A stretch of 64,000 nt of DNA from Desulfobacula sp. (GTDB lineage Bacteria; Desulfobacterota; Desulfobacteria; Desulfobacterales; Desulfobacteraceae): positions 1 through 64,000 of the forward strand of contig NZ_JAQYWD010000010.1 of the NCBI RefSeq assembly GCF_030145145.1, written 5' to 3'. Below the pieces are notes generated by a model. It ran no database searches. It worked only from the letters and a program-made list of their open reading frames with translations, and had not been told where the DNA came from. Made by a program: the position numbers and the translations under genes. Position 1 is the first letter of the stretch; each line of letters begins with the position of its first letter. This document shows, piece after piece, positions 1 to 64,000 of this stretch.

Positions 1-159
1 CCGCCACAAGTGTAGCCCGGCATAGAGCCTGTCAACATAGCCCATCCAGCGAAGGAAAGGTAATCTGGTCTGAACGGGTATGGGATATTCATAAAAAGTT
101 ACATGCGATTGCCCTGCGGCAATCCTAACAGGAAGTTCACTTTTCTCCTCTGGTTCCAT
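1..159 (-). CDS. Hypothetical protein, N-terminal part, runs off the left edge
   Basis: An open reading frame on the minus strand starts with ATG at 159-157 and stays open to the window edge (53 codons, no stop). An in-frame TAG lies three codons upstream of the ATG, which supports this start; the ribosome site is weak. The visible part begins with a charged stretch (MEPEEKSELP) and has several aromatic residues. I do not recognise a family from this fragment. It is divergent from the aminopeptidase at 330, so the AT-rich interval 160-329 probably holds promoters for both genes. Confidence 0.45.
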   Translation of the reverse strand, partial: MEPEEKSELPVRIAAGQSHVTFYEYPIPVQTRLPFLRWMGYVDRLYAGLHLWR

Positions 160-329
160 CCGATTCTATATCCAAGGATATATAAATGCTTAAACCCTTT
201 TTATGGGAAAGTGTAAAAAAAATTTGTGAGAAAGTTTTAAATTATAGTATAGTTCAAGAAGATCGGTATGGGAATGTGTGAAAATAGCCAGATATCATTA
301 AAAATTTTTCAGACAGGAATCAAGGTCAA

Positions 330-2111
330 ATGATGAATACCAATGAGAAAATAGCGTGTGTCAGACAATGGATGAAGGACAATGAACTGGCCGCACTTGT
401 CGTCCCAAGCGGTGACCCCCACCAGAGTGAATATGTGGCCGAACACTGGCAGGCAAGAAAATGGCTCACCGGGTTCTCCGGTTCGGCCGGAACAGCGGTG
501 ATTACCCTTGACCATGCCATTCTATGGACGGATTTTAGATACTACATCCAGGCTGAAAAACAGATCGCGGACTCACATTTCAAGCTGTATAAAATGGGAG
601 AACCGTCAGTCCCCTCCGTTGAAAAATGGTTGTCAGAGAATCTGGAATCCGGCGATACCATCGGTATTGATGGAAATGTGGTCAGCATGGCAAATGTGGA
701 AAAGATTGAAGCTGATTTTGAAACCAAAGGTCTGTTGTTGAAGACAACCATTGATATGATCAAGGATATCTGGGTCGACAGGCCAGCCCGACCGATGTCC
801 AATGCTTTTTCGTTGTCAAAACGATATACGGGAAATCGCCGGCAAGAAAACATCAAGGTCATCCGGGAACAGATGAATGCCCTGGGAGCGGCGTATCATT
901 TGATGGCAACCCTTGATGATATTGCCTGGACGTTGAATCTTCGGGGACAGGATATCCATACCAATCCGGTGAACATTGCTTTTGTCTTGATTGCCCCGGA
1001 AACGGTATCTTTATTTGTCAGCAAACAAAAAATCAGCCATGATCTTGAACAGGAATTGAACCGGGATGGTATTGTCCTTGTTGAATATGACGGCATCATG
1101 GATGCCTTATCCCAGATTCAAGACAGCCAGACGATTCTGATAGATCCTGAAAATACCAGTTACAGATTGTATCAGTCGATCAATAAAACCTGCAAGATTA
1201 TAAAAAAACCCAATCCAGCCATTGCACTGAAGGCAATAAAAAATGAGACACAAATTGCTCATTTGAGACAGACAGCTGTTAAAGATGGGGTGGCGGTGGT
1301 TCATTTTCTTTTCTGGCTGGAACATCAACCGGCAGATGCACAAATTACCGAACGGTCTGTTGCCGATAAACTGTATGCATTTCGAAAAAGTCAGGCGTTG
1401 TTTGTGGACAACAGCTTTGATCCGATTATGGCGTATCAGGATCATTCAGCCATGTGTCACTATACGGCAACCAAAGAATCCGATGCGGTCATTGGCCGAA
1501 ACGGGATGTTTTTAACCGATTCCGGGGGCAATTATTTTACCGGTACCACCGATATTACCCGGACCATTTTTCGGGGAGAACCGTCAAAACAGGAAAAAAT
1601 AGATTATACCCTGGTGCTCAAAGGTCATATTGCTGTGGCAACAACCTTGTTTCCCAGCGGCACTAAAGGTTTTCAGATTGATACGCTTGCCCGGCAGTAT
1701 TTGTGGCAGCAGGGCATGGATTTTGGTCATGGTACAGGGCATGGCGTGGGGTTCTTTTTATGTGTTCATGAAGGCCCGGCGAAAATAAGCCCCCATCCGG
1801 TTGATGTCAAACTTGAAAAGGGCATGGTACTGACCAATGAGCCCGGCCTCTATAGAGAGGGCCGGTATGGTATCCGGCTGGAAAACATGATTCTTGTGGA
1901 CCAGGCCTTTGAAAATGAGTTCGGGACATTTATGAAATTTGAGAACTTGACGCTGTGTCATTTTGAAAGAAATTTGATGGCCGGGGATCTGTTGTCCAGT
2001 GACGAAAAAGAGTGGATCAATGCCTATCATGCCATGGTAAATGAAAAACTGTCTCCCCATCTGGATGCAGCAGTGGCATCCTGGCTCAGGGAAAAAACCC
2101 GGCCCATTTAA
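330..2111 (+). CDS. Xaa-Pro aminopeptidase (M24B, aminopeptidase P)
   Basis: This 593-residue protein has the three-domain layout of the long (eukaryote-like) aminopeptidase P: two creatinase-like N-terminal domains (about 1-135 and 140-310) and a pita-bread metallopeptidase domain (about 310-535) with a C-terminal extension. The metal-ligand motifs are all visible: TDSGGNYFTGTTDITRT (two Asp), GHGTGHGVG (His), NEPGLY (Glu) and IRLENM (Glu). It should remove an N-terminal residue preceding proline from peptides, in the cytoplasm, using two Mn/Co-type metal ions. ATG 330 is followed at once by a second ATG at 333; an AAGG element precedes both. It stands alone, with about 400 bp of intergenic DNA downstream. 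Confidence 0.93.
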   Translation: MMNTNEKIACVRQWMKDNELAALVVPSGDPHQSEYVAEHWQARKWLTGFSGSAGTAVITLDHAILWTDFRYYIQAEKQIADSHFKLYKMGEPSVPSVEKWLSENLESGDTIGIDGNVVSMANVEKIEADFETKGLLLKTTIDMIKDIWVDRPARPMSNAFSLSKRYTGNRRQENIKVIREQMNALGAAYHLMATLDDIAWTLNLRGQDIHTNPVNIAFVLIAPETVSLFVSKQKISHDLEQELNRDGIVLVEYDGIMDALSQIQDSQTILIDPENTSYRLYQSINKTCKIIKKPNPAIALKAIKNETQIAHLRQTAVKDGVAVVHFLFWLEHQPADAQITERSVADKLYAFRKSQALFVDNSFDPIMAYQDHSAMCHYTATKESDAVIGRNGMFLTDSGGNYFTGTTDITRTIFRGEPSKQEKIDYTLVLKGHIAVATTLFPSGTKGFQIDTLARQYLWQQGMDFGHGTGHGVGFFLCVHEGPAKISPHPVDVKLEKGMVLTNEPGLYREGRYGIRLENMILVDQAFENEFGTFMKFENLTLCHFERNLMAGDLLSSDEKEWINAYHAMVNEKLSPHLDAAVASWLREKTRPI

Positions 2112-2248
2112 ATGGGGAATCCATTGCCGTTGGGGAAAATGCGTGCTATAAAAGAGACAGTCACTATTCATTCTATGGGGCCATCCCCCTGATGTGTTCA
2201 TCCGGGACCTGTTCTTTATCGGTCATGTTTTTATATGAAAAGAATATC

Positions 2249-2289
2249 ACCACAGAGCTCACAGAGGATACCTCTGTGGTCTCTGTGGT
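2249..2289. repeat. Imperfect palindrome (ACCACAGAG...CTCTGTGGT)
   Basis: The left arm 2249-2267 and right arm 2271-2289 are inverted copies with two mismatches around a 3-nt loop. Each arm is itself made of CACAGAG-type units, a motif that recurs widely in deltaproteobacterial intergenic DNA. It may serve as a terminator for the upstream peptidase or be a REP-like element. No T-run follows. Confidence 0.55.
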
Positions 2290-2307
2290 TAAAACATTTT
2301 TCATGAT

Positions 2308-2331
2308 TTGTTGTGCCCACCAGGGCATGGG
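2308..2331. repeat. GTTGTG-hairpin-CATGG dispersed repeat, copy 1
   Basis: A 24-nt element with a TGCCC/GGGCA stem. It matches 18736-18759 with three mismatches, all in the loop; a third, more diverged element with a different stem lies at 39167-39194. Confidence 0.5.
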
Positions 2332-2508
2332 GGGTATTAAGAAATGAAATGATGGCAGGACTCATAAAAATATGGGTATGTTTTTTATATATTGGTATGC
2401 TTTTTGTATGAAATATTTTTTATAAGATATAAGAATTGTACCAGAAGAGCGATAGAAGGGAATAAACCTGGTAACAATCGTCTATTAATTAAAATAAGGA
2501 GAAATATT

Positions 2509-2673
2509 ATGGTTAGCTGGTTATGTAGTAAATGCGGGTATACGCTTGAAGCTGAAACGCCGCCGGAAGAATGTCCGTCCTGCAAGAGTGACTGTTCCTT
2601 TGTTGACAACTCCTGCTATACACCCGATTGCGCAGGAAAGCCAAATGACCCCCAGATCAAGGGTGGAGAATAA
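2509..2673 (+). CDS. Small zinc-ribbon / rubredoxin-like protein
   Basis: A 54-residue protein starting at ATG 2509, 7 nt after an AAGGAG ribosome site at 2496-2501; a longer in-frame start at 2392 has no such site. It carries CSKCGYTLE and CPSCKSDC, giving a CxxC...CxxC metal site like the rubredoxin-type ribbon of rubrerythrins, then two more Cys near the C-terminus (NSCYTPDC). It probably binds Zn or Fe and may carry electrons or have a structural role. It is the first gene of a same-strand cluster of redox proteins that continues to about 9.4 kb. The precise function is unknown. Confidence 0.75.
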   Translation: MVSWLCSKCGYTLEAETPPEECPSCKSDCSFVDNSCYTPDCAGKPNDPQIKGGE

Positions 2674-2710
2674 ATGTCAGATACGATAAACCGGATTTCA
2701 GGAGGCTGTT

Positions 2711-2893
2711 ATGACAAAAAAATACAGAATAAAAACGTCTTGTCCCCAGTGTGGATGTTCAGAAGTCGCTCACCTGTCTGAAGCGGAAATGAAAAAACGA
2801 TATGGTGATGTTCCCAATATTGAACTTGACTGTCACGAGTGCATGATGCGGATGGACGCAGACATTGAGGAAGACACCGGCTCGGATGGATGA
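2711..2893 (+). CDS. Small CxxC-pair (zinc-ribbon) protein
   Basis: A 60-residue acidic protein with two metal-binding pairs, CPQC (about residue 11) and CHEC (about residue 42), preceded by a good ribosome site (AGGAGG, 8 nt before ATG 2711). The paired cysteines suggest a single Zn or Fe site. I do not recognise a named family. Its last codons overlap the start of the following SagB-type remnant by 8 nt, so the two were translated as one operon with the zinc-ribbon gene at 2509. Confidence 0.7.
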   Translation: MTKKYRIKTSCPQCGCSEVAHLSEAEMKKRYGDVPNIELDCHECMMRMDADIEEDTGSDG

Positions 2894-3464
2894 TCAGATC
2901 GCCAGTGCCAAAGCGTATCACTGGGCAACAAAATATAACCGGCACAGGATAACGCCCCGCGCGCTAGATTTTGATCATTATCCAGTGCCGGTTAAATCGT
3001 ATGATTTTAAGCATAAAATCAATCTGATAAAGAATCTTTCATCCCTTGATCAAACGGCTTCCATTCTGGTTGATTTTGATGATGAAACCGTGTCCGGTTT
3101 TTTATCCCTGGACAACACAAAGGAAGTCCCTCTGGTCTGTGTGACCGTGGGGAGGGATGACCAAATGCCGGGTCATCAAATTGACGCGGGGGTTGCCCTG
3201 ACCGGGCCCAGGGCAAAACAAAAAAATGTTCAGTTTTCCGGAACCGCCTATCCGCTGCTTCAAAAGATATATAATCTGGGTAAAACAGATTGCCCAAAGC
3301 GGTGTACACTTTCCCGACACTTACAGGTAATAACCGGAAAAGCGAAAAAGACCATCCGTCTTTCCGATTTCCAGGCCCTGCCGATAAAAATAAATTATAT
3401 GGACACGGTCATACACCGACGGTCCAAACGAAATTTCATGTCTGCAGGGCCGGTTAAAAAATGA
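2886..3464 (+). pseudogene. Decayed SagB/ThcOx-type nitroreductase remnant
   Basis: The frame opens at ATG 2886 (or TTG 2865) and gives about 192 residues. The N-terminus (AYHWATKYNRHR...RALDFDHYP) looks like the start of SagB-type dehydrogenases, and FLSLDNTKEVPLV resembles the end of their nitroreductase fold, but the roughly 150 residues expected in between are missing. The protein stops at IHRRSKRNF, which is where the second nitroreductase domain of long family members normally begins. This points to an internal deletion plus a C-terminal truncation. The frame is still open and inside the operon, so a short product could be made, but an FMN oxidoreductase activity is unlikely. The family call is from recalled motifs only. 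Confidence 0.55.
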
Positions 3465-3505
3465 ATGTATGACGGTATCTTTAAATTAATTAAAGGAGTT
3501 TAAAA

Positions 3506-3685
3506 ATGGCAGAACCCAAAGATATGTATCAATGCCAGACAACGAATTGCGGTTATATTTATAATCCGGATAAAGGAGACAGAAAAGGAAAGATTGCAAA
3601 AGGAACGAAATTTGAAGATCTGCCCGAGGATTGGAAATGCCCGGTTTGCGGTGCCAGTACCAAAGCGTTTAAATGCCTTGGTTAA
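3506..3685 (+). CDS. Rubredoxin
   Basis: A 59-residue rubredoxin starting at ATG 3506 after AAAGGAG. It has both metal loops: [12 protein letters not shown] (a CxxxxC spacing, as in some two-iron-loop variants) and CPVCGAS. It carries one Fe(SCys)4 centre and transfers single electrons in the cytoplasm. In sulfate reducers the usual partners are rubrerythrin, rubredoxin:oxygen oxidoreductase and superoxide reductase. Here it sits 62 nt upstream of a rhodanese-rubrerythrin fusion, its most likely partner. The first loop has four residues between the cysteines where the standard rubredoxin has two. Confidence 0.9.
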
Positions 3686-3747
3686 GTCTGCACTTCGAAT
3701 GATTAGACAGTTTTTATAAAGGGTAAAAAATAAAAGGAGACGTTGGT

Positions 3748-4578
3748 ATGAAATGGATGCAGTTTTTTACACCGGCCAAATCATTGGATTTTAATGAGGC
3801 GGAAAACTATATTGCTCAACACCCGGGAGAGCAGATCACCATACTGGATGTCAGGCAGCCCTCGGAATACCAGGACAGCCATATTCCAGGGGCTGTCCTG
3901 ATCCCTTTGCCCCAGCTGTCAGACCGGCTGGGTGAGTTGGACCCTGAAAAACCGACCCTGGTCTATTGAGCCGTGGGCGGACGTAGCCGGGTGGCTGCAC
4001 AGATGCTGGCAGGAAAGGGGTTTAAACACGTCTATAATGTCTCCGGCGGGATAAAGGCCTGGCACGCAAAAACCGCCATTGGACCCCAGGATCTCGGGAT
4101 GACCCTTTTCAGCGGCAAAGAATCGCCGCTGGATGTGTTAACGGTAGCGTATTCCCTTGAACAGGGGCTGCAGGAATTTTATGTGACCATGGAACAAGAA
4201 GCGAAAAATGCGGCCGTAAAAGACCTTTTCGCGAAATTGTCGGAGATTGAAGTGAAACATCAGATGTCTATTTATACGGCATATTGTGACATCAGTGATA
4301 CACAACTGAGCAAAGAGGCCTTTGAAAAAACGGTTGAAGTAAAGGCCTTGGAAGGCGGTCTGTCTACCCGGGAATATCTGGAACTGTTCAATCCGGATCT
4401 GACGTCTGAGACAGACGTCATTTCCCTTGCCATGTCAATAGAAGCCCAGGCCCTGGACCTTTATCAAAGGGTATCATTTAAAATTGAAAACCAGGCATCA
4501 AGGGAGATCATCAATAAGATTGCCAATGAAGAAAAAGTACACTTGGCAAGCCTGGCGAAACTCATGGACAGTCTTTAA
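3748..4578 (+). CDS. Rhodanese-rubrerythrin fusion, probable selenoprotein (TGA = Sec74)
   Basis: Read through one in-frame TGA at 3967-3969, this is a 276-residue protein. Residues about 1-110 are a rhodanese domain (TILDVRQPSEYQDSHIPGA...), and residues about 115-276 are a ferritin-like/rubrerythrin four-helix domain with E...ExxH pairs (EIEVKH, NEEKVH). TGA falls exactly on the rhodanese catalytic position: VY-(TGA)-AVGGRSR matches the CxxGxRS active-site loop, and homology continues without a shift on both sides. Selenocysteine insertion is therefore the best reading. A candidate SECIS hairpin follows (GCCGG 3986-3990 with CTGGC 4006-4010). The start has a strong AAAGGAG. Expected role: sulfur or selenium transfer, or (seleno)persulfide reduction, linked to a diiron peroxidase-like centre. 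The alternative is a nonsense-mutated Cys protein. SelA/B/C are not in this window. Confidence 0.85.
3986..4010 (+). promoter_or_regulatory. Candidate bacterial SECIS stem-loop
   Basis: Sixteen nt after the in-frame TGA, GCCGG (3986-3990) can pair with CTGGC (4006-4010). Inside it, GTG/CAC can close a GCTG loop starting with G, a feature of bacterial SECIS elements. Found by eye, not folded computationally. Confidence 0.35.
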
Positions 4579-4611
4579 CCTAAAGGTCACACGTAACCTG
4601 AAGGTCACACG
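4576..4611 (+). repeat. Two tandem 18-bp units
   Basis: Units 4576-4593 and 4594-4611 (TAACCTRAAGGTCACACG) differ at one base. The first unit includes the stop codon of the Sec-rhodanese gene, and the second ends just before the ribosome site of the next gene. Confidence 0.8.
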
Positions 4612-4628
4612 GAAAAGGAGAAGCTAGC

Positions 4629-5750
4629 TTGAGAAAAAATCTTGTGCTTGTTGGAGGGGGCCATGCACACATGATGACCCTTGAGAATATCGATACGTTT
4701 GTTGAAAAGGGGTTTAAGGTAACGGTGATCGGTCCTTCCTTTCATCACTATTATTCCGGTATGGGACCGGGAATGCTGGGCGGGACCTATACACCGAAGG
4801 ATATCCGATTTGAGACAAAAATGGTGGTTCAAAAACAGGGGGGCGTTTTTGTAAAGGACAAGGTGGTCCGGATCGACCCGGGGAAAAAAGAGATTTATAC
4901 ACAGACCGGTCATACGTTTCCCTATGATGTCCTTTCCTTTAATGCGGGCAGTTATGTTCCCATGCCGGAAACGTTTGAAAACAGTGATACGGTTTTTTCG
5001 GTTAAACCCATTGAAAAACTCATGGAAGCAGCGGATAAACTCAAGGCCCTTTTTGCGATGAAAAAGGGTGTTGTCAGTATCGTTGGCGGTGGCCCCTCAT
5101 CTGCAGAAGTGGCGGGTAATGTCTGGCAGCTGGCAAGAAAAATGAACCAGCATCTGCCGGAAATCCATATTTTTGCCGGTAAAAAATTCATGTCCCGGTT
5201 TCCTGATAAAGTGCGATTAAGGGTTATTGCTTCCCTTAAAAAAAGGGGGGTTCTCATCCATGAGACCGGTTATGTCAAAGACGTCAAATCCCATGAAATT
5301 TGTCTTGACTCCGGCGATACATTTTCAACCGATTTTATTTTCATGGCCATGGGGGTCAAACCCTCGACTATTTTTGAGGCATCCGGTCTGCCTGTGGGGC
5401 CGGACAAAGGGCTTCTGGTAAATCAATACCTGCAGTCTGTCAGCTATCCTGACATATTCGGCGGTGGGGATTGTATCTGCTTTAAAGATCAACCGCTGGA
5501 TAAGGTGGGGGTATATGCGGTTCGACAAAACCCGGTTCTGCTGCACAACCTGATGGCAGCCCTGGAAGGCGGCACACTTGAGGTGTTTGATCCGGGGCCT
5601 GATTATCTGTTGATTTTTAACATCGGCGGTGGACAGGGGGTATTAAAGAAAAACAGTCTGGTGTTTGGCGGGAAAATGGCCTTTATGGTGAAAGACTATA
5701 TTGACCGTAAATTCATGAAGAAATTTCAGGCCATTGAAAAGCAGATATAA
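4629..5750 (+). CDS. SelD-associated pyridine nucleotide-disulfide oxidoreductase (TIGR03169-like)
   Basis: A 373-residue flavoprotein starting at TTG 4629 after AAAAGGAGAA. LVLVGGGHAH near the N-terminus is the FAD-binding glycine motif in the form typical of the TIGR03169 group; VSIVGGGPSSAE (about 155) is the NAD(P)H-binding motif, and DIFGGGDC (about 280) is the second FAD motif. The fold is NDH-2/sulfide:quinone-reductase-like. Members of this group are known as N-terminal halves of bifunctional proteins whose C-terminus is SelD (selenophosphate synthase), and as stand-alone proteins of unknown role. Its place 50 nt after a probable selenoprotein gene makes a selenium or sulfur link attractive. 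It has no SelD domain. An NDH-2-like quinone reductase is the alternative. Confidence 0.75.
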   Translation: MRKNLVLVGGGHAHMMTLENIDTFVEKGFKVTVIGPSFHHYYSGMGPGMLGGTYTPKDIRFETKMVVQKQGGVFVKDKVVRIDPGKKEIYTQTGHTFPYDVLSFNAGSYVPMPETFENSDTVFSVKPIEKLMEAADKLKALFAMKKGVVSIVGGGPSSAEVAGNVWQLARKMNQHLPEIHIFAGKKFMSRFPDKVRLRVIASLKKRGVLIHETGYVKDVKSHEICLDSGDTFSTDFIFMAMGVKPSTIFEASGLPVGPDKGLLVNQYLQSVSYPDIFGGGDCICFKDQPLDKVGVYAVRQNPVLLHNLMAALEGGTLEVFDPGPDYLLIFNIGGGQGVLKKNSLVFGGKMAFMVKDYIDRKFMKKFQAIEKQI

Positions 5751-5808
5751 CCGGCCCTTTTGCAATGGTCATCAAGGATTGAAAACGGGGTAAAAAAGGA
5801 AAACACGA

Positions 5809-7953
5809 ATGAAAAAAAACCAGGGATTCAAGGTCGCACTGTTGGTTGTAATCGCCGGGCTAATCGTCCTGTTTTTCTGGTTTGATCTGGATCACAATTT
5901 TTCGCTGGCCAGCCTGAAAAATAAACTGGATGCCTTCAACGATTATTACGGTGAGCATAACGTTACCACCATGATAATTTACATGGCCGTTTATATCCTC
6001 ATGGCGGCTTTGTCCCTTCCCGGTGCTGTCATGATGACCCTGGCAGGTGGTGCCGTGTTCGGGGTCATTTACGGGACGCTTCTGGTTTCCTTTGCCAGTT
6101 CCATCGGTGCGACCCTTGCTTTTCTATTTTCCCGGTACCTGTTCAGGGACTGGGTTCAGCATAAATTTTCTTCAAAGCTTGCTGCCATTAACAGGGGGAT
6201 AGAAAAAGAGGGGGGGTTTTACCTGTTTACGTTAAGGCTTGTGCCGGCGTTTCCTTTTTTTGTGATCAACCTGGTGATGGGGTTGACCCCGCTGCGGCCA
6301 AGCGTTTTTTATATGGTTTCCCAAGTCGGCATGCTGCCTGGAACCCTGGTGTTTGTCAATGCGGGAACTCAGTTGGCTAAAATCGAATCAGCCGGTGGGA
6401 TTTTATCGTTGAACCTTCTGGTGTCCTTTGCCCTGCTGGGGATTTTTCCGATTATCGCCAAACGATTCACCGCGGCTGTAAGGCAGCGGAAGGTATGGGC
6501 TAAATTTATAAAGCCCAGGACATATGACTATAATCTGGTGGTCATCGGTGCGGGATCTGCCGGGCTTGTGGCATCCTATATTGCCGCAGCCGTGAATGCA
6601 AAAGTCGCTTTGATTGAGGCACATCGGATGGGCGGGGATTGTCTGAATACCGGTTGCATCCCCAGCAAGGCCCTTCTTGCCAGTGCCAAACTTCTCGCCC
6701 ATGCGAAAAGAGCCAAGGACTATGGGCTGGACACGGCTGAAATCACATTTGATTTTGCAGCGGTCATGGAGCGGATTCAATCTATTATCAAGAAAGTGGC
6801 CCCCCATGATTCCATTGACCGGTATACTGAATTGGGGGTGGAGTGTATTCAGGGTCGGGCAACCATCGCATCTCCGTTTGAGGTTTGTGTGGGGGATAGA
6901 ACCTTAACCACGAAAAATATCATTGTAGCCACCGGTGCAACACCAATGGTGCCTGACCTGCCGGGGCTGGAAAAGATATCCTATCTGACCTCGGATACGA
7001 TCTGGGATATCCGGACACTGCCCAAAAACCTGGTGGTGCTGGGAGCAGGACCCATTGGGTGTGAGCTGGCCCAGGGGTTCGCAAGACTGGGGTCAAAGGT
7101 GACCCTTGTCCAGAGGGGTTCCCGGATAATGAAAAAGGAAGATCCCGATGCCGCCCAAATTGTATTAAACCGGTTTCAGGCTGAAGGCATTGAGGTGTTG
7201 TTGACGCATGCTGCCAAATCAGTGGACGTTGTGGGGGAGGAGAAACAACTGATTTGTGAACATCAGGGAAAAGAGGTCCGGATAAAATTTGATGAGATTC
7301 TGATTGCCCTTGGCAGAGTACCGAATGTTAAGGGATTTGGTCTTGAAGAACTGGGGGTTGATATATCCCGGAATCAACAGATTGAAACCAATGAATTTTT
7401 ACAGACCAATTATCCCAATATTTATTGCAGTGGCGATGTGCATGGCCGGTATCAGTTTACCCACACGGCAGCCCACGAATCCTGGTATGCGTCTGTCAAT
7501 GCATTGTTTGGCAGATTAAAAAAATTCAGCGTGGATTATGATACCATTCCATGGGCAACCTATACGGATCCTGAAGTGGCCAGGGTCGGCATTAATGAGA
7601 CAGAGGCCACCCTGGCCGGGATGGATTATGAGATGGTTAAATATGGCATTGATGACCTTGACCGGGCCATTGCAGATTCTGAAGATCATGGATTTGTAAA
7701 GGTTTTGACGGTACCGGGAAAGGATAAAATATTGGGGGTTACCATTGTGGGGCATCATGCGGCTGACGTAATTTCCGAGTTTGTGCTTGCAATGAAGCAC
7801 GGAATAGGGTTGAATAAAATCCTTGGGACCATCCACATTTATCCCACAATGGCGGAAGCCAATAAGTATGCAGCCGGGGTGTGGAAGAGAGTTCATGCAC
7901 CTAAAAAATTACTTGTATGGGTGGGGAAATACCACGACTGGATGCGAAAATAA
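5809..7953 (+). CDS. TVP38/DedA-type membrane domain fused to dihydrolipoamide dehydrogenase-like reductase
   Basis: The protein has 714 residues. Residues about 1-225 form a membrane domain with several hydrophobic helices and the SNARE-associated/TVP38 signature region (LPGAVMMTLAGGAVFG; FTLRLVPAFPF). From about 237 it is a full pyridine nucleotide-disulfide oxidoreductase: FAD motif VVIGAGSAGL, redox-active GGDCLNTGCIPSK, NAD motif VVLGAGPIGCE, and the C-terminal dimer domain with HIYPTMAE containing the catalytic His. It should pass electrons from NAD(P)H through FAD to a disulfide at the membrane. The same fusion is known in cyanobacteria and other bacteria, usually labelled mercuric-reductase-like; its substrate is not established. 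A clear AAAAGGA precedes ATG 5809. Confidence 0.88.
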   Translation: MKKNQGFKVALLVVIAGLIVLFFWFDLDHNFSLASLKNKLDAFNDYYGEHNVTTMIIYMAVYILMAALSLPGAVMMTLAGGAVFGVIYGTLLVSFASSIGATLAFLFSRYLFRDWVQHKFSSKLAAINRGIEKEGGFYLFTLRLVPAFPFFVINLVMGLTPLRPSVFYMVSQVGMLPGTLVFVNAGTQLAKIESAGGILSLNLLVSFALLGIFPIIAKRFTAAVRQRKVWAKFIKPRTYDYNLVVIGAGSAGLVASYIAAAVNAKVALIEAHRMGGDCLNTGCIPSKALLASAKLLAHAKRAKDYGLDTAEITFDFAAVMERIQSIIKKVAPHDSIDRYTELGVECIQGRATIASPFEVCVGDRTLTTKNIIVATGATPMVPDLPGLEKISYLTSDTIWDIRTLPKNLVVLGAGPIGCELAQGFARLGSKVTLVQRGSRIMKKEDPDAAQIVLNRFQAEGIEVLLTHAAKSVDVVGEEKQLICEHQGKEVRIKFDEILIALGRVPNVKGFGLEELGVDISRNQQIETNEFLQTNYPNIYCSGDVHGRYQFTHTAAHESWYASVNALFGRLKKFSVDYDTIPWATYTDPEVARVGINETEATLAGMDYEMVKYGIDDLDRAIADSEDHGFVKVLTVPGKDKILGVTIVGHHAADVISEFVLAMKHGIGLNKILGTIHIYPTMAEANKYAAGVWKRVHAPKKLLVWVGKYHDWMRK

Positions 7954-8004
7954 ACAAGTTGTCAGATGTAAAATAAATTATTTAAAAATGGAGGAAAATT
8001 AAAA

Positions 8005-8196
8005 ATGAAAGTAACGATTACCAAACAGTGCATGGGTGACAGGAACTGCAACGATCTTTGTCCTGAAGTGTTTGAATATGATGAAGATCAATTAAAATCT
8101 ACGATTAAAATGGATGAGATTCCGGAACATCTTAAAGCCATTGTTCGTCAGGCAGCCGATGAATGCGGTGCGGATGCCATTATTATTGAAGAATAA
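8005..8196 (+). CDS. Small ferredoxin with Asp at the second cluster ligand
   Basis: A 63-residue ferredoxin with Cys9-x2-Asp12-x2-Cys15-x3-Cys19-Pro and a fourth Cys at 54 (DECGADAII). The second ligand position is Asp, as in the Pyrococcus furiosus ferredoxin, so it may bind a [4Fe-4S] cluster with an Asp ligand or interconvert with [3Fe-4S]. Pro is absent after the last Cys. It has a strong GGAGG site before ATG 8005 and ends 14 nt before the rubrerythrin ATG, so the two are co-transcribed. It is a likely electron donor within this redox cluster. Confidence 0.85.
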   Translation: MKVTITKQCMGDRNCNDLCPEVFEYDEDQLKSTIKMDEIPEHLKAIVRQAADECGADAIIIEE

Positions 8197-8210
8197 AAAA
8201 GAAGGTGTCT

Positions 8211-8786
8211 ATGGTTAAGTTCAGGGAAAGCCAGACAGCGATTAATCTTCATACGTCCTTTGCAGCAGAGACCCAGGCCAGAACACGGTATGATTTTTTT
8301 GCCAACAAAGCCCGGGATGAGGGGTATATCCAGATTGCGAAAATCTTCCAAGAAACGGCAGGCCAGGAATTTGAACATGCCCTGCGGTTTTTTAAATTTT
8401 TCAACGGGGGGGAGCTTGAAATACAATGGACCTTTCCCACTGGTGTGATCAAGGATACCCATGCCAACCTTCTTTCGGCGGCCGCATTGGAAAAATATGT
8501 CAGTGAGGACATGTATGCCAAATTTGCCAAAATCGCTGAAGATGAAGGGTTTGAGAGAGCAAAAGATACGTTTGTCAATATTATTGTCGCTGAAAAGCAC
8601 CATGAAAAGCTCTACCTTGAGCTGGCCGACAATATTGCAGCGGACAGGGTCTTTCAACGAGACGATGAACGCGTCTGGCGGTGCCTGAGCTGTGGATACA
8701 TTCACACGGGAAAAGCAGCCCCCCAAAAGTGCCCGGCTTGTGTGAAGCCCGCCGGTTTTTTTGAGTTGCTGTGTGAAAATTGGTAA
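8211..8786 (+). CDS. Rubrerythrin
   Basis: A 191-residue rubrerythrin. The diiron ferritin-like domain occupies about 1-150 (ETQARTRYDFF; GQEFEHA; EKHHEKLY provide the Glu/His ligands), and the C-terminal rubredoxin-like site is CLSCGY...CPACVKP. It reduces hydrogen peroxide to water with electrons from rubredoxin or ferredoxin and protects anaerobes from transient oxygen. ATG 8211 is preferred over GTG 8205 because GAAGG at 8201-8205 is then correctly spaced. It follows the ferredoxin gene directly and ends before a long palindrome. Confidence 0.92.
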   Translation: MVKFRESQTAINLHTSFAAETQARTRYDFFANKARDEGYIQIAKIFQETAGQEFEHALRFFKFFNGGELEIQWTFPTGVIKDTHANLLSAAALEKYVSEDMYAKFAKIAEDEGFERAKDTFVNIIVAEKHHEKLYLELADNIAADRVFQRDDERVWRCLSCGYIHTGKAAPQKCPACVKPAGFFELLCENW

Positions 8787-8793
8787 ATTGTAA

Positions 8794-8841
8794 ATGAGAC
8801 ACAGCAAATGAGACATAATGGTCTCATTTGCTGTGTCTCAT
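8794..8841. terminator. Perfect 21-bp palindrome after rubrerythrin
   Basis: Arms 8794-8814 and 8821-8841 are perfect inverted copies with a 6-nt loop. There is no T-run after either arm, so it may act as an RNA end-stabilising hairpin or be a small palindromic element; it separates the redox operon from the gene at 9009. Confidence 0.65.
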
Positions 8842-9008
8842 GTCTGTGGCGATCATTTCGTTTCAGCATGTTTTATCCTCTCTGGGTGCAGAAAGCCTTT
8901 TCATTCATAGGATTCTGGTCAAATCAATGCCAACGGCATAAAATTTGCATTTCATTTCATCAGAGTATGAATAAGATTGGATCTGATATAAAAAAACCGG
9001 AGGTGGTT

Positions 9009-9362
9009 ATGCAGCTGAATGATATAAAAGAAAATTTTAACCTGGTCAATTCAGTGGACTGGGATATGACCCCTGAAGAAGCCATTGCGCTTCATCTTGA
9101 GTGGGGACCGTTAAGATCTCAAGCCTATTATAATTCAAGGGATAATGAGAATGAAACCGTGTATTTCGTCATCAATACGTGGAAAAATCCGCCGATTCTG
9201 ACCCTGGTCAGGCGGAAAGGGTTTGATTCGGAAGAATTGGGAGATTTCAGGCTTCCGAGAAATCTTGAGACAGAGTTCATGAAGGGAATCGGTCAATACA
9301 GGGGGGTATATGCAGTTGAAGGAAAGGTTAGAGAGTGGCTTAAAAAGGAGCTTGCCGTTTAG
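9009..9362 (+). CDS. Conserved hypothetical protein (possibly DVU0772-type)
   Basis: A 117-residue protein starting at ATG 9009 after a GGAGG site; a longer in-frame reading from 8808 runs through the preceding palindrome region and has no ribosome site. Motifs WDMTPEEAIALHLEWG and LVRRKGFDSEEL resemble a small family I associate with sulfate reducers (DVU0772-type), from memory only. No signal peptide, membrane segment or metal motif is seen. It is separated from the rubrerythrin gene by the palindrome at 8794-8841 and ends before a bidirectional terminator. Confidence 0.7.
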   Translation: MQLNDIKENFNLVNSVDWDMTPEEAIALHLEWGPLRSQAYYNSRDNENETVYFVINTWKNPPILTLVRRKGFDSEELGDFRLPRNLETEFMKGIGQYRGVYAVEGKVREWLKKELAV

Positions 9363-9407
9363 GTTCAAACGTGTCACCACCCGCTTAACCTTCCATTGCC
9401 GGATGTT

Positions 9408-9442
9408 CGGGGCAGAAATGCCGTATTCACATTTCTGCCCCG
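9408..9442. terminator. Bidirectional Rho-independent terminator
   Basis: A 13-bp perfect stem (CGGGGCAGAAATG and its complement) with a 9-nt loop lies between convergent genes. A run of T follows at 9448-9454 on the plus strand. Confidence 0.8.
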
Positions 9443-9452
9443 AAGGGTTTTT

Positions 9453-10310
9453 TTATGTGTTGTTTTTATTGTTTTCTATAAAATCTTTTACCATCATATC
9501 TCCCAGTTTTTTTGATCGCTTTGCAGCGGCTTCCACTGCATTTATCAGGGTGGTTCTAAGTCCTCCCTGCTCCAGGGTATGGATGCCGGCAATGGCTGTT
9601 CCGCCGGGAGAGGCCACCCGGTCTTTGAGCTGTCCCGGGTGCTCTTTGGAGTCAAGCAACAGTTTTGCTGCGCCAAGGACGGTCTGGGTGGATAGAAATA
9701 GAGAATCTTTCCTTGACAGCCCCATTTTGACGCCCGCATCTGCCAGGGCGTCCACAATAATGAAGATATAAGCCGGACCGCTGCCGCTCAAGCCGGTGAA
9801 GGCATCCATGAGGACATTTTCCTGGATAAAGACTGTTTTTCCGACAGAATCAAAAATGGCTCTTGCCAGGGCCACATCTTCTTTTGATGCATATTCTCCG
9901 GCGGCAATGGCAGTGGCACTTTCTTTAACAAATGCACAGATATTGGGCATGACCCGGATGAGACGAAGCTCCTTATGGAGCCCTGATGCGATGGCAGCCA
10001 GTGGTACACCGGCTGCAATGGAAATGATCAGTTTCGATTGATCCAGCACCGCTGCGGTTTCTTTTAAGACCGATCCCAGGATCTGGGGTTTTGTGGCAAA
10101 GATGACGATTTCAGATTGCTGGGCCACTTTAATATTGTCAGTAGTGGTGGAGACCCTGTATTTGTTGTGAATGTCTTCCAAAAGATTTTCTGAAATATCT
10201 GAACAGATAATATTTTCAGGTTTTGCTGCTTTGGAAAGAACCAACCCACTGATCAACGCTTCCCCCATATTTCCACTTCCAATAAATCCTATTTTTTTTT
10301 CCTGCAGCAT
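9453..10310 (-). CDS. proC: Pyrroline-5-carboxylate reductase
   Basis: A 285-residue enzyme that reduces 1-pyrroline-5-carboxylate to L-proline with NAD(P)H, the last step of proline synthesis. The N-terminal Rossmann motif is IGFIGSGNMGEALISG, and the C-terminal dimerisation domain carries the family signature region FTGLSGSGPAYIF and SPGGTAIAG. The length is normal for the family. ATG at 10310-10308 has an AAGGAG ribosome site about 10 nt upstream on the minus strand. It is a single gene that converges with the gene at 9009 and shares the terminator at 9408-9442. Confidence 0.96.
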   Translation of the reverse strand: MLQEKKIGFIGSGNMGEALISGLVLSKAAKPENIICSDISENLLEDIHNKYRVSTTTDNIKVAQQSEIVIFATKPQILGSVLKETAAVLDQSKLIISIAAGVPLAAIASGLHKELRLIRVMPNICAFVKESATAIAAGEYASKEDVALARAIFDSVGKTVFIQENVLMDAFTGLSGSGPAYIFIIVDALADAGVKMGLSRKDSLFLSTQTVLGAAKLLLDSKEHPGQLKDRVASPGGTAIAGIHTLEQGGLRTTLINAVEAAAKRSKKLGDMMVKDFIENNKNNT

Positions 10311-10740
10311 AGTGACGATACTCCTTCGTATGATTGATTAAAAAAATTATATTAAGCCGTTAAAATTAATATAGTCAAGATAAATTTCTACCTGTGCGGT
10401 TAGTTTTTAATCATTGACCATTCGTTTTTTTATAAAACGGTTCAACATCTTTTTTGCCGCTAATGGCTAACCGCACAGATCGATAAATTCTGGACCCGAT
10501 GGGCAGGTTTTATGGGCCATTGCTTGGCAAAGGGCGATATGATTCCATGCTTTTTAGAATTTACTAGATAGTTCTTATCGAAAGTATAATTTATGAAAAA
10601 TAGCCTATTCTTTTTGTTAAAATGGCTTATATAAAGGGATATTTGATTTTTTAAAAACATTGACCCCAATGTAATTTAAGGTTATATTAATTAAAAATAT
10701 ATCGAGTACAACCTAAAAATCAATCAAGGAATGTTGTTTT
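10311..10740. other. Divergent intergenic region with 12-bp inverted repeat
   Basis: AT-rich DNA between proC and the KamA-like gene. CTGTGCGGTTAG at 10392-10403 and its exact complement at 10467-10478 form an inverted pair 63 nt apart. Nothing coding is supported; promoters for both flanking genes are expected here. Confidence 0.5.
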
Positions 10741-12096
10741 ATGAAATATGAATCATATACCCTTAAGAACTATCATAAGATGTCAAAGTTAAAATTTCTG
10801 CCCGAAACCGATATCTTTGACATGGCTGTCGTGGGAAGGGTCCTGCCCTTTAAAACAAACAATTATGTGGTGGATGAATTGATCGATTGGGACCACTATG
10901 CAGATGACCCATTATTTACCATTAATTTCCCCCAAAAAAAATTCATGGACCCGAAGCACTTCGACATTATCTCCGATTGTTTGACCTCCCATGCGGACCG
11001 CTTTGCGATGGATAAAGCCGTTGATGGCATACGGCTGGCGTTGAATCCCCACCCCGCGGGTCAACTGGATTATAATATCCCGGAAATGGAAGGAAACAAG
11101 GTCAGCGGCATTCAGCATAAATATTCGGAAACCATGCTGGTATTTCCGGCCCAGGGCCAAACCTGTCATGCCTATTGTACTTTTTGCTTCAGGTGGCCGC
11201 AGTTTACCGGCATGAGTGAGCATAGGATGGCGTTGAAACAGGCGGAAGTTTCCGCTCAATACCTGAAATGTCATCCTGAAATTACAGATGTCCTCCTTAC
11301 CGGTGGTGATCCTATGATTATGAATGCCAGTCGCCTGGAGGTCTATATCAATGCGTTATTGACATCCGGTGCTGCCAATCTAAAAACCATCAGGATTGGT
11401 ACAAAATCGCTTTCTTTCTGGCCCTACAGGTATCTGACAGATACGGATTCCGAAAAAATACTGGAACTTTTCAGAAAGGTTACCGATGCCGGTATTCACC
11501 TGTCCATTATGGCCCATATTAATCATCACAGGGAGATGTCCACCAGTGCTTTCCGTGAGGCTGTGAAACGGATCAGGGAGACCGGAGCGGTTATCAGAGC
11601 CCAGTCGCCTGTCTTGAATCATGTAAACGCGGCATCAGATATATGGGAAAAAATGTGGTTAGACCAGGTGAGTCTGGGTATTATTCCCTATTACATGTTT
11701 GTTCCCAGAAATACCGGCGCCCACAGATTTTTTTCACTCCCCCTGGTAAAGACCTATGAAATTTTCAGAGAGGCGTTCAGTCATGTGAGTGGCCTTGCCA
11801 GAACCGTCAGGGGGCCGAGTATGTCAGCATTGCCCGGAAAGATCAAAATCAATGGAATACCCGAGATAAATGGGAAAAAGGTTATCTCAATGTCGTTTAT
11901 CCAGGCAAGGTCTTCGGACTGGGTGGAGAAACCATTTTTTGCTGAATATCATGACACCGCCTGCTGGATTAATGAATTAAAACCTGCTTTTGGAGAAACG
12001 GATTTCTTTTTTGAACGGGATGATACTGACGCTTCGGGACTGAATGCGTTTGATGATGACACCGGCATCCTTTCTTCAATTATGGCATTGAGCTGA
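10741..12096 (+). CDS. KamA (lysine 2,3-aminomutase) family radical SAM protein
   Basis: A 451-residue radical SAM enzyme with the cluster motif C142-x3-C146-x2-C149 (HAYCTFCFRW) and the SAM-binding GGDP motif (LLTGGDPMI). The region GPSMSALPGKIKING, with a Lys, corresponds to the PLP-lysine region of lysine aminomutases, so PLP may be bound. Family members shift amino groups in lysine or related amino acids. No ablB-type acetyltransferase follows, so beta-lysine osmolyte synthesis is not supported here, and the substrate is open. A MarR regulator follows 97 nt downstream and may control it. AAGGA precedes ATG 10741. Confidence 0.82.
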   Translation: MKYESYTLKNYHKMSKLKFLPETDIFDMAVVGRVLPFKTNNYVVDELIDWDHYADDPLFTINFPQKKFMDPKHFDIISDCLTSHADRFAMDKAVDGIRLALNPHPAGQLDYNIPEMEGNKVSGIQHKYSETMLVFPAQGQTCHAYCTFCFRWPQFTGMSEHRMALKQAEVSAQYLKCHPEITDVLLTGGDPMIMNASRLEVYINALLTSGAANLKTIRIGTKSLSFWPYRYLTDTDSEKILELFRKVTDAGIHLSIMAHINHHREMSTSAFREAVKRIRETGAVIRAQSPVLNHVNAASDIWEKMWLDQVSLGIIPYYMFVPRNTGAHRFFSLPLVKTYEIFREAFSHVSGLARTVRGPSMSALPGKIKINGIPEINGKKVISMSFIQARSSDWVEKPFFAEYHDTACWINELKPAFGETDFFFERDDTDASGLNAFDDDTGILSSIMALS

Positions 12097-12193
12097 CACC
12101 GGTGGGGATTTCCTTGAACAGGTAAAAAATTTGTTGCTTTTTAGTCAATTATTCGCCAAATAATATCAAGAATCAATTTTAAAGGATGGAAAA

Positions 12194-12682
12194 GTGGATC
12201 AGGTTAATAATTTACGGTGCAAAGAGCTCCTTGTTTTATTGAGGAAAATGACACAGGCCCTTTATATCCATTCGAAACACCTGAGTAAAAATTTCGGGTT
12301 GACCGGTCCCCAGCTGATTATTCTTCAGGAATTGTTAAATGGAGAAATTACGGTTTCTGAACTGGCACGACGGGTCAGTTTGAGCCAGGGAACGGTAACG
12401 GATATCATCCACAGGCTTGAGAATAAACATCTGATCATCAAAAGGCGGAGCAACCAAGACAAACGGCGAGTCATGATTACCCTTTCAGAAGAATGCAGGC
12501 ATATCCTGGATCTGGCCCCCCCGCCACTTCAGGAAGCATTTGCAGATTCTTTTACCCGGTTGGAAGAATGGGAACAATTGATGATTTTAAGTTCCATGAA
12601 CAAAATTGTAAAAATGATGTCTGTTGAAAAAATGGGTGCGTCCGCTGTTCCTGTCTCCAATCCCGTGAAAATACCGTCTTGA
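12194..12682 (+). CDS. MarR-family transcriptional regulator
   Basis: A 162-residue winged-helix repressor starting at GTG 12194 after AAGGATGG. The DNA-binding region is VSELARRVSLSQGTVTDIIHRLE, followed by the wing with the DKRR motif (NQDKRRVMITLS) typical of MarR proteins. Such proteins act as dimers that release DNA on binding small ligands. Its position just after the KamA-like enzyme suggests regulation of that gene or of a linked amino-acid process. The C-terminal tail is rich in Pro, Val and Ser and is probably disordered. Confidence 0.9.
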   Translation: MDQVNNLRCKELLVLLRKMTQALYIHSKHLSKNFGLTGPQLIILQELLNGEITVSELARRVSLSQGTVTDIIHRLENKHLIIKRRSNQDKRRVMITLSEECRHILDLAPPPLQEAFADSFTRLEEWEQLMILSSMNKIVKMMSVEKMGASAVPVSNPVKIPS

Positions 12683-12771
12683 AAAATTGTTTGAATTTCT
12701 CCGGTCTGGTCCTCAAATCACATGTTTGTCATGATGGAAAATAAAATTGACAGTCAGGCATACAAAACATC

Positions 12772-13557
12772 ATGATATCGTTAAAAGACAATCTGGAGTG
12801 CCTCTACTCGCAGTATAATAAACGCGACTATGTGGACCCTGATCCGCTTTTGTTCCTGTATGATTATCCTGAAAAGAAAAACCGGGAGATCGCAGGATTT
12901 ATTGCGGCCTGTTTTGCCTATGGGCGGGTTGTGATGATTATGAAAACAGTGGACTATATTCTGGGTAAACTGCTGCCCACGCCTTTTGAATATCTCATGA
13001 CCCGGACGAAGAAAGATATGGCACATGATTTTAAAGGCTTTCGATATCGGTTTGCCAATGATACTCACCTGACCGCCCTTTTATGGGGGATCCGGGATGT
13101 TTTACAGGGGTTTTCCTCCCTGGAAAATTGTTTTTATGCCGGAACAACCCTTGCCGATGAAACGGTCCTGCCAGGCCTTGCCTTTCTTTCTGACCAGATA
13201 ACCCATAACAAGTCAATGGGTCATCTGCTGGCGGATCCGAAAAAGAAGAGCGCCTGCAAACGAAGCCACCTGTTTTTGCGTTGGATGGTACGAAAAGATC
13301 GGGTGGATCCGGGCGGATGGGCGAAGATAAGCCCAGCCAGATTGATCATCCCTTTGGACACCCACATGTATAAAACAGGACTCCTGCTTGGATTCACAAA
13401 ACGAAAGAGTCTGGATTTAAAAACAGCGCTTGACATTACCCGGGGATTCAGGGGTATTTTAAGGGAAGATCCCGTTAAATATGATTTTTGTCTGACCCGG
13501 TTTGGTATCCGGAAGGAATTGGGCATGGACGATTTGCAGTCGGTTGTCTGCCGGTGA
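12772..13557 (+). CDS. TIGR02757 (DUF2400) family protein
   Basis: A 261-residue protein with the characteristic YNKRDYVDPDPLLFLY start, FIAACFAYGRV, a central LFLRWMVRKD and LDTHMYKTGL. These are the landmarks of the TIGR02757/DUF2400 family, which has no established biochemical role but has a helix-hairpin-like layout reminiscent of DNA glycosylases. It is followed 20 nt later by sfsA, another nucleic-acid-related gene, so the two are probably one transcript. No strong ribosome site precedes ATG 12772. Confidence 0.85.
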   Translation: MISLKDNLECLYSQYNKRDYVDPDPLLFLYDYPEKKNREIAGFIAACFAYGRVVMIMKTVDYILGKLLPTPFEYLMTRTKKDMAHDFKGFRYRFANDTHLTALLWGIRDVLQGFSSLENCFYAGTTLADETVLPGLAFLSDQITHNKSMGHLLADPKKKSACKRSHLFLRWMVRKDRVDPGGWAKISPARLIIPLDTHMYKTGLLLGFTKRKSLDLKTALDITRGFRGILREDPVKYDFCLTRFGIRKELGMDDLQSVVCR

Positions 13558-13576
13558 CAGAGGAAAGGGTGATGAT

Positions 13577-14290
13577 ATGACATACATGGGCGCTGGGCTG
13601 CCGCCATTGATCCCGGGTATACTGATTCGACGGTATAAACGGTTTCTGGCCGATATAGTGCTTGAAACAGGGGAGCAGGTTACGGCCCACTGCCCGAATT
13701 CCGGATCCATGAAAGGGTGTGCGATTCCCGGATCACCGGTCTGGCTGTCCAGGAGTGATAACCCCAAAAGAAAGACCCATTATACCTGGGAACTGATTAA
13801 AGTGCCGGAAACCCTCGTCGGCATCAATACCCTGCTGCCCAATAAACTGGTAAAAGCGGCCATTGAAAATGGTATGATAGAAGAGCTGTCCGGCTATGAC
13901 AGGGTGACCGCTGAAGTGAAAACAAGCCGGCACACACGGCTTGATCTGCTGCTGGAAAATCAGGCCAATGAAAAGTGTTATGTGGAGATAAAAAACTGCA
14001 CCCTGGTGGAAGAGGGGATGGCCATGTTTCCGGATGCGGTGACCACAAGGGGACAAAAGCATCTTGAAGAACTTGAGCGCCTGGTCTCTTTAGGGCACAG
14101 GGGGGTGATTTTTTATCTGATCCAGCGGATGGATGCCCGGGCGTTTAAACCGGCAGATATGATTGATAAGGCCTATGCTGAAAAATTGAAAAAAGCCGTA
14201 ACCCACGGTGTTGAAATTATGATAAGGGACACGATCATTGATACGCAACTGATTCGATTGGGAACCGTCGTCCCGGTTTATCTGTCATGA
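13577..14290 (+). CDS. sfsA: DNA/RNA nuclease SfsA
   Basis: A 237-residue member of the SfsA family (sugar fermentation stimulation protein), now seen as a nucleic-acid-binding PD-(D/E)xK nuclease. Visible landmarks are RRYKRFLADI at the N-terminus, CPNSGSMKGC, the RLDLLLENQ...CYVEIKNCTL catalytic core and FPDAVTTRGQKHL. ATG 13577 is chosen because it follows GGAAAGGG and lies 20 nt after the upstream stop; an upstream in-frame ATG at 13502 would overlap that gene. The length matches the family. Confidence 0.93.
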   Translation: MTYMGAGLPPLIPGILIRRYKRFLADIVLETGEQVTAHCPNSGSMKGCAIPGSPVWLSRSDNPKRKTHYTWELIKVPETLVGINTLLPNKLVKAAIENGMIEELSGYDRVTAEVKTSRHTRLDLLLENQANEKCYVEIKNCTLVEEGMAMFPDAVTTRGQKHLEELERLVSLGHRGVIFYLIQRMDARAFKPADMIDKAYAEKLKKAVTHGVEIMIRDTIIDTQLIRLGTVVPVYLS

Positions 14291-14345
14291 TATCTCAGAA
14301 AGGCCCGGTTTGCCGTTGATATTTTAAAAAAAAGGCCCGTCTTTG

Positions 14346-14373
14346 TTGACATTCTACCACTTTGTAGTATTTT
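14346..14373 (+). promoter_or_regulatory. Putative sigma-70 promoter of nifU-nifS with internal palindrome
   Basis: TTGACA (14346-14351), a 16-nt spacer and TATTTT (14368-14373). The spacer holds CTAC-6-GTAG, which could be an operator for an Rrf2/IscR-type regulator. The nifU ATG is about 60 nt downstream. Confidence 0.5.
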
Positions 14374-14434
14374 AAACTTATATATTTGGACAAAGCGTAA
14401 AACCCTGTGGAGTTTTTATTGAAGGAGACAATTT

Positions 14435-14998
14435 ATGTGGGATTACACAGATGCAGTTAAAGATCATTTTTTAAAACCCCGGAATGTGGGTGAGTTGGAA
14501 GGGGCCAATGCCATAGGCGAAACGGGCTCTTTAAATTGTGGTGATGCATTGAAATTATATTTAAAAGTGAATAAAAACGAAAGAATCCTTGATGCATCTT
14601 TTATGACCTTTGGATGTGCCAGCGCAGTGGCATCGTCATCTGCGTTGACGGAGATCATTAAGGGAATGACCCTTGATGAAGCGTCAAAGGTAACCAATGA
14701 TGATATTTCCGATTATCTGGGGGGTCTGCCAAAAGAAAAAATGCATTGTTCCGTCATGGGACAGTCTGCTTTGAAAAAAGCCATTGCCAATTTCCGAGGG
14801 GTCCAGATCCTCGAAAAACCTGGCGAGATGGTATGTGAGTGCTTTGACGTAACAGATCTTGAGATCATTGACGCGGTAAAGGCAAATGACCTTAAAACCA
14901 CCGAGGATGTGACGAATTACCTGAAAGCCGGGGGGGGATGTGGTAAGTGCCTGGAAAGGATTGAACAAGTGATTGAATCTGTTAAAGCCAAAGGATAA
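14435..14998 (+). CDS. nifU: NifU-like Fe-S scaffold (IscU domain + [2Fe-2S] domain)
   Basis: The protein has 187 residues. The IscU-type scaffold domain occupies about 1-125 with three cluster cysteines (LNCGDAL, FGCASAV, MHCSVMG). A BFD-like [2Fe-2S] domain follows, with CECF and GGGCGKC. The C-terminal Nfu domain of classical NifU is absent, as in the shortened NifU of many anaerobes. It assembles Fe-S clusters with sulfur from the cysteine desulfurase encoded 9 nt downstream. GAAGGAG precedes ATG 14435, and a good promoter lies upstream. No nitrogen fixation genes are nearby, so a general Fe-S role is likely. Confidence 0.93.
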
Positions 14999-15007
14999 TT
15001 TGAAAAC

Positions 15008-16180
15008 ATGAACATTATATATACGGACAATAATGCCACAACAAAAGTTGCAGATGAAGTTCTGGAAGAGATGTTGCCTTATTTTGGGGAATTATACGGC
15101 AACCCCTCTTCCATGCATACCTTTGGCGATAAAGTTGGCAAAAAACTCAAACAGGCAAGACAACGGGTGGCGGATTTCATCAATGCAGATCCGGATGAAA
15201 TCATTTTCACCAGCTGCGGCACAGAAAGTGATAATGCCGCTATTTTTTCTGCCATTAACGCGTACCCTGAAAAAAAACATATCATCACGTCCAATGTCGA
15301 ACATCCTGCCATTAATAACCTTTACAAACATCTGGAAAAGACACAGGGATATGCGGTTACCTATGTTCCGGTGGATAAAAAAGGCCGTCTCAATCTGGCG
15401 TTGTTGTACAGCAGCATGTCCGATAATACGGCGATTGCTTCATTCATGTGGGCAAACAATGAGACAGGGGTGTTGTTTCCCATTGCAGATATTGCAAAAA
15501 AGGCCAGAGAAAAGGGAATCCTGTTTCATACGGATGCGGTTCAGGCCGCCGGTAAACTTCCCATTGATGTGAAAGCCAACGGAGTGGATATGTTATCGCT
15601 TTCCGGGCATAAGATTCATGCGCCAAAAGGAATAGGCGTGCTGTATGTGAAAAAGGGATTTAAGTTTTCTTCCTTTCTGATTGGCGGACACCAGGAGAAA
15701 GGGCGGCGGGGGGGTACGGAAAATACCGCATCCATTATCGGACTTGGAAAAGCCTGTGAGCTGGCCCAGAAAAATCTGCCCGTTATGAATACCCGTGTCA
15801 GGGAACTTCGGGACTACCTGCAAAACCAGCTCCTTGAAAAAATACCCAGCTGTTCGGTCAATGGCGATCTCGAGCAGAGACTGCCCAATACCGTGTCCAT
15901 AGGGTTTGATGCCGTGGAAGGAGAATCTATTCTTTTGATGCTGGACCGTGAGGGCATTTGTGCGTCATCCGGATCTGCCTGTACATCCGGTTCTCTGGAC
16001 CCTTCCCATGTTCTGATGGCCATGGAAGTGCCGTTTAAGTCAGCCCATGGGTCCATTCGGTTTTCGTTGTCCCATTATAACACAAAGGATGAAATGGATC
16101 GTATCATTACAGCCCTTGTTCCCGTGATCCAGAAATTAAGAGACATGTCGCCGTTCTGGAAAGATGGGCGAGTGGTTTAA
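15008..16180 (+). CDS. nifS: Cysteine desulfurase
   Basis: A 390-residue PLP enzyme that removes sulfur from L-cysteine to form a protein persulfide and alanine. It has DNNATTKV at the N-terminus, the PLP-lysine region SLSGHKIHAPKG and the catalytic loop Cys325 in SGSACTSGSLDPSH, the NifS-like group I form. It is in an operon with nifU (9-nt gap), its scaffold partner. The ribosome site AAAGGA overlaps the nifU end. On the opposite strand just beyond are the cysteine synthesis genes that supply its substrate. Confidence 0.95.
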   Translation: MNIIYTDNNATTKVADEVLEEMLPYFGELYGNPSSMHTFGDKVGKKLKQARQRVADFINADPDEIIFTSCGTESDNAAIFSAINAYPEKKHIITSNVEHPAINNLYKHLEKTQGYAVTYVPVDKKGRLNLALLYSSMSDNTAIASFMWANNETGVLFPIADIAKKAREKGILFHTDAVQAAGKLPIDVKANGVDMLSLSGHKIHAPKGIGVLYVKKGFKFSSFLIGGHQEKGRRGGTENTASIIGLGKACELAQKNLPVMNTRVRELRDYLQNQLLEKIPSCSVNGDLEQRLPNTVSIGFDAVEGESILLMLDREGICASSGSACTSGSLDPSHVLMAMEVPFKSAHGSIRFSLSHYNTKDEMDRIITALVPVIQKLRDMSPFWKDGRVV

Positions 16181-16241
16181 AATGCCTGACAATGGATCCC
16201 CTCCCAACGTGGGGGGGATCATATGATTGGATTTGAACAGT

Positions 16242-17165
16242 TTAATTTTTGAACAGGTCTGTGCTCATGTATCGTTCGCCGGTATCACAGACGATAAATA
16301 CAATGGTTTTACCGTTGTTCTCCGGGCGGGCGGCAACGATCCTGGCCGCATGAAAGGACGCACCCGATGAAATTCCGCACAGAATGCCTTCGTCCCGGGC
16401 AAGATCTTTTGCCCCTTGAAACGCGTCTTCGTTTTTAATCGTAACAATTTCATCGAGAATGTCTATATTGAGATTTTCAGGGATAAAGCCGGCGCCAATC
16501 CCCTGAATTTTGTGGGGACCCGGGAGTCCTCCGGAAATCACAGGCGAATCCGCCGGTTCCACTGCAATGGATTTTATCTTGGGATTTTTCTGTTTCAGTA
16601 CTTCTGATACCCCGGTAATGGTCCCACCCGTACCCACGCCGGCCACAAAAATATCAATTTTCCCCTGGGTATCCTTCCAGATTTCCATTGCAGTGGTTTG
16701 CCGATGGATCTCCGGGTTGGCAGGGTTGGAAAACTGGTCCGGCATGAAGGCATTGGGCGTTTCCCTGAGGATCTTTTGGGCTTCTGCGATGGCGCCTTTC
16801 ATGCCCTTTGATCCTTCGGTGAGGACAAGGGTCGCCCCTAGATGTTTTAAAAGCTGTCGCCGTTCAATGCTCATGGTTTCCGGCATGGTTAATATCAATT
16901 TCAACCCTTTGACCCGGGCGACAAAGGCAAGGGCAATACCGGTATTGCCACTGGTGGGTTCTACTATGGTGGTGCCGGAGTTAATTTTTTTTGTTTTCAG
17001 GCCATCTTCAATCATGGCCAGTCCGATCCGGTCTTTAACGCTTCCGGCCGGGTTGAAAAATTCAACTTTTGCATACAGGGTTGCCCCGGTTTCCAAGCTT
17101 GCCGATTTGATATATACCAAGGGGGTATTGCCGCAGGTTTTTGTGATGTCAGACCGGGTATTCAT
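16242..17165 (-). CDS. cysK: Cysteine synthase A (O-acetylserine sulfhydrylase)
   Basis: A 307-residue PLP enzyme making cysteine from O-acetylserine and sulfide. Landmarks are NPAGSVKDRIGLA with the PLP lysine K44, TSGNTGIAL, the GTGGTITG phosphate loop and the C-terminal GISSGA loop. Its start overlaps the end of the serine acetyltransferase gene by 17 nt, so the two are co-translated and probably form the cysteine synthase complex. In a sulfate reducer, sulfide is abundant, so this pair feeds cysteine to the adjacent nifS/nifU Fe-S system. Confidence 0.96.
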   Translation of the reverse strand: MNTRSDITKTCGNTPLVYIKSASLETGATLYAKVEFFNPAGSVKDRIGLAMIEDGLKTKKINSGTTIVEPTSGNTGIALAFVARVKGLKLILTMPETMSIERRQLLKHLGATLVLTEGSKGMKGAIAEAQKILRETPNAFMPDQFSNPANPEIHRQTTAMEIWKDTQGKIDIFVAGVGTGGTITGVSEVLKQKNPKIKSIAVEPADSPVISGGLPGPHKIQGIGAGFIPENLNIDILDEIVTIKNEDAFQGAKDLARDEGILCGISSGASFHAARIVAARPENNGKTIVFIVCDTGERYMSTDLFKN

Positions 17166-18144
17166 GGTTCATCTCCTTCTGGGTTTCCTGGTGTTTGTAA
17201 ATCAGGCGGGGCGATTCGATAAATACTTTGGTGTCCGCCGGGATAGATTGGGTCAGCCAGGCATTGCCCCCGACAACACACCGGGCCCCGATGATGGTTT
17301 CTCCACCCAGGATGGTGGCACCGGAATAGATGATGACATCATCTTCAATGGTGGGATGGCGTTTGGCACCCCGAAGTTTTTCTCCGGCATTGGGGGGCAG
17401 TGACAATGCCCCGATGGTGACATTTTGATAAATTCTAACGTTGTTTCCAATAACACTTGTTTCCCCTATAACGATACCTGTTCCATGATCAATGACAAAC
17501 CGTTTCCCGATGGTTGCCCCGGGATGAATATCAATCCCGGTGAGGCTATGGGCATGTTCCGACATGATTCTCGGCAGCTGGGGAACGCCCTGTTTAAATA
17601 GAATGTTGGCAATTCTGTAGACCGTTATGGCGTATAATCCGGGATAAGAAAAAATGACCTCATCGTGACTTTTTGCTGCAGGATCGCCATCATAGGCACC
17701 TTTTACATCTTCTGCCAAGGCCCTTCGAAGGTCTGGAATCCGCTGGATGACCTTTAGCGCCACGTCATTGCCATGGCGTTCACATTCGGAACAGGTTTGC
17801 CCGTAGCGCAAACAATCATGCCTGAGGACGTGAATGATCTGTTCGGATAGAATATCATACAGCTGAGAAATTCCCTGACCCAAGTTGTAGACCATGTTTG
17901 CCCCGTCAATTTTTTCTTTTGAAAAATAACCCGGAAAGAGGATCTCTCTGAATTGATCAATCATCTCCTTTACAGAGGTTGAAAAATGAATGGGCTCATC
18001 CCCGATATGGGCAAAGCTTCTGTCATCGTCTATGGACTTCAGAATGGCGGTAATGGCCGTTGACAAATCTTTGCGAGCCTCGGAGGCATTTTCTCTTCCG
18101 ATCTGGCATAAATTATCTTTTAAAAAATCATCCATTATGTTCAA
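17149..18144 (-). CDS. cysE: Serine O-acetyltransferase (EpsC type)
   Basis: A 331-residue serine acetyltransferase with a long helical N-terminal region (about 1-180) and a left-handed beta-helix hexapeptide-repeat domain (HPGATIGKRFVIDHGTGIVIGE...). It transfers acetyl from acetyl-CoA to serine, the committed step of cysteine synthesis. The long N-terminus with paired cysteines (CLRYGQTCSECERH) is typical of the EpsC group in anaerobes. Its ATG overlaps the stop of the upstream HTH gene by 4 nt and its end overlaps cysK, so regulator-cysE-cysK form one tightly coupled operon. Confidence 0.93.
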   Translation of the reverse strand: MNIMDDFLKDNLCQIGRENASEARKDLSTAITAILKSIDDDRSFAHIGDEPIHFSTSVKEMIDQFREILFPGYFSKEKIDGANMVYNLGQGISQLYDILSEQIIHVLRHDCLRYGQTCSECERHGNDVALKVIQRIPDLRRALAEDVKGAYDGDPAAKSHDEVIFSYPGLYAITVYRIANILFKQGVPQLPRIMSEHAHSLTGIDIHPGATIGKRFVIDHGTGIVIGETSVIGNNVRIYQNVTIGALSLPPNAGEKLRGAKRHPTIEDDVIIYSGATILGGETIIGARCVVGGNAWLTQSIPADTKVFIESPRLIYKHQETQKEMNHEYPV

Positions 18145-18536
18145 CTTCCTTTTTCTGTCTCAAAGAATCGTTTGAATACTTCACATTTTTTGCATTCTTC
18201 CATTTTGTCATCCCATGAATTGTGGGCTTCGCCATTGCATTTGGTCCCGTTGATGAACCAGCACAGATCCCCTGCATTAAACTCCCAGGCCGGGCATTTT
18301 TGAAGTTTTTTGTCGGGACAGTTCTGAATATCCCAGCATTTATCCGGCGTTTTTCCAGTGTCCAATATGGATCGGGAAAGCAGGAAAAGCACTTGCCGCT
18401 CAACATGATGGGGGATCTTTCTCCATCCTTGTTCATAACTGTGAATGGCCTTGATGGAAACGCCAAGAAGCTGGGCCAGCTCTTTTTGCGTTTTTTCCAG
18501 TTTTGCTCTGCTCTGTTTGAATTGACTGCTTTCCAT
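18141..18536 (-). CDS. HTH regulator with Cys-rich 'two-CW' C-terminal domain
   Basis: The protein has 131 residues. The N-terminal part (about 1-50) is an XRE-like helix-turn-helix (QKELAQLLGVSIKAIHSYEQG). The C-terminal part (about 65-125) has repeated Cys/Trp units: CWDIQNC, KCPAWEF, LCWFINGTKC, ECKKC. The second half resembles the two-CW Cys-rich module of deltaproteobacterial proteins and could bind an Fe-S cluster or metal. It is the first gene of the cysE-cysK operon, overlapping cysE by 4 nt, so a sensor of Fe-S, sulfide or redox status acting on cysteine synthesis is a reasonable inference. The function is not proven. Confidence 0.8.
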   Translation of the reverse strand: MESSQFKQSRAKLEKTQKELAQLLGVSIKAIHSYEQGWRKIPHHVERQVLFLLSRSILDTGKTPDKCWDIQNCPDKKLQKCPAWEFNAGDLCWFINGTKCNGEAHNSWDDKMEECKKCEVFKRFFETEKGS

Positions 18537-18855
18537 TTGGGCTCTTTCTTAAGTATAAGGGTTGTATATCGCTCAGTTTAATAAAAATAACATATACCAC
18601 AGGGTGGGGGCTGTCAATGGAAAACCTTGTATCTAAAGGATAAATTTATATAAAAGTCGTGCGTTATGAGTTTTGAGTTCTGAGAAGGTATGCCGCCCTC
18701 AATACGCATGATTCTCCTCTCATAACGGTCCTGTTTTGTTGTGCCCGCTGGGGCATGGGCGTTAGTATAAAAATAAATGAGACAGGGCAGCTTGACGCTA
18801 CAATTTATTGCATTACTTTATATGATATTTTATAAATAATAATGAAAGGTGTCCC
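18537..18855. other. Divergent intergenic region before clpB
   Basis: AT-rich DNA between the HTH-cysE-cysK operon and clpB; holds repeat copy 2 (18736-18759). TTGACG at 18792 could be a -35 box for clpB, but the spacing to TTTATA is 19 nt. No CIRCE-type operator is seen. Confidence 0.4.
18736..18759. repeat. GTTGTG-hairpin-CATGG dispersed repeat, copy 2
   Basis: Same 24-nt element as 2308-2331, with only loop bases changed. It lies about 97 nt upstream of clpB. Confidence 0.5.
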
Positions 18856-21444
18856 ATGAAACTTGATAAATTAACGGTTAAATCACAGGAACTTTTGCAA
18901 TCCGCCCATGATATGGCGGAAGGTGCCGGTAACCAGGCCATCGAACCGATCCATTTTTTAAAGGTCATGATAGAAGATGATCAGGGAATTGTTTTTTCCA
19001 TATTGAAAAAAATCGGTGTTCAGATGGAAGCGTTGAAAAGAGACGTTCAAACCGCTGTCGAAAAGCTGGTAACCGTATCCGGTACCACCAGTATTTATCT
19101 TTCCCGGGATGGGAAAAAAATATTGGATCAGTCGTTTTCCGAAGCCGAGAAGATGAAGGACCAGTATGTGAGCCTGGAGCATATCCTGCTGACGCTGGCC
19201 ACCTTGAAAGGGGACGTCTTTACGGTTTTAAAACAAAATGGGGTTTCCCGGGAAGCGATTCTCACGGTTTTAAAGGATATCCGGGGAAATCAGAGTGTTA
19301 CAGACCAGAACCCTGAAGAAAAATACCAGGCCCTGGAAAAATTCGGGAAGGATTTAACGGCACTGGCCAGGGATGGAAAGCTTGATCCGGTGATCGGCAG
19401 GGATGAAGAAATTCGGCGGATTGTACAGGTCCTGTCAAGACGACGGAAAAACAATCCCGTCCTTATTGGTGAGCCCGGTGTCGGGAAAACAGCTATTGTA
19501 GAGGGTTTGGCCCAGAGAATAATTGAAGGGGATGTCTCCGGTACCTTGAAGAACAGGCGGGTGATTGCCCTGGATATGGGGGCACTGGTTGCCGGAGCCA
19601 AGTTCCGGGGCGAGTTTGAAGAACGCCTCAAGGCCGTATTAAAGGAGGTGGAAGCAGCCGAAGGGGAAGTGGTTCTGTTTATTGATGAATTGCATACCGT
19701 TGTCGGGGCGGGTGCCGCAGAAGGATCAGTGGACGCTTCCAATATGTTGAAACCTGCCCTTGCCCGGGGAACCCTGAGATGTGTTGGCGCCACCACGCTG
19801 AATGAGTATCGAAAGTATATTGAAAAAGATGCGGCCCTTGAAAGACGCTTCCAGCCGGTTATGGTCAAAGAACCCACTGTGGAGGACACCATTTCCATTT
19901 TAAGGGGGTTGAAAGAAAAATATGAGGTCCATCATGGCATCCGGATAAAGGATTCAGCCATTGTGGCGGCGGCCACCCTGTCCAATCGGTATATTGCCGA
20001 CCGGTTTCTGCCGGACAAGGCGGTTGACCTGATTGACGAATGTGCTTCCCGCCTGAGAATTGAGATCGATTCCATGCCCAGGACCATTGATGAGATCCTG
20101 AGAAAAATTACCCAGGCCCAGATTGAACGGCAGGCCCTGCTCAAGGAACGAGATAAGGCCTCCCGGGAGCGGCTTGAAAAACTTGAGATGGACATCGCGG
20201 CGATGAAGGAGGATGTTGGCCCCTTGAAACTTCACTGGGACAACGAGAAGCAGCTCATTCAGGAGATCAGCGGTATTCGGGAGAAGATTGACCGGTCCCA
20301 GACCCAGGCCCATGTGGCAGAGCGCAACGGAGACCTTGAGCAGGTGGCTAAGATCAGGTACGGCACCATTGAACAGCTGCAAAGAGATCTTGAGGTGAAG
20401 AAACAGGCACTCAATGGCCTTCAGCAGGACAAGAGAATGCTCAAAGAAGATGTGGAAGAGTCGGATGTGGCAGAGGTGGTCTCCACCTGGACCGGGATTC
20501 CGGTGTCGAAAATGCTCAAGGGAGAGCAGGAAAAACTGATCCAGATGGAGGATCACATTAAACGCCGGGTCATTGGTCAGCGCAATGCCATTGATGCCGT
20601 ATCCAATGCGGTCAGGCGTGCCAGATCAGGGCTCCAGCCTGAAGACCGCCCCATTGGTACGTTTATTTTTCTGGGGCCCACAGGGGTGGGAAAGACGGAA
20701 CTTGCAAAATCCCTTGCAGAATTTATTTTTGACAGTGACCAGGCCATGGTCCGAGTGGACATGTCCGAATATATGGAAAAGCACTCTGTGGCCCGTTTGA
20801 TCGGTGCGCCTCCGGGATATGTGGGATATGAGGAAGGCGGCTATCTCACCGAGGCGGTGAGAAGACGACCCTATTCGGTGATCTTGTTTGATGAGATTGA
20901 AAAAGCCCATCCAGATGTTTTTAATGTACTTCTCCAGGTTCTGGACGACGGCAGGATGACCGACGGGCACGGCAGAACGGTAAATTTTAGAAATACCATT
21001 ATTATCATGACCTCCAATGTCGGGTCCCGTTTCCTGCAGGAGATCGGTACCCACGGGCTTGAGGAGGCCAATGTGCAACAGGAGATCACCCATGCATTAA
21101 AAGAGGTGTTCCGGCCGGAGTTTTTAAACCGGATTGATGAAATTATCACCTTTCATGCCCTGACACTGGAGAATATAAAAGAGATTGCCACCATTCAGAT
21201 TGAACGACTCAACCAGCGGCTGGCATCCCGCAGCCTTAAAATTCATCTGGAGGACAATGCCATGGAACATCTGGCACAAAAGGGATATGACCCCACCTTT
21301 GGGGCGCGTCCCTTAAAACGGGTCATTCAGCAGGAGATTGAAAATCCCTTGTCCATGGCAATTCTCAAAGGGGAATTCGGGGAAGGGGCTACCATTAAAT
21401 TTATCAAAAATGATGATGGGCTGGTGTTGACGTCGGAGGGGTAA
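18856..21444 (+). CDS. clpB: ATP-dependent disaggregase ClpB
   Basis: A full-length 862-residue Hsp100 chaperone that, with DnaK, pulls apart protein aggregates. It has the Clp N-domain (about 1-145), NBD1 with Walker A GEPGVGKT at 205, the long coiled-coil middle domain (about 400-530), NBD2 with Walker A GPTGVGKT at 607 and the C-terminal domain. VLFIDELHT and [14 protein letters not shown] are the Walker B motifs, and [13 protein letters not shown] is the second pore loop region. It has its own gene start (AAAGGTG before ATG) and is monocistronic. A degraded copy of its 3' half lies 5.5 kb downstream (26996-27766). Confidence 0.97.
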
Positions 21445-21471
21445 GATATTTGTACGAGCGAAAAAAAAATT

Positions 21472-21501
21472 GGGAATGGTGGGGAAGATACCACCATTCC
21501 C
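21472..21501 (+). terminator. Hairpin after clpB
   Basis: GGGAATGGTGG (21472-21482) pairs with 21491-21501 around an 8-nt loop, giving an 11-bp perfect stem. No T-run follows, so termination strength is uncertain. Confidence 0.55.
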
Positions 21502-21934
21502 TGGGGGTTCCTTCTCTTGGATACCGTGCTTTATATCCAGGAATTTGGGATTTTTAAGACCGTCCTTTTCAGTTTGTCTAACATCATAAAAACAAAATTA
21601 GAAATTGTATTGTTTATATTTTGAAGGTGCTCTGATCCTTATCGTTTAATGGTATATGAAAAATATTACTCTTCTAACCACAAAATTAGGGGTAGGTTTT
21701 AATTGAAATATGAGAAGAAGGTTCCATATAGCCATTATTTTTTTGATTCACCTCATTTTTCATTTTTATATACCAATGTTCTTTGCTATAGAGTTTCTCT
21801 GAACATATGTGAGATTGCCAAGAATTTTTCTAAAACCAAGACTATGAATACTATGTGTCGCTGGTTGAATATGAATCCCCATCACTACTGGAAAAAGAAG
21901 TAACCGCCTATCCAGAAAGAGATTTGACGTTCGA
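21502..21934. other. AT-rich stretch with no supported gene
   Basis: A 66-codon frame from TTG 21703 exists, but it has no clear ribosome site or recognisable motif. I see nothing else here. Confidence 0.4.
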
Positions 21935-22219
21935 TTATATCAGTTTGGTTGCTGGATAGTGCGATATTGCAGGTTGATTTTGTATTTGTGAAATTCTTAA
22001 CATGTAGCGGTTTTTAACATTGAATATGTCAGACTCTGCAATAACTTCAAATCCAAATTTCTCATAAAACCGTACATTATTATTCACATCGGTTTCAAGG
22101 TATGCCTCGGCCCTACAGGCATCTACTTCCATAATGAAATATGATATCCACTCATGTTTTTTCCATTCGATAATTACCAAGGTAATAATTAAAATAAATC
22201 TTCTCATCTCAACGCACAT
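21935..22219 (-). pseudogene. GNAT acetyltransferase C-terminal fragment
   Basis: The last 60 or so residues (CRAEAYLETDVNNNVRFYEKFGFEV) match the end of GNAT-fold N-acetyltransferases, where the acetyl-CoA site and the final NxxFYEKxGF motif lie. The N-terminal half of the fold is missing, and the upstream DNA reads through stops in other frames. The start of the open frame is hydrophobic and unrelated. It is a remnant, part of the accessory block between the two clpB copies. Confidence 0.6.
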
Positions 22220-22262
22220 TCCTTGTAAACACCAGACACCCTCTTTAAGAGATGCATTCGGC

Positions 22263-22922
22263 TCATTTTATCCTGTTCTCTGGCGTTTCTGAGTCTATAA
22301 ATCTGTAGAAACTGTAATAAAAAAATAACATTAAAAGCACAGCTATTATTATTAAAGGGATTGTTCCCAGCGCAAAACTTCGTGGCATATGCTCAAGCCA
22401 ATAAAATCGTTTTGTGGCAATGAAATTTGACAGGACAATCAAATGAAGAAAGATAAAAATGGAAATTCCAATAATGATGGAAGATATAGGCTTGCTCAAT
22501 ACAGTTTCTTCATCATGAGAAAGCTCCTTCCTAAAGAAAAGGAAAAAGCTTAGATGGAAAACTGAACTGATCAACGGCACAACTGCATCAAAGTATGGAT
22601 TCATAAGCAAAATGGGGAAGTGAACATACATATCGAATACAAATGGAATTTTCTTCAGATAAATAACTGACACTGCAAGAGATCCGAGGATCGCGAGCAT
22701 GCAAGCCTTTTTAAGGGAGTCTTTGATTTTTGAAATATATTCCCGGTAAAAGACCAGCCAAAAAATAAGATGGATTAAAATGAATAAAACATTAAATAAA
22801 ATTGTTGCTTTTACTACGAAGATACTTTTGAAAATAAGGGGGAAGACAGTGCCAACTATACGAATAGAAAAAGAAAGAATAATGCTGACAATTAACAGCA
22901 GCGTAATTTTTTTTAGACACAA
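22263..22922 (-). CDS. Hypothetical multi-pass membrane protein
   Basis: A 219-residue protein made almost entirely of hydrophobic segments: about six candidate helices, at roughly 5-25, 40-60, 72-90, 105-130, 145-165 and 190-212. It has Lys/Arg-rich turns and no obvious catalytic motif. I do not recognise a family. Base use is more AT-rich than in the neighbouring core genes, consistent with the accessory origin suggested by the flanking clpB duplication. Confidence 0.6.
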   Translation of the reverse strand: MCLKKITLLLIVSIILSFSIRIVGTVFPLIFKSIFVVKATILFNVLFILIHLIFWLVFYREYISKIKDSLKKACMLAILGSLAVSVIYLKKIPFVFDMYVHFPILLMNPYFDAVVPLISSVFHLSFFLFFRKELSHDEETVLSKPISSIIIGISIFIFLHLIVLSNFIATKRFYWLEHMPRSFALGTIPLIIIAVLLMLFFYYSFYRFIDSETPENRIK

Positions 22923-23120
22923 AACAATCCCCTCTCAATCTTGCTTGCTTAACTCACCCTGCATTTGAGCTCCAAACGGGATGCTACCCTGAGCAGTTAC
23001 TTCTTCAACCAGTCCCGGCTATTTTTAAATCAGAACCGGTCAATTTTGACAGACAACGTAAACGCCTGTTCCATTGGATATTCACAGACCATTCGATACT
23101 ATGATTATATCTAAAGCATG

Positions 23121-26100
23121 TTAGTAATCATCGTTTATTTTATCAAAATAGATGCGACGAAATCCGATTTCCCGGTAAGCCTTGATTACCTTTCCCTGCT
23201 TGTCGGTAATTATGTTTATATAGAATTTTCCCAGGCCATTCATATGACCGTAAAATCGATTGTCAGATTGTGGAAAAAGCTCTATGTTGCCAAATGGCGT
23301 CGATGCAATGAGTTTCTTTTTTTTGAATCGAATTTGAATTTCCAAATCCAAGGCATTTTCAGGAAGATCTGTTTCTGGACTGACCCTATAATTTCCAATA
23401 ATCGCTTTGACAGTTCCGGTGGAGAGCGAGTGCGCCTTGCCTTCAGCTACCGGACCAAGTACGGCAGGCATGATGTGATTGACAATGAGCGCATCGTTCA
23501 GATCATGGCCCATATCGTTATTGTAAACCTTGCTGGTAAACACTACGACCAGATTCTGAGCCGGGAAGATATAGATCTTTTGTCCCCCCATTCCCGAAGC
23601 CCAGTATCCGCCGATAGTTCGTCCTTGAACATTCATCGTTCCCTGGCGCCATTGATACCCGTAGCCGTAGCCGCGGCCGGTGTCGATAAATGACCGGGTT
23701 GATTCCCTGACCCAATGTTCTGATAAGATGCGTCGGTCTTGCCACCGTCCCTGATCTATCATGACTTGACCGATTTTTGCCATATCCCGTGGTATCATGA
23801 AAAGATCTCCGTGTGTAGAAACAGGACCGTCAGGGTGGCTGAGCCAACGATACCTGTCTATCCCTATCGGACCGAAAAGATATTTTTCAGCGAATTCGTC
23901 AGGGTAAAGTCCGGAGGCCTTTCTAATAACTTCACCGAGCAAAACGGTCAGGCCACTATTGTAATTCCAACGGGAACCGGAAGCCTGAATCTTCTTTGTC
24001 CTTAACAGTGTTGCCACAGGTTCCTGGCTTTTATAGTAAGCGTGAAGGCTGTTTTTGGGATCAGTGTAGCCATATGTGATCTCATCCCAATCTAATCCGG
24101 CAGTCATTGTTAGCATGTGTCTTAATGAGATATCATATTCTTTGTCGATCCAAGGGGTGCCTTTGTATTCAGGGAAGTATCGATATACAGGTATATTGAG
24201 GTCAGGTATCATATTTTTATCAACGGCAATGCCAAAAAGCATTGAGGTTATGCTTTTTGTGGTCGAAGCAATCAGGTGCTCTTTCATTGGATGGTAGCCG
24301 TTGAAATATTCTTCCAGGATCAGCTTTCCGTTTTTTATCAGAAGGATGCTGTCAACATTTTTGTATACTTTGTCCACCAGCTTCTGCATCATATTATATA
24401 TCGGCTTCTGTGCAACGCCTTCATTGTTCAAGGTTGATGTCGCCCAGCCATCACCGGTTCGAAACGGCTGCTGGTACCGATACGCTATCTTATCCGCCAT
24501 AGTCAGGGGGATCCATGAACTCTGTGCCCGGTTTTGGACCTTAACGAAATTCTCATGGTCGGTAACACGCAACCGCCAGCGGTAGCTTGCCCCGGGCTTG
24601 AGAAAATCATTGGGGACAGCATGGGAAATCATATTTTGTATGATGGGGCTCCTGTATATCCTGCGACCGGATGCGTGCCTGATTTCCAATTGATAATAAT
24701 AAGAAGCATTCGCCGAAACGGCCTGCCAGGAGAAAGTTGTCCCGGCCGTATTGACCATACCGCTGGGTTTCATTTGAGTTTGATCCATTAGGGGAATCGG
24801 CTTTGGCTGGTTTTGCACATCATGCGCTCGTCCTTCCATACCGGCCCCTTTTACAACAACCGTATATTCCCCCGGCTTTGGCGAGCCCGGAATTCTCAAC
24901 CAATAATCGCGTGATCCGCCAAAATACTTGAAATCGTTTTTGCTGACAGGCATCTGACCATTTGGGCCGTTGACGATGATGGTTTCAATGTCGCGTGCAG
25001 GATCCCCGGGAAATCCTTTTCCTATGATGACATCCAGGTAGGTGCAAAGGCCTGTGCCTGGTTCATGAACGCCATGTATTGCTGCTTCAATCGGTATTTT
25101 AACCGAGATCATCTCCTTCAGGATCTTCCGATCATAGTATTTTCCCGCAGCCATGACCCCTTTAATTTTTTTTAAATTGGTTGTGTCTGCCAGGGGATTG
25201 GCCTCAAGCAGCAAAAGGTCAGCACGTTTACCCACCTGGATCATCCCGAAATCATCCAGGCCCGTCATACGCCCAATGATTTTGGAAGCCGTCGCTGTTC
25301 CGGCGGCAATGGCCTCATACGGTGTAAAACCGTTATCAATGAGGGTTTTTATTTCATCGTGTATTGATAATCCCGGAACCAGTCCCATTCCACCGGTCCC
25401 CGCGTCCGAGGATAACAGGAGGTCTACACCAGCTTTTTTTAACGCCTTGAGCATGAGCGAGTCAAGGGCGTATTTAATCTTGGAGAGATGTTCACCGCCT
25501 TTGAACTGTCGCTGATGCTTTTCACGGTTATTTCTGAATTCGGTGAAATAAGATGCTGGCAAATAAATATTCTCCGGGCGCTTTAGAAATTCATCCGAAT
25601 GGAGAAGTTTTTTAATGATAAGCTCGTCCAGGTTCAAGGTCGTGCAGACAGGAATATCGGCCTGTTTCAACTTGGCTGCGATGGATTCCAGACGCGGTTT
25701 AAGAATATTTAAACCCTCCTGGACGGACCCTTCCATTAACATCTTAAAATCCCGGGATGCCGCAAGGATAATCTCATCCAGCCATTCTTTGCCGATAAGG
25801 GGTTGATTCAATTTAAAATCAACCAACTCCCATATCAATTCCTCAATGTGGGCGATCTCATTCAGACCGCCTGCTATAGCGTTGTCCAAACCGACCCGAA
25901 ACGGAATATGACCGGCGGCATACATCTCCGTTTGTTTTGCAGCAGCCATAATTGCTTCGAATTCTTCCCTGCTCATATATGAATAGAGCTTGATAAAATC
26001 AAAACCGGCTTCATGTTGCTCCAAAACCTGCCTTGTCGGGAATTCGACCGGGCCATCAAGCACCTTACCGCAGGTAAAGATTTGTGGCCCAATCCTTTTT

Positions 26101-26588
26101 CCAATTCGAATGTCATCCTTCCATTTAAGTGCATGATCAACCTCATCGGCAGAAGGGCCAAAACAGCGAATGGTTGTCACTCCATTCGCCAGATAAAGAA
26201 GAAAAGGATCCACCGGCCAAGTCCCACGGGTCCAGTGCTTACGAAGATGCATATGCATATCTGCCAGCCCGGGCATAAGATAGGTACCACTACCTTCGAT
26301 AATCATTGCATTGGCAGGGATCACTGCCTCTTCAGCTGGGCCTGCGGCTGTAATTATCCCATCTGATATTACAACCGTTTGATTTTCAACAATCTGCTTT
26401 TGGCCTCCATCCATGGGAATCAGGTTCACATGAATAAAGGCGGTTGCTTTTTTTATAGTGCTGCAAAGTCCGTTTGGTTGGAAAAGTATCGTAGTCAAGA
26501 TTACAAGAATTAAGATCGCCAGGCATTTTAAAACTTCTATTAAAACGGATTTTTTGTTCATAATGACACATTCTGTTTTGATGTTCAT
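23121..26588 (-). CDS. Amidohydrolase fused to a beta-lactamase-type serine hydrolase (1155 aa)
   Basis: An N-terminal hydrophobic segment (about 17-43) acts as signal or anchor. Residues about 45-500 are a metal-dependent amidohydrolase: MPGLADMHMH gives the HxH pair (H112, H114), FIKLYSY a possible carbamylated Lys, AAGHIPF and EIAHIEE further His ligands, and LLSSDAGTGG the Asp. A middle region (about 620-710) looks like a fibronectin-type beta domain. The C-terminal part (about 740-1155) is a penicillin-binding/class C beta-lactamase fold with S775-T-T-K778 as the SxxK nucleophile and WNYNSG as the YxN-like motif. It is exported and probably hydrolyses amide or ester bonds. The substrate is unknown. 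ATG 26588 or 26561 could be the start; neither has a strong ribosome site. Confidence 0.85.
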   Translation of the reverse strand: MNIKTECVIMNKKSVLIEVLKCLAILILVILTTILFQPNGLCSTIKKATAFIHVNLIPMDGGQKQIVENQTVVISDGIITAAGPAEEAVIPANAMIIEGSGTYLMPGLADMHMHLRKHWTRGTWPVDPFLLYLANGVTTIRCFGPSADEVDHALKWKDDIRIGKRIGPQIFTCGKVLDGPVEFPTRQVLEQHEAGFDFIKLYSYMSREEFEAIMAAAKQTEMYAAGHIPFRVGLDNAIAGGLNEIAHIEELIWELVDFKLNQPLIGKEWLDEIILAASRDFKMLMEGSVQEGLNILKPRLESIAAKLKQADIPVCTTLNLDELIIKKLLHSDEFLKRPENIYLPASYFTEFRNNREKHQRQFKGGEHLSKIKYALDSLMLKALKKAGVDLLLSSDAGTGGMGLVPGLSIHDEIKTLIDNGFTPYEAIAAGTATASKIIGRMTGLDDFGMIQVGKRADLLLLEANPLADTTNLKKIKGVMAAGKYYDRKILKEMISVKIPIEAAIHGVHEPGTGLCTYLDVIIGKGFPGDPARDIETIIVNGPNGQMPVSKNDFKYFGGSRDYWLRIPGSPKPGEYTVVVKGAGMEGRAHDVQNQPKPIPLMDQTQMKPSGMVNTAGTTFSWQAVSANASYYYQLEIRHASGRRIYRSPIIQNMISHAVPNDFLKPGASYRWRLRVTDHENFVKVQNRAQSSWIPLTMADKIAYRYQQPFRTGDGWATSTLNNEGVAQKPIYNMMQKLVDKVYKNVDSILLIKNGKLILEEYFNGYHPMKEHLIASTTKSITSMLFGIAVDKNMIPDLNIPVYRYFPEYKGTPWIDKEYDISLRHMLTMTAGLDWDEITYGYTDPKNSLHAYYKSQEPVATLLRTKKIQASGSRWNYNSGLTVLLGEVIRKASGLYPDEFAEKYLFGPIGIDRYRWLSHPDGPVSTHGDLFMIPRDMAKIGQVMIDQGRWQDRRILSEHWVRESTRSFIDTGRGYGYGYQWRQGTMNVQGRTIGGYWASGMGGQKIYIFPAQNLVVVFTSKVYNNDMGHDLNDALIVNHIMPAVLGPVAEGKAHSLSTGTVKAIIGNYRVSPETDLPENALDLEIQIRFKKKKLIASTPFGNIELFPQSDNRFYGHMNGLGKFYINIITDKQGKVIKAYREIGFRRIYFDKINDDY

Positions 26589-26995
26589 TTAAGCGCCGAA
26601 GCTGCTCATCAGTGGGATTTTTCGGATTGATCATGCAAGTATAAATTTGAACAGTCTTTTTGCTCATTAATGATCTTTAGATTCCTTAACACAACAATAC
26701 CATAGGGGCAAACTTTATGTAAAACCAAAATCGTAAAATCCGAGAAGCCACTCCTTTTTTTACCGGAAAACATTCCCTTTATTTGACTTTTCTCAGCTGT
26801 TTATGCGTCCTGATCGAACGATTAGACAGCATATTTTCCTCGTGCTGACGTATGGTATAAAGGGTCAGAATTCTTTTTCGGCGTCGAGGATTGACTGGTA
26901 GATCAATTAATCGCCGATTTTTTGAAGAATGAAACTCATGATTAATTATCCATGTTGAAACAGCCATAGGGTGTTCAGATTATCAATGATACCAG
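26589..26995. other. Intergenic stretch before the clpB remnant
   Basis: AT-rich, with no convincing gene. Short open frames on the minus strand (26779-26967 and one overlapping 26589-26667) have no recognisable motifs. It marks the right boundary of the accessory block next to the duplicated clpB sequence. Confidence 0.4.
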
Positions 26996-27766
26996 ATGAA
27001 ATCTTGAGAAAAATTACCCAGGCCCCGATTGAACGGCAGGCCCTGCTCAAGGAAAAGGACAAGGGGTCCCGGGAGCGGCTTGAAAAACTTGAGATGGACA
27101 TCGCGGCCATGAAAGAGGATGTCGGACCGTTGAAACTTCACTGGGACAAAGAGAAACAGCTCATTCGGGAGATCAGCGGTATCCGGGAGAAGATTTATCG
27201 GTCCCAGACCCAGGCCCATGTGGCAGAGCACAACGGAGACCTTGAGCAGGTGGCCAAGATAAGGTACGGCACCATTGAACAGCTGCAAAGGGATCTTGAG
27301 GTGAAGAAACAGGCACTCAATGGCCTTCAGCAGGACAAAAGAATGCTCAAAGAAGATGTGGAAGAGTCAGACGCGCCAGATCAGTTCTCCAGCCCGAAGA
27401 CCGCCCCATTGGTACGTTTATTTTTCTGGGGCCCACAGGGGTGGGAAAAAACGAGCTTGCAAAATCCCTTGCAGAATTTATTTTTGACAGTGACCAGGCC
27501 ATGGTCCGGGTGGACGTCCGAACATATGGAAAAGCACTCTGTGGCCCGTTTGATTGGTGCGCCTCCGGGATACGTGGGATATGAGGAAGGCGGCTATCTT
27601 ACCGAGGCGGTGCGAAGACGACCCTACTCGGTGATCTTTTTCGATGAGATTGAAAATCCCTTGTCCATGGCAATTCTCAAAGGGGAATTTGGAGAAGGGG
27701 TGACCATTCATTTTATCAAAAACACGGATGGGCTGGTGTTGACGTCGGAGGGGTAAGATATTTGTC
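26996..27766 (+). pseudogene. clpB: Decayed partial copy of clpB (3' half)
   Basis: Bases 26996-27370 follow clpB from 20090 to about 20465 at high identity (middle domain). About 150 bases are then missing. The next part matches 20616-20903 (NBD2 Walker A region), read for a while in a shifted frame until a 2-nt loss restores it. A second deletion of exactly 441 nt joins two copies of GAGATTGAAAA (20893 and 21334 in the intact gene), and the copy ends with the same stop and about 10 following bases. By chance most of it stays open, but Walker A of NBD2 is frameshifted and the protein cannot be functional. The flanking 5.5 kb looks inserted. Confidence 0.9.
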
Positions 27767-27772
27767 CGGGCC

Positions 27773-27808
27773 AAGGGTTTTCAGCTTTTAGCTGAAAACC
27801 CTTTTTTG
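27773..27808 (+). terminator. Strong Rho-independent terminator
   Basis: A perfect 14-bp stem (27773-27786 with 27790-27803), a 3-nt loop and a T-run. It follows the clpB remnant and may be the original clpB terminator. Confidence 0.9.
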
Positions 27809-28207
27809 CTTCTGGTGACATACCGGTGACACCAAGAAGGTTTTGCTCTCATTCTGAACTTAAAAAGTTTAATAAATTAATTCTCATCCTCCAAAAATTT
27901 AAAAGATCTCAGAGAATATTTAACTCTTCAAACCCTATGCGCAATATCCTCAATATTATTTCAGCCAATAAAAAACCCGGCCAGAATGTTACCCGGCTGA
28001 TTTACTCCTGACATTGCATAAAATTATTTTTTTAAAAGAATTCCTCCGATTGACAAGTTTGTTTGAATTCGCTATGGCATCATAAGAGATTAAAATTCCA
28101 TGATAAAGTCAAACCTGTTGAGAAACGGGTATGTGAAACAACGAATTATTATAGATCGTCCGGGTGAATCGAACCCTGCTTTTATTTTGAAAGAAAGGAA
28201 ATATCAA
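27809..28207. other. Intergenic region upstream of the dockerin/binding-protein hybrid
   Basis: AT-rich with scattered stops. An in-frame upstream ATG at 28100 exists for the next gene, but the signal peptide starts at 28208. Nothing else is supported. Confidence 0.4.
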
Positions 28208-30928
28208 TTGAAAAAATTTATTTTTAATATTGTTATTATATTCTTTTTATCATTATTAGTCTGGAACAATACAGCACTTGCGGGAAAAGTATTGGTTGAC
28301 TCTTTTTCATCTGGTTATCTTGATGGTGAAAAATGGTGGCCACGCGAATATGTTCGTGAGGTGGTGGATGGGAAATATATATCCAAACTGGGGAATTCCA
28401 AGGGAATGGGGGCCGAGGTGTTCCCGGGTATATTCCGTATCGGGCTACCCTTGACTGATTCGGCCGACATTCATACGATTCAGGCAGATATCACCATTGT
28501 TGAAGCGGTGCTCGATGGAAAGGCCTTGGACACAAAAAGTTTTGCCATGATTGCCGGGTTTTTTTATAATGTAAATGAAATCGAAGAATTAGCCGGTGAT
28601 ATTTTTGCGCAGATTAATATCGGTGACCAGGGCAATGGTCTTGAAGCCTTCTGGGAAGTTGAAAAACGTCTGTCAAATGATTCATTGCAATGGGAACGTC
28701 TCGGCTCCGGCACCATAAGCCTGGATAATCCAATGCAATTCAACGTGCCCGTCAGCGTAAAACTTTCCTATGATGGAAACAAAACATTTGTATTTTCTGT
28801 AAATGGTAAGACAACAAATTTTACAGGAACGGAAGAAAAGCAAAGAGGCCCCCAGGAATATTTCAAAGCCCTACAGGTTGCAATAGACGCAGCCAATGGC
28901 TCCAATACCGGTTTTATTTCGGCTCAATTTGACAATGTCTATATCAATAAGGCTGAGACCATCTATGATGATTTCTCCGCTTCAACCCTGGATCATTCCA
29001 AATGGTCTTACCCTGAATGGGTCAGAGAAATTTCAAATGGCCGTCTGCAATCTGTTTTAACGAGATCTAATTCAACAGGGCAGGTCAACACTTATCTTTC
29101 AAACAAAGACACCCCTTATTTTGAGGCAATAGCCCGTATTGACAGTGATACTCAATTGTCCGACGGGGCCAGCTGTATTACCCGGCTGCAGGGATATTAT
29201 TATAATGACACCAGGGGCCCTGGCAGTGGACTTGAGTATAACAACTATGAAGGGGATATATTTGCCCAGGTGAGGCTGCAATACTGGAGTGATGGTACCC
29301 TCAATGCCCGGGCGTTTGTTGAGCGCTCTGACACAGCCGATGAAGCCAGTTGGACCACTCTTTTTTCTCACACCTTTTCAATACCGATCTTTCTGGATAC
29401 CGATTATATCCTTTCTATATCATTTGAAGATAATAAATTAATTTTCAGTTGTAATGATGAAACCATTGCCTATACCATCACTACACCAGCCTACCCTCCC
29501 TATGGAAAGCACAGGGGGCTTAAATCCAGACTCTATCTTGACCCGGACGAAACCGGTTATCTGAAGACCCAGTTTGATGATGTTTACATCTGGTCTCCAG
29601 ACCTGAAAGGAGACCTCAATTTTGATGCCAGGATATCTTTATCAGATGTGATTTTGGGCATACAGGTGTTGACATCTTTTCCATCGGGATCGGAACCCTA
29701 TGCAAAGGCAGATGCAAACATGGATGGAAAAATCGGTCTGGAAGAAACAATTTATGATTTACAAATCGCATCAAACAACAGAGAAATACCAATTAATAAA
29801 ACCTATAATATCGGTCTTTCCCTTGCACTTACCGGCCCCACTTCAGAAGTTGGGATAATCTATGCAAACGGCATTGAAGATTATTTTAAGGAGGTCAATG
29901 ATACACACGCCCTTGGATATGACGAGATTCACTGCATGATCCGTGATGATCAATATGTTCTTGCACAAACCAATGAAAATTTTCAGAATTTTTTAACCCA
30001 GGATATTTTGTTTTTTCTTGGATATTCAACCTCAAGCATGCTGGCCATGAAAGAGGACTTTGAGGCTGAAAAAATCCCTGTGATATCCGCATCTCTCCAT
30101 GCGGATAATCTTACGGATTCCAATTATATCTATCTGCCCATGGCATCTTACAATGAGCAGGTCATAGCCCTTGCCGATTATATTGACCAGCACCACCAGA
30201 GCGATACCCCCAAAGTTGCGCTGTATGTCCATCCATCTGCATTTGGACGAAGTCCGTCTGCAGCCTTGACGTCTGCTGTGGGTTCGGGCCTTGATATAGA
30301 AATCGTTGAAACAATTGAACATGACACCGGCTTGAATACCACTGAAATCTTGAATCTATTTGTCAGCAATAATGTACAATATGTGATTTGCCAGACCATT
30401 CAGAGCCCTGTTGCAGATCTGCTAAAGGCAGCAGCAGACATTGGTGTTACCGCTGCAACGTTTGGGGAAGCAGGAAAAATAACCTTTCTAGGTGCCCATT
30501 ATACTGGCGGCGCGGATTTGATTTCCCTAACAGGCGCTTCTTTGAAGGATTACTATTGGATAACCGCATTTATTGGAACCTCCCAGGAATCAGTTGGAAA
30601 AGACAAACAGCTTGCCCTTGCTGCTAAATATAACCGCAGCGATGCAACGGCAAATTCCTATTTCTATGCAAACGGCATTATGGTAGCCCAGCTGGTAACT
30701 GAAACCATAAAACGGACCAAATCAAAAGGCCTTGAAGTAACACGGGATAATTTAAAAATTGAAATGGATCAAATGAATGGAGAGAATGCCTTCCATCCTT
30801 ACACCACAGTTGGTCCGGTTACCTTCTCCAATTCAGATCATGCCGGAGTGAATACCTTGCAGATGTATAATATTCAGGATGGTGTGTTTAAACCATTTGG
30901 AGAGGCTTTTATTGCCGAGTTTTTATAG
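28208..30928 (+). CDS. Exported LamG-like / dockerin-like / periplasmic-binding-protein hybrid (906 aa)
   Basis: TTG 28208, after AAAGGAAA, opens a clean signal peptide (LKKFIFNIVIIFFLSLLV...ALAG); a longer reading from 28100 would bury it. After the signal come two similar beta-rich regions (about 27-260 and 265-465) with YDDFSAS/W motifs, resembling concanavalin-like modules. A dockerin-like calcium-binding module with two DxNxDxxIxLxD loops follows (about 468-525), then a type I periplasmic binding protein domain like the Leu/Ile/Val receptors (about 530-906: IGLSLALTGPTSEVG). No ABC permease is linked. It may sense or capture a ligand outside the inner membrane while docked on a surface structure. 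This combination is unusual and the function is open. Confidence 0.78.
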   Translation: MKKFIFNIVIIFFLSLLVWNNTALAGKVLVDSFSSGYLDGEKWWPREYVREVVDGKYISKLGNSKGMGAEVFPGIFRIGLPLTDSADIHTIQADITIVEAVLDGKALDTKSFAMIAGFFYNVNEIEELAGDIFAQINIGDQGNGLEAFWEVEKRLSNDSLQWERLGSGTISLDNPMQFNVPVSVKLSYDGNKTFVFSVNGKTTNFTGTEEKQRGPQEYFKALQVAIDAANGSNTGFISAQFDNVYINKAETIYDDFSASTLDHSKWSYPEWVREISNGRLQSVLTRSNSTGQVNTYLSNKDTPYFEAIARIDSDTQLSDGASCITRLQGYYYNDTRGPGSGLEYNNYEGDIFAQVRLQYWSDGTLNARAFVERSDTADEASWTTLFSHTFSIPIFLDTDYILSISFEDNKLIFSCNDETIAYTITTPAYPPYGKHRGLKSRLYLDPDETGYLKTQFDDVYIWSPDLKGDLNFDARISLSDVILGIQVLTSFPSGSEPYAKADANMDGKIGLEETIYDLQIASNNREIPINKTYNIGLSLALTGPTSEVGIIYANGIEDYFKEVNDTHALGYDEIHCMIRDDQYVLAQTNENFQNFLTQDILFFLGYSTSSMLAMKEDFEAEKIPVISASLHADNLTDSNYIYLPMASYNEQVIALADYIDQHHQSDTPKVALYVHPSAFGRSPSAALTSAVGSGLDIEIVETIEHDTGLNTTEILNLFVSNNVQYVICQTIQSPVADLLKAAADIGVTAATFGEAGKITFLGAHYTGGADLISLTGASLKDYYWITAFIGTSQESVGKDKQLALAAKYNRSDATANSYFYANGIMVAQLVTETIKRTKSKGLEVTRDNLKIEMDQMNGENAFHPYTTVGPVTFSNSDHAGVNTLQMYNIQDGVFKPFGEAFIAEFL

Positions 30929-30970
30929 GAAATAAAAATGTCTCAAATAGAAGAATATTAGACTATTAAA

Positions 30971-31000
30971 ATAGCAAAAATAAGGTATGTTTTTTGCTAT
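30971..31000 (+). terminator. AT-rich hairpin after the hybrid gene
   Basis: ATAGCAAAAA (30971-30980) pairs with 30991-31000 around a 10-nt loop. A weak terminator candidate. Confidence 0.4.
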
Positions 31001-31062
31001 CAACCATAATAATGAAAAGGCAAACTTGTTCTGAATCAGAAATACAAAAGTAGCAGGTCATT

Positions 31063-31338
31063 ATGACAGCCGGGTGTTATTTGGTTGGTCATTTTTTGTC
31101 TGAAACTCTACTTAAACAGGGAAAGTTACGTCATGATAGCACGGGGCAACCGCAAAATATTTTTAACAGCAATGGTGATGGTACCTATGATTTCTACCTT
31201 GAAGCTTTCGACGCCGCTGGAAATATATGCAAACCATTGTTGGGTAGGGAGGAGCACCAGTCCCCAGAGTCTTCAGCAATGATCCTTTTCGGACTTGGCC
31301 TTTTAGGTCTTGCCGGAATCAGTAGAAGAAAAAAATAA
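31063..31338 (+). CDS. Orphan PEP-CTERM-like tail protein (fragment)
   Basis: A 91-residue frame whose C-terminus has the three parts of a PEP-CTERM sorting signal: a PES motif in place of PEP (SPESSAM), a hydrophobic helix (LFGLGLLGLAG) and a basic end (RRKK). This signal directs proteins to exosortase for cell-envelope or extracellular-matrix display. There is no signal peptide at the N-terminus, so this is probably the C-terminal remnant of a longer exported protein. No exosortase gene lies in the window. The central NSNGDGTYDF stretch could be a small calcium-loop-like piece. Confidence 0.55.
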   Translation: MTAGCYLVGHFLSETLLKQGKLRHDSTGQPQNIFNSNGDGTYDFYLEAFDAAGNICKPLLGREEHQSPESSAMILFGLGLLGLAGISRRKK

Positions 31339-31368
31339 TAAAAAGTTTTATTGAATCCATTTAAGCGG

Positions 31369-31395
31369 CAGGGTCATTCATTTGGCCCTGTTTTT
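31369..31395 (+). terminator. Rho-independent terminator
   Basis: CAGGGTC (31369-31375) and GGCCCTG (31384-31390) form a 7-bp stem including a G-T pair with an 8-nt loop, followed by five T. Confidence 0.7.
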
Positions 31396-31904
31396 CCTTT
31401 TGCTCATCCCCTGATTTTTGATTACATGATATGGACCATTGGCGGCATCATAAGTTATTTTTCCAAATTAAAGTGTAAATATATATCAACTTGATTTCAA
31501 GAGATTTTGAAAAAATATTTACCGGGTTCTGATCAAATTCTACAGTATCTCTAATCTCTCTGATAGCAATCTTTACGTTAAACCGTTTGCCACAGACTTT
31601 GTGATCAATAAAATAAAAAAATTACTGACAGATGATTAATCAACCGCCGGACTGCAGGGAAAATAAATCCATTGTTAATGGTCTCTTTTTTCCGGAAAGC
31701 CATTGATTATTTTTCCCTTTAATTTCATATTGTTTCGTTAAATCAAACACATACAAAATAGGTATAAAATTTGCAAGCTTATGACCTTCAAGCGCATTGA
31801 TGCGTGCATCTATAAGTATTTTTTGGCGGAGTCCAAAAACGATCGTTATTTTGGCTGCTATTCAGGAAGAAGAAGAAGCTGACATTAAAAAAAGGAGGCC
31901 GATC
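31396..31904. other. AT-rich intergenic stretch
   Basis: About 500 bases with frequent stops in all frames. Around 31520-31555 it loosely resembles 33005-33040 (TTCTGATCAAATT / TCTTGACCAAAAT), possibly diverged repeat copies. An upstream in-frame ATG at 31797 exists for the next gene but lacks a ribosome site. Confidence 0.35.
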
Positions 31905-32945
31905 TTGAAGATTGATACATCCAATATCAACTTGTCTTCGGCATGGGCGTTTTCAGAACAAAACCAGGTTAAATTTGAACAGGAGGTCAGGTTTTTTGAC
32001 TTGTTTAACCACAGACTGGAAAATTTCAATGCTGGCGTTCAAAATGAACATCAAATCACAGGGCAGACCAATCCATGGTATGAAACCACAACCCTTAATG
32101 GACAGGGGGTTGTTGAGTTATCCCGGCAGTTTCAAAATGAACTTGAAAAAATGCGTCAGATTTTTGAGGCTATTTCTCAACGGCTAAATGCCACCGGATC
32201 AAATGGCTGTTGCATTCATCTTGCCCGTCTTGATAGAATTAATATCAATCCGTATCAACGGGTCTTAGGTATGAGGGAGTATGAGTACCGGGAAACAAAA
32301 ACATATGATCACCGGGAAAAGGAGACCATGGACTTTTTTGCTGACGGACGTGTTAACACAATGGACGGAAGATCCATTGATTTTTCTTTTCAAATGAATC
32401 TTGAAAGAGATTTTTTTCAACAAGATCAATTTGTACACAGTGAAAAAGGCTATGTCTTGATTGATCCTTTGGTCATAAATCTTAATACCACAACACCTCA
32501 ATTTTCTGAAACAACGGCTTTGTTTGATCTTGATATGGACGGGGAAAAAGAAGACATGGCAATGCTTGCGCCTGGTAGTGGGTTACTTACTCTTGATAAA
32601 AACAAGGATGGGATTATCAATGACGGCAGCGAGTTGTTCGGTCCTTCCACTGGGGATGGGTTTGCCGAATTGATTGAATATGATCTGGATCATAATTACT
32701 GGATCGATGAAAATGATGCCATCTTTGATGATCTCACCATTTGGGAAAATACTGAGCAAGGTGATATGCAGTTAACGAAAATCAAGGACGCGGGCATCGG
32801 CGCCATTTATCTTGCCAGTGCACAAACCCCCTTTGATTTAAAAAATGAGGACAACCAATTGCAGGCAAGAATTAAAAAGAGTGGACTTGCACTGAATGAA
32901 GATGGTTCTGTGAGTTCTATCCAAGAGATGGACTGGACAGCCTGA
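31905..32945 (+). CDS. Calcium-loop (EF-hand-like) repeat protein
   Basis: TTG 31905 follows a very good AAAGGAGG, so I prefer it to ATG 31797; this gives 346 residues. The C-terminal half carries a chain of Asp-rich loops (DLDMDGEKED, DKNKDGIINDGSELFG, DLDHNYWIDENDAIF), as in a family common in Desulfovibrio-type bacteria and clostridia in which such loops surround a SELFGPxTGDGFAEL core. The N-terminal half is helical and unrelated to known enzymes. No signal peptide is seen. It probably binds calcium; the role is unknown, though related proteins are often secreted by non-classical routes. Confidence 0.7.
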   Translation: MKIDTSNINLSSAWAFSEQNQVKFEQEVRFFDLFNHRLENFNAGVQNEHQITGQTNPWYETTTLNGQGVVELSRQFQNELEKMRQIFEAISQRLNATGSNGCCIHLARLDRININPYQRVLGMREYEYRETKTYDHREKETMDFFADGRVNTMDGRSIDFSFQMNLERDFFQQDQFVHSEKGYVLIDPLVINLNTTTPQFSETTALFDLDMDGEKEDMAMLAPGSGLLTLDKNKDGIINDGSELFGPSTGDGFAELIEYDLDHNYWIDENDAIFDDLTIWENTEQGDMQLTKIKDAGIGAIYLASAQTPFDLKNEDNQLQARIKKSGLALNEDGSVSSIQEMDWTA

Positions 32946-32964
32946 TATTAGAATCTTTAATCTT

Positions 32965-32997
32965 AAAGAGCGGAAAATTTAAAATTTTCCGCTCTTT
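32965..32997. terminator. Palindromic hairpin after the calcium-loop gene
   Basis: A perfect 14-bp stem (32965-32978 with 32984-32997) with a 5-nt loop and AT-rich centre. A T-run is lacking. Confidence 0.6.
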
Positions 32998-33209
32998 ATG
33001 TTCCGGGGTCTTGACCAAAATTTTCTGTATCTCCAATTATGTTGCGAGTTTTACCCCGCCTTATCCCATATATTGTAATCTGAAAATGGGAATTATCCCT
33101 TTTTCTGTTTATCACTTAGATTTGAGTGTCATCCGATTTGTTATTTTTGTATGTTCAACAGAAAAAAAACTGGTAAACTTATGGTTTAATGAAATTTTCG
33201 GGTGAATAA

Positions 33210-33608
33210 ATGGAAATTAATGACAAAATAGAACTTACCTATAAAATTAAATCTGAAGACTTAGCAAAATCATTATCTCTTGATGATAGAGATGATTTCC
33301 CCGAAGTGTTTGCCACTTCCAGAATGGTTGCCTTGATGGAGTTGGCAGCTTCTCGCCTAATACGGCCCCTACTAAAAATTGGGCAACTCTCTGTTGGAGT
33401 TAATGTCAATGTAAATCACACTGCAGCAACTCCCAATCATCAAGAAATCAAAATAGTGGCTGAGTTTAAAGGTATGGAAGACAAACTATTCCTCTTTGAA
33501 GTCAGCTTATATGATTCTGCTGGAAAAGCTGGAAGTGGTACTCATACAAGAGCAATTATCGACACTGATCGTTTAGAAAAGAGTGCTATCAATAGAGTAA
33601 AAAAATAA
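33210..33608 (+). CDS. Hotdog thioesterase, fluoroacetyl-CoA thioesterase (FlK)-like; possible gene cassette
   Basis: A 132-residue hotdog-fold protein. ATSRMVALMELAASRLIRPLL, SVGVNVNVNHTAATP and GSGTHTRAIID follow the landmarks of the FlK/thioesterase-superfamily group, in which Thr, Glu and His near these motifs act on acyl-CoA thioesters. A general acyl-CoA thioesterase is more likely than fluoroacetate resistance. Its stop codon TAA is also the first bases of an attC-type site at 33606-33685, the arrangement of an integron gene cassette (promoterless ORF followed by attC). The ribosome site is weak. No integrase or second attC is visible. Confidence 0.8.
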   Translation: MEINDKIELTYKIKSEDLAKSLSLDDRDDFPEVFATSRMVALMELAASRLIRPLLKIGQLSVGVNVNVNHTAATPNHQEIKIVAEFKGMEDKLFLFEVSLYDSAGKAGSGTHTRAIIDTDRLEKSAINRVKK

Positions 33609-33685
33609 CCCGTCGTTGCAGCGGACTGCCAGGGGCGAGCCCTGGTGCCCTCGCTTCGCTCGGCAGCCCCTGAACTCCAACGTTA
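33606..33685 (+). mobile_element. attC-like integron recombination site (solitary)
   Basis: An 80-bp imperfect palindrome begins TAACCCG and ends CCAACGTTA, so the outer TAAC and GTTA match the attC core boxes. The arms (GTTGCAGCGGACTGCC on the left; GGCAGCCCCTGAACTCCAAC on the right) pair with small bulges, as attC sites do, and the inner part holds a CCAGGG/CCCTGG hairpin. The right end resembles the Vibrio-type CAGCCCC...CGTTA ends. The expected cut is between G33682 and T33683. It overlaps the thioesterase stop. No intI is in the window, so it would be a single attC lacking an integrase nearby. Confidence 0.75.
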
Positions 33686-34119
33686 AAATTTAGATAAGGA
33701 AGTGGTTGCTCAAATAGATATTAACACAATCATGTTTATACACTCATAGAGAGTTGACATTTGGTATTCAATATTACATTATTCTTTGTCTTTTATTAAC
33801 GTAAACATAGGGACGACTTAAATAAAATGGATTTAACCACCATAGGATTATTATCTCCTCCAAATCTTAATGATTAAAAAATTTTTTGATCATTAAGTAC
33901 ATGGGAACTGACAAGGCTCGTTAGATGAGACATCTGCTACGGGCAGATGGAGACGTGTATGTCTTTTATCGGTCAGCTCATGAGTGCGGACTGAAAAAAT
34001 GATGGAAAAAATCGCTAAAATAGTCCAGAAAAGTGAGGGAAAAAGTAAGGAGCTCCCTCACGTTCCTTGGCCGGTGCGTTGATGGAGGGCTCCTGCCACA
34101 TTAACCAATGGCGGGAACC
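33686..34119. other. Accessory intergenic DNA between attC and transposase fragment
   Basis: No gene is supported. It contains an 8-bp stem GTGAGGGA/TCCCTCAC (34035-34063) and GC-richer sequence after 33930 that probably belongs to the leader of the element behind the transposase fragment. Confidence 0.4.
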
Positions 34120-34518
34120 ATGATATCATTAGACGTGCTTACTCAACAATCGTTATTTTCACTTCTTCATCAAATTGATTTGGACCTGGCAAGGCAAACC
34201 AAAGAACGAAACGCCTTCCTGCCATTTATTAATTCCTTTATCGATAAAGTCAGCGAGGCCATTCAGGAATATAATCCGGATAAATGCTTAACGCGGATTC
34301 AAAAAAACTGGATTGGATTTTGTATCATGTCTGTTCTTATGACCAATACTGTGTGCTGGGTCAATTTCGACAAAACCAGTATGGGGAAACGCTCTTTAGC
34401 AGCGCTGTCCTGGATGTTCAGGACGTCTAAAATTCCATGGGGAATCTTGTTGGTATCCAGCACCAGAGCCGTGCTTAGGCGGCATGGCATAACCCTTTCG
34501 AAGAATCTCATTGGGTGA
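34120..34518 (+). pseudogene. Truncated transposase (possibly chimeric)
   Basis: About 130 residues. The first 25 (MISLDVLTQQSLFSLLHQID...) and the following stretch (AFLPFINSFIDKVSEAIQEY...CLTRIQKNWIGFCIMSVL) look like starts of two different insertion-sequence proteins joined at RQTKER-NAFLPF; the second continues in transposase style (SLAALSWMFRTSKIPW...RRHGIT) and breaks off where the catalytic DD region should begin. From there the frame runs into group II intron DNA and stops. No complete IS or terminal repeats are visible. The family naming is from memory and uncertain. Confidence 0.55.
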
Positions 34519-34608
34519 GCCGCTTGAGGGAAAACTTCACGAGCGGTTCTGATGGGGAGGGGCTGGAAACGGGTCTGGAAAAGATACCGCGCCAGTCCTT
34601 TACCCGAC
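34517..34608 (+). ncRNA. Group II intron 3' end: domains V and VI (5'-truncated)
   Basis: Domain V at 34517-34549: GAGCCGCT pairs with AGCGGTTC, a CG bulge follows, then TGAGG/CTTCA with a GAAAA loop; this includes the catalytic AGC. Domain VI at about 34553-34605: GGG/CCC, GAG/TTT and GGGCTGG/CCAGTCC pair, leaving A34602 bulged, seven bases from the 3' end, as expected for the branch point. The 3' end TTTACCCGAC (to 34608) fits bacterial group II introns. No reverse transcriptase or domains I-III are seen, so it is a remnant, as left by incomplete retrohoming or deletion. Confidence 0.8.
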
Positions 34609-35036
34609 AGGTTTTTTTTGAAGACTGGAAGGGGCATGAAGGGTGGGGACGTTTGACCAAACAGCCAGGTGATGAAGGATCAGACCGAAGCCTGATTCTG
34701 AACCTGCTGGTAGATCATTGTTTTTTCTTTCATCCCGATCAACTGGCCTTTTTGGAAAACAACCTTCCCGCATGCACTGTAGGAAGCCTGGTGAGTAAGA
34801 TTAAAGTAGAATGTCTTGTGGCGTTTATTCAGGAAATTGCTTGTGATGAAAGGCCATAAAAGACGTTGAAAAAAATTGTCGAGATGCTTGAGAACAATGT
34901 TGTTAAGTTGCGACCATCGTCGAAGCATATGGCGGGTAGACAAATCGGTCGCCTTGAACCGTCTCCAGCTTTGAAATATAGAAAGGCTGCCTGATGATGC
35001 TGTAGCCGAAAGGCGAACACGAAAAACTTGATCATC
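34609..35036. other. Uncharacterised sequence after the intron remnant
   Basis: An open frame continues to 34859 on the plus strand and one on the minus strand at 34680-34943, but neither shows a family motif or a ribosome site. It is probably the 3' exon side of the disrupted element. Confidence 0.35.
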
Positions 35037-35349
35037 GAGTTTTAGGCTTAATCATTTGGCTGGTTGTACGCGATCGGCCCGAAGAAAAGGGATACAAAGG
35101 GTACATCCCAATAACGGTCCAGCCAAAAGCTTTGTCTTTGTTACAGAATCGGTTCCCTTGTCTTTATCGGGAACAGTTTCCGGGGTGACTAATATGGGGG
35201 TCATGATGGGACCAATGCTACTACAACCTGTTGTCGGCAAAATACTGGACATTAATTGGGCGGGCCGGATGGTGGACGGATTCACCGGAATACGCACCTT
35301 AACACCCAACCAATTGAAAACGATTTATTTCACTTCTCAAAAAGGATAG
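35037..35349 (+). pseudogene. MFS transporter C-terminal remnant
   Basis: Two pieces of a major facilitator protein are visible in different frames. 35040-35100 encodes LGLIIWLVVRDRPEEKGY, a typical post-helix loop. About 35140-35290 encodes SLSGTVSGVTNMGVMMGPMLLQPVVG, as in the last helices of MFS permeases. The intervening part is deleted and the frame changes. This is a decayed transporter at the end of the mobile-element graveyard. Confidence 0.65.
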
Positions 35350-35392
35350 GGGGCCGCCATTATGAACACTCAATTAATTGTGTTGAACGGTT

Positions 35393-36070
35393 TTATGTAA
35401 AAAAGTCTTTTGTTTCAGGAAAAAAGCTGGATAAAAAGGCCAGGCACGCCTTGACTGAATCCTCTGGCGTAAGGCAACCGGGAGATATCAGATAGTTGAC
35501 CCAGAAGCCGTCAACCATGGATGTCAAAGTGACCGCAATGGCTTTCAGGCGCATTCCGTTAATGGTTTCATCCCCCTTCGACAATTGACGCAGCAATCCT
35601 TCCACTTCTGCCTCATATTCTCGGTCGATACTCTCACATATTTCCAGATAGGTTTTTCGGTGGGGGGTGACACCCCAGAACGCCAACCATACAGCCAGTT
35701 TGTTTTGGTCGGCGATGGGCGGGCTAAGCAGGGTCTCCACGAGCATCTTTAATCGAGATGCCGGGCTCTGGCTGAGGTCGGACGTTATTTTGCGCCATGC
35801 CTGTTCATGCTCCTGATACAAGATACAGAATGCTTCAAGCATAAGCTGCTCTTTGGTGTCAAAGTGGTAATTGCAAATCCCCCGTGACAACCCGGTTCGC
35901 TGGGCGACTTTGGCCATGGTGAGGCCGGCAAGCCCCTCGCTGGCGATGATGTCAATGGTGGCATCGAGTAGTTTTTGTCGGGTGATTCGTTTCTGTTCGG
36001 AACGTATCGTGCTCTGGCTATGTGATGCCAACGGCGATTCTCCCATCGTGTTAAAAAGATCAATATACAT
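35393..36070 (-). CDS. TetR-family repressor
   Basis: About 225 residues. The N-terminal HTH (TRQKLLDATIDIIASEGLAGLTMAKVAQRTGLS...) is followed by YHFDTKEQLML, the TetR hallmark, and a helical ligand-binding domain of BetI-like character (WLAFWGV). The start is uncertain: ATG 36070 is preceded closely by AAGGGG, and GTG 36088 and ATG 36046 are alternatives. It is divergent from an EamA-type exporter, and the shared 100-bp interval has a perfect promoter overlapped by an inverted repeat (36076-36107), so it most likely represses the exporter and perhaps itself. Confidence 0.9.
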   Translation of the reverse strand: MYIDLFNTMGESPLASHSQSTIRSEQKRITRQKLLDATIDIIASEGLAGLTMAKVAQRTGLSRGICNYHFDTKEQLMLEAFCILYQEHEQAWRKITSDLSQSPASRLKMLVETLLSPPIADQNKLAVWLAFWGVTPHRKTYLEICESIDREYEAEVEGLLRQLSKGDETINGMRLKAIAVTLTSMVDGFWVNYLISPGCLTPEDSVKACLAFLSSFFPETKDFFT

Positions 36071-36075
36071 ACCCC

Positions 36076-36107
36076 TTGACACTATCACTGAACAGATGTA
36101 TAGTCAA
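36076..36107. promoter_or_regulatory. Near-consensus sigma-70 promoter overlapped by probable TetR operator
   Basis: TTGACA (36076-36081), exactly 17 bp, TATAGT (36099-36104). The ends TTGAC-AC-TAT and ATAGTCAA are inverted copies, giving an operator that covers both boxes. It directs the exporter at 36177. Confidence 0.75.
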
Positions 36108-36176
36108 ATAAATTATAACTGAATGATCGTATAGCCAGTCGAAACATCCGGTTTCCAATTGAAAGGAGTTATTCAT

Positions 36177-37130
36177 ATGAGTAAGAGCCAGTCAGCCACC
36201 CTGGGGATCCTGCTTATTTGCTTTATCTGGGGGGTTGAGTTTGTCCTGATCCGCAATGCGATTGCTGTATTGGAGCCCCACAGCTTCAATTTTATCCGTT
36301 TCGGTATTGCCAGCCTGTTTACCGGCATCTGCATGCGCCACGGGAATCAGCGGGATGGATTGAATTGGCGGTTGATAAAGCGGGGTTGTTTTTTGGGCAT
36401 ACTGCTTTATCTGGGGTTTACCTTCCAGACCTTCGGGCTTCTCTACACCAGCGTATCCAACTGCGCGTTTATCACCAGCCTAAGTGTGGTTCTGGTTCCC
36501 ATCGTGGCTTTTTTTGCGCTGGGCGACCGGCTTCGCCTGACCACGATTGTCGGGGTAGGTATTGCCACAGCAGGGCTCTATTTTCTTACCGTTGCCGGTG
36601 ATGTGCCTTTCAATTTTGGAGATTCTTTACCCTTTGTCGGGGCTGCTATGTTTGCCTTGCACATCGTTTATACAGGCAAGTACAGCAGGGAGCATGGCGC
36701 CCTGTGCCTGACCCTGGTGCAACTGATCACCGTGTCTGTCCTCAGCCTCGGTTCGGTCCTGGTTTCTGAAGACTGGCATCGATTGCTGGATATCGGGGTT
36801 GTCGGCGATCCCAGAGTCCTTTTTGCCCTCTTTGTCGCCTCTATTCTGGGCACCAGTCTGGCTGTTATGATTCAGACCTTGGCTCAAAGCCATCTGAGCT
36901 CTACGCGAGTTGCTCTGGTTTTTTCCCTGGAACCTGTCTTTGCCTCTCTGGCGGCCTTTCTGGTATTGAAAGAGCAACTTCCGGCCGCTGCAGGCGTTGG
37001 TGCAGTAATGATCCTGACCGGCATCCTTCTGGCTGAACTGCCGTCGTTTTCCTTCACGTCGTGTAGATCCAAAAGGGTCAAAGAAAAAATTAAGGGTGCC
37101 TTAGGCTTTGAGATTGACGTTTCCCTATAA
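36177..37130 (+). CDS. EamA/DMT-family exporter
   Basis: A 317-residue drug/metabolite transporter with ten hydrophobic helices in two EamA repeats (LICFIWGVEFVLIRNAI near the start; VFSLEPVFASLAAFLVLKEQL near the end, the usual second-repeat signature). It exports small molecules such as amino acids or metabolites across the inner membrane. ATG 36177 follows GAAAGGAG; the upstream TTG 36159 lies before that site and is not used. It is controlled by a strong promoter with a probable TetR operator. Confidence 0.92.
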   Translation: MSKSQSATLGILLICFIWGVEFVLIRNAIAVLEPHSFNFIRFGIASLFTGICMRHGNQRDGLNWRLIKRGCFLGILLYLGFTFQTFGLLYTSVSNCAFITSLSVVLVPIVAFFALGDRLRLTTIVGVGIATAGLYFLTVAGDVPFNFGDSLPFVGAAMFALHIVYTGKYSREHGALCLTLVQLITVSVLSLGSVLVSEDWHRLLDIGVVGDPRVLFALFVASILGTSLAVMIQTLAQSHLSSTRVALVFSLEPVFASLAAFLVLKEQLPAAAGVGAVMILTGILLAELPSFSFTSCRSKRVKEKIKGALGFEIDVSL

Positions 37131-37309
37131 AATAAATTCTGTTGTCACTCCGAAAAAATAGGTACTCTCTGTCATCATAGATAAATTTAATATCAAAGAT
37201 GAAGTCTGCATGCTGGTATTTAAACTCATTTTAACGCTTTTTATGGGAAACACCACGGTTGTTTTTTTATTGTTTCGCTTTGAATAAAACGCCTTGGAAT
37301 GACACCAAA
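37131..37309. other. Intergenic
   Basis: AT-rich, nothing supported; probably contains the lost 5' part of the nucleotidyltransferase remnant that follows. Confidence 0.35.
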
Positions 37310-37468
37310 TCGTATGGTTCAATCGCTTTGACAAGGTGAGATGAAGATGGTGATATGGATCTTCTGGTAGAAGTCTCAGCGCCTCATTTCGACTGGACAC
37401 TGAGTCTGCAAAGGTATATGGAAGATACGGGTGATAAAAAAAATGAAATCGTTCGAAAACGCAATTAA
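37310..37468 (+). pseudogene. MNT-type nucleotidyltransferase remnant with nonsense codon
   Basis: In one frame the DNA reads SYGSIALTR-stop-DEDGDMDLLVEVS...LQRYMED...EIVRKRN-stop. This is the GSxxxxx-D-x-D core of minimal nucleotidyltransferases, the MNT half of HEPN/MNT toxin-antitoxin pairs. The stop is TGA at 37337-37339, where the usual RG(D/E) has Gly, so GGA to TGA explains it. The 5' part is missing and no HEPN partner is seen. Confidence 0.6.
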
Positions 37469-37505
37469 ATGGATCATTTGAAAATGATAAAAAAAGAGGA
37501 ATGAC

Positions 37506-39026
37506 ATGTCTTATTCACCAAAACTGAGTTCCGGATTTACATTTGGCAAAAACCGAAGTGCTTTCATATCCCCCCAGTCGGGAATGTGCTCGTTTTGTAC
37601 TCAAGATTGCAGCGGGACCTGTGAGTTGGCACAAGCGGCCGTATTAGGGGCCCAAACGGTTTATCCTACAACCACCGGAAATAATCAAATTGCATCGGAA
37701 AAAGATTATCCCATCGATTTTTCCCACTTTAATATCAACGGCCGTGTGTTCGGAGCCCAGGGGGCCAGTAAAACCCAGGACGAGGCCACCATTTTTAATG
37801 TTAACCTGGAGCGGACTTATGGCGTTATCTCCCCGGTTAAGATGGCCATGCCCGTCATACTGCCGGCATTGATTAAGCTGAACTGGCAGGACTACTTTGC
37901 CGGAGCCGCCATGGCCGGTGTAACCTGTGTGATTGGTGAAGATGCCAGGGACAATGAGCCGAATTTGAAAATTGACAATGGAAAGGTTACGGATGTTCCC
38001 CTGCTGGAAAGGGCCCTTGACTGTTTTCACCGGTATGATAGGGGGTATGGGCAGATTGTGGTGCAATGTAATGTGGATGATGACCTCATGGGGGTTCCGA
38101 AAATTGCCATAGAAAAATATGGGGTCAGGGCCATTGAAATTAAATTTGGGCAGGCGGCAAAGGGAATCCAGCCAGTCAAACGGGTAAAGGATCTTGAAAC
38201 CGCAATTGTCCAACAGCAAACCGGTCATCTGGTTCATCCCGATCCCAGTGACTTGTCCATACAAAGAGCCTATCATGACGGTGTTTGCCCGAATTTTTAT
38301 ACCTATGGCAGATTGCCCTTGTGGACAGAAAATTCCCTTAAGGCCCATATTACACTGTTAAGAGATATGGGTGCCAAAAATATCTATTTTAAAATGGCGG
38401 GATATGACAGGGTGGATATTGAACGTGTCCTCCGGTTGGCCTGCGCGGCGCAGGTGGATATGGTCACCTTTGACGGAGCCGGCGGCGGTTCAGGATACAG
38501 TCCCTCAAAGATGATGAACGAGTGGTCATTGCCCACGGTCTGTCTGGAAGATGCCGTGGTCCGTATGTGTGAACGATTGAAATTTGAAGGATGCTCCCTG
38601 CCTGCCATGGTGATGACCGGTGGATTTGCAAGTGAGGATCAGGTATTTAAGGGTCTGGCCTATGGGGATGGTCATATCCTGGGGATTGGCTTGTGCCGGG
38701 CTTCAATGGCAGCTGCCATGACCGGAAAAACAATCGGTGAACAGATAAAGACTGGAAATGTGCCGGAAAGATTTAAACCATATGGGTCAACAATTGAAGA
38801 CATATTCTGTGACCTCCCTGACTTGCGTGCCATTTACGGCACAAGGGCGAACAAGTTTCCCACCGGGGCCATCGGTGTTTTTTCGTATCTCAATAAAATT
38901 GCATTTGGGTTAAAGCATTTTGCTGCCCTGAATCGAAAATTCAGCATGGACCTTTTGAACAAAAGTGACCTCATTCCCCTGACATCCGAGGCAAGAGCCT
39001 TGATTGTTCGGGGGACACCTTACTGA
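37506..39026 (+). CDS. FMN-binding glutamate synthase family protein
   Basis: A 506-residue protein of the glutamate-synthase large-subunit type without the glutaminase and C-terminal GXG domains. An N-terminal Cys cluster (CSFCTQDCSGTC, about 28-39) may bind an Fe-S cluster. The TIM-barrel FMN core follows, with VITFDGAGGG-like VDMVTFDGAGGGSGYSP, VMTGGFASEDQV and GIGLCRASMAAAM. Such stand-alone proteins occur in archaea and anaerobic bacteria; their electron donor and true substrate are not settled. It has a GAGGA site before ATG 37506. It is not next to a gltD-like small subunit here. Confidence 0.82.
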   Translation: MSYSPKLSSGFTFGKNRSAFISPQSGMCSFCTQDCSGTCELAQAAVLGAQTVYPTTTGNNQIASEKDYPIDFSHFNINGRVFGAQGASKTQDEATIFNVNLERTYGVISPVKMAMPVILPALIKLNWQDYFAGAAMAGVTCVIGEDARDNEPNLKIDNGKVTDVPLLERALDCFHRYDRGYGQIVVQCNVDDDLMGVPKIAIEKYGVRAIEIKFGQAAKGIQPVKRVKDLETAIVQQQTGHLVHPDPSDLSIQRAYHDGVCPNFYTYGRLPLWTENSLKAHITLLRDMGAKNIYFKMAGYDRVDIERVLRLACAAQVDMVTFDGAGGGSGYSPSKMMNEWSLPTVCLEDAVVRMCERLKFEGCSLPAMVMTGGFASEDQVFKGLAYGDGHILGIGLCRASMAAAMTGKTIGEQIKTGNVPERFKPYGSTIEDIFCDLPDLRAIYGTRANKFPTGAIGVFSYLNKIAFGLKHFAALNRKFSMDLLNKSDLIPLTSEARALIVRGTPY

Positions 39027-39061
39027 ATTCAGCTGCTTCGGTTTGGATAGAGACAGCAGCT

Positions 39062-39080
39062 CCCCGGCTCAATGCCGGGG
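39062..39080. terminator. GC-rich hairpin
   Basis: CCCCGGC (39062-39068) pairs with GCCGGGG (39074-39080) around TCAAT, after the glutamate-synthase-like gene. No T-run. Confidence 0.5.
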
Positions 39081-39166
39081 CAGAATATAAGATTAATTGT
39101 GAGATCGTTTTATATGAAAATGCGACATCAGAGCCCTGACGGGCGATATAATACCCTTTTCGTTAT

Positions 39167-39194
39167 TCGTTGTGTCGGCAGGCCGACATGTGGG
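39167..39194. repeat. GTTGTG-hairpin-CATG-type dispersed repeat, copy 3 (diverged)
   Basis: The conserved flanks GTTGTG and CATG enclose a different stem (TGTCGGC/GCCGACA) from the copies at 2308 and 18736. It lies between the convergent genes ending at 39026 and 39212. Confidence 0.4.
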
Positions 39195-39211
39195 TTTATA
39201 TGAAAAATGTT

Positions 39212-41452
39212 TTAACCGCACTTGGTGTAACCGCAGGAATGGCATTTCATACAGCCTTCTTCAAAGGCAAGGGCCTGGCCACATTCAGGGCAATGATCTG
39301 ATTTGAGCTGGTTTTTTGGGGGCTTGGTATTTTTTCCTGGGCCGGAAGGCAGATATCGTTTCTCAAGCACCTTGGCAATGGCATCCGGAATGGAATACAC
39401 CAGGCCACCTTCCTGGAAGACCGCATGTTCCCCCCGAATTCCTTTGATCTGATCGATAATTTCTTCAACGCCTATCCCTGATCTCAAAGCCAGTGAAATC
39501 AATCGTCCAATCGCTTCTGTTTTGGCCTGGGTGGATTTACCGGATTTTCCAATGGTTGCAAACAGCTCAAACGGCCTGTGCTTGTATTCAGATACGGTTA
39601 CATAAAGATATCCCATTCCGGTCTTGATTTTTTCTGTAAATCCCTCAAGGATTTTCGGGCGCTCTTTTCCCGCATGCAGAAAGTCATTCCCGTTCTCTTT
39701 TCCGCCGTTGCCGGAGACGGACAAGACCTGATTCTCTTTGCTGCCATCCCGATAAATGGTCACCCCTTTACAATTTAATTTAAATGCCTGATTATATATA
39801 AATTCAACATCGTCCGTTGTTGCATCATGGGGAAGGTTAACCGTTTTTGAAACAGCATTATCCGTGTGCTTCTGGAAAGCGGCCTGGATCTTTATATGGG
39901 CCTCTGGGTTAATGTCATGGGCAGATACATATACTTTTCTCAGATCATTTGGAATGTGAACATTTCCTTTAATCGTGCCTTTTTCAGCGATTTCCGCCAT
40001 GAGTGCCTCCGAGTAAAAGCCATGCTTTTTAGCGGCTTTTTCAAAAATCGGATTCACCTCGATGAGAAGATCATTATCCATTACATTTCTGATAAAACTT
40101 AACGCAAATACAGGCTCGATTCCGCTGGAACATCCGGCAATGATACTCAGGGTGCCTGTGGGGGCGATGGTGGTGGTGGTGGCATTGCGCAACCGCATTT
40201 CAGGATCATCTTTAAATACGCTATGCTCAAAATTGGGGAAGACCCCCCGTTCCTTTGCCAATGCACAGGATGCTTCGTGAGATTCCGTTTGAACAAACGA
40301 CATAATATCCTCGGCAATGTCTATGGCATCATTTGAATCATAGGGGATATTCAACATATACAGCAGGTCTGCAAATCCCATGACGCCCAGGCCGATCTTC
40401 CTGTTCCCCTGCACCATTCGTTCTATTTCTTTAATGGGATATTTTGACATATCAATGGCATTATCCAGGAACCTGACCGAAAGATGGATGGTTTTTTTAA
40501 GTTTCGGATAATCAACAACAGGGATATCCTTTTTTTTAGTTATAAATTTTGTCAGGTTAATAGACCCGAGATTGCAGGCTTCCATGGGTAACAGCGGCTG
40601 CTCACCGCAGGGGTTTGTGGATTCGATTTCACCGAGGCCCGGCGTTGTATTATGCCGGTTAATTTCATCTAAAAAGATGATACCCGGATCTCCCGTGGCC
40701 CAGGCCTGATTGACCAGTTCTTCATAAACAGCCGCAGCATTTAGCTGACCTGAAGGTTTTTGGGTGTGGGGATCAATCAGATCATAATCGCTTTTTTCAA
40801 CAACAGCCGCCATAAACGTGTCGGTTATGCCAACAGAAATATTGAAATTATTCAGTTCCTTTTTGTTTCTCTTGCATTTGATAAACGACAGGATATCGGG
40901 ATGGTCCACGCGCAGGACCGCCATGTTGGCACCACGCCTTGTACCGCCCTGTTTAACCTGTTCTGTGGCTGTATTAAAAATCTGCATGAACGAAACCGGA
41001 CCGGAAGCAACGCCGCCGGTGGATCCCACCCGGCTGTTTTCCGGGCGAAGTCTTGAAAATGAAAAACCAGTCCCGCCACCCGACTTATGAATCGTTGCAG
41101 CATTTTTAACCGCTTCAAAAATGCCATCAATACTGTCTTCCACCGGAAGAACAAAACAGGCCGCCAATTGGCCCAGACTTCGGCCGGCATTCATCAGGGT
41201 GGGGGAGTTGGGCAGAAATCTGAATTCTGTCATTAAGCGGTAGAACTGATCTGCTGTCTTTTGGACATCTGCTTTTTTGTTATATTTTTTTTCAGCCTGG
41301 GCAATATGGCCTGCCACCCTTCTAAACATTTGTTCGGGTGACTCGCTCACCTGTCCTGATGCATCTTTTTTCAGGTACCGTCGCTCCAGAACCGTCCTGG
41401 CATTTTCGGATATAAACTGGATGCAGTCTGTGAGTTTTTCAGGTGCTGTCAT
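39212..41452 (-). CDS. nrdJ: Vitamin B12-dependent ribonucleotide reductase (class II)
   Basis: A 746-residue class II enzyme that makes all four deoxyribonucleotides using adenosylcobalamin, without oxygen. Landmarks: FLPNSPTLMNAG (substrate region), the redox Cys in LAACFVLP, FSRLRPENS, STNPCGEQPLLPMEACNLGSINL carrying the radical Cys and catalytic Glu/Asn, and APTGTLSIIAGCSSGIEP. The C-terminal CPECGQALAFEEGCMKCHSCGY is a zinc-ribbon-like Cys cluster that may re-reduce the active site. ATG 41452 follows AAAGGAG on the minus strand and is preferred to 41497. A tandem NrdR-box-like pair lies upstream. It has no partner subunit, as usual for class II. Confidence 0.95.
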   Translation of the reverse strand: MTAPEKLTDCIQFISENARTVLERRYLKKDASGQVSESPEQMFRRVAGHIAQAEKKYNKKADVQKTADQFYRLMTEFRFLPNSPTLMNAGRSLGQLAACFVLPVEDSIDGIFEAVKNAATIHKSGGGTGFSFSRLRPENSRVGSTGGVASGPVSFMQIFNTATEQVKQGGTRRGANMAVLRVDHPDILSFIKCKRNKKELNNFNISVGITDTFMAAVVEKSDYDLIDPHTQKPSGQLNAAAVYEELVNQAWATGDPGIIFLDEINRHNTTPGLGEIESTNPCGEQPLLPMEACNLGSINLTKFITKKKDIPVVDYPKLKKTIHLSVRFLDNAIDMSKYPIKEIERMVQGNRKIGLGVMGFADLLYMLNIPYDSNDAIDIAEDIMSFVQTESHEASCALAKERGVFPNFEHSVFKDDPEMRLRNATTTTIAPTGTLSIIAGCSSGIEPVFALSFIRNVMDNDLLIEVNPIFEKAAKKHGFYSEALMAEIAEKGTIKGNVHIPNDLRKVYVSAHDINPEAHIKIQAAFQKHTDNAVSKTVNLPHDATTDDVEFIYNQAFKLNCKGVTIYRDGSKENQVLSVSGNGGKENGNDFLHAGKERPKILEGFTEKIKTGMGYLYVTVSEYKHRPFELFATIGKSGKSTQAKTEAIGRLISLALRSGIGVEEIIDQIKGIRGEHAVFQEGGLVYSIPDAIAKVLEKRYLPSGPGKNTKPPKNQLKSDHCPECGQALAFEEGCMKCHSCGYTKCG

Positions 41453-41548
41453 ATTTACCACTCCTTTTTTGGATATTTTATCTTCCCTTGATCTCATTTA
41501 GTTGAATTCTATACCCCCAGATAAAAACATCTTGGCCTGGTGAAAAAT

Positions 41549-41595
41549 ATACCTTATATTGTATTTGTAAAAAATACAAGCACAATATGTAGAAA
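41549..41595 (-). promoter_or_regulatory. Candidate NrdR box pair upstream of nrdJ
   Basis: One box around CAATATGTAG (41583-41592) fits the NrdR core CwAtATaTwG at every position. A second, weaker one (41552-41561) matches 8 of 10. Their centres are 31 bp apart, the three-helical-turn spacing of NrdR pairs. They are about 100 bp upstream of the nrdJ start. Confidence 0.5.
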
Positions 41596-41606
41596 GTATT
41601 TGTTGA

Positions 41607-42500
41607 TCACCTATGTTTAACATTCCACAGACACAAGGTTGCATAGGCCCTGTAGGGGCGCCAGCTTTCAGCCATAGCCATCACCTGCTTTTTTGACGGC
41701 GGATTTTCGTTGCTTGTAAGTGCTTTGATGATGCCCAAGTCAGTTGCCGGAAAGCTGTCGATCATTCCCAGTCCCCGCATGGCAACGTAGTTAACCGTCC
41801 AGTCCCCGATGCCCTTTAATGCCGAGAAATTTTTCTGAAATGTTTCAAAGGGCTGATGGGGTGTGAGCGTAAACTGCTGATCAAGAATGCCCTGGGCAGC
41901 TGTTTTGATGGTTGCCTGACGGATTTTAGTGATGCCCAGCCCATCAAGCCCTGTTTTTAATATTTCCGATGGATCCGGAAAAAAATAATCCAGTCCGGGG
42001 GGAAACCAATCGTCGCTGTTCAAGGCCGCCTTTCTGGCCACTCTTGCGGCCAATGTTGTCGCAGCTTTTACAGATATCTGCTGCCCCAGGATAGCCCTTA
42101 CGACAAATTCAAACGGATAAAATGCCATGGGCAGGCGTGGAACATGACCGGTCTCCATCCCTTTGGATAAGTGCTTGTCTTTTTGAAATCTTTGGTTGAT
42201 CAACGTAAAATCAGTATCCAGATCAAACATCTTACGAACCCGTTTAATGATTTTTGTGTGGCAGGTTGTGTCGCTGCAAATAATTTTAAGTTCCAGGGCA
42301 GCCTGTTCCGGGTTGTCTGTGACGATAAAGAATCCTTTTGTCCCATCGATTCTGAATGTCCTGGCATAGCTGATATCGGTGACAATTTCTACGCCTTCCA
42401 TTGCCCTTGGCTTCATGAAGGCAATCAGGTGGTTAAAGTCAAAGGGCTTTTTGTAGTTCAATAAAAGCGGTGGGGTGTTGTCGGTGCTGTTTTTTTTCAT
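41607..42500 (-). CDS. alkA: DNA-3-methyladenine glycosylase II (AlkA-like)
   Basis: A 297-residue glycosylase that removes alkylated bases. An AlkA N-terminal beta domain (about 1-120) precedes the helix-hairpin-helix domain with ILGQQISVKAA, the HhH motif LKGIGDWTVNYVAMRGLG and the catalytic Asp in SFPATDLGI. The C-terminus SWRPYRAYATLCLWN is typical for AlkA. It lies between nrdJ and a divergent b-type membrane protein; the 106-bp gap to nrdJ contains the NrdR-like boxes. Confidence 0.93.
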   Translation of the reverse strand: MKKNSTDNTPPLLLNYKKPFDFNHLIAFMKPRAMEGVEIVTDISYARTFRIDGTKGFFIVTDNPEQAALELKIICSDTTCHTKIIKRVRKMFDLDTDFTLINQRFQKDKHLSKGMETGHVPRLPMAFYPFEFVVRAILGQQISVKAATTLAARVARKAALNSDDWFPPGLDYFFPDPSEILKTGLDGLGITKIRQATIKTAAQGILDQQFTLTPHQPFETFQKNFSALKGIGDWTVNYVAMRGLGMIDSFPATDLGIIKALTSNENPPSKKQVMAMAESWRPYRAYATLCLWNVKHR

Positions 42501-42699
42501 CAGGGTTTCATCTTTTCAATAAAGATTGACGGACGGTTTTTTCCGTTTGTCCGTTGAAGCGCCATTGCTCCGCCCGGGTTTCCCGGATTGGCTGCTGAAC
42601 GGAACGCATATGCCCTTTACATTGATGCGTAAACCCTTAAATTAAGGAATATGCCGATGGTGTCAAATTGAATTTTTAAATTTTCATATAGGTGCCCGA

Positions 42700-43311
42700 A
42701 TGAACAAGACCTGTTTTTTTAAATGGATGACGCTTTTCATTTTGATTGCTGTTTTAGGGGGGGCCTGTACCATACCCTTTTATTTTGAATCTGCATCCAT
42801 CTATTATAAAACCGGTATGGATAAACTCATGCTCAGAACCGGTAAGATCCTGGGCATCGTTGCGGCACTGCTCATGGTTTTCCAATTGATATTGGTCGGA
42901 CGGTTTTCAGCACTGGATCAACTTTGGGGTCTTAAAAAACTAGTTCACTATCACAGAATTAACGGGGTAATCCTTTTGATCGTTGCCCTGATTCATCCGG
43001 TGCTGATATTGGGGGCAGATCATTTTGTTTTATTCCCGCTGGAATCCAAATACTGGCCTGAGTTTGTCGGTGTGTTCCTCTTGGTGCTGGTGCTACTGTT
43101 TGTTGGGGTCTCCCACTGGCAGAAGCCACTTGGCATAACCTACAAGACGTGGCGGGGGATGCATAAACGAATGGCACCGGTTCTCTTTTTGCTGGTGTTT
43201 GTCCATGTCTTCAATGTGAGCCGGACCTTTGAATCCGGTGTTCCCTTTTATGCCGCAAGTGTCTGTGCGGTAATCGTCGTCTGTTTGATGATTCGAAAGT
43301 TTTTCAAGTGA
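42700..43311 (+). CDS. Ferric reductase-like/MsrQ-type heme membrane protein
   Basis: A 203-residue inner-membrane protein with about six helices. His pairs on two helices (YHRINGVILLIVALIHP and MHKRMAPVLFLLVFVHVFN) fit b-type heme ligation as in the ferric-reductase transmembrane/MsrQ group. There is no NAD/FAD domain, so it would relay electrons, perhaps to a periplasmic partner. The start ATG 42700 has only a weak ribosome site. It is followed by a YceI-family protein, which binds isoprenoid lipids, and could be functionally linked through quinones. Confidence 0.78.
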   Translation: MNKTCFFKWMTLFILIAVLGGACTIPFYFESASIYYKTGMDKLMLRTGKILGIVAALLMVFQLILVGRFSALDQLWGLKKLVHYHRINGVILLIVALIHPVLILGADHFVLFPLESKYWPEFVGVFLLVLVLLFVGVSHWQKPLGITYKTWRGMHKRMAPVLFLLVFVHVFNVSRTFESGVPFYAASVCAVIVVCLMIRKFFK

Positions 43312-43502
43312 TGCCTCCTTATTTTATCCTGGGTTTACAGCAGGCAATGGCTGTCTTAGTTTAAGGAACCGGACAAAATTTTTTGTCGGCTCAACTTTTG
43401 CTCTTTCGCTTTAATGGGAGAGGTCACGCTTTTTGTATGGTGTTGTTTTACCAAAGATCGGTAATTCGGTTTATCAACCCGTAAAACCCAAGGAGAAATC
43501 CA

Positions 43503-44090
43503 ATGAAAGCATTATTTAGAGTTTTGATGGTCATTATCGTGTGTTGTGTCTCGTCACAGGTCTCTGCATCTCAATGGCATATAGATGCGGATCATTCTGA
43601 AATCCGGTTTAAAATCAAGCATATCCTTACCACTGTTTCCGGATACTTTACTGAATTTAAAGGCGATGTGATATTTGATCCGGAAAATCCTGATACAGGG
43701 AAATTTGATTTTACCGTCGCTGTTAACAGTGTCGACACAAACAATGGCAAACGGGACAATCATCTGCGATCCAAAGATTTTTTTGATGCGGATAACTTTC
43801 CTGAAATGACATTTAAATCCTCTAAAATTTCTCATTTGACAGACAATCGTTATGCCCTGGAAGGCAGGATGACCATTAAGGATGTGACAAAAACGATAAA
43901 GATTGAATTTCAGTTTTTTCACCCCCGGTCCCACCCGTTTGATAAAAAGAAAAACGTCGGTGGGTTCCAGTCAGTGTTTACGATTCCCCGGCTCGCGTAC
44001 AACGTGGGAAATGGTAAATTCCTGAAAATGGGCGTGGTTGGCAGTGATGTCGAGGTGGAACTTGCCATGGAGGCGCTGACAGAGAAATAA
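43503..44090 (+). CDS. YceI-family periplasmic lipid-binding protein
   Basis: A 195-residue exported protein with a signal peptide (about 1-22, ending SQVSAS) and the YceI beta-barrel: WHIDADHSEIRFKIKHI, NFPEMTFKSSKI and EGRMTIKDVTKTIKIEF are the usual landmarks. Family members bind isoprenoid chains such as ubiquinone precursors in the periplasm. AAGGAG precedes ATG 43503. It follows a b-type membrane protein by about 190 bp. Confidence 0.92.
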   Translation: MKALFRVLMVIIVCCVSSQVSASQWHIDADHSEIRFKIKHILTTVSGYFTEFKGDVIFDPENPDTGKFDFTVAVNSVDTNNGKRDNHLRSKDFFDADNFPEMTFKSSKISHLTDNRYALEGRMTIKDVTKTIKIEFQFFHPRSHPFDKKKNVGGFQSVFTIPRLAYNVGNGKFLKMGVVGSDVEVELAMEALTEK

Positions 44091-44199
44091 CCGGGCACGA
44101 CCAACAAGGGGATTGAAATTTTTCTGCGGGAAGCGGTATAGCGCTTTCTTTTTGCTTCCAATATTTCTCCTGCCGTCTATTTTGTGATATGGTATTGCC

Positions 44200-44850
44200 A
44201 TGGACAATACAGAAACAATTGAAACTTTGTACAAGGTTGCAAAAGATCTTTTTTTAAGGGAAGGGTATAAAAAAACAACGATTCGAAAGATTGCAGAACA
44301 CACGGGCATCAGTATTGGTCTGGTGATTTACCATTTTTCAGCGAAAAGACACATTGCGGTGAAAATTATTCTTGAACAGTTTCGGGTGCTGCAGGATATT
44401 GTCCGGGAATATGTAAACCTGCATGAGGACCCGATGCTGTATACGGCTGTGCTCATTCGTCTGAATCGATATGTCTGGTGGTCATGGTACAGGGATTTTT
44501 ATCTTGAAACACTGGATAGTGATATTTATACGGAAGCCATAGAACTTTCCGGGATGAGAAGCTCAATTGAGCTGGTAAAAAAGTTAAACCTGAATAATAA
44601 TGATGATTATATTGATTTTTATTTTAACTATCTCCCGGTCAGCATTGAGAGGTCATTGACACTGAGCAAAGAAAGGGGGCTCCTTCAAAAGATTGAGGAA
44701 GATGATATCCCTGATTTTATTTTTCGATCGTCCGTGGACAGATTTGTCACGGATAAACAATCCATCGCAACAACCTGTCAAGTGTCCAGACAGATTGTCA
44801 AAAAGATTCTCCGCGCAGAAAAAAAACAGATATTAAAAAAAATGGTCTAG
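44200..44850 (+). CDS. TetR-family transcriptional regulator
   Basis: A 216-residue regulator. The HTH is TTIRKIAEHTGISIGLVIYHFSAKRHIA, the TetR core, and the remaining 150 residues are helical. The effector domain has aromatic-rich stretches (YVWWSWYRDFYLETL) and resembles no specific subgroup I can name. A short C-terminal helix is rich in Lys. It lies between YceI and a sigma-54-promoter-like site that precedes the ABC transporter, and may regulate either neighbour. Confidence 0.88.
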   Translation: MDNTETIETLYKVAKDLFLREGYKKTTIRKIAEHTGISIGLVIYHFSAKRHIAVKIILEQFRVLQDIVREYVNLHEDPMLYTAVLIRLNRYVWWSWYRDFYLETLDSDIYTEAIELSGMRSSIELVKKLNLNNNDDYIDFYFNYLPVSIERSLTLSKERGLLQKIEEDDIPDFIFRSSVDRFVTDKQSIATTCQVSRQIVKKILRAEKKQILKKMV

Positions 44851-44922
44851 CAGATAATAAAGCGGTCTTTATTCACGGTGTGAACTCAATTGGAAACCCA
44901 AGGTATTTTTTTGTTCAAGCCT

Positions 44923-44938
44923 TGGCATGACAGATGCT
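44923..44938 (+). promoter_or_regulatory. Candidate sigma-54 (-24/-12) promoter for the ABC-OYE operon
   Basis: TGGCATG-ACAG-ATGCT has GG at 44924-44925 and GC at 44936-44937 with exactly 10 bases between them, matching the sigma-54 consensus with one deviation. It lies about 190 bp upstream of the permease gene at 45125. Confidence 0.5.
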
Positions 44939-45124
44939 GACCCCGGAACCGAAAAAATTTATCCCGCCAGAAAATACTTGACAGGAAAAAGAAGACCCTT
45001 CATATTGAACGCGTTCAGTGGCATAAAATTATCCCCTGGATAACCATGTAATGGCACGGCATTGACAGGCGGTAATCCGCCCGGGATGAACTGGAAAGGG
45101 TACAGAAAAAAAGAGGGTTGATGG

Positions 45125-46087
45125 ATGGTTTCAGATGCGGCCGGCAAAAACAGCGGGGCAAAAAAGGGGTTAGAAAAAAGAGTCCCTGTGGATGCCAATG
45201 GAAGGGTTGTGGCCGTGGCGCGGCGTCGCTGGGGTGAAGTTGTGCTGACGGTCATCATTGGGTGCCTGCTGCTGGCCCTGGCCTATTCCCTGATGGTGAA
45301 CCCCAATCTGCACTGGAACGTGGTGGGTGAATTCTTTTTTGCACCGGCGATCATGGACGGCATCAAGACAACCCTCCTTTTAACCGTATTCAGTCAGTCC
45401 ATTGCGGTTGTTCTGGGCATTGTTATTGCCCTCATGCAGCAGTCGTATAATCAGACGATTGCATTATCTGCAAAGGCGTACATCTGGTTTTTTCGGGGAA
45501 CCCCGCTTCTTGTGCAACTGGTGTTCTGGTTTAATCTGGCGCTGCTGTTTCCAACGCTTGGCATTGGCATTCCCTGGAAGGATTTTTGGTGGGGTATTGA
45601 TACCAATCGTGCCATTTCACCGTTTATGGCTGCCTTGCTCGGCCTGGGATTGCATGAGGCCGGGTATATGGCTGAAATTGTCCGTGGCGGGCTGTACAGT
45701 GTCGGCAAAGGGCAGATGGAGGCCGCCTTGAGTATCGGGATGACGCGGGGCAAGGCCCAGCAGCGGATTATTTTGCCGCAGATTATCCGTGTGATTATTC
45801 CCCCCACCGGCAACCAGTTGATTACCATGCTGAAAGCCAGTTCCCTGGTTGCAGTGATTGGTGGTGGTGATCTTCTCACACGGACCCAAAGTCTTTATTC
45901 CCAGAATTATGAAGTCATGGCCCTGTTGATCATTGCCTCCTTCTGGTATCTCTTCCTGGTTTCCATCGCCAGTATCGGCCAGTATTACCTGGAACGATCC
46001 CTGGCCCAGGATACACCAGGGTATGACCCCAGACCCTTCTGGCGTCGTCTGGGAGTCAATGTCCTTAAACCCGGGAGAACCGTATGA
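45125..46087 (+). CDS. Polar amino-acid ABC transporter permease
   Basis: A 320-residue HisM/GlnP-type permease with a cytoplasmic N-terminus of about 40 residues, then five helices and the EAA-type loop (HEAGYMAEIVRGGL...GQMEAALSIGMTRGK) that contacts the ATPase. One permease gene probably forms the homodimer. It overlaps the ATPase gene by 4 nt and is followed by the binding protein, giving a complete importer for a polar amino acid or related compound. ATG 45125 has AGAGGG 9 nt upstream. Confidence 0.93.
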   Translation: MVSDAAGKNSGAKKGLEKRVPVDANGRVVAVARRRWGEVVLTVIIGCLLLALAYSLMVNPNLHWNVVGEFFFAPAIMDGIKTTLLLTVFSQSIAVVLGIVIALMQQSYNQTIALSAKAYIWFFRGTPLLVQLVFWFNLALLFPTLGIGIPWKDFWWGIDTNRAISPFMAALLGLGLHEAGYMAEIVRGGLYSVGKGQMEAALSIGMTRGKAQQRIILPQIIRVIIPPTGNQLITMLKASSLVAVIGGGDLLTRTQSLYSQNYEVMALLIIASFWYLFLVSIASIGQYYLERSLAQDTPGYDPRPFWRRLGVNVLKPGRTV

Positions 46088-46848
46088 GTGATCATATCAT
46101 TTCCATCCGCGGGTTGAGCAAGGCATTTAACGGTCACCGTGTTCTGGATGACGTGGACCTGGACATCGACCAGGGTCAGGTTGTCTGTGTCCTGGGGCCT
46201 TCCGGTGCCGGAAAAAGCACCCTTCTTCGCTGCATCTGTCATTTTGAAAAAATAGATACCGGACATGTTTCCGTGGACGGTACGATTATGGGCTACCATT
46301 TCCACAATGGGAAGCTGCACGAATCCTCATCAAAGCAGATCGCCCGTACGAGACGGAATATTGGTGTTGTGTTTCAACAATTTAACCTGTTCCCGCATTT
46401 GACTGCCCTTGAAAATGTTATTGAGGGACCGGTTCATGTGCTGGGTCTGTCAAAGTCAGAAGCGATTCTTGAGGCTGAAAAACTATTGAAACAAGTGGGG
46501 CTGACCGACCAGAAAAACAAGTATCCGGCCCAGATGTCGGGGGGGCAGCAGCAGCGCGTTGCCATTGCCCGGGCCCTGAACATGAATCCAAAGGTCATTT
46601 TGTTTGATGAACCAACCTCTGCCCTTGACCCCGAGCTTGTGGGCGAAGTCCTCCAGACCATGAAAGACCTGGCCAACCAGGGCATAACAATGATGGTGGT
46701 CACCCACGAGGTCGGTTTTGCCCGGGATGTAGCCGATATCATTGTTATTATGGAGAGTGGGCGGATCATCGAAAGCGGTCCGGCCCATGAGGTGCTGGGT
46801 CACCCGAAACACAAACGGACAGCTGAATTTCTCAGAAGCGTACGATAA
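46084..46848 (+). CDS. Polar amino-acid ABC transporter ATP-binding protein
   Basis: A 254-residue ATPase of the GlnQ/HisP type. Walker A GPSGAGKST, signature MSGGQQQRVAIARAL, Walker B VILFDEPTSALDPE and the switch His in VTHEVGFA are all present. ATG overlaps the permease stop as ATGA (translational coupling). It energises uptake with the permease upstream and the binding protein 72 nt downstream. Confidence 0.96.
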   Translation: MSDHIISIRGLSKAFNGHRVLDDVDLDIDQGQVVCVLGPSGAGKSTLLRCICHFEKIDTGHVSVDGTIMGYHFHNGKLHESSSKQIARTRRNIGVVFQQFNLFPHLTALENVIEGPVHVLGLSKSEAILEAEKLLKQVGLTDQKNKYPAQMSGGQQQRVAIARALNMNPKVILFDEPTSALDPELVGEVLQTMKDLANQGITMMVVTHEVGFARDVADIIVIMESGRIIESGPAHEVLGHPKHKRTAEFLRSVR

Positions 46849-46920
46849 TCGGGTCGATGATACAGATAACGGCCGGATGATATACATTTTATCAATTTAA
46901 TTCAAAAGGGAGAACGTTTA

Positions 46921-47805
46921 ATGAAACACAATGTTAAGGATTTTGACGGCAAGACACGCGCTTGTTCAGCCATTATTTATTATGTATCGATTGCCATCAT
47001 GGTTTTTGGCATCAGTGGCCTGGCCTTTGCAACATCCCCCAGGGATCTGCTTCCGGAAAAAATAAAAAAGGCCGGCGTGATCCGTGTGGCCACCCCCCTG
47101 GATTATGCCCCCTATGGCTGGCTGGATGCCGGCACCATTGAAGCCAGGGGATTTGAAGTGGAAGTTGGACAGGCCATTGGTAAAATCCTGGGCGTGGAAT
47201 GGAATATTTCCGATATTAAATGGGAAGGCCTTATTACCGGCATTGGTTCCGGCCGACATGAAGTGGGGGCTGCCGGCATCAGCGACAGAATCAAACGCCA
47301 GAATAATGGTAATTTTGTTGATTTTTCCACGTCTTCCAATGCCGTGGTTGTTGAAACGAAAAATGCTGAAAAATTTAACGGCATTGATGACCTTTGCGGC
47401 CAAACTATCGGCACCTGTATCGGCACCTCAACGGTTAACGTCGGCCATGACCTGTCCGACAAATGTGTTGCCAGGGGTAAAAAACCGATCCAGGTCAAAG
47501 AATACCCCACGGTTCCTGCCACTGACCTGGCCATGAAATCCGGCCGTGTTCCCGCCATTATTGTTTCCACAGAACAGTCTGGATGGGCCATTTCATCGGG
47601 TTTACAACCTTGGAAAATGGTGGCATCCGGGTATATGTCCGAGCCCATTGGCTTTCTGGTAACCAAGACGGTTCCCGGACTGGACAAAGCCATTCTGGCC
47701 GCTGTAAATGAGCTGTATGCCAGCGGCCGGTTAAAACAGATCGCAGACAAATACGGCCTGGGACAATCGATTACCAAACCCGGATTAAACCTGGCAACTG
47801 AGTAA
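46921..47805 (+). CDS. Amino-acid ABC transporter substrate-binding protein
   Basis: A 294-residue periplasmic protein of the SBP_bac_3 family with a hydrophobic signal segment (about 20-40, ending LAFA). The mature part has GVIRVATPLDYAPYGW, GFEVEVGQAIGK and a ligand pocket with arginine in ISDRIKRQ. It supplies the adjacent permease/ATPase. Good AAAGGGAG site. The ligand cannot be told from the sequence; the reductase encoded next may act on the imported compound. Confidence 0.93.
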   Translation: MKHNVKDFDGKTRACSAIIYYVSIAIMVFGISGLAFATSPRDLLPEKIKKAGVIRVATPLDYAPYGWLDAGTIEARGFEVEVGQAIGKILGVEWNISDIKWEGLITGIGSGRHEVGAAGISDRIKRQNNGNFVDFSTSSNAVVVETKNAEKFNGIDDLCGQTIGTCIGTSTVNVGHDLSDKCVARGKKPIQVKEYPTVPATDLAMKSGRVPAIIVSTEQSGWAISSGLQPWKMVASGYMSEPIGFLVTKTVPGLDKAILAAVNELYASGRLKQIADKYGLGQSITKPGLNLATE

Positions 47806-47873
47806 CGATTAAGTATTGGAAGGGCCGACGATTGTTCCGATAAAAAAAAGCAGGACTGCAGGGAAAATGATTT

Positions 47874-49832
47874 ATGGAAAACGCCACACATATATTCCGT
47901 CCGATAAAGGTGGGTGCCTTAACCGCAAAGAATCGAATAGAAGCAGCACCGGTAAGTGTTTCTGATTTAACCCGGGAAGGCTACCTGACCGATGCCCATG
48001 CCGCTCTATACGGAATGAAGGCAAAAGGGGGGGCCGGTATTGTCACGATCGGGGAAGGCTATGTTAGTCGGTCCACCGGACGGGCCCATGCCCTGGTTAT
48101 TCCCTTGTATGATGAATTTGTGCTGCCGGGGTTGATTCAAACCACAGATGCCATTAAGGCACACGGTGCCATTGCTTCGGCCGAGCTGCTGCATTGCGGG
48201 GTCAGGTCCCATCCTCAGTTCTGTCAAGATGGCAGGGTATATGGTCCCAGTGAAGGGATGAATGTCTATGGGGCCCGGATTATTGAAATGGATGAAGATA
48301 TGATTTCGCAAACCGTTGAATCCTATGGGGATTCAGCGGAAATGGCCCAGCTCGGTGGTGCGGACATGGTCATGATCCATGGGGGGCACGGCTGGCTGCT
48401 CTCCAATTTTTTATCCCCGATTCACAACCAGAGAACAGACCGGTTTGGCGGCAGTATTGAAAACAGGGCGCGAATTTCCCTGATGGTGGTTGAAAATATT
48501 CGAAAAAAGTGCGGCCCAAAGTTTCCCATTGAATTCCGCATGAGCGGCTCTGAGTTTATTGAAGGGGGATTTACCCTGGAAGATACCGTTGAATTTGCCA
48601 GATTGCTGGACGGCAAGGTCGATATCATTCATGTGTCCGCCACCTCTTTTCACGACCCGGATGCCGGGTTAAGAATGTTTCCGGGCGTGTTCCTGCCCCA
48701 TGGCTGTAATGTCTTTCTGGCCGAAGCCATTAAAAAAGCGGTGAAGACGCCGGTTGCCACGGTGGGGGGAATCAACAGTGCCGAGGATATAGAGGATATC
48801 CTTGCCACCGGCAAAGCCGATATTGTTGCCCTGGGAAGAGCGCTTTCAGCAGATCCTTTTTTGCCGGAAAAAATTCGGTCGGGAAATCCTCAAGGGATAC
48901 GGCCGTGCATTCGCTGCAATAATTGTATCAGTTCAATTTTTGTTCCCTATATTAAATATGCCACCCGGGTGAATCGGTGTACGGTAAACCCGGATTTTGG
49001 CCGGGAACTGGACCAATTGTATCGCCGGGACCCCCTGGAGCCGGAAAAAGTCATGATCATCGGCGGTGGCCCCGGCGGGATGCAGGCAGCCATCACAGCA
49101 GCGGACAGGGGGCATGATGTTTTGCTGTTTGAAAAAACCGATGCCCTGGGGGGGGAATTGAGATATGCCACCGCTCCGGATTTCAAGGCCGACCTGAAAA
49201 AATTTACTCAATACCTGATCCAAACCGTGCAGAACAGCACGGTTAAAGTGGTGTTCAACACTGACGTAACCGTGGATCTTGTCAAACAGATCAACCCGGG
49301 TATGTTAATTATTGCCGTTGGTGCAAAACCCATTACACCCCGTATACCGGGGATAGACAACCAAAAGGTGCTCATGGCAGGGGAGATGGCCCGTCATCGC
49401 CCTGCAGTCGGACAAACGGTGGTCATTGTCGGCGGCGGACTGGCAGGGTGTGAGGAAGGACTGCATTTGGCCCGGCAGGGCAAAGATGTCACTGTCCTGG
49501 AAATGAAGGACCGCCTGGCAATGGAAGGCACGTATCTATACTGGCGTGCCTTGATGGTGGAACTGGAAAAAGAAAAACGGTTAAAAACGGTTACGCATAC
49601 CATTTGCAGGGAAATCAACGATGAAGGGGTGGTTGTTGAAACCGTGGATGGCAACAAAACCGAATTTAAAGCCGATACCATTATTATTGCTGCCGGTTTT
49701 GAGGCCAGAACAGAATTGGTGGATTCCCTGAGGGAGTGTGATTGCAAGTATACCGTGATCGGAGATTGTGTAAAACCGGCCACTGTCCTGGAATCCGTTC
49801 ACGGCGGTCACTTTGCCGCACTGAACATTTAA
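47874..49832 (+). CDS. NADH:flavin oxidoreductase (old yellow enzyme / 2,4-dienoyl-CoA reductase-like)
   Basis: A 652-residue three-cofactor enzyme. Residues 1-340 form the FMN TIM barrel (PIHNQRTDRFGGSIENRARI). C345-x2-C348-x2-C351 with C369 ligate a [4Fe-4S] cluster. About 390-652 is an FAD/NAD(P)H module (MIIGGGPGGMQAA; VVIVGGGLAGCE). It moves hydride from NAD(P)H via FAD and Fe-S to FMN to reduce an enone or enoyl substrate, or acts in reverse as in amine dehydrogenases. Being 68 nt after the binding-protein gene, it probably acts on the transported compound. The substrate is unknown; bile-pigment, enoate and methylamine types share this layout. Confidence 0.9.
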   Translation: MENATHIFRPIKVGALTAKNRIEAAPVSVSDLTREGYLTDAHAALYGMKAKGGAGIVTIGEGYVSRSTGRAHALVIPLYDEFVLPGLIQTTDAIKAHGAIASAELLHCGVRSHPQFCQDGRVYGPSEGMNVYGARIIEMDEDMISQTVESYGDSAEMAQLGGADMVMIHGGHGWLLSNFLSPIHNQRTDRFGGSIENRARISLMVVENIRKKCGPKFPIEFRMSGSEFIEGGFTLEDTVEFARLLDGKVDIIHVSATSFHDPDAGLRMFPGVFLPHGCNVFLAEAIKKAVKTPVATVGGINSAEDIEDILATGKADIVALGRALSADPFLPEKIRSGNPQGIRPCIRCNNCISSIFVPYIKYATRVNRCTVNPDFGRELDQLYRRDPLEPEKVMIIGGGPGGMQAAITAADRGHDVLLFEKTDALGGELRYATAPDFKADLKKFTQYLIQTVQNSTVKVVFNTDVTVDLVKQINPGMLIIAVGAKPITPRIPGIDNQKVLMAGEMARHRPAVGQTVVIVGGGLAGCEEGLHLARQGKDVTVLEMKDRLAMEGTYLYWRALMVELEKEKRLKTVTHTICREINDEGVVVETVDGNKTEFKADTIIIAAGFEARTELVDSLRECDCKYTVIGDCVKPATVLESVHGGHFAALNI

Positions 49833-49895
49833 GGGACTCGCAAACGCATCTCCCCCGATTGCCGGTGCATTGCCGGTAATCGGGATTGCCATGGA

Positions 49896-50567
49896 TTAAG
49901 CACCCCTGCCATCGTATTTTGTTATGGCATTCACCGGACAGGTGTCATAACATGCCCCGCATTCCAGGCAATGTTTCGGATCAATTGCGTATCTGTCGCC
50001 GGGAGTGATGGCTTCTGTCGTACAGCGCTCCGCACATGCACCGCAGGAATTGCAGTCCGAATTTATGGCGTAACGGTTTGGGGGAGGGGCAATGCCGCCA
50101 AATCCAAATCGAAATCTTATGATTTTGTTCGGTTTATACAGGTGAAGCAATTCACCATGCCCTTTTGCAAAATAAAATAATTTGAACGCGTCAGGTGCTT
50201 TTGCATACAAGGCTTTTGTCCCGGGATTTACCGCGTAAAATTTGTTCATTATTTCGATGGAATGAGTTCTTGATACTTCTCCGGATAATTTAACCATCAG
50301 CCAGTCTTCGGTTGTGCCGGTCACCGCTGCATTTGGATTTTTCATTAATTCATCATAAACCGGTTTTCCCACAGCCGTACCAAAATATAGATGGCCATCG
50401 TCCAGCAGGTTTAAATCAAAGATTCTATTTGAAGGGGTTGTTTCGTTTATCCCTATTGTTGAAAACCCCACCCACCTGATGTTTCCAATAAGCTGGAACG
50501 CCTTTTGTTTAATGGCCTGGTTTCCGCTGTTCTCTGTCAAGCCCAATATGATTTTTTTTTTATCCAC
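49896..50567 (-). CDS. Flavin-nucleotide-binding (PNPOx-like) protein fused to 2x[4Fe-4S] ferredoxin
   Basis: The protein has 223 residues. The N-terminal part (about 1-150) has the split-barrel FMN fold of pyridoxamine-5'-phosphate-oxidase-like proteins. The C-terminal part carries two [4Fe-4S] motifs: CNSCGACAERC...AITP and CLECGACYDTCPVNAI. It could pass electrons between ferredoxin-type carriers and a flavin-dependent reduction. GTG 50567 follows AAAGGGA. It converges with the OYE gene, so the two are not in one operon. Confidence 0.82.
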   Translation of the reverse strand: MDKKKIILGLTENSGNQAIKQKAFQLIGNIRWVGFSTIGINETTPSNRIFDLNLLDDGHLYFGTAVGKPVYDELMKNPNAAVTGTTEDWLMVKLSGEVSRTHSIEIMNKFYAVNPGTKALYAKAPDAFKLFYFAKGHGELLHLYKPNKIIRFRFGFGGIAPPPNRYAINSDCNSCGACAERCTTEAITPGDRYAIDPKHCLECGACYDTCPVNAITKYDGRGA

Positions 50568-50735
50568 TGTTGATCCCTTTCTTTTTTTTCCGGCTAAATC
50601 AACCCTGTGACCGCTTGTTTGAGGAATAAAATTGCTGTATTGTTAATCAAAAATACGCTGTCGGTCTTTTTATGGCTGAACATGTTCAATGTGTCAATTT
50701 TTTTTTGATTATTCATCTCAACCGGAGGAAACGAA

Positions 50736-50969
50736 ATGGCAAAAAAAATAAATTCTGTGGTCTTTGAAGGGACGTTCAGGGTCTGCCCGGCATGCGGTTA
50801 CACGGACGGATTTCATACCATGCTGAAACAGGTCGGTGAGACGGTGAAATGGCTGTTTATCTGTCCTTCCTGTCATGAGATATTTGACATCGGATATACG
50901 GTAAACAATTTGATTGAAACAGAAAGCACGGGAAGGGGGGCGCCAGGACCAATGGCAGGCCCTCCATGA
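50736..50969 (+). CDS. Small zinc-ribbon protein
   Basis: A 77-residue protein with CPACGYTDGFH and CPSCHEIFD, a two-CxxC zinc ribbon with intervening hydrophobic strands; the tail is Gly/Pro-rich. CGGAGGAAACG precedes ATG 50736. It could be a rubredoxin-like electron carrier or a zinc structural protein; no enzyme motif is present. It is divergent from the PNPOx-ferredoxin gene and convergent with the sigma-54 regulator. Confidence 0.65.
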   Translation: MAKKINSVVFEGTFRVCPACGYTDGFHTMLKQVGETVKWLFICPSCHEIFDIGYTVNNLIETESTGRGAPGPMAGPP

Positions 50970-51013
50970 TTTTCAGCTGAGCGGGATGGCGGATACGAAC
51001 AGACGCTGCATCA

Positions 51014-52399
51014 TCAAAATTGATCCGCATAGGTTTTAATGTCTCCATTCTGGTCAAGAAACCGGTAAAGGGTTGCCCTTCCAACACCCAGCACCCGGGC
51101 CGCCTTGGATTTGTTGCCGCCGGTTTTTTTAATGGCTGCCTTAACCGATTCAATATTCAGTTTGCCTTTGACCGGGAGGGGTTCCGAGGGTATCGGCCTG
51201 TCTGATGGCCTCATGGGAACCGATGCGTCCCGGGTGATTTCCCGGGGAAGATCTGATGGCAGAATTTTATTGTCTCTTGAGCGCACCACGGAAAACTGGA
51301 TGATATTTTTTAATTCCCGAACATTTCCCGGCCAATGATAATCCAGCATCACGGCCAGGGCCTCACTGGTAAGCTCGGGCACCGGATTGTTGCTTTCCTG
51401 TTCCGCTTCCTTTAGAAAATGGGCAGCCAGCAGGGGAATGTCGTTTTTTCGCTGCCTTAAGGGCGGCAGATGGATGGGGATGACATTCAACCGGTAATAA
51501 AGGTCTTCCCTGAATGTGCCCGCCTTGACTTCATCTTTGAGATTTTTATTGGAGGCACTGATAATCCTGACATCCACAGATATCTTTTTTTCGCCGCCCA
51601 CTTTTTCAAAAGTGCCTTCCTGTAAAAATCTTAACAGCTTTACCTGGGTTTTTAAAGGCAGGTCCGCCACTTCATCCAGAAACAGAGTGCCTTTATGGGC
51701 GAGCTCAAATCGTCCTTTTCTCTCTTTTATGGCCCCGGTAAAGGCCCCTTTGACATGTCCGAACAATTCACTTTCCACAATGCCTTCAGGGATGGCACCG
51801 CAATTTACCGGGACAAACGCACCGTTGCCATAGGAACTGATGTCATGAATAGCGCAGGCGACCCGCTCCTTCCCTGTTCCGGTATCACCTGAAACATGCA
51901 CCGGGTAATTATAAAGGGCCACATCCCGGATCTGCCGGAAAATATCCTGCATGGCTTTATCTTTACCAATGATGCCGGCAAAACTTGAAATTTTTTCAGC
52001 TTTTAACGACAGGTTAAACGATTCAGTGACATCTTTGAAAGATGCCAATACGCCCTTGAATACAAAATCCTGACCAATGATGGCCGAGACGGTCATCTCG
52101 AGTTGACGGGTGGAACCGTCTTTTGTAATAATGTTTAACGGATATTCCTTAGTGCCGAAAGGAAATTCGGGCGGGCCATCGCAAAAAGAACATTTTTCCC
52201 CGCAAAAAGGGGCTTGAAATACCATATGGCAGTCTTTTCCAAGAACCTCTTCTTTTAAATATCCGGTAATTCTTTCTGCTTCTTTATTAAAAACCGTAAT
52301 GATTCTATTCGGCGTATGGGCAATGATTCCCAGTTTCAGGTTGTCGAGAATAAGATTCAGGTTATCAGGGTCGAGCAGGGTATGTGTCAACTCAGTCAT
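51014..52399 (-). CDS. PAS-containing sigma-54-dependent regulator
   Basis: A 461-residue protein from ATG 52399 (GGGAAAT upstream; GTG/ATG further up lack a site). A PAS sensor domain (about 1-110) has an unusual Cys group, CHMVFQAPFCGEKCSFC, that may bind metal, heme or Fe-S. The AAA+ domain has GDTGTGKE and ELFGHVKGAFTGA (the sigma-54 contact loop), and the C-terminal Fis-type HTH ends SKAARVLGVGRATLYR. It opens sigma-54 promoters in response to a redox or chemical cue. The nearest candidate sigma-54 promoter is at 44923, upstream of the ABC-OYE operon. Confidence 0.93.
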   Translation of the reverse strand: MTELTHTLLDPDNLNLILDNLKLGIIAHTPNRIITVFNKEAERITGYLKEEVLGKDCHMVFQAPFCGEKCSFCDGPPEFPFGTKEYPLNIITKDGSTRQLEMTVSAIIGQDFVFKGVLASFKDVTESFNLSLKAEKISSFAGIIGKDKAMQDIFRQIRDVALYNYPVHVSGDTGTGKERVACAIHDISSYGNGAFVPVNCGAIPEGIVESELFGHVKGAFTGAIKERKGRFELAHKGTLFLDEVADLPLKTQVKLLRFLQEGTFEKVGGEKKISVDVRIISASNKNLKDEVKAGTFREDLYYRLNVIPIHLPPLRQRKNDIPLLAAHFLKEAEQESNNPVPELTSEALAVMLDYHWPGNVRELKNIIQFSVVRSRDNKILPSDLPREITRDASVPMRPSDRPIPSEPLPVKGKLNIESVKAAIKKTGGNKSKAARVLGVGRATLYRFLDQNGDIKTYADQF

Positions 52400-52530
52400 C
52401 GTGTCATTTCCCAAATAAAAAAATACAAAGCGTGATTTCAGATACTGACAAAGTAAATGACACATTTGTGTATCAGGTGCAATGTTTTTTTAATGGGGCC
52501 GTAAAATACTTATCCTGAGTCCCTTGAACT

Positions 52531-52737
52531 TTATTCCCAGGTAATACAGTCTTTGGGGCAATTTTTTACGGCTTCATGGATATCATCATCAGAGTAATCG
52601 TCAAGGGCAAGCACATCAACAAAGCCGGCATCATTGATCTCAAATGCATGGGGTGCCAGTTCCACACAGATTTCACAAAGAATACAACCGCTTAAATCAA
52701 CAACAGGGGATTTTATGGAACATAGATCGTTTTTCAT
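52531..52737 (-). CDS. Ferredoxin
   Basis: A 68-residue ferredoxin from ATG 52737 after AAAGGAGG; an in-frame start at 52770 lies before that site. C-x2-C-x2-C (GCILCEICVEL) and CPKDCI provide cysteines for one cluster; the usual fourth Cys-Pro after the triad is replaced by LAP. The ATG overlaps the stop of the upstream gene as ATGA. It may donate electrons to nearby oxidoreductases. Confidence 0.85.
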   Translation of the reverse strand: MKNDLCSIKSPVVDLSGCILCEICVELAPHAFEINDAGFVDVLALDDYSDDDIHEAVKNCPKDCITWE

Positions 52738-52967
52738 TCGAGGGCCTCCTTTCTTATTGAATGATCCCACCAGCCTTTTTGCCTATGGGCATGCGTTTCT
52801 TTCTGCGCAAGATCAAGAAGCCGGTAACCGGAATCCAGCAGAATGCCGTAAAGCACACCACATGAGGGGTCTTCCCGCTGCTCATACCCCGTCTGGGCAA
52901 GTTCGATCATTTGGTGGGCAAGGTCAATGGTTCGAACAAGATTAATATCACATTTTTTTTTCATCAT
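52734..52967 (-). CDS. Small hypothetical protein
   Basis: A 77-residue helical, charged protein with two Cys (KKCDIN and PSCGV) and no family I can name. It is co-translated with the ferredoxin that follows (4-nt overlap), which suggests a shared redox role. Confidence 0.6.
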   Translation of the reverse strand: MMKKKCDINLVRTIDLAHQMIELAQTGYEQREDPSCGVLYGILLDSGYRLLDLAQKETHAHRQKGWWDHSIRKEALE

Positions 52968-53054
52968 GGCCTCACCATTTTTAATGTTCGGTTTACATGC
53001 ATCCGGCTGATTCAGCTTTGAAGAGGATCTTTATTTGAACTGCCATATTATAAA

Positions 53055-53747
53055 TCATGCAAATGCTCTGGGCCTTTCACACGTCAGGGACATATCTGAA
53101 ATGCGGGTGGTTACAAAATTCCACCCTGTGAAGATGTCAATCCGGTTCGCATCTGTGACAATATTTTCAGGTACCAGACCGCAATCTAAACTATTGGCAT
53201 TGAACAGTGCCCGGACGGCATATCCTCTTTTGATGGGATCAGGCGAATGCAAAAAGCCATAAAGCAGGCCTTTGCTTTTTTCATCCAGGTCCCCGGGTGC
53301 TGATTCGAGGTAGGTGCCAATACCCCATAAAACACCCCTTTGAAGCATCTCATGTTCAATATAATTACCATCCGGATCAAGGTATGAAAAAAGTATGGAT
53401 TTGAATTCCAGGGCCAGTTCCGGGCTTTGGCAGAGAATTTCACCCATGGCTTCCGGAGAACCCCATCCAATGCCGCCGGATTCATCATTCAGGTTCCACA
53501 TGATACGTCTCAGCACAATCCGTGCTTTTTCAATATGGGTTTTTCCCATGCGAGATCCAAGGTCGCCCATTGCGGCAATACTCCGGAATTTAACCCGTTC
53601 GTCTTTATGATAAAAGTGGGAAAAAAGATGCCCGACCAATTGCTCATTGGGAATTTGTCTTAACATCTCCAGGGCAGTCTCTCGATGGGCACCCAGAAGA
53701 ATTTTTTCCACTCGTTGTTTTGTCTGTCTTCCATATGGTTTTGTCAT
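53055..53747 (-). CDS. HEAT-like repeat protein (DVU0298-type)
   Basis: A 230-residue protein built of helical repeats (VKFRSIAAMGDLGSRMG; RRIMWNLNDESGGIGWGSPEAMGEI; DPIKRGYAVRALFN), resembling a conserved family of sulfate reducers (DVU0298-type, recalled). Such HEAT-like proteins usually act as scaffolds. No catalytic residues are recognised. It begins a minus-strand group with the small protein and ferredoxin downstream, though about 90 bp separates them. Confidence 0.8.
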   Translation of the reverse strand: MTKPYGRQTKQRVEKILLGAHRETALEMLRQIPNEQLVGHLFSHFYHKDERVKFRSIAAMGDLGSRMGKTHIEKARIVLRRIMWNLNDESGGIGWGSPEAMGEILCQSPELALEFKSILFSYLDPDGNYIEHEMLQRGVLWGIGTYLESAPGDLDEKSKGLLYGFLHSPDPIKRGYAVRALFNANSLDCGLVPENIVTDANRIDIFTGWNFVTTRISDMSLTCERPRAFA

Positions 53748-53895
53748 GTTACAATCCCTTTTTCATTTAAGGGTAAGAAGTTACTTATTGATATAAGCAT
53801 ATAGTATGCCAGTTGTGGTAATGCCCTTTTTGAGAGCCGGGACAAGGGGCGGCCGGGGAAATCATTGGCGGGTCTGTCTCATGAAATGGGACAAT

Positions 53896-53916
53896 TTTGT
53901 ATCTAGTACCACAACC
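53896..53916 (+). repeat. 21-bp inverted repeat, left copy
   Basis: Exact reverse complement of 57662-57682. The pair encloses the large protease-like gene and its upstream region (3.8 kb), as terminal repeats of a mobile segment would. Confidence 0.85.
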
Positions 53917-54016
53917 AAAATTATTGTATCCGATTTTGGACACAGCTAGGAATTATACACCAATTTTGTTTTTTCTGCCGCACAGCGGCTTCGCCCAACA
54001 AAGGGGTACCTAAATC

Positions 54017-57000
54017 TCATTCGGCCATGAGCCGGAGAATATAGACAGCCTCTTCCAATCCTATTTTTTCATCACCATTAACATCAGCTGCCCTCGTTAT
54101 TTCCATGTTCAGATTATTGAACCTGGCGACTGACTGAAGTGTGAGAATGAGATCCGACAGGTTTAAATCTCCGTCACCGTTTACATCACCCCCTCCTGTG
54201 ATTGGGTTACTTAGACGAAAATTGGCGGTAAGATTTCTATTGGCGGTTATGACAAATAAATAGCAGGGGGCCTGGCTTACCTCATGGTCATCTTCTGTCC
54301 AGTTTACAAAGGTGTAGCCCTCATTTGGTGATGCTTCCACTTTCACTGTGACCCCTGCATCATAGATACTGGCACCGTTTATTGATCCGCCGGCAGAAGG
54401 CCTGGCTTGCAGCGTCACCGTATATATGGCGGGCGGCAGTGAATTGATGTTTACGGTGACGCTTTGAGAACTGCACTGTTTATAGCTGTTACAGGCGGTC
54501 AGTGTAATTTTATGCTCTCCTTCACCCAGGACATCCGTATACACTGCAGGACCAAAGCCTATCGCCGAATCAACCCGGTCGGAAGTCCAGACAAGCTGGT
54601 TATCATCAAAAATCTGGCCTTCCTGCGGATCATATGCTGATCCTTGCAATACCACGCCGCCTAGTGCAGTTGAAAAACTTGAACCCGATTCCGGTGCCTC
54701 AATATAAACTTCCGGCCCTTTTGTTGGTACCCGGAAGACACTGCTGACCATCGGCAAACTGGTGTTAAACCCGTCACTGGCGGTAACCCTGATCCGGGCC
54801 GTTTCACCGCCTGGCAACAGGTCGAAGTCCTGGGTCCATTGCCGGCCCCTTAGATCTGAAGCAAGTAATACCCAGTCCAAACCGTTAGGAGTGTATTCAA
54901 TGGTGTAAAACAGACCATCTCCATCTTCATCTGATCCCTCCCAGGTGATGGTTTGAATGCCTTCCAGACTCTGGTCTGAGGTGAGCGTCAGGCTGGTATT
55001 ATCAACAGTGGGGGCATTGGTACTGACCGCATATTCAGCAAGGGTGGTATTGTTTTGATCCAGGATTATAAACCTGGCGGTTCCTTCAGGGAAAGGAACC
55101 CTCACATTCCTAAGAGGGGCCGGGTCCAGTAGCCGCGGCGGATTGGAATGGACAAATGACGCAGGCGTAAACCCGTTGCTGGCTAATATTTCACCCGCTG
55201 CATTCAGAGCCTGGATCGTGTAACTGCCGGATTGCATTACAAATGCTTCAGTTGTCATATAGCTGGGCCAGGGGAGCGTGATTTTTACCTCATCATTACT
55301 GCTGACCCAGCCATACGCCTCTATCACACGGATTCCCCCGGTTAGGTCCTGTGATACCCGGCTCGGTAAAACTGATGCCGGTGAACTTAAGGAACTCAAA
55401 GAGCGGAGCAAATGCTGCCAAATACTTGGGGTAATCCAGTTTTTGGCTTGAGCAGCATTTCTGCCCATGAAACCAAGGGAGTCTGTCAGCAGGCCTCGAC
55501 CACCGGTATCATAAGGATATAAATTTTTTGAGATCAGAACGCCTTCTGCCCCCGGATAGGGTAACACATTAGGGTCAGTGGCGGTCACGGTTTTCTCGGC
55601 ATCATCCCAATCCGTACCCTGATACCCCAGGGGCGGTACATTTAGGCTCAGGTGATAGGCTCCCCCCAGATATTCATCGCCGATTTCATAGGTATGGGCG
55701 ACCTCATGGGCAACGGTTGCCTGCATATCCTGATCGGAATTGACCACGATACTTACTGGAGCACCAAAGGTATAGCCCTGCATAATATCCCCATCTGGAA
55801 GCGGAATCCCTTTTTCAATAAAGCCGATGATCTGGTCATAAGGCCCATTGATCCTCTGCATGAAAGCCAGTGTTTTCCAGAGTCTATACTGGCCATCGTC
55901 GGTGGTAATGTCATAACTGGTGGCATCAAAAAGACTGCACTGCCGATAGGTGAAATCATTTGCGGCAACAGGATAAACCCGTCGCATGAAGGTTCCCCCA
56001 TCTTTCCACTGGTTCCCGGGTGTTTCAATTGTTCCCTCATAGTTGACCTTTACCGGTACGGCCAAAACCTTAAGTTTGCGTTGTTTCTGGAATTTTATAT
56101 TTTCCAGAGCCAAATCCTCTTCGGAATCACCCAGAGTGGCTACAAACTTATAGGTTCCTGCCTGCCAGTTTCCACAGCTGGAGGGGCTGGGCGGAATGAA
56201 AATCAAGGCATTGTTTGAAATGTCTTTTTTAAAACTGGTTAAGGTGGCAATTTTGTTGCCGTCCCGGTAAACTTCGACTTTTGCATCAGACTGTTCTTCA
56301 GCCTTGACATCATCCGGCAGAAAAACCTGGATCACTGTATCTTTGCCTGCCGCAAAATCAGTGGCGGGTTCATAATCAGAATCGTCCCGATACGCATAAC
56401 GTCCCAGGACCTGGTTGGGCTGTATCTCCCTGGCCACTACCGGCCGGTTTATTTCAATAATGATTTCGATGGAGGAATTACCCTCATCATCCTCAAAAAT
56501 ATGCTTAACCGTTGTCTGCCCCCGGTATTCCCCAGCGGTAAAATTTAGATCACCCTCTGCGATAGTCCCTTCAGGGGTGTTATACATTTTGTCATACCAG
56601 GCCTGTTCTGCCTGTCCTGGCGCATTGTGTCCGGCATGGTCTCCCAGCTGCTCAGAATCAGAATGGCTGCCGTCCCAATTCTCCCAATGTCGCTCGCTGG
56701 TACCGGTGGTTTCAAAATAGTCATCCGCAGTATCATGTGTGATAAAAAAGAAGGGTTCCAGGGATATCCGGTAACGGGGCAGGTCGTTCGCCGATTCCGG
56801 AGGAAGGATAACCAGCCAGCCAACAGGGTTGTCACCGGCACCTTCATGCTCCTCCCCGGGCCAGCGATAGGACCAGGTTTCTACTGTAGTGCTCTCAAAA
56901 TCTCTGGTTACATAACCTTCTTCCGGGGTCCATTTTTCCAGTTCATTCAGATACCAGATATCGTAGGTTCCGCCCCCGCTGCAACTCCTGCCATATCCAT

Positions 57001-57310
57001 TGTCCGTCGTCGATTGATAATAAGGGTAGCCTTCATAGGATGTTCCGGTTTTGGTCAAAGTGGCGGTACCACTCAGATTCAATGTAAAGGTATCGTTGCC
57101 GTTATAGCGGGCATAAACCGTTCCATCATCGCGGGCACTCTCGTTCGACCAGGATCGATTGGCCTTGGCTTTGATCTGCCAGTTGATTTTGATCTCTTCA
57201 AGTGTTTCACTGTCTGCAGCCCAAAGGATTGATGACGGACAGACCACCCCGCAAATTAAGAAAACCAGAGTGAACAGAAGTGTCAAAATGGATTTTAGAC
57301 CGGCATTCAT
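54017..57310 (-). CDS. Large secreted HEXXH protease-like protein with dockerin-like tail (1097 aa)
   Basis: A signal peptide (about 1-31) is followed by a long beta-rich N-terminal part. A zinc metallopeptidase motif, H535-E-V-A-H539 followed by EIGDEY, is in the form seen in M64-type peptidases. Several Ig/Fn3-like regions follow (about 700-930), then an InlB-type repeat (GGSINGASIYDAGVTVKVEA...), and a C-terminal dockerin-like pair of calcium loops (DVNGDGDLNLSDLI; DVNGDEKIGLEEAV). It is probably exported and may cleave proteins or glycoproteins; activity is inferred from the HEXXH motif only. It lies between 21-bp inverted repeats. Confidence 0.8.
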   Translation of the reverse strand: MNAGLKSILTLLFTLVFLICGVVCPSSILWAADSETLEEIKINWQIKAKANRSWSNESARDDGTVYARYNGNDTFTLNLSGTATLTKTGTSYEGYPYYQSTTDNGYGRSCSGGGTYDIWYLNELEKWTPEEGYVTRDFESTTVETWSYRWPGEEHEGAGDNPVGWLVILPPESANDLPRYRISLEPFFFITHDTADDYFETTGTSERHWENWDGSHSDSEQLGDHAGHNAPGQAEQAWYDKMYNTPEGTIAEGDLNFTAGEYRGQTTVKHIFEDDEGNSSIEIIIEINRPVVAREIQPNQVLGRYAYRDDSDYEPATDFAAGKDTVIQVFLPDDVKAEEQSDAKVEVYRDGNKIATLTSFKKDISNNALIFIPPSPSSCGNWQAGTYKFVATLGDSEEDLALENIKFQKQRKLKVLAVPVKVNYEGTIETPGNQWKDGGTFMRRVYPVAANDFTYRQCSLFDATSYDITTDDGQYRLWKTLAFMQRINGPYDQIIGFIEKGIPLPDGDIMQGYTFGAPVSIVVNSDQDMQATVAHEVAHTYEIGDEYLGGAYHLSLNVPPLGYQGTDWDDAEKTVTATDPNVLPYPGAEGVLISKNLYPYDTGGRGLLTDSLGFMGRNAAQAKNWITPSIWQHLLRSLSSLSSPASVLPSRVSQDLTGGIRVIEAYGWVSSNDEVKITLPWPSYMTTEAFVMQSGSYTIQALNAAGEILASNGFTPASFVHSNPPRLLDPAPLRNVRVPFPEGTARFIILDQNNTTLAEYAVSTNAPTVDNTSLTLTSDQSLEGIQTITWEGSDEDGDGLFYTIEYTPNGLDWVLLASDLRGRQWTQDFDLLPGGETARIRVTASDGFNTSLPMVSSVFRVPTKGPEVYIEAPESGSSFSTALGGVVLQGSAYDPQEGQIFDDNQLVWTSDRVDSAIGFGPAVYTDVLGEGEHKITLTACNSYKQCSSQSVTVNINSLPPAIYTVTLQARPSAGGSINGASIYDAGVTVKVEASPNEGYTFVNWTEDDHEVSQAPCYLFVITANRNLTANFRLSNPITGGGDVNGDGDLNLSDLILTLQSVARFNNLNMEITRAADVNGDEKIGLEEAVYILRLMAE

Positions 57311-57661
57311 GTCATACCCTCTCTCTAAAGACTTTGTTTTGTCTGCTGCTGTATCAAGGTGGCAAAGTTAAGACAAGAAAAAAATCAAGTTCTTGAAAAG
57401 AGGAGGGGGTCTAATTTGGACCACCTGAATATATATTGAGTTCAGTATAAATGTATCTAACTGATACTATTGTAAATAGTGTCGCTTAATGGTTTTAAAA
57501 TAAGTAAGTGGGCGAAGTTAAAACCAACCCCGAATGTTGTGAATTTATGCTCCAAATCAATCAAAAAATGAATTTTTAAATAACACAGCAGCAAAGGTTT
57601 TTAAATGGACATACACTGGAAGACCTTTGACTGTATAGAACAACCGGGTGATGGAATTAAA

Positions 57662-57682
57662 GGTTGTGGTACTAGATACAAA
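57662..57682 (-). repeat. 21-bp inverted repeat, right copy
   Basis: Perfect reverse complement of 53896-53916, with no further extension beyond 21 bp on either side. Confidence 0.85.
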
Positions 57683-57791
57683 GCGGATATATAAATACCC
57701 GAAGGTATCGTTTTGATAAAATAGTCGCTTTTTGGCTTAGAAAACTGTACAAAAGAGACAGCGTAGTAATGAACTCAGATTTATATGAACA

Positions 57792-57822
57792 ACTCCGTAA
57801 TGGACGGAGTCAAGCCTTTTTT
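57792..57822 (+). terminator. Probable Rho-independent terminator
   Basis: 7-bp stem, 5-nt loop, then CAAGCCTTTTTT. No coding gene ends immediately before it, so it may end an RNA of unknown origin. Confidence 0.5.
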
Positions 57823-57928
57823 ATGGTGGTTTTATACTATTTCATGACCAGACGGGTAAAAAGCGCCATAAAGAAAGCCTGATTCCAAGTATAAAGTTGA
57901 GTAATGAAAATTAAATCAGGTCTAAAAC

Positions 57929-58588
57929 ATGGAAAAATATCTTACCCCTACTGACTATATTGATAGTGATCACCCGGCAGTGATTGCCTTTGCCCGGCAG
58001 AATTGTGAATCCGCTGAACCCCAGATTGAAAAGGCGGTTCATCTTTATTATGCCGTCCGGGACGGCATCCGATACAATCCCTACAGCCTCGATCCTTCAA
58101 AAGCGGCCATGAAGGCAAGTGCAATCCTGAATAAAGGCAATGGCTATTGCGTGGCCAAGGCAGTCGTTCTGGCCGCCTGTGCCAGAAGTCAGCAAATCCC
58201 CGCAAGACTCGGATTTGCAGATGTTAAAAATCATCTGAACACCAAACGGTTAAAGAAATTGATGGGAACGGATATTTTCGTTTACCACGGATATACAGAG
58301 TTGTTTTTAAATAATACCTGGGTGAAGGCAACCCCTGCATTTAACTTGGAACTTTGCCAGAATTTTAATGTAAGGCCCCTGGAGTTTGATGGAACAAAGG
58401 ATTCCATCTTCCATCCGTTTGATAAATCAGGGAATCTGCACATGGAATATGTGAAGGAACACGGCACATTTTCAGACCTTCCCTGGGATCGCATTCTTGC
58501 CGAATCAATGGCGTGCTATCCATTGTATTTTGAAGATCTTGAAAGACGTTCCAAAGACTTTTCAGCAGAAGCGTTGGAAGAGAATTAA
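57929..58588 (+). CDS. Transglutaminase-like family protein
   Basis: A 219-residue cysteine-type enzyme fold. GNGYCVAKAVVLAACARSQQIPARLGF contains the catalytic Cys, and VYHGYTELFLNNTWVKATPAFN carries the His (H) and Asp/Asn region of the transglutaminase-like triad. It may act as a protease, peptide N-glycanase-like or cross-linking enzyme in the cytoplasm; no signal peptide is seen. Single gene; converges with the MetE-like gene. Confidence 0.9.
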   Translation: MEKYLTPTDYIDSDHPAVIAFARQNCESAEPQIEKAVHLYYAVRDGIRYNPYSLDPSKAAMKASAILNKGNGYCVAKAVVLAACARSQQIPARLGFADVKNHLNTKRLKKLMGTDIFVYHGYTELFLNNTWVKATPAFNLELCQNFNVRPLEFDGTKDSIFHPFDKSGNLHMEYVKEHGTFSDLPWDRILAESMACYPLYFEDLERRSKDFSAEALEEN

Positions 58589-58608
58589 TCCTATTTTATT
58601 TGCGGTCC

Positions 58609-59676
58609 TTAGTTTTGTCTGAATGCCGCAGATACCTCCCGGGTCAATTTTAATACGGTTTTGGCTGCATCAAGATCCAGGGAACCGGTACCGCAGCTGG
58701 GGGTAATAAAAGCCTGGGACAGGATGGTCTTTTTATCGATGCCGGTTTTATTGGATACCGCATCCATCTGGTCATGGAGCCGTTTAACCAGCCCCTGGGT
58801 TGTTTGTGCGGCAATGACCTCTGCGCTGTCCGTGGGAACAATTCCCCAGGCAAGTAGTTTCCCGAGATCTAAGTAGGCCTTAATCATTTCAGGGTAAAGG
58901 ATAAATTTATCAAAAAAGGAATAGGCATCAAAGCTGATAATATCTATATTTGATCCTAAAAGCAGATCCCATTCTGTGTTGGCACAGACATGGACGCCGG
59001 CCAGACCGTTTTCAGCATGGATTTCCTGGACAATTTCTTCAATGCTCTGGGTCACATCCTCTTTGGTAATGGTAATATAGGCGGAGGTTCCAAACCCGGC
59101 CAATGCCGGTTCATCAATGAAAATAATGGGAACCACCCCTCTTTTTGAAAACTCCCTGGCCTGCCATCGGGCATTCATGGCCAGTTTTTTTATGGCGGCA
59201 TCCTTTAGCTGGGCATTGTAAAAAATATCTCTGCCCTGTTCATCCTTTACTGCGGTTCCAAACGTGATGGGACCTGTCACCTGGCCTTTCAGGGCAACAA
59301 ACGGTGTTTCTTTCTCATCCACCTGTTTTAAAAATTCAAAAAACCCTTTCCCTCGTGTGCCTGAAAGGGCAAACCGTGAGCCACCTAAATCTGCTCCGGA
59401 TTCGGATACTGATAAGTAGTCTTCAAAATAAGCAATAAATTCTTCGTCAAATTCAGGCGTTGAGGTATCCAGAACGCTTTTTTCATTTCCTTCGATAAAC
59501 CCGGGAAGACCGGCGAGAAACTGATGAATCATCCCTTCTTCCCTGTAAATCGGCAGTTGTATCCATAGCGGGATGTCAGGGGTGTGGTCAAGCACCAGTT
59601 GTGTTGCTTCTTCATGGTTGTCCATGGGGAGGCTTCCGATTAACAATGGCAATCCATTGGCCTTAAAATTTTCCAT
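58609..59676 (-). CDS. Core-MetE-like cobalamin-independent methionine synthase/UROD-fold protein
   Basis: About 355 residues from ATG 59676 (weak GGAAAAGAG site; 59691 and 59721 are possible). The TIM-barrel has the zinc-site pattern of MetE C-terminal proteins: HVCANTEW gives His and Cys, and TPSCGTGSL the second Cys. FIDEPALAGFG carries a Glu of the zinc region. Such core-MetE proteins lack the N-terminal half of MetE and in archaea and some anaerobes use methylcobamide-bound corrinoid proteins rather than methyl-folate as methyl donor. Here the donor is not known. Convergent to the transglutaminase-like gene. Confidence 0.8.
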   Translation of the reverse strand: MENFKANGLPLLIGSLPMDNHEEATQLVLDHTPDIPLWIQLPIYREEGMIHQFLAGLPGFIEGNEKSVLDTSTPEFDEEFIAYFEDYLSVSESGADLGGSRFALSGTRGKGFFEFLKQVDEKETPFVALKGQVTGPITFGTAVKDEQGRDIFYNAQLKDAAIKKLAMNARWQAREFSKRGVVPIIFIDEPALAGFGTSAYITITKEDVTQSIEEIVQEIHAENGLAGVHVCANTEWDLLLGSNIDIISFDAYSFFDKFILYPEMIKAYLDLGKLLAWGIVPTDSAEVIAAQTTQGLVKRLHDQMDAVSNKTGIDKKTILSQAFITPSCGTGSLDLDAAKTVLKLTREVSAAFRQN

Positions 59677-59780
59677 CTTTCTCTTTTCCATCCAAGTTAA
59701 GTTAAAAATCGGTATTTCCATATACGAAATGGATCAAGTATAGCATTTTTGTCACTGAATGAGAATAGGGGACCCGGAAC

Positions 59781-59822
59781 AAAAAAAGCACCCGGGTGGC
59801 TGTTAAAACAGCCACCCGGGTG
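59781..59822 (-). terminator. Rho-independent terminator of the acyl-CoA dehydrogenase gene
   Basis: A perfect 14-bp stem CACCCGGGTGGCTG (59789-59802) with 59809-59822 and a 6-nt loop; seven T follow on the minus strand. Confidence 0.9.
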
Positions 59823-59853
59823 TAAAAATGCATCGTTTAAATCCGCAGGGGTC

Positions 59854-61668
59854 TTAACTGGGGAACATGGTGTCATCCATATCCACGGCAACGCTGCTGG
59901 TATTCATCAGGGCATTAAATCTGCCCAGGGTTATGGGCAGTTGGGTATCCACATAAAACTGAAGGGATTTGATGATGCCCGCATAAAAAGAGTTGTCTTT
60001 CTTTTTAGCCGTTTCAAGTTTTTCAGTGGCAATAGTGGCTCTCCAGAGCAGCATCCATGCCATGGTGACATCCCCTGTGGCATCCTGGAAAGGATGGGCA
60101 TTGGCAAAGGCATTCAAGGCTTTCGCAGACATGGCTGTCTGACCCATGTGAACGGCAACTTCTGCCAGTTTGTTCATGGCTTCTTCTACTTTGGCCGCCT
60201 GCTTTTCAAGCCCGGACAAGGCTTTTGCAGCAGCGATAGTCTTTTGCATTTCAACAAACAGATCCATGATGGGCTTGCCTTTGTTAAGACCGAGTTTTCT
60301 TCCCAGGAGATCCATGGCCTGGATACCATTGGTGCCTTCATAAATCAGTGTAATTCTGCAATCTCTTAAGAGCTGCGCCATGGGATACTCTTCAATAAAC
60401 CCGTATCCGCCGTATACCTGCATGCCCTGGCTGCAGACCTCAAAAGATCGGTCGGTGACATATCCTTTGGCAATGGGGGTCAAGACTTCAACAAAGCCCT
60501 GATATTTGTCTTTTTCTTTCTGGGTCGGCGCATGGCGGGCCATATCAGAACAATACTGAACAAAATAAAGAAGCGACCGCATGCCTTCTACATAGACCTT
60601 CATCATCATCAACTGCCGCCTGACATCCGGGTGTCGCATGATGGAGACGGATTTGGCTTCCGGGTTCATGAATTCAAGGATGTCTTTGCCCTGGATCCTG
60701 TTTCTGGCATAATCCAGGGCATACATATAGGCTGTTGTGGCGCAGGCGAAGCCCTGGAATCCCACCAGACATCTTGCTTCGTTCATCATCAGGAACATGG
60801 CTTTCATGCCTTTGTTTTCTTCACCAAGGAGCGTGCCAATGCAATGGCCCTTGGAACCCAGGGAGAGGGAACAGGTACTGTTGCCATGGATACCCAGCTT
60901 ATGTTCTATGCCCGTACAGATGACATCGTTGAATTCACCCAGGGTTCCGTCCGGGTTTACCCGGTATTTTGGAACAAGAAACAGGGAAATCCCCTTGGTG
61001 CCTTCCGGCGCGCCTTCTATCCGTGCCAGAACCGGATGGATGATGTTTTCAGCCAGGTCATGCTCTCCGCCGGAAATGAATATTTTTTCACCAATGATGG
61101 AAAAGGTACCGTCATCATTTCTGACGGCTTTGGTGGTCAGCGCCCCCACATCAGATCCTGCACCGGGCTCGGTGAGGAGCATGGTGCCGGTCCATTTGCC
61201 GGTGAACATGTTTTTAAGATAGATGTCTTTTTGTTCCTGGGTACCGAAGCTTTCTACCAGGTGACCAGCGCCCTGGGTGAGGCCGGGGTACATCATAAAG
61301 GGGAAGTTTGCACCATTGAAATATTCAGCTGCAGCAGCAGCAACGGTTCTTGGCATCCCCTGGCCGCCCCATTCCGGATCTTCGGTAACCGCAAGCCACT
61401 CTCCCTCATTAAATATTTTATACAGCCGTTTGAATGACTCCGGGGTGGTGACCTTACCGTTCTTAAGTTTGCATCCCTGTTCATCCCCTTCTTTGTTGGC
61501 GGGCAGCAATTCTTTGACGGCAAAGTTTTTGGCTTCTGAAATCACAAGGTTGATGGTTTTTTTATTAAAATCAGCAAAATCATCATGAAGCCGGGAAAGT
61601 TTTTCTGCTCCAAGCTGTTCATGGACAACGAACTCAATATCCCTTCGATCGGAAATAACTTGTGTCAT
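59854..61668 (-). CDS. Acyl-CoA dehydrogenase (long, about 600-aa type)
   Basis: A 604-residue FAD-dependent dehydrogenase that forms trans-2-enoyl-CoA from acyl-CoA. An extra N-terminal segment (about 1-75) precedes the standard domain: MLLTEPGAGSDVGALTT (FAD), a central beta domain, and the catalytic Glu in ITLIYEGTNGIQAMD. The C-terminal extension (about 470-604) is that of the long DmdC/AcdA-like group. It feeds electrons to an electron-transfer flavoprotein; no etf genes are in the window. GCAGGAGG precedes ATG 61668. It ends at a strong terminator, so it is a single gene. Confidence 0.94.
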   Translation of the reverse strand: MTQVISDRRDIEFVVHEQLGAEKLSRLHDDFADFNKKTINLVISEAKNFAVKELLPANKEGDEQGCKLKNGKVTTPESFKRLYKIFNEGEWLAVTEDPEWGGQGMPRTVAAAAAEYFNGANFPFMMYPGLTQGAGHLVESFGTQEQKDIYLKNMFTGKWTGTMLLTEPGAGSDVGALTTKAVRNDDGTFSIIGEKIFISGGEHDLAENIIHPVLARIEGAPEGTKGISLFLVPKYRVNPDGTLGEFNDVICTGIEHKLGIHGNSTCSLSLGSKGHCIGTLLGEENKGMKAMFLMMNEARCLVGFQGFACATTAYMYALDYARNRIQGKDILEFMNPEAKSVSIMRHPDVRRQLMMMKVYVEGMRSLLYFVQYCSDMARHAPTQKEKDKYQGFVEVLTPIAKGYVTDRSFEVCSQGMQVYGGYGFIEEYPMAQLLRDCRITLIYEGTNGIQAMDLLGRKLGLNKGKPIMDLFVEMQKTIAAAKALSGLEKQAAKVEEAMNKLAEVAVHMGQTAMSAKALNAFANAHPFQDATGDVTMAWMLLWRATIATEKLETAKKKDNSFYAGIIKSLQFYVDTQLPITLGRFNALMNTSSVAVDMDDTMFPS

Positions 61669-61978
61669 TTTTAGATATCCTCCTGCTAGTTATGGTGCAA
61701 AATTTATGTATGTTTAAAATTTGGGTTGTCAGATAATGAATTGATGCTCATTGATATATCCCCCATAATATTTCTTCCAAAATGAGTTTGATTATGGTTT
61801 TTAATAATAATATTGAACAATGAAAATAGAAAGTTATATAAAATATGATGTGGCATAAATCAAAAAATATCTCCTGTATTGCTCTGTTTTTCAAAAATGA
61901 ATACTAATTCATTACATGAAACTTTTAATGTGTCAATGATTATTTTACAAATTCAGGACAATTCTATATAATCCCGGC
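61669..61978. other. Divergent intergenic region; palindromic candidate operator
   Basis: AT-rich. ATGAATACTAATTCAT at 61897-61912 is a near-perfect palindrome of the kind bound by TetR-type fatty-acid regulators, about 230 bp from the acyl-CoA dehydrogenase start and 67 bp before DUF523. Low certainty. Confidence 0.35.
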
Positions 61979-62482
61979 ATGAAAAAAATATTAATCAGTG
62001 CCTGTCTGGCAGGGGATCGGGTCAGGTATGATGGGAAGCAGGTGCCGTTAACTCACCCCTTGTTGAACAAATGGCATCAAAAAGGAATGCTGGTCACAAT
62101 CTGCCCTGAAGTTTCAGGTGGATTGAGCATCCCAAGACCCCCGGCGCAAATTGTTAACGGGAACGGCCTGGATGTCTTGGAAGGCCGGTCCCGGGTTCTG
62201 GATATTGCGGGCCGGGATGTAACGGGTCCCTTTATCCGAGGGGCTGAATATGCATTCACTATTGCCCGGAAAAATAAGATTAACATTGCCATATTAAAAG
62301 AAAAAAGTCCTTCCTGCGGTGTCCGCCAGATTTATGATGGTCGGTTTGCCGCCCGTCTCATACCCGGATTTGGCGTTACCGCTGCCCTGTTGAAACAAAA
62401 CGGCATCCAGGTTTTTTCAGAAAATGAACTGGATCGGGTAAAGGCTTTTTGGGAAGATGATTACCTTAGCCTGAGATGCTGA
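61979..62482 (+). CDS. DUF523 family protein
   Basis: A 167-residue protein with the family landmarks SACLAGDRVRYDGK, CPEVSGGL, and KEKSPSCGVRQIYDG. Three conserved Cys (9, 41 and about 109) could bind an Fe-S cluster or metal. The family is common in anaerobes and often fused to YbgA domains; the function is unknown. No strong ribosome site precedes ATG 61979. Confidence 0.88.
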   Translation: MKKILISACLAGDRVRYDGKQVPLTHPLLNKWHQKGMLVTICPEVSGGLSIPRPPAQIVNGNGLDVLEGRSRVLDIAGRDVTGPFIRGAEYAFTIARKNKINIAILKEKSPSCGVRQIYDGRFAARLIPGFGVTAALLKQNGIQVFSENELDRVKAFWEDDYLSLRC

Positions 62483-63163
62483 TCTTAAAAAAAGTGCTCA
62501 AAGCCCCTGTGATTGCCCTGGAATAATATACATTTTTTATTGACAAAAAGACCAGTTTGATTTAAAAAGACAGACATATGGACATATTTCTTTTTAAGAA
62601 ACAGGATAAAGCAAAAGGCAGGACGAGTTAAAAATAAGAAAGAGGGCCTTATTTTTCAGTAGATAGAGATTTTCCTTAATTGACAGTGGTTAAACTTTCT
62701 TGCAGCCGTTCTATCCTTTTTGGGAGGTTTGATTTGAAAGGCCGCTTTGGATGGATCGGAATTCACTTATGGTCAAAGAAAAAATCGTGGGAACATTCTG
62801 TATCCCTCTGCACTACTTTAAATTTATCATACCTGCGGGAGCTTTTCTTTTAATCCTTGACGAAAAATTTGTTTTATCCGAAAAGAGGAGTAAAATTTTT
62901 GTTTAGAAAACCATATTCAAATCCGGGGTCTAACGGATAAAAGTGGATGAGATATTATGAGGAATGAATCGGTTATGATTCGATATGGTTACGAACAGAC
63001 GATTGGTGTTCGCTTTGCGTTATTTATATGCGGGGAATTTGCGCCCGGTGCATGGCCTTGGGCTACTCAATTGGATCCGTGGCTTCCTGCAAAGATATTT
63101 TAATAAATCGTTAAAAATTATCAGTAATAGTTTTTACATGTATTTTGAGAAGGATTTGTATTT
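62483..63163. other. Intergenic stretch, no supported gene
   Basis: About 680 bases. Short open frames (a 52-codon one at 62750 and a 94-codon one at 62985) have no recognisable motif. Probably promoter region of the FadR-type gene plus non-coding DNA. Confidence 0.4.
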
Positions 63164-63886
63164 ATGGAGAAAAAAATTTCAGATCATATATTTGAGCCCG
63201 TCGAAACAAAACAAGCCTATAAAGAGGTATCTGAAAAGATCAAGACCGCCATTTTCAATGGGACATTAAAGCCCGAAGACAGGCTTCCTTCAGAAATAGC
63301 CCTGGCCAAGCAATTTCAAGTTAGCCGCCAGACGGTACGAGAGGCACTCCGGTTGCTGGAAATGTCAGGTTTTATAACTATCCGCAGAGGCAGTGCTGGT
63401 GGTCCGATTATTGAAAAAACGGTCTTGCATGCTGTCAGTAATGCTTTGTTAAATGCTCTACAGATGCAGAATGTCACTTTGAATGACATTACTGTTGCAA
63501 GAATTGAGACTGAAAAAAGTGTCCTACGGTATGCGATCAAAAATGCTGATCAAGCGGATATCAATGCCCTTTCGGAAAACATTTCTACAGCAAAACGAAA
63601 GGTGGAACAAGGGATTACGGTCTTCCCCGATAATGTTGAGTTCCATATATTGTTGGCCAGAGCCTCGAAAAATCCTGTTTTTATTGTTGTGGTTGAATCT
63701 ATTTTAGCACTTGGAGCTGAATATATAAGTCGGTTCGGACTCAATTTTGAAGCTTCCAAGAAGACCCTTGCAGAACATGAAAAGATTCTGAAAGCGGTGA
63801 TTGAACGAAATACAGAAGAAGCGATCCGTTTGATTAAAGATCATTTACTCAGAATTGGACATCGGAATAAATCGACCACCGAATAA
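63164..63886 (+). CDS. FadR-type GntR-family regulator
   Basis: A 240-residue regulator with the winged-helix GntR domain (KPEDRLPSEIALAKQFQVSRQTVREALRLLEMSGF) and a helical FCD effector domain with the metal-binding pattern D...H (NVEFHILLAR) and LAEHEKIL. It should bind an organic acid or acyl compound and control a catabolic operon, which probably lies beyond the right edge. ATG 63164 follows GAGAAGGA. The last 114 bases after it show no gene. Confidence 0.92.
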   Translation: MEKKISDHIFEPVETKQAYKEVSEKIKTAIFNGTLKPEDRLPSEIALAKQFQVSRQTVREALRLLEMSGFITIRRGSAGGPIIEKTVLHAVSNALLNALQMQNVTLNDITVARIETEKSVLRYAIKNADQADINALSENISTAKRKVEQGITVFPDNVEFHILLARASKNPVFIVVVESILALGAEYISRFGLNFEASKKTLAEHEKILKAVIERNTEEAIRLIKDHLLRIGHRNKSTTE

Positions 63887-64000
63887 CGCGTCTATGACAT
63901 TCTTATCTCTTCAGCAAAACTGATACACCTGGGGTGATGAAAATTAATGTAGAATAGCCGATCTTATCAACAGCACTTCCATAACCGATTATATAAATGT

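Follow-up and report, generated by a model that had tools for sequence, protein, structure and literature searches.

The accessible text of PMC1088965 and PMC2398784 reports Sec-containing sulfurtransferases (Sec, selenocysteine) for the Sargasso Sea and for GOS, in line with the statement, made in a preliminary description of the locus studied here, that rhodanese-type selenoproteins are known from metagenomes. The available part of PMC9312934 includes a rhodanese-like protein and COG0607 forms, without a motif and with CxU, and that of PMC8318568, which deals with a marine deltaproteobacterium, names "a rhodanese-like domain" among the Sec proteins. In the portion of PMC13188914 that we could consult, forms 2 and 4 of a "Rhodanese-like domain-containing protein" are catalogued with PF00581 and the motif UxxG.

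Here, we describe a gene in a 64,000-nucleotide stretch of a Desulfobacula sp. contig (the window) in which a rhodanese domain is fused to a ferritin-like diiron domain and in which the in-frame TGA at positions 3967 to 3969 almost certainly encodes Sec, so that, on comparative evidence, the product would be a genuine selenoprotein.

Gene organization and domain content

The gene occupies positions 3748 to 4578 of the forward strand. The frame that runs from the ATG at 3748 to the stop codon ending at 4578 is interrupted in the window sequence by a single internal stop, the TGA at codon 74, and an AGGAG that resembles a ribosome-binding site lies a few bases upstream of the ATG. Read through, the product has 276 amino acids, a length that corresponds to about 31 kDa, with a predicted Sec (Sec74) at the rhodanese catalytic position. 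With Cys substituted for Sec, Pfam placed a Rhodanese domain (PF00581) at residues 28 to 108 (8.7e-23, 81.1 bits; cut-off, 22.2) and a Rubrerythrin domain (PF02915) at residues 129 to 273 (3.9e-10, 40.7 bits; cut-off, 22.8). This pair of matches confirms the homology that had been described as unbroken and in the same frame on both sides of the TGA, while the frame, the Pfam result, and the codons of the relatives together uphold the claim that the TGA stands at the site of the rhodanese catalytic Cys, within the active-site peptide V-Y-U-A-V-G-G-R-S-R.

The only match spanning the whole fusion in the host genome (5.66 Mb, 89 contigs) was the window gene. Scans for promoters and terminators gave no excess over shuffled sequences (10 versus 10.2 and 8 versus 7.8, respectively), and a plasmid search returned 442 records, none of which covered 80% of the query. 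A scan of 84,980 species genomes yielded 63 relatives; the six peptide patterns used for it all left out the codon 74 site. The near relatives with family-level names were from Desulfobacteraceae and Desulfobacula and mark the host as kin of sulfate reducers. The window protein and 44 of these 63 relatives made up a protein alignment of 45 rows, reaching down to 45% identity.

Rhodanese and diiron domains

The active-site loop of rhodaneses is defined by a nucleophile and a closing Arg, and both are found in the fusion, with position 74 as the predicted nucleophile and a domain profile above the cut-off. Y73, U/C74, G77, R79, S80, and R81 of this loop are invariant in all 45 rows. We expect Sec74 to be the rhodanese nucleophile, in a loop that has four residues ahead of the closing Arg. 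Residue 74 is also the sole conserved Cys/Sec column of the fusion in the 45 rows, and because no other Cys is conserved that could act as a resolving Cys, the site appears to be a single-chalcogen one that needs an external reductant. Sec74 would most likely either take up sulfane sulfur from polysulfide or thiosulfate, giving an Se-S(-) intermediate, or react with peroxide, and in both cases it would be turned over by a reductant from outside the protein.

The ferritin-like domain (positions 4102 to 4575, forward strand; from residue 119) contains two E/ExxH half-sites, and the presumed diiron ligands E138, E168 and H171 (E168-x-x-H171), E232, and E262 and H265 (E262-x-x-H265) are invariant in 45 of 45 rows. 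Another acidic residue, E202, lies between the two half-sites and is likewise invariant in the 45 rows together with G203 and G204. Among solved proteins, TM1526 (1vjx; E value, 9.8e-6) is the closest to this C-terminal domain in sequence. The rubredoxin-like FeS4 domain of rubrerythrin proper was not found in the protein, which gives no PF21349 match and ends at residue 276, and the separate rubrerythrin of the window gave only a weak score (6.4 bits) against a profile made from the diiron domain. The original label of a rubrerythrin fusion thus holds as far as the ferritin-like domain and its PF02915 match are concerned but calls for a correction in one detail: "ferritin-like diiron domain" is the safer name because there is no rubredoxin part and the nearest solved relative is TM1526.

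The tethered diiron domain would, in our proposal, reduce peroxide or O2. The relationship to TM1526, which is not a rubrerythrin, also speaks for a chain that holds two independent enzymes, a Sec-dependent peroxide or thiol reductase of the usual selenoprotein type and an uncoupled ferritin-like domain that only stores or oxidizes iron. We consider this arrangement unlikely, as all 45 rows, which reach down to 45% identity and were found with the whole fusion as the query, preserve the fusion, its length, and its ligands.

Neighboring genes

Directly downstream of the fusion, on the same strand, lies a gene for an FAD/NAD(P) oxidoreductase (positions 4629 to 5750) that is a conserved partner, being immediately downstream in 57 of the 63 loci, in Sec and Cys forms alike. 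Of the other six loci, three have codon 74 within 700 bases of the end of their contig. The flavoprotein matched TIGR03169 ("Nterm_to_SelD") over the full length of the model with 254.2 bits, and the next NCBIfam model reached 132; with a cut-off of 310, it can be classed from its sequence as related to TIGR03169 and not as a member. When 54 of the 57 partner loci were aligned (three short matches were left out), a single invariant Cys was seen, C282, in 55 of 55 rows. Within the tblastn match, the partner gene has three in-frame TGA codons in locus L042 and one TAA in L049.

The other neighbors, all on the forward strand, are an upstream rubredoxin gene (positions 3506 to 3685), matched in 21 of the 63 loci, and two downstream genes that are neighbors in near relatives, one for a VTT membrane domain fused to a MerA/dihydrolipoamide dehydrogenase-like flavoprotein (positions 5809 to 7953) and the other for the separate rubrerythrin (positions 8205 to 8786; NF045767, 232.9 bits; cut-off, 200). 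This gene neighborhood suggests oxygen and peroxide defense together with sulfane-sulfur chemistry, and the adjoining flavoprotein would be the best candidate to carry electrons from NAD(P)H to the Sec site, the diiron center, or both.

The kinship of the flavoprotein also brings up a role in selenium supply, in which the Sec rhodanese would act as a carrier that binds reduced selenium or sulfane sulfur and delivers it, for instance, to SelD, the SelD-type flavoprotein would make or hold selenide, and the diiron domain would guard an oxygen-labile step. The nearest NCBIfam model is that of a domain found fused to SelD, the flavoprotein is by far the best match to this model in the genome (254 bits, versus 83 for the next), and the commonest SelD fusion partners are NADH dehydrogenase-like domains, according to the available text of PMC4561486. 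On the other hand, the score lies under the TIGR03169 cut-off, and the model was matched weakly in 14 of 14 control genomes, so it responds to other flavoproteins too. Moreover, the operon is retained where the site is Cys, and its co-occurrence with Sec use is uninformative, since 359 of the 389 class genomes have SelA (at 1e-50). This carrier scheme seems to us quite improbable.

The account that we favor instead, as probably the best explanation of the locus as a whole, combines Sec insertion, a single-chalcogen rhodanese, a flavoprotein, and a diiron module. Within it, we infer that the domains are coupled, and what the flavoprotein does, from the fusion and the gene neighborhood. The new kind of persulfide or peroxide enzyme put forward in the preliminary description is an inference. 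The whole protein could tentatively be seen as a detoxification module of an anaerobe against peroxide and persulfide, a purpose for which we would put the chances somewhat below even. A bolder version, in which the selenium nucleophile and the diiron center cooperate in one enzyme fed by the SelD-type flavoprotein, would make the protein a selenium-dependent persulfide/peroxide oxidoreductase and a new chalcogen-plus-iron module; we regard this version, with such a module spread among relatives of sulfate reducers and switched again and again between Sec and Cys, as doubtful.

Selenocysteine at codon 74

Codon 74 was TGA in 56 of the 63 relatives, TGC in 5, and TGT in 2, with no other codon. 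Within the class, the fusion was matched at 1e-40 in 205 of the 389 genomes, some of the weak matches perhaps being paralogues, and among the class matches listed, 90 of 150 rows had one TGA and 60 had none. We read codon 74 in 89 class loci, 82 by script and 7 by eye; 48 had TGA and 41 a Cys codon. The seven read by eye, which fell outside the motif (L156, L157, L172, L174, L177, L180, and L181), accounted for 5 TGA and 2 Cys codons. These loci consist of 59 hand-picked places (40 without a stop and 19 with TGA, one of them requested twice) and 30 others, and because of the hand-picking, their ratio of Sec to Cys is not a frequency. Among them are the copy in the window itself (L099) and a gene that appears twice (L122/L123); without these, the counts are 47 of 87 for TGA and 40 of 87 for Cys, in species that partly overlap those of the 63 relatives.

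The preliminary description had proposed looking for Cys at the aligned position in homologues, and it is there, in 7 of the 63 relatives and in 40 of the 87 class genes. It had also considered that the codon might in truth be TGC or TGT; such a sequencing error is untenable because the TGA recurs at codon 74 in many genomes. Three particular cases may be mentioned. Desulfopila aestuarii DSM 18488 (L069) is a relative that has TGA. Desulfopila sp. IMCC35006 has two copies of the fusion (L060 and L061), both with TGA, and the flavoprotein partner is beside one only. A copy in a Desulfobacula bin (L070, positions 5001 to 5826) contains six in-frame TGA codons, five of them outside the Sec site, and is probably a frameshifted or damaged assembly.

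The machinery for Sec insertion, whose presence in the genome had been named as a check, was found: SelA, SelB, tRNA-Sec, and SelD were each matched above the curated cut-off in the host genome. The SelD of this genome (L089; G000 C74:71040-71963) has an internal TGA and is thus probably a selenoprotein itself. SelA was also present in all 14 genomes checked, 7 of which have the Cys form, and in all 38 of a further set with the Cys form, which means that Cys at codon 74 does not imply that Sec use has been lost. Of the three outcomes that the preliminary description had listed as refuting Sec, none was observed.

SECIS-like hairpin

A bSECIS-like hairpin is found downstream of the TGA on the forward strand (positions 3983 to 3998), with a stem formed by 3983 to 3988 and 3993 to 3998 (GTAGCC/GGCTGC) and the loop GGGT at 3989 to 3992. 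We propose that SelB, directed by this hairpin, would place Sec at the UGA. The hairpin starts 13 nucleotides (nt) past the TGA, has a stem of 6 bp and a spacing of 19 nt from TGA to loop, and has an energy of -9.7 kcal/mol when the 22-nt hairpin segment is folded. All these values satisfy the bSECIS limits given in the accessible part of PMC13188914, namely, a loop of 3 to 9 nt, a stem of 4 to 16 bp, a distance of 16 to 37 nt from the UGA, a G within the first two bases of the loop, and an MFE of at most -7.5.

We pooled the window with the 63 relatives and the 82 class loci for comparison, and the resulting 146 loci, many from the same species, were collapsed to 113 distinct segments; the seven class loci outside the motif are absent from these segments and from the tree described below. 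The strongest test of the hairpin is the comparison between Sec and Cys orthologues, which code for a nearly identical peptide. All five core pairs were formed in 67 of 70 Sec-type but 10 of 43 Cys-type sequences (Fisher, 2.6e-16; 113 distinct sequences). For Ala83, the synonymous codon with the third base that the stem pairing requires, GCT, was used in 67 of 70 versus 11 of 43 (Fisher, 1.7e-15), and the median pairing probability of the helix (nt 10 to 39) was 0.94 for Sec and 0.006 for Cys. Stem pair 18-31 is C-G, U-G, or A-U throughout the 70 Sec sequences, with zero mismatches, the A-U form coming at the cost of an Ala84-to-Ser change. The loci with this form (L045, L050, L053, and L055) all sit in one clade, so the change was probably a single event. 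The helix is retained in 10 of the 43 Cys genes, as might be expected if some of them switched recently.

To allow for kinship among the sequences compared, we computed a quick tree from 117 proteins after masking the codon 74 site, for which the program cautions that long branches meet; the incomplete L063 and L066, L070 with its several in-frame TGA codons, and L099 (the window itself) were further left out. The best tree has 17 changes between Sec and Cys, at least 8 of which are forced by well-supported (starred) branches. Averaged over 200 pairings, 5.6 of 8 independent pairs showed the helix together with Sec and 0.0 showed the opposite, which gives a modest sign test for the helix (median P, 0.031; range, 0.016 to 0.25) and a weaker one for Ala83 as GCT alone (0.0625).

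Tests based on energy gave a different picture. Counted from the window TGA, 42 nt show no advantage in folding over dinucleotide shuffles (z, 0.28), and their minimum-energy structure is another fold, while that of 48 nt does contain the hairpin; MFE against synonymous shuffles did not separate Sec from Cys sequences (P, 0.37). Covariation is thin in a DNA alignment of the window with 46 Sec loci out of 56, with a two-sided change in one of the five stem pairs, a count matched by 72 of 500 shuffles, and a search of Rfam gave no SECIS match at the locus, its three hits each being under the gathering score. We rejected a chance hairpin after testing it against Cys orthologues, slid pairs, and the tree, the negative energy-only tests notwithstanding. 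The folding check suggested at the outset has therefore a mixed outcome, as the hairpin lies within the limits and goes with Sec, but energy alone does not single it out.

A rival reading takes the TGA for a real stop, a sequencing error, or a sign of a pseudogene, with a restart at the GTG at 3973 giving a free ferritin-like protein. It agrees with the mechanical list of open reading frames (those under 80 amino acids unlisted), which without recoding gives exactly a GTG-started frame of 201 amino acids from 3973, and is nonetheless hardly credible and was rejected, given the TGA or Cys in every one of the 63 and 89 loci, the unbroken homology on both sides, the Sec machinery in the genome, and the hairpin that goes with Sec. 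Annotation without recoding would turn the gene into a 73-amino-acid fragment and a headless ferritin-like protein. The Sec rhodanese joined to a diiron domain adds a domain architecture to the selenoprotein set, and the near relatives, as a natural series of orthologues with either Sec or Cys, make a good test case for why cells keep Sec at a sulfur-handling site and for how SECIS elements arise and decay.

Comparison with known systems

The diiron half of the fusion is of the same E/ExxH/E/ExxH type as TM1526 (1vjx) and rubrerythrin (PF02915), which, to our knowledge, come without a rhodanese domain; the fusion has no counterpart to the rubredoxin domain at the C terminus of rubrerythrin proper. 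The rhodanese parts of proteins of the coenzyme A-disulfide reductase-rhodanese type (3nta, 3icr, and 8a56) matched that of the fusion. These proteins are rhodanese-flavoprotein persulfide reductases and offer an analogy of mechanism only, in that both systems appear to pair a rhodanese with an FAD/NAD(P) oxidoreductase. In them, however, rhodanese and flavoprotein share one chain, whereas here the flavoprotein is encoded by a separate TIGR03169-like gene and the rhodanese is fused to the diiron domain.

Among selenoprotein families, the rhodanese-related (seleno)protein NF041203 matched the rhodanese domain of the fusion weakly, with 39.9 bits, far under its cut-off of 115, and it carries a CxU motif according to the table of PMC13188914, in contrast to the UxxG of the fusion. 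The TsoB rhodanese/DsbD fusion-like selenoprotein (NF045694) likewise joins a Sec-type rhodanese to another redox domain. It was also a weak match (23 bits; cut-off, 805), its partner domain is a different one, and it has two Sec residues, in a UxxxxU motif (same table, as available). The host genome contains a second rhodanese-like gene (L182, positions 285 to 698, minus strand; G000 C55:67600-68500) with two active-site TGA codons, in the peptide F-Y-U-G-U-A-D-D, which is possibly a double-Sec rhodanese akin to the CxU kind.

Forms 2 and 4 of the PMC13188914 catalogue, for which MBM9537886.1 and MCY3690685.1 are given as example proteins, share with the fusion a Sec at the rhodanese catalytic position and the U-x-x-G spacing (U-A-V-G here). 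They are set apart by their description in the table, not by their sequences, as no ferritin-like or rubrerythrin domain is named there, and the text of that paper as available contains neither "rubrerythrin" nor "ferritin." Our literature search, made mostly outside subscription papers, returned no paper on a fusion of a Sec rhodanese with a diiron domain, which may have been seen without being named. As far as the literature searched goes, then, a rhodanese with Sec is already known, and what is new is its fusion to a diiron domain together with a conserved SelD-type flavoprotein partner.
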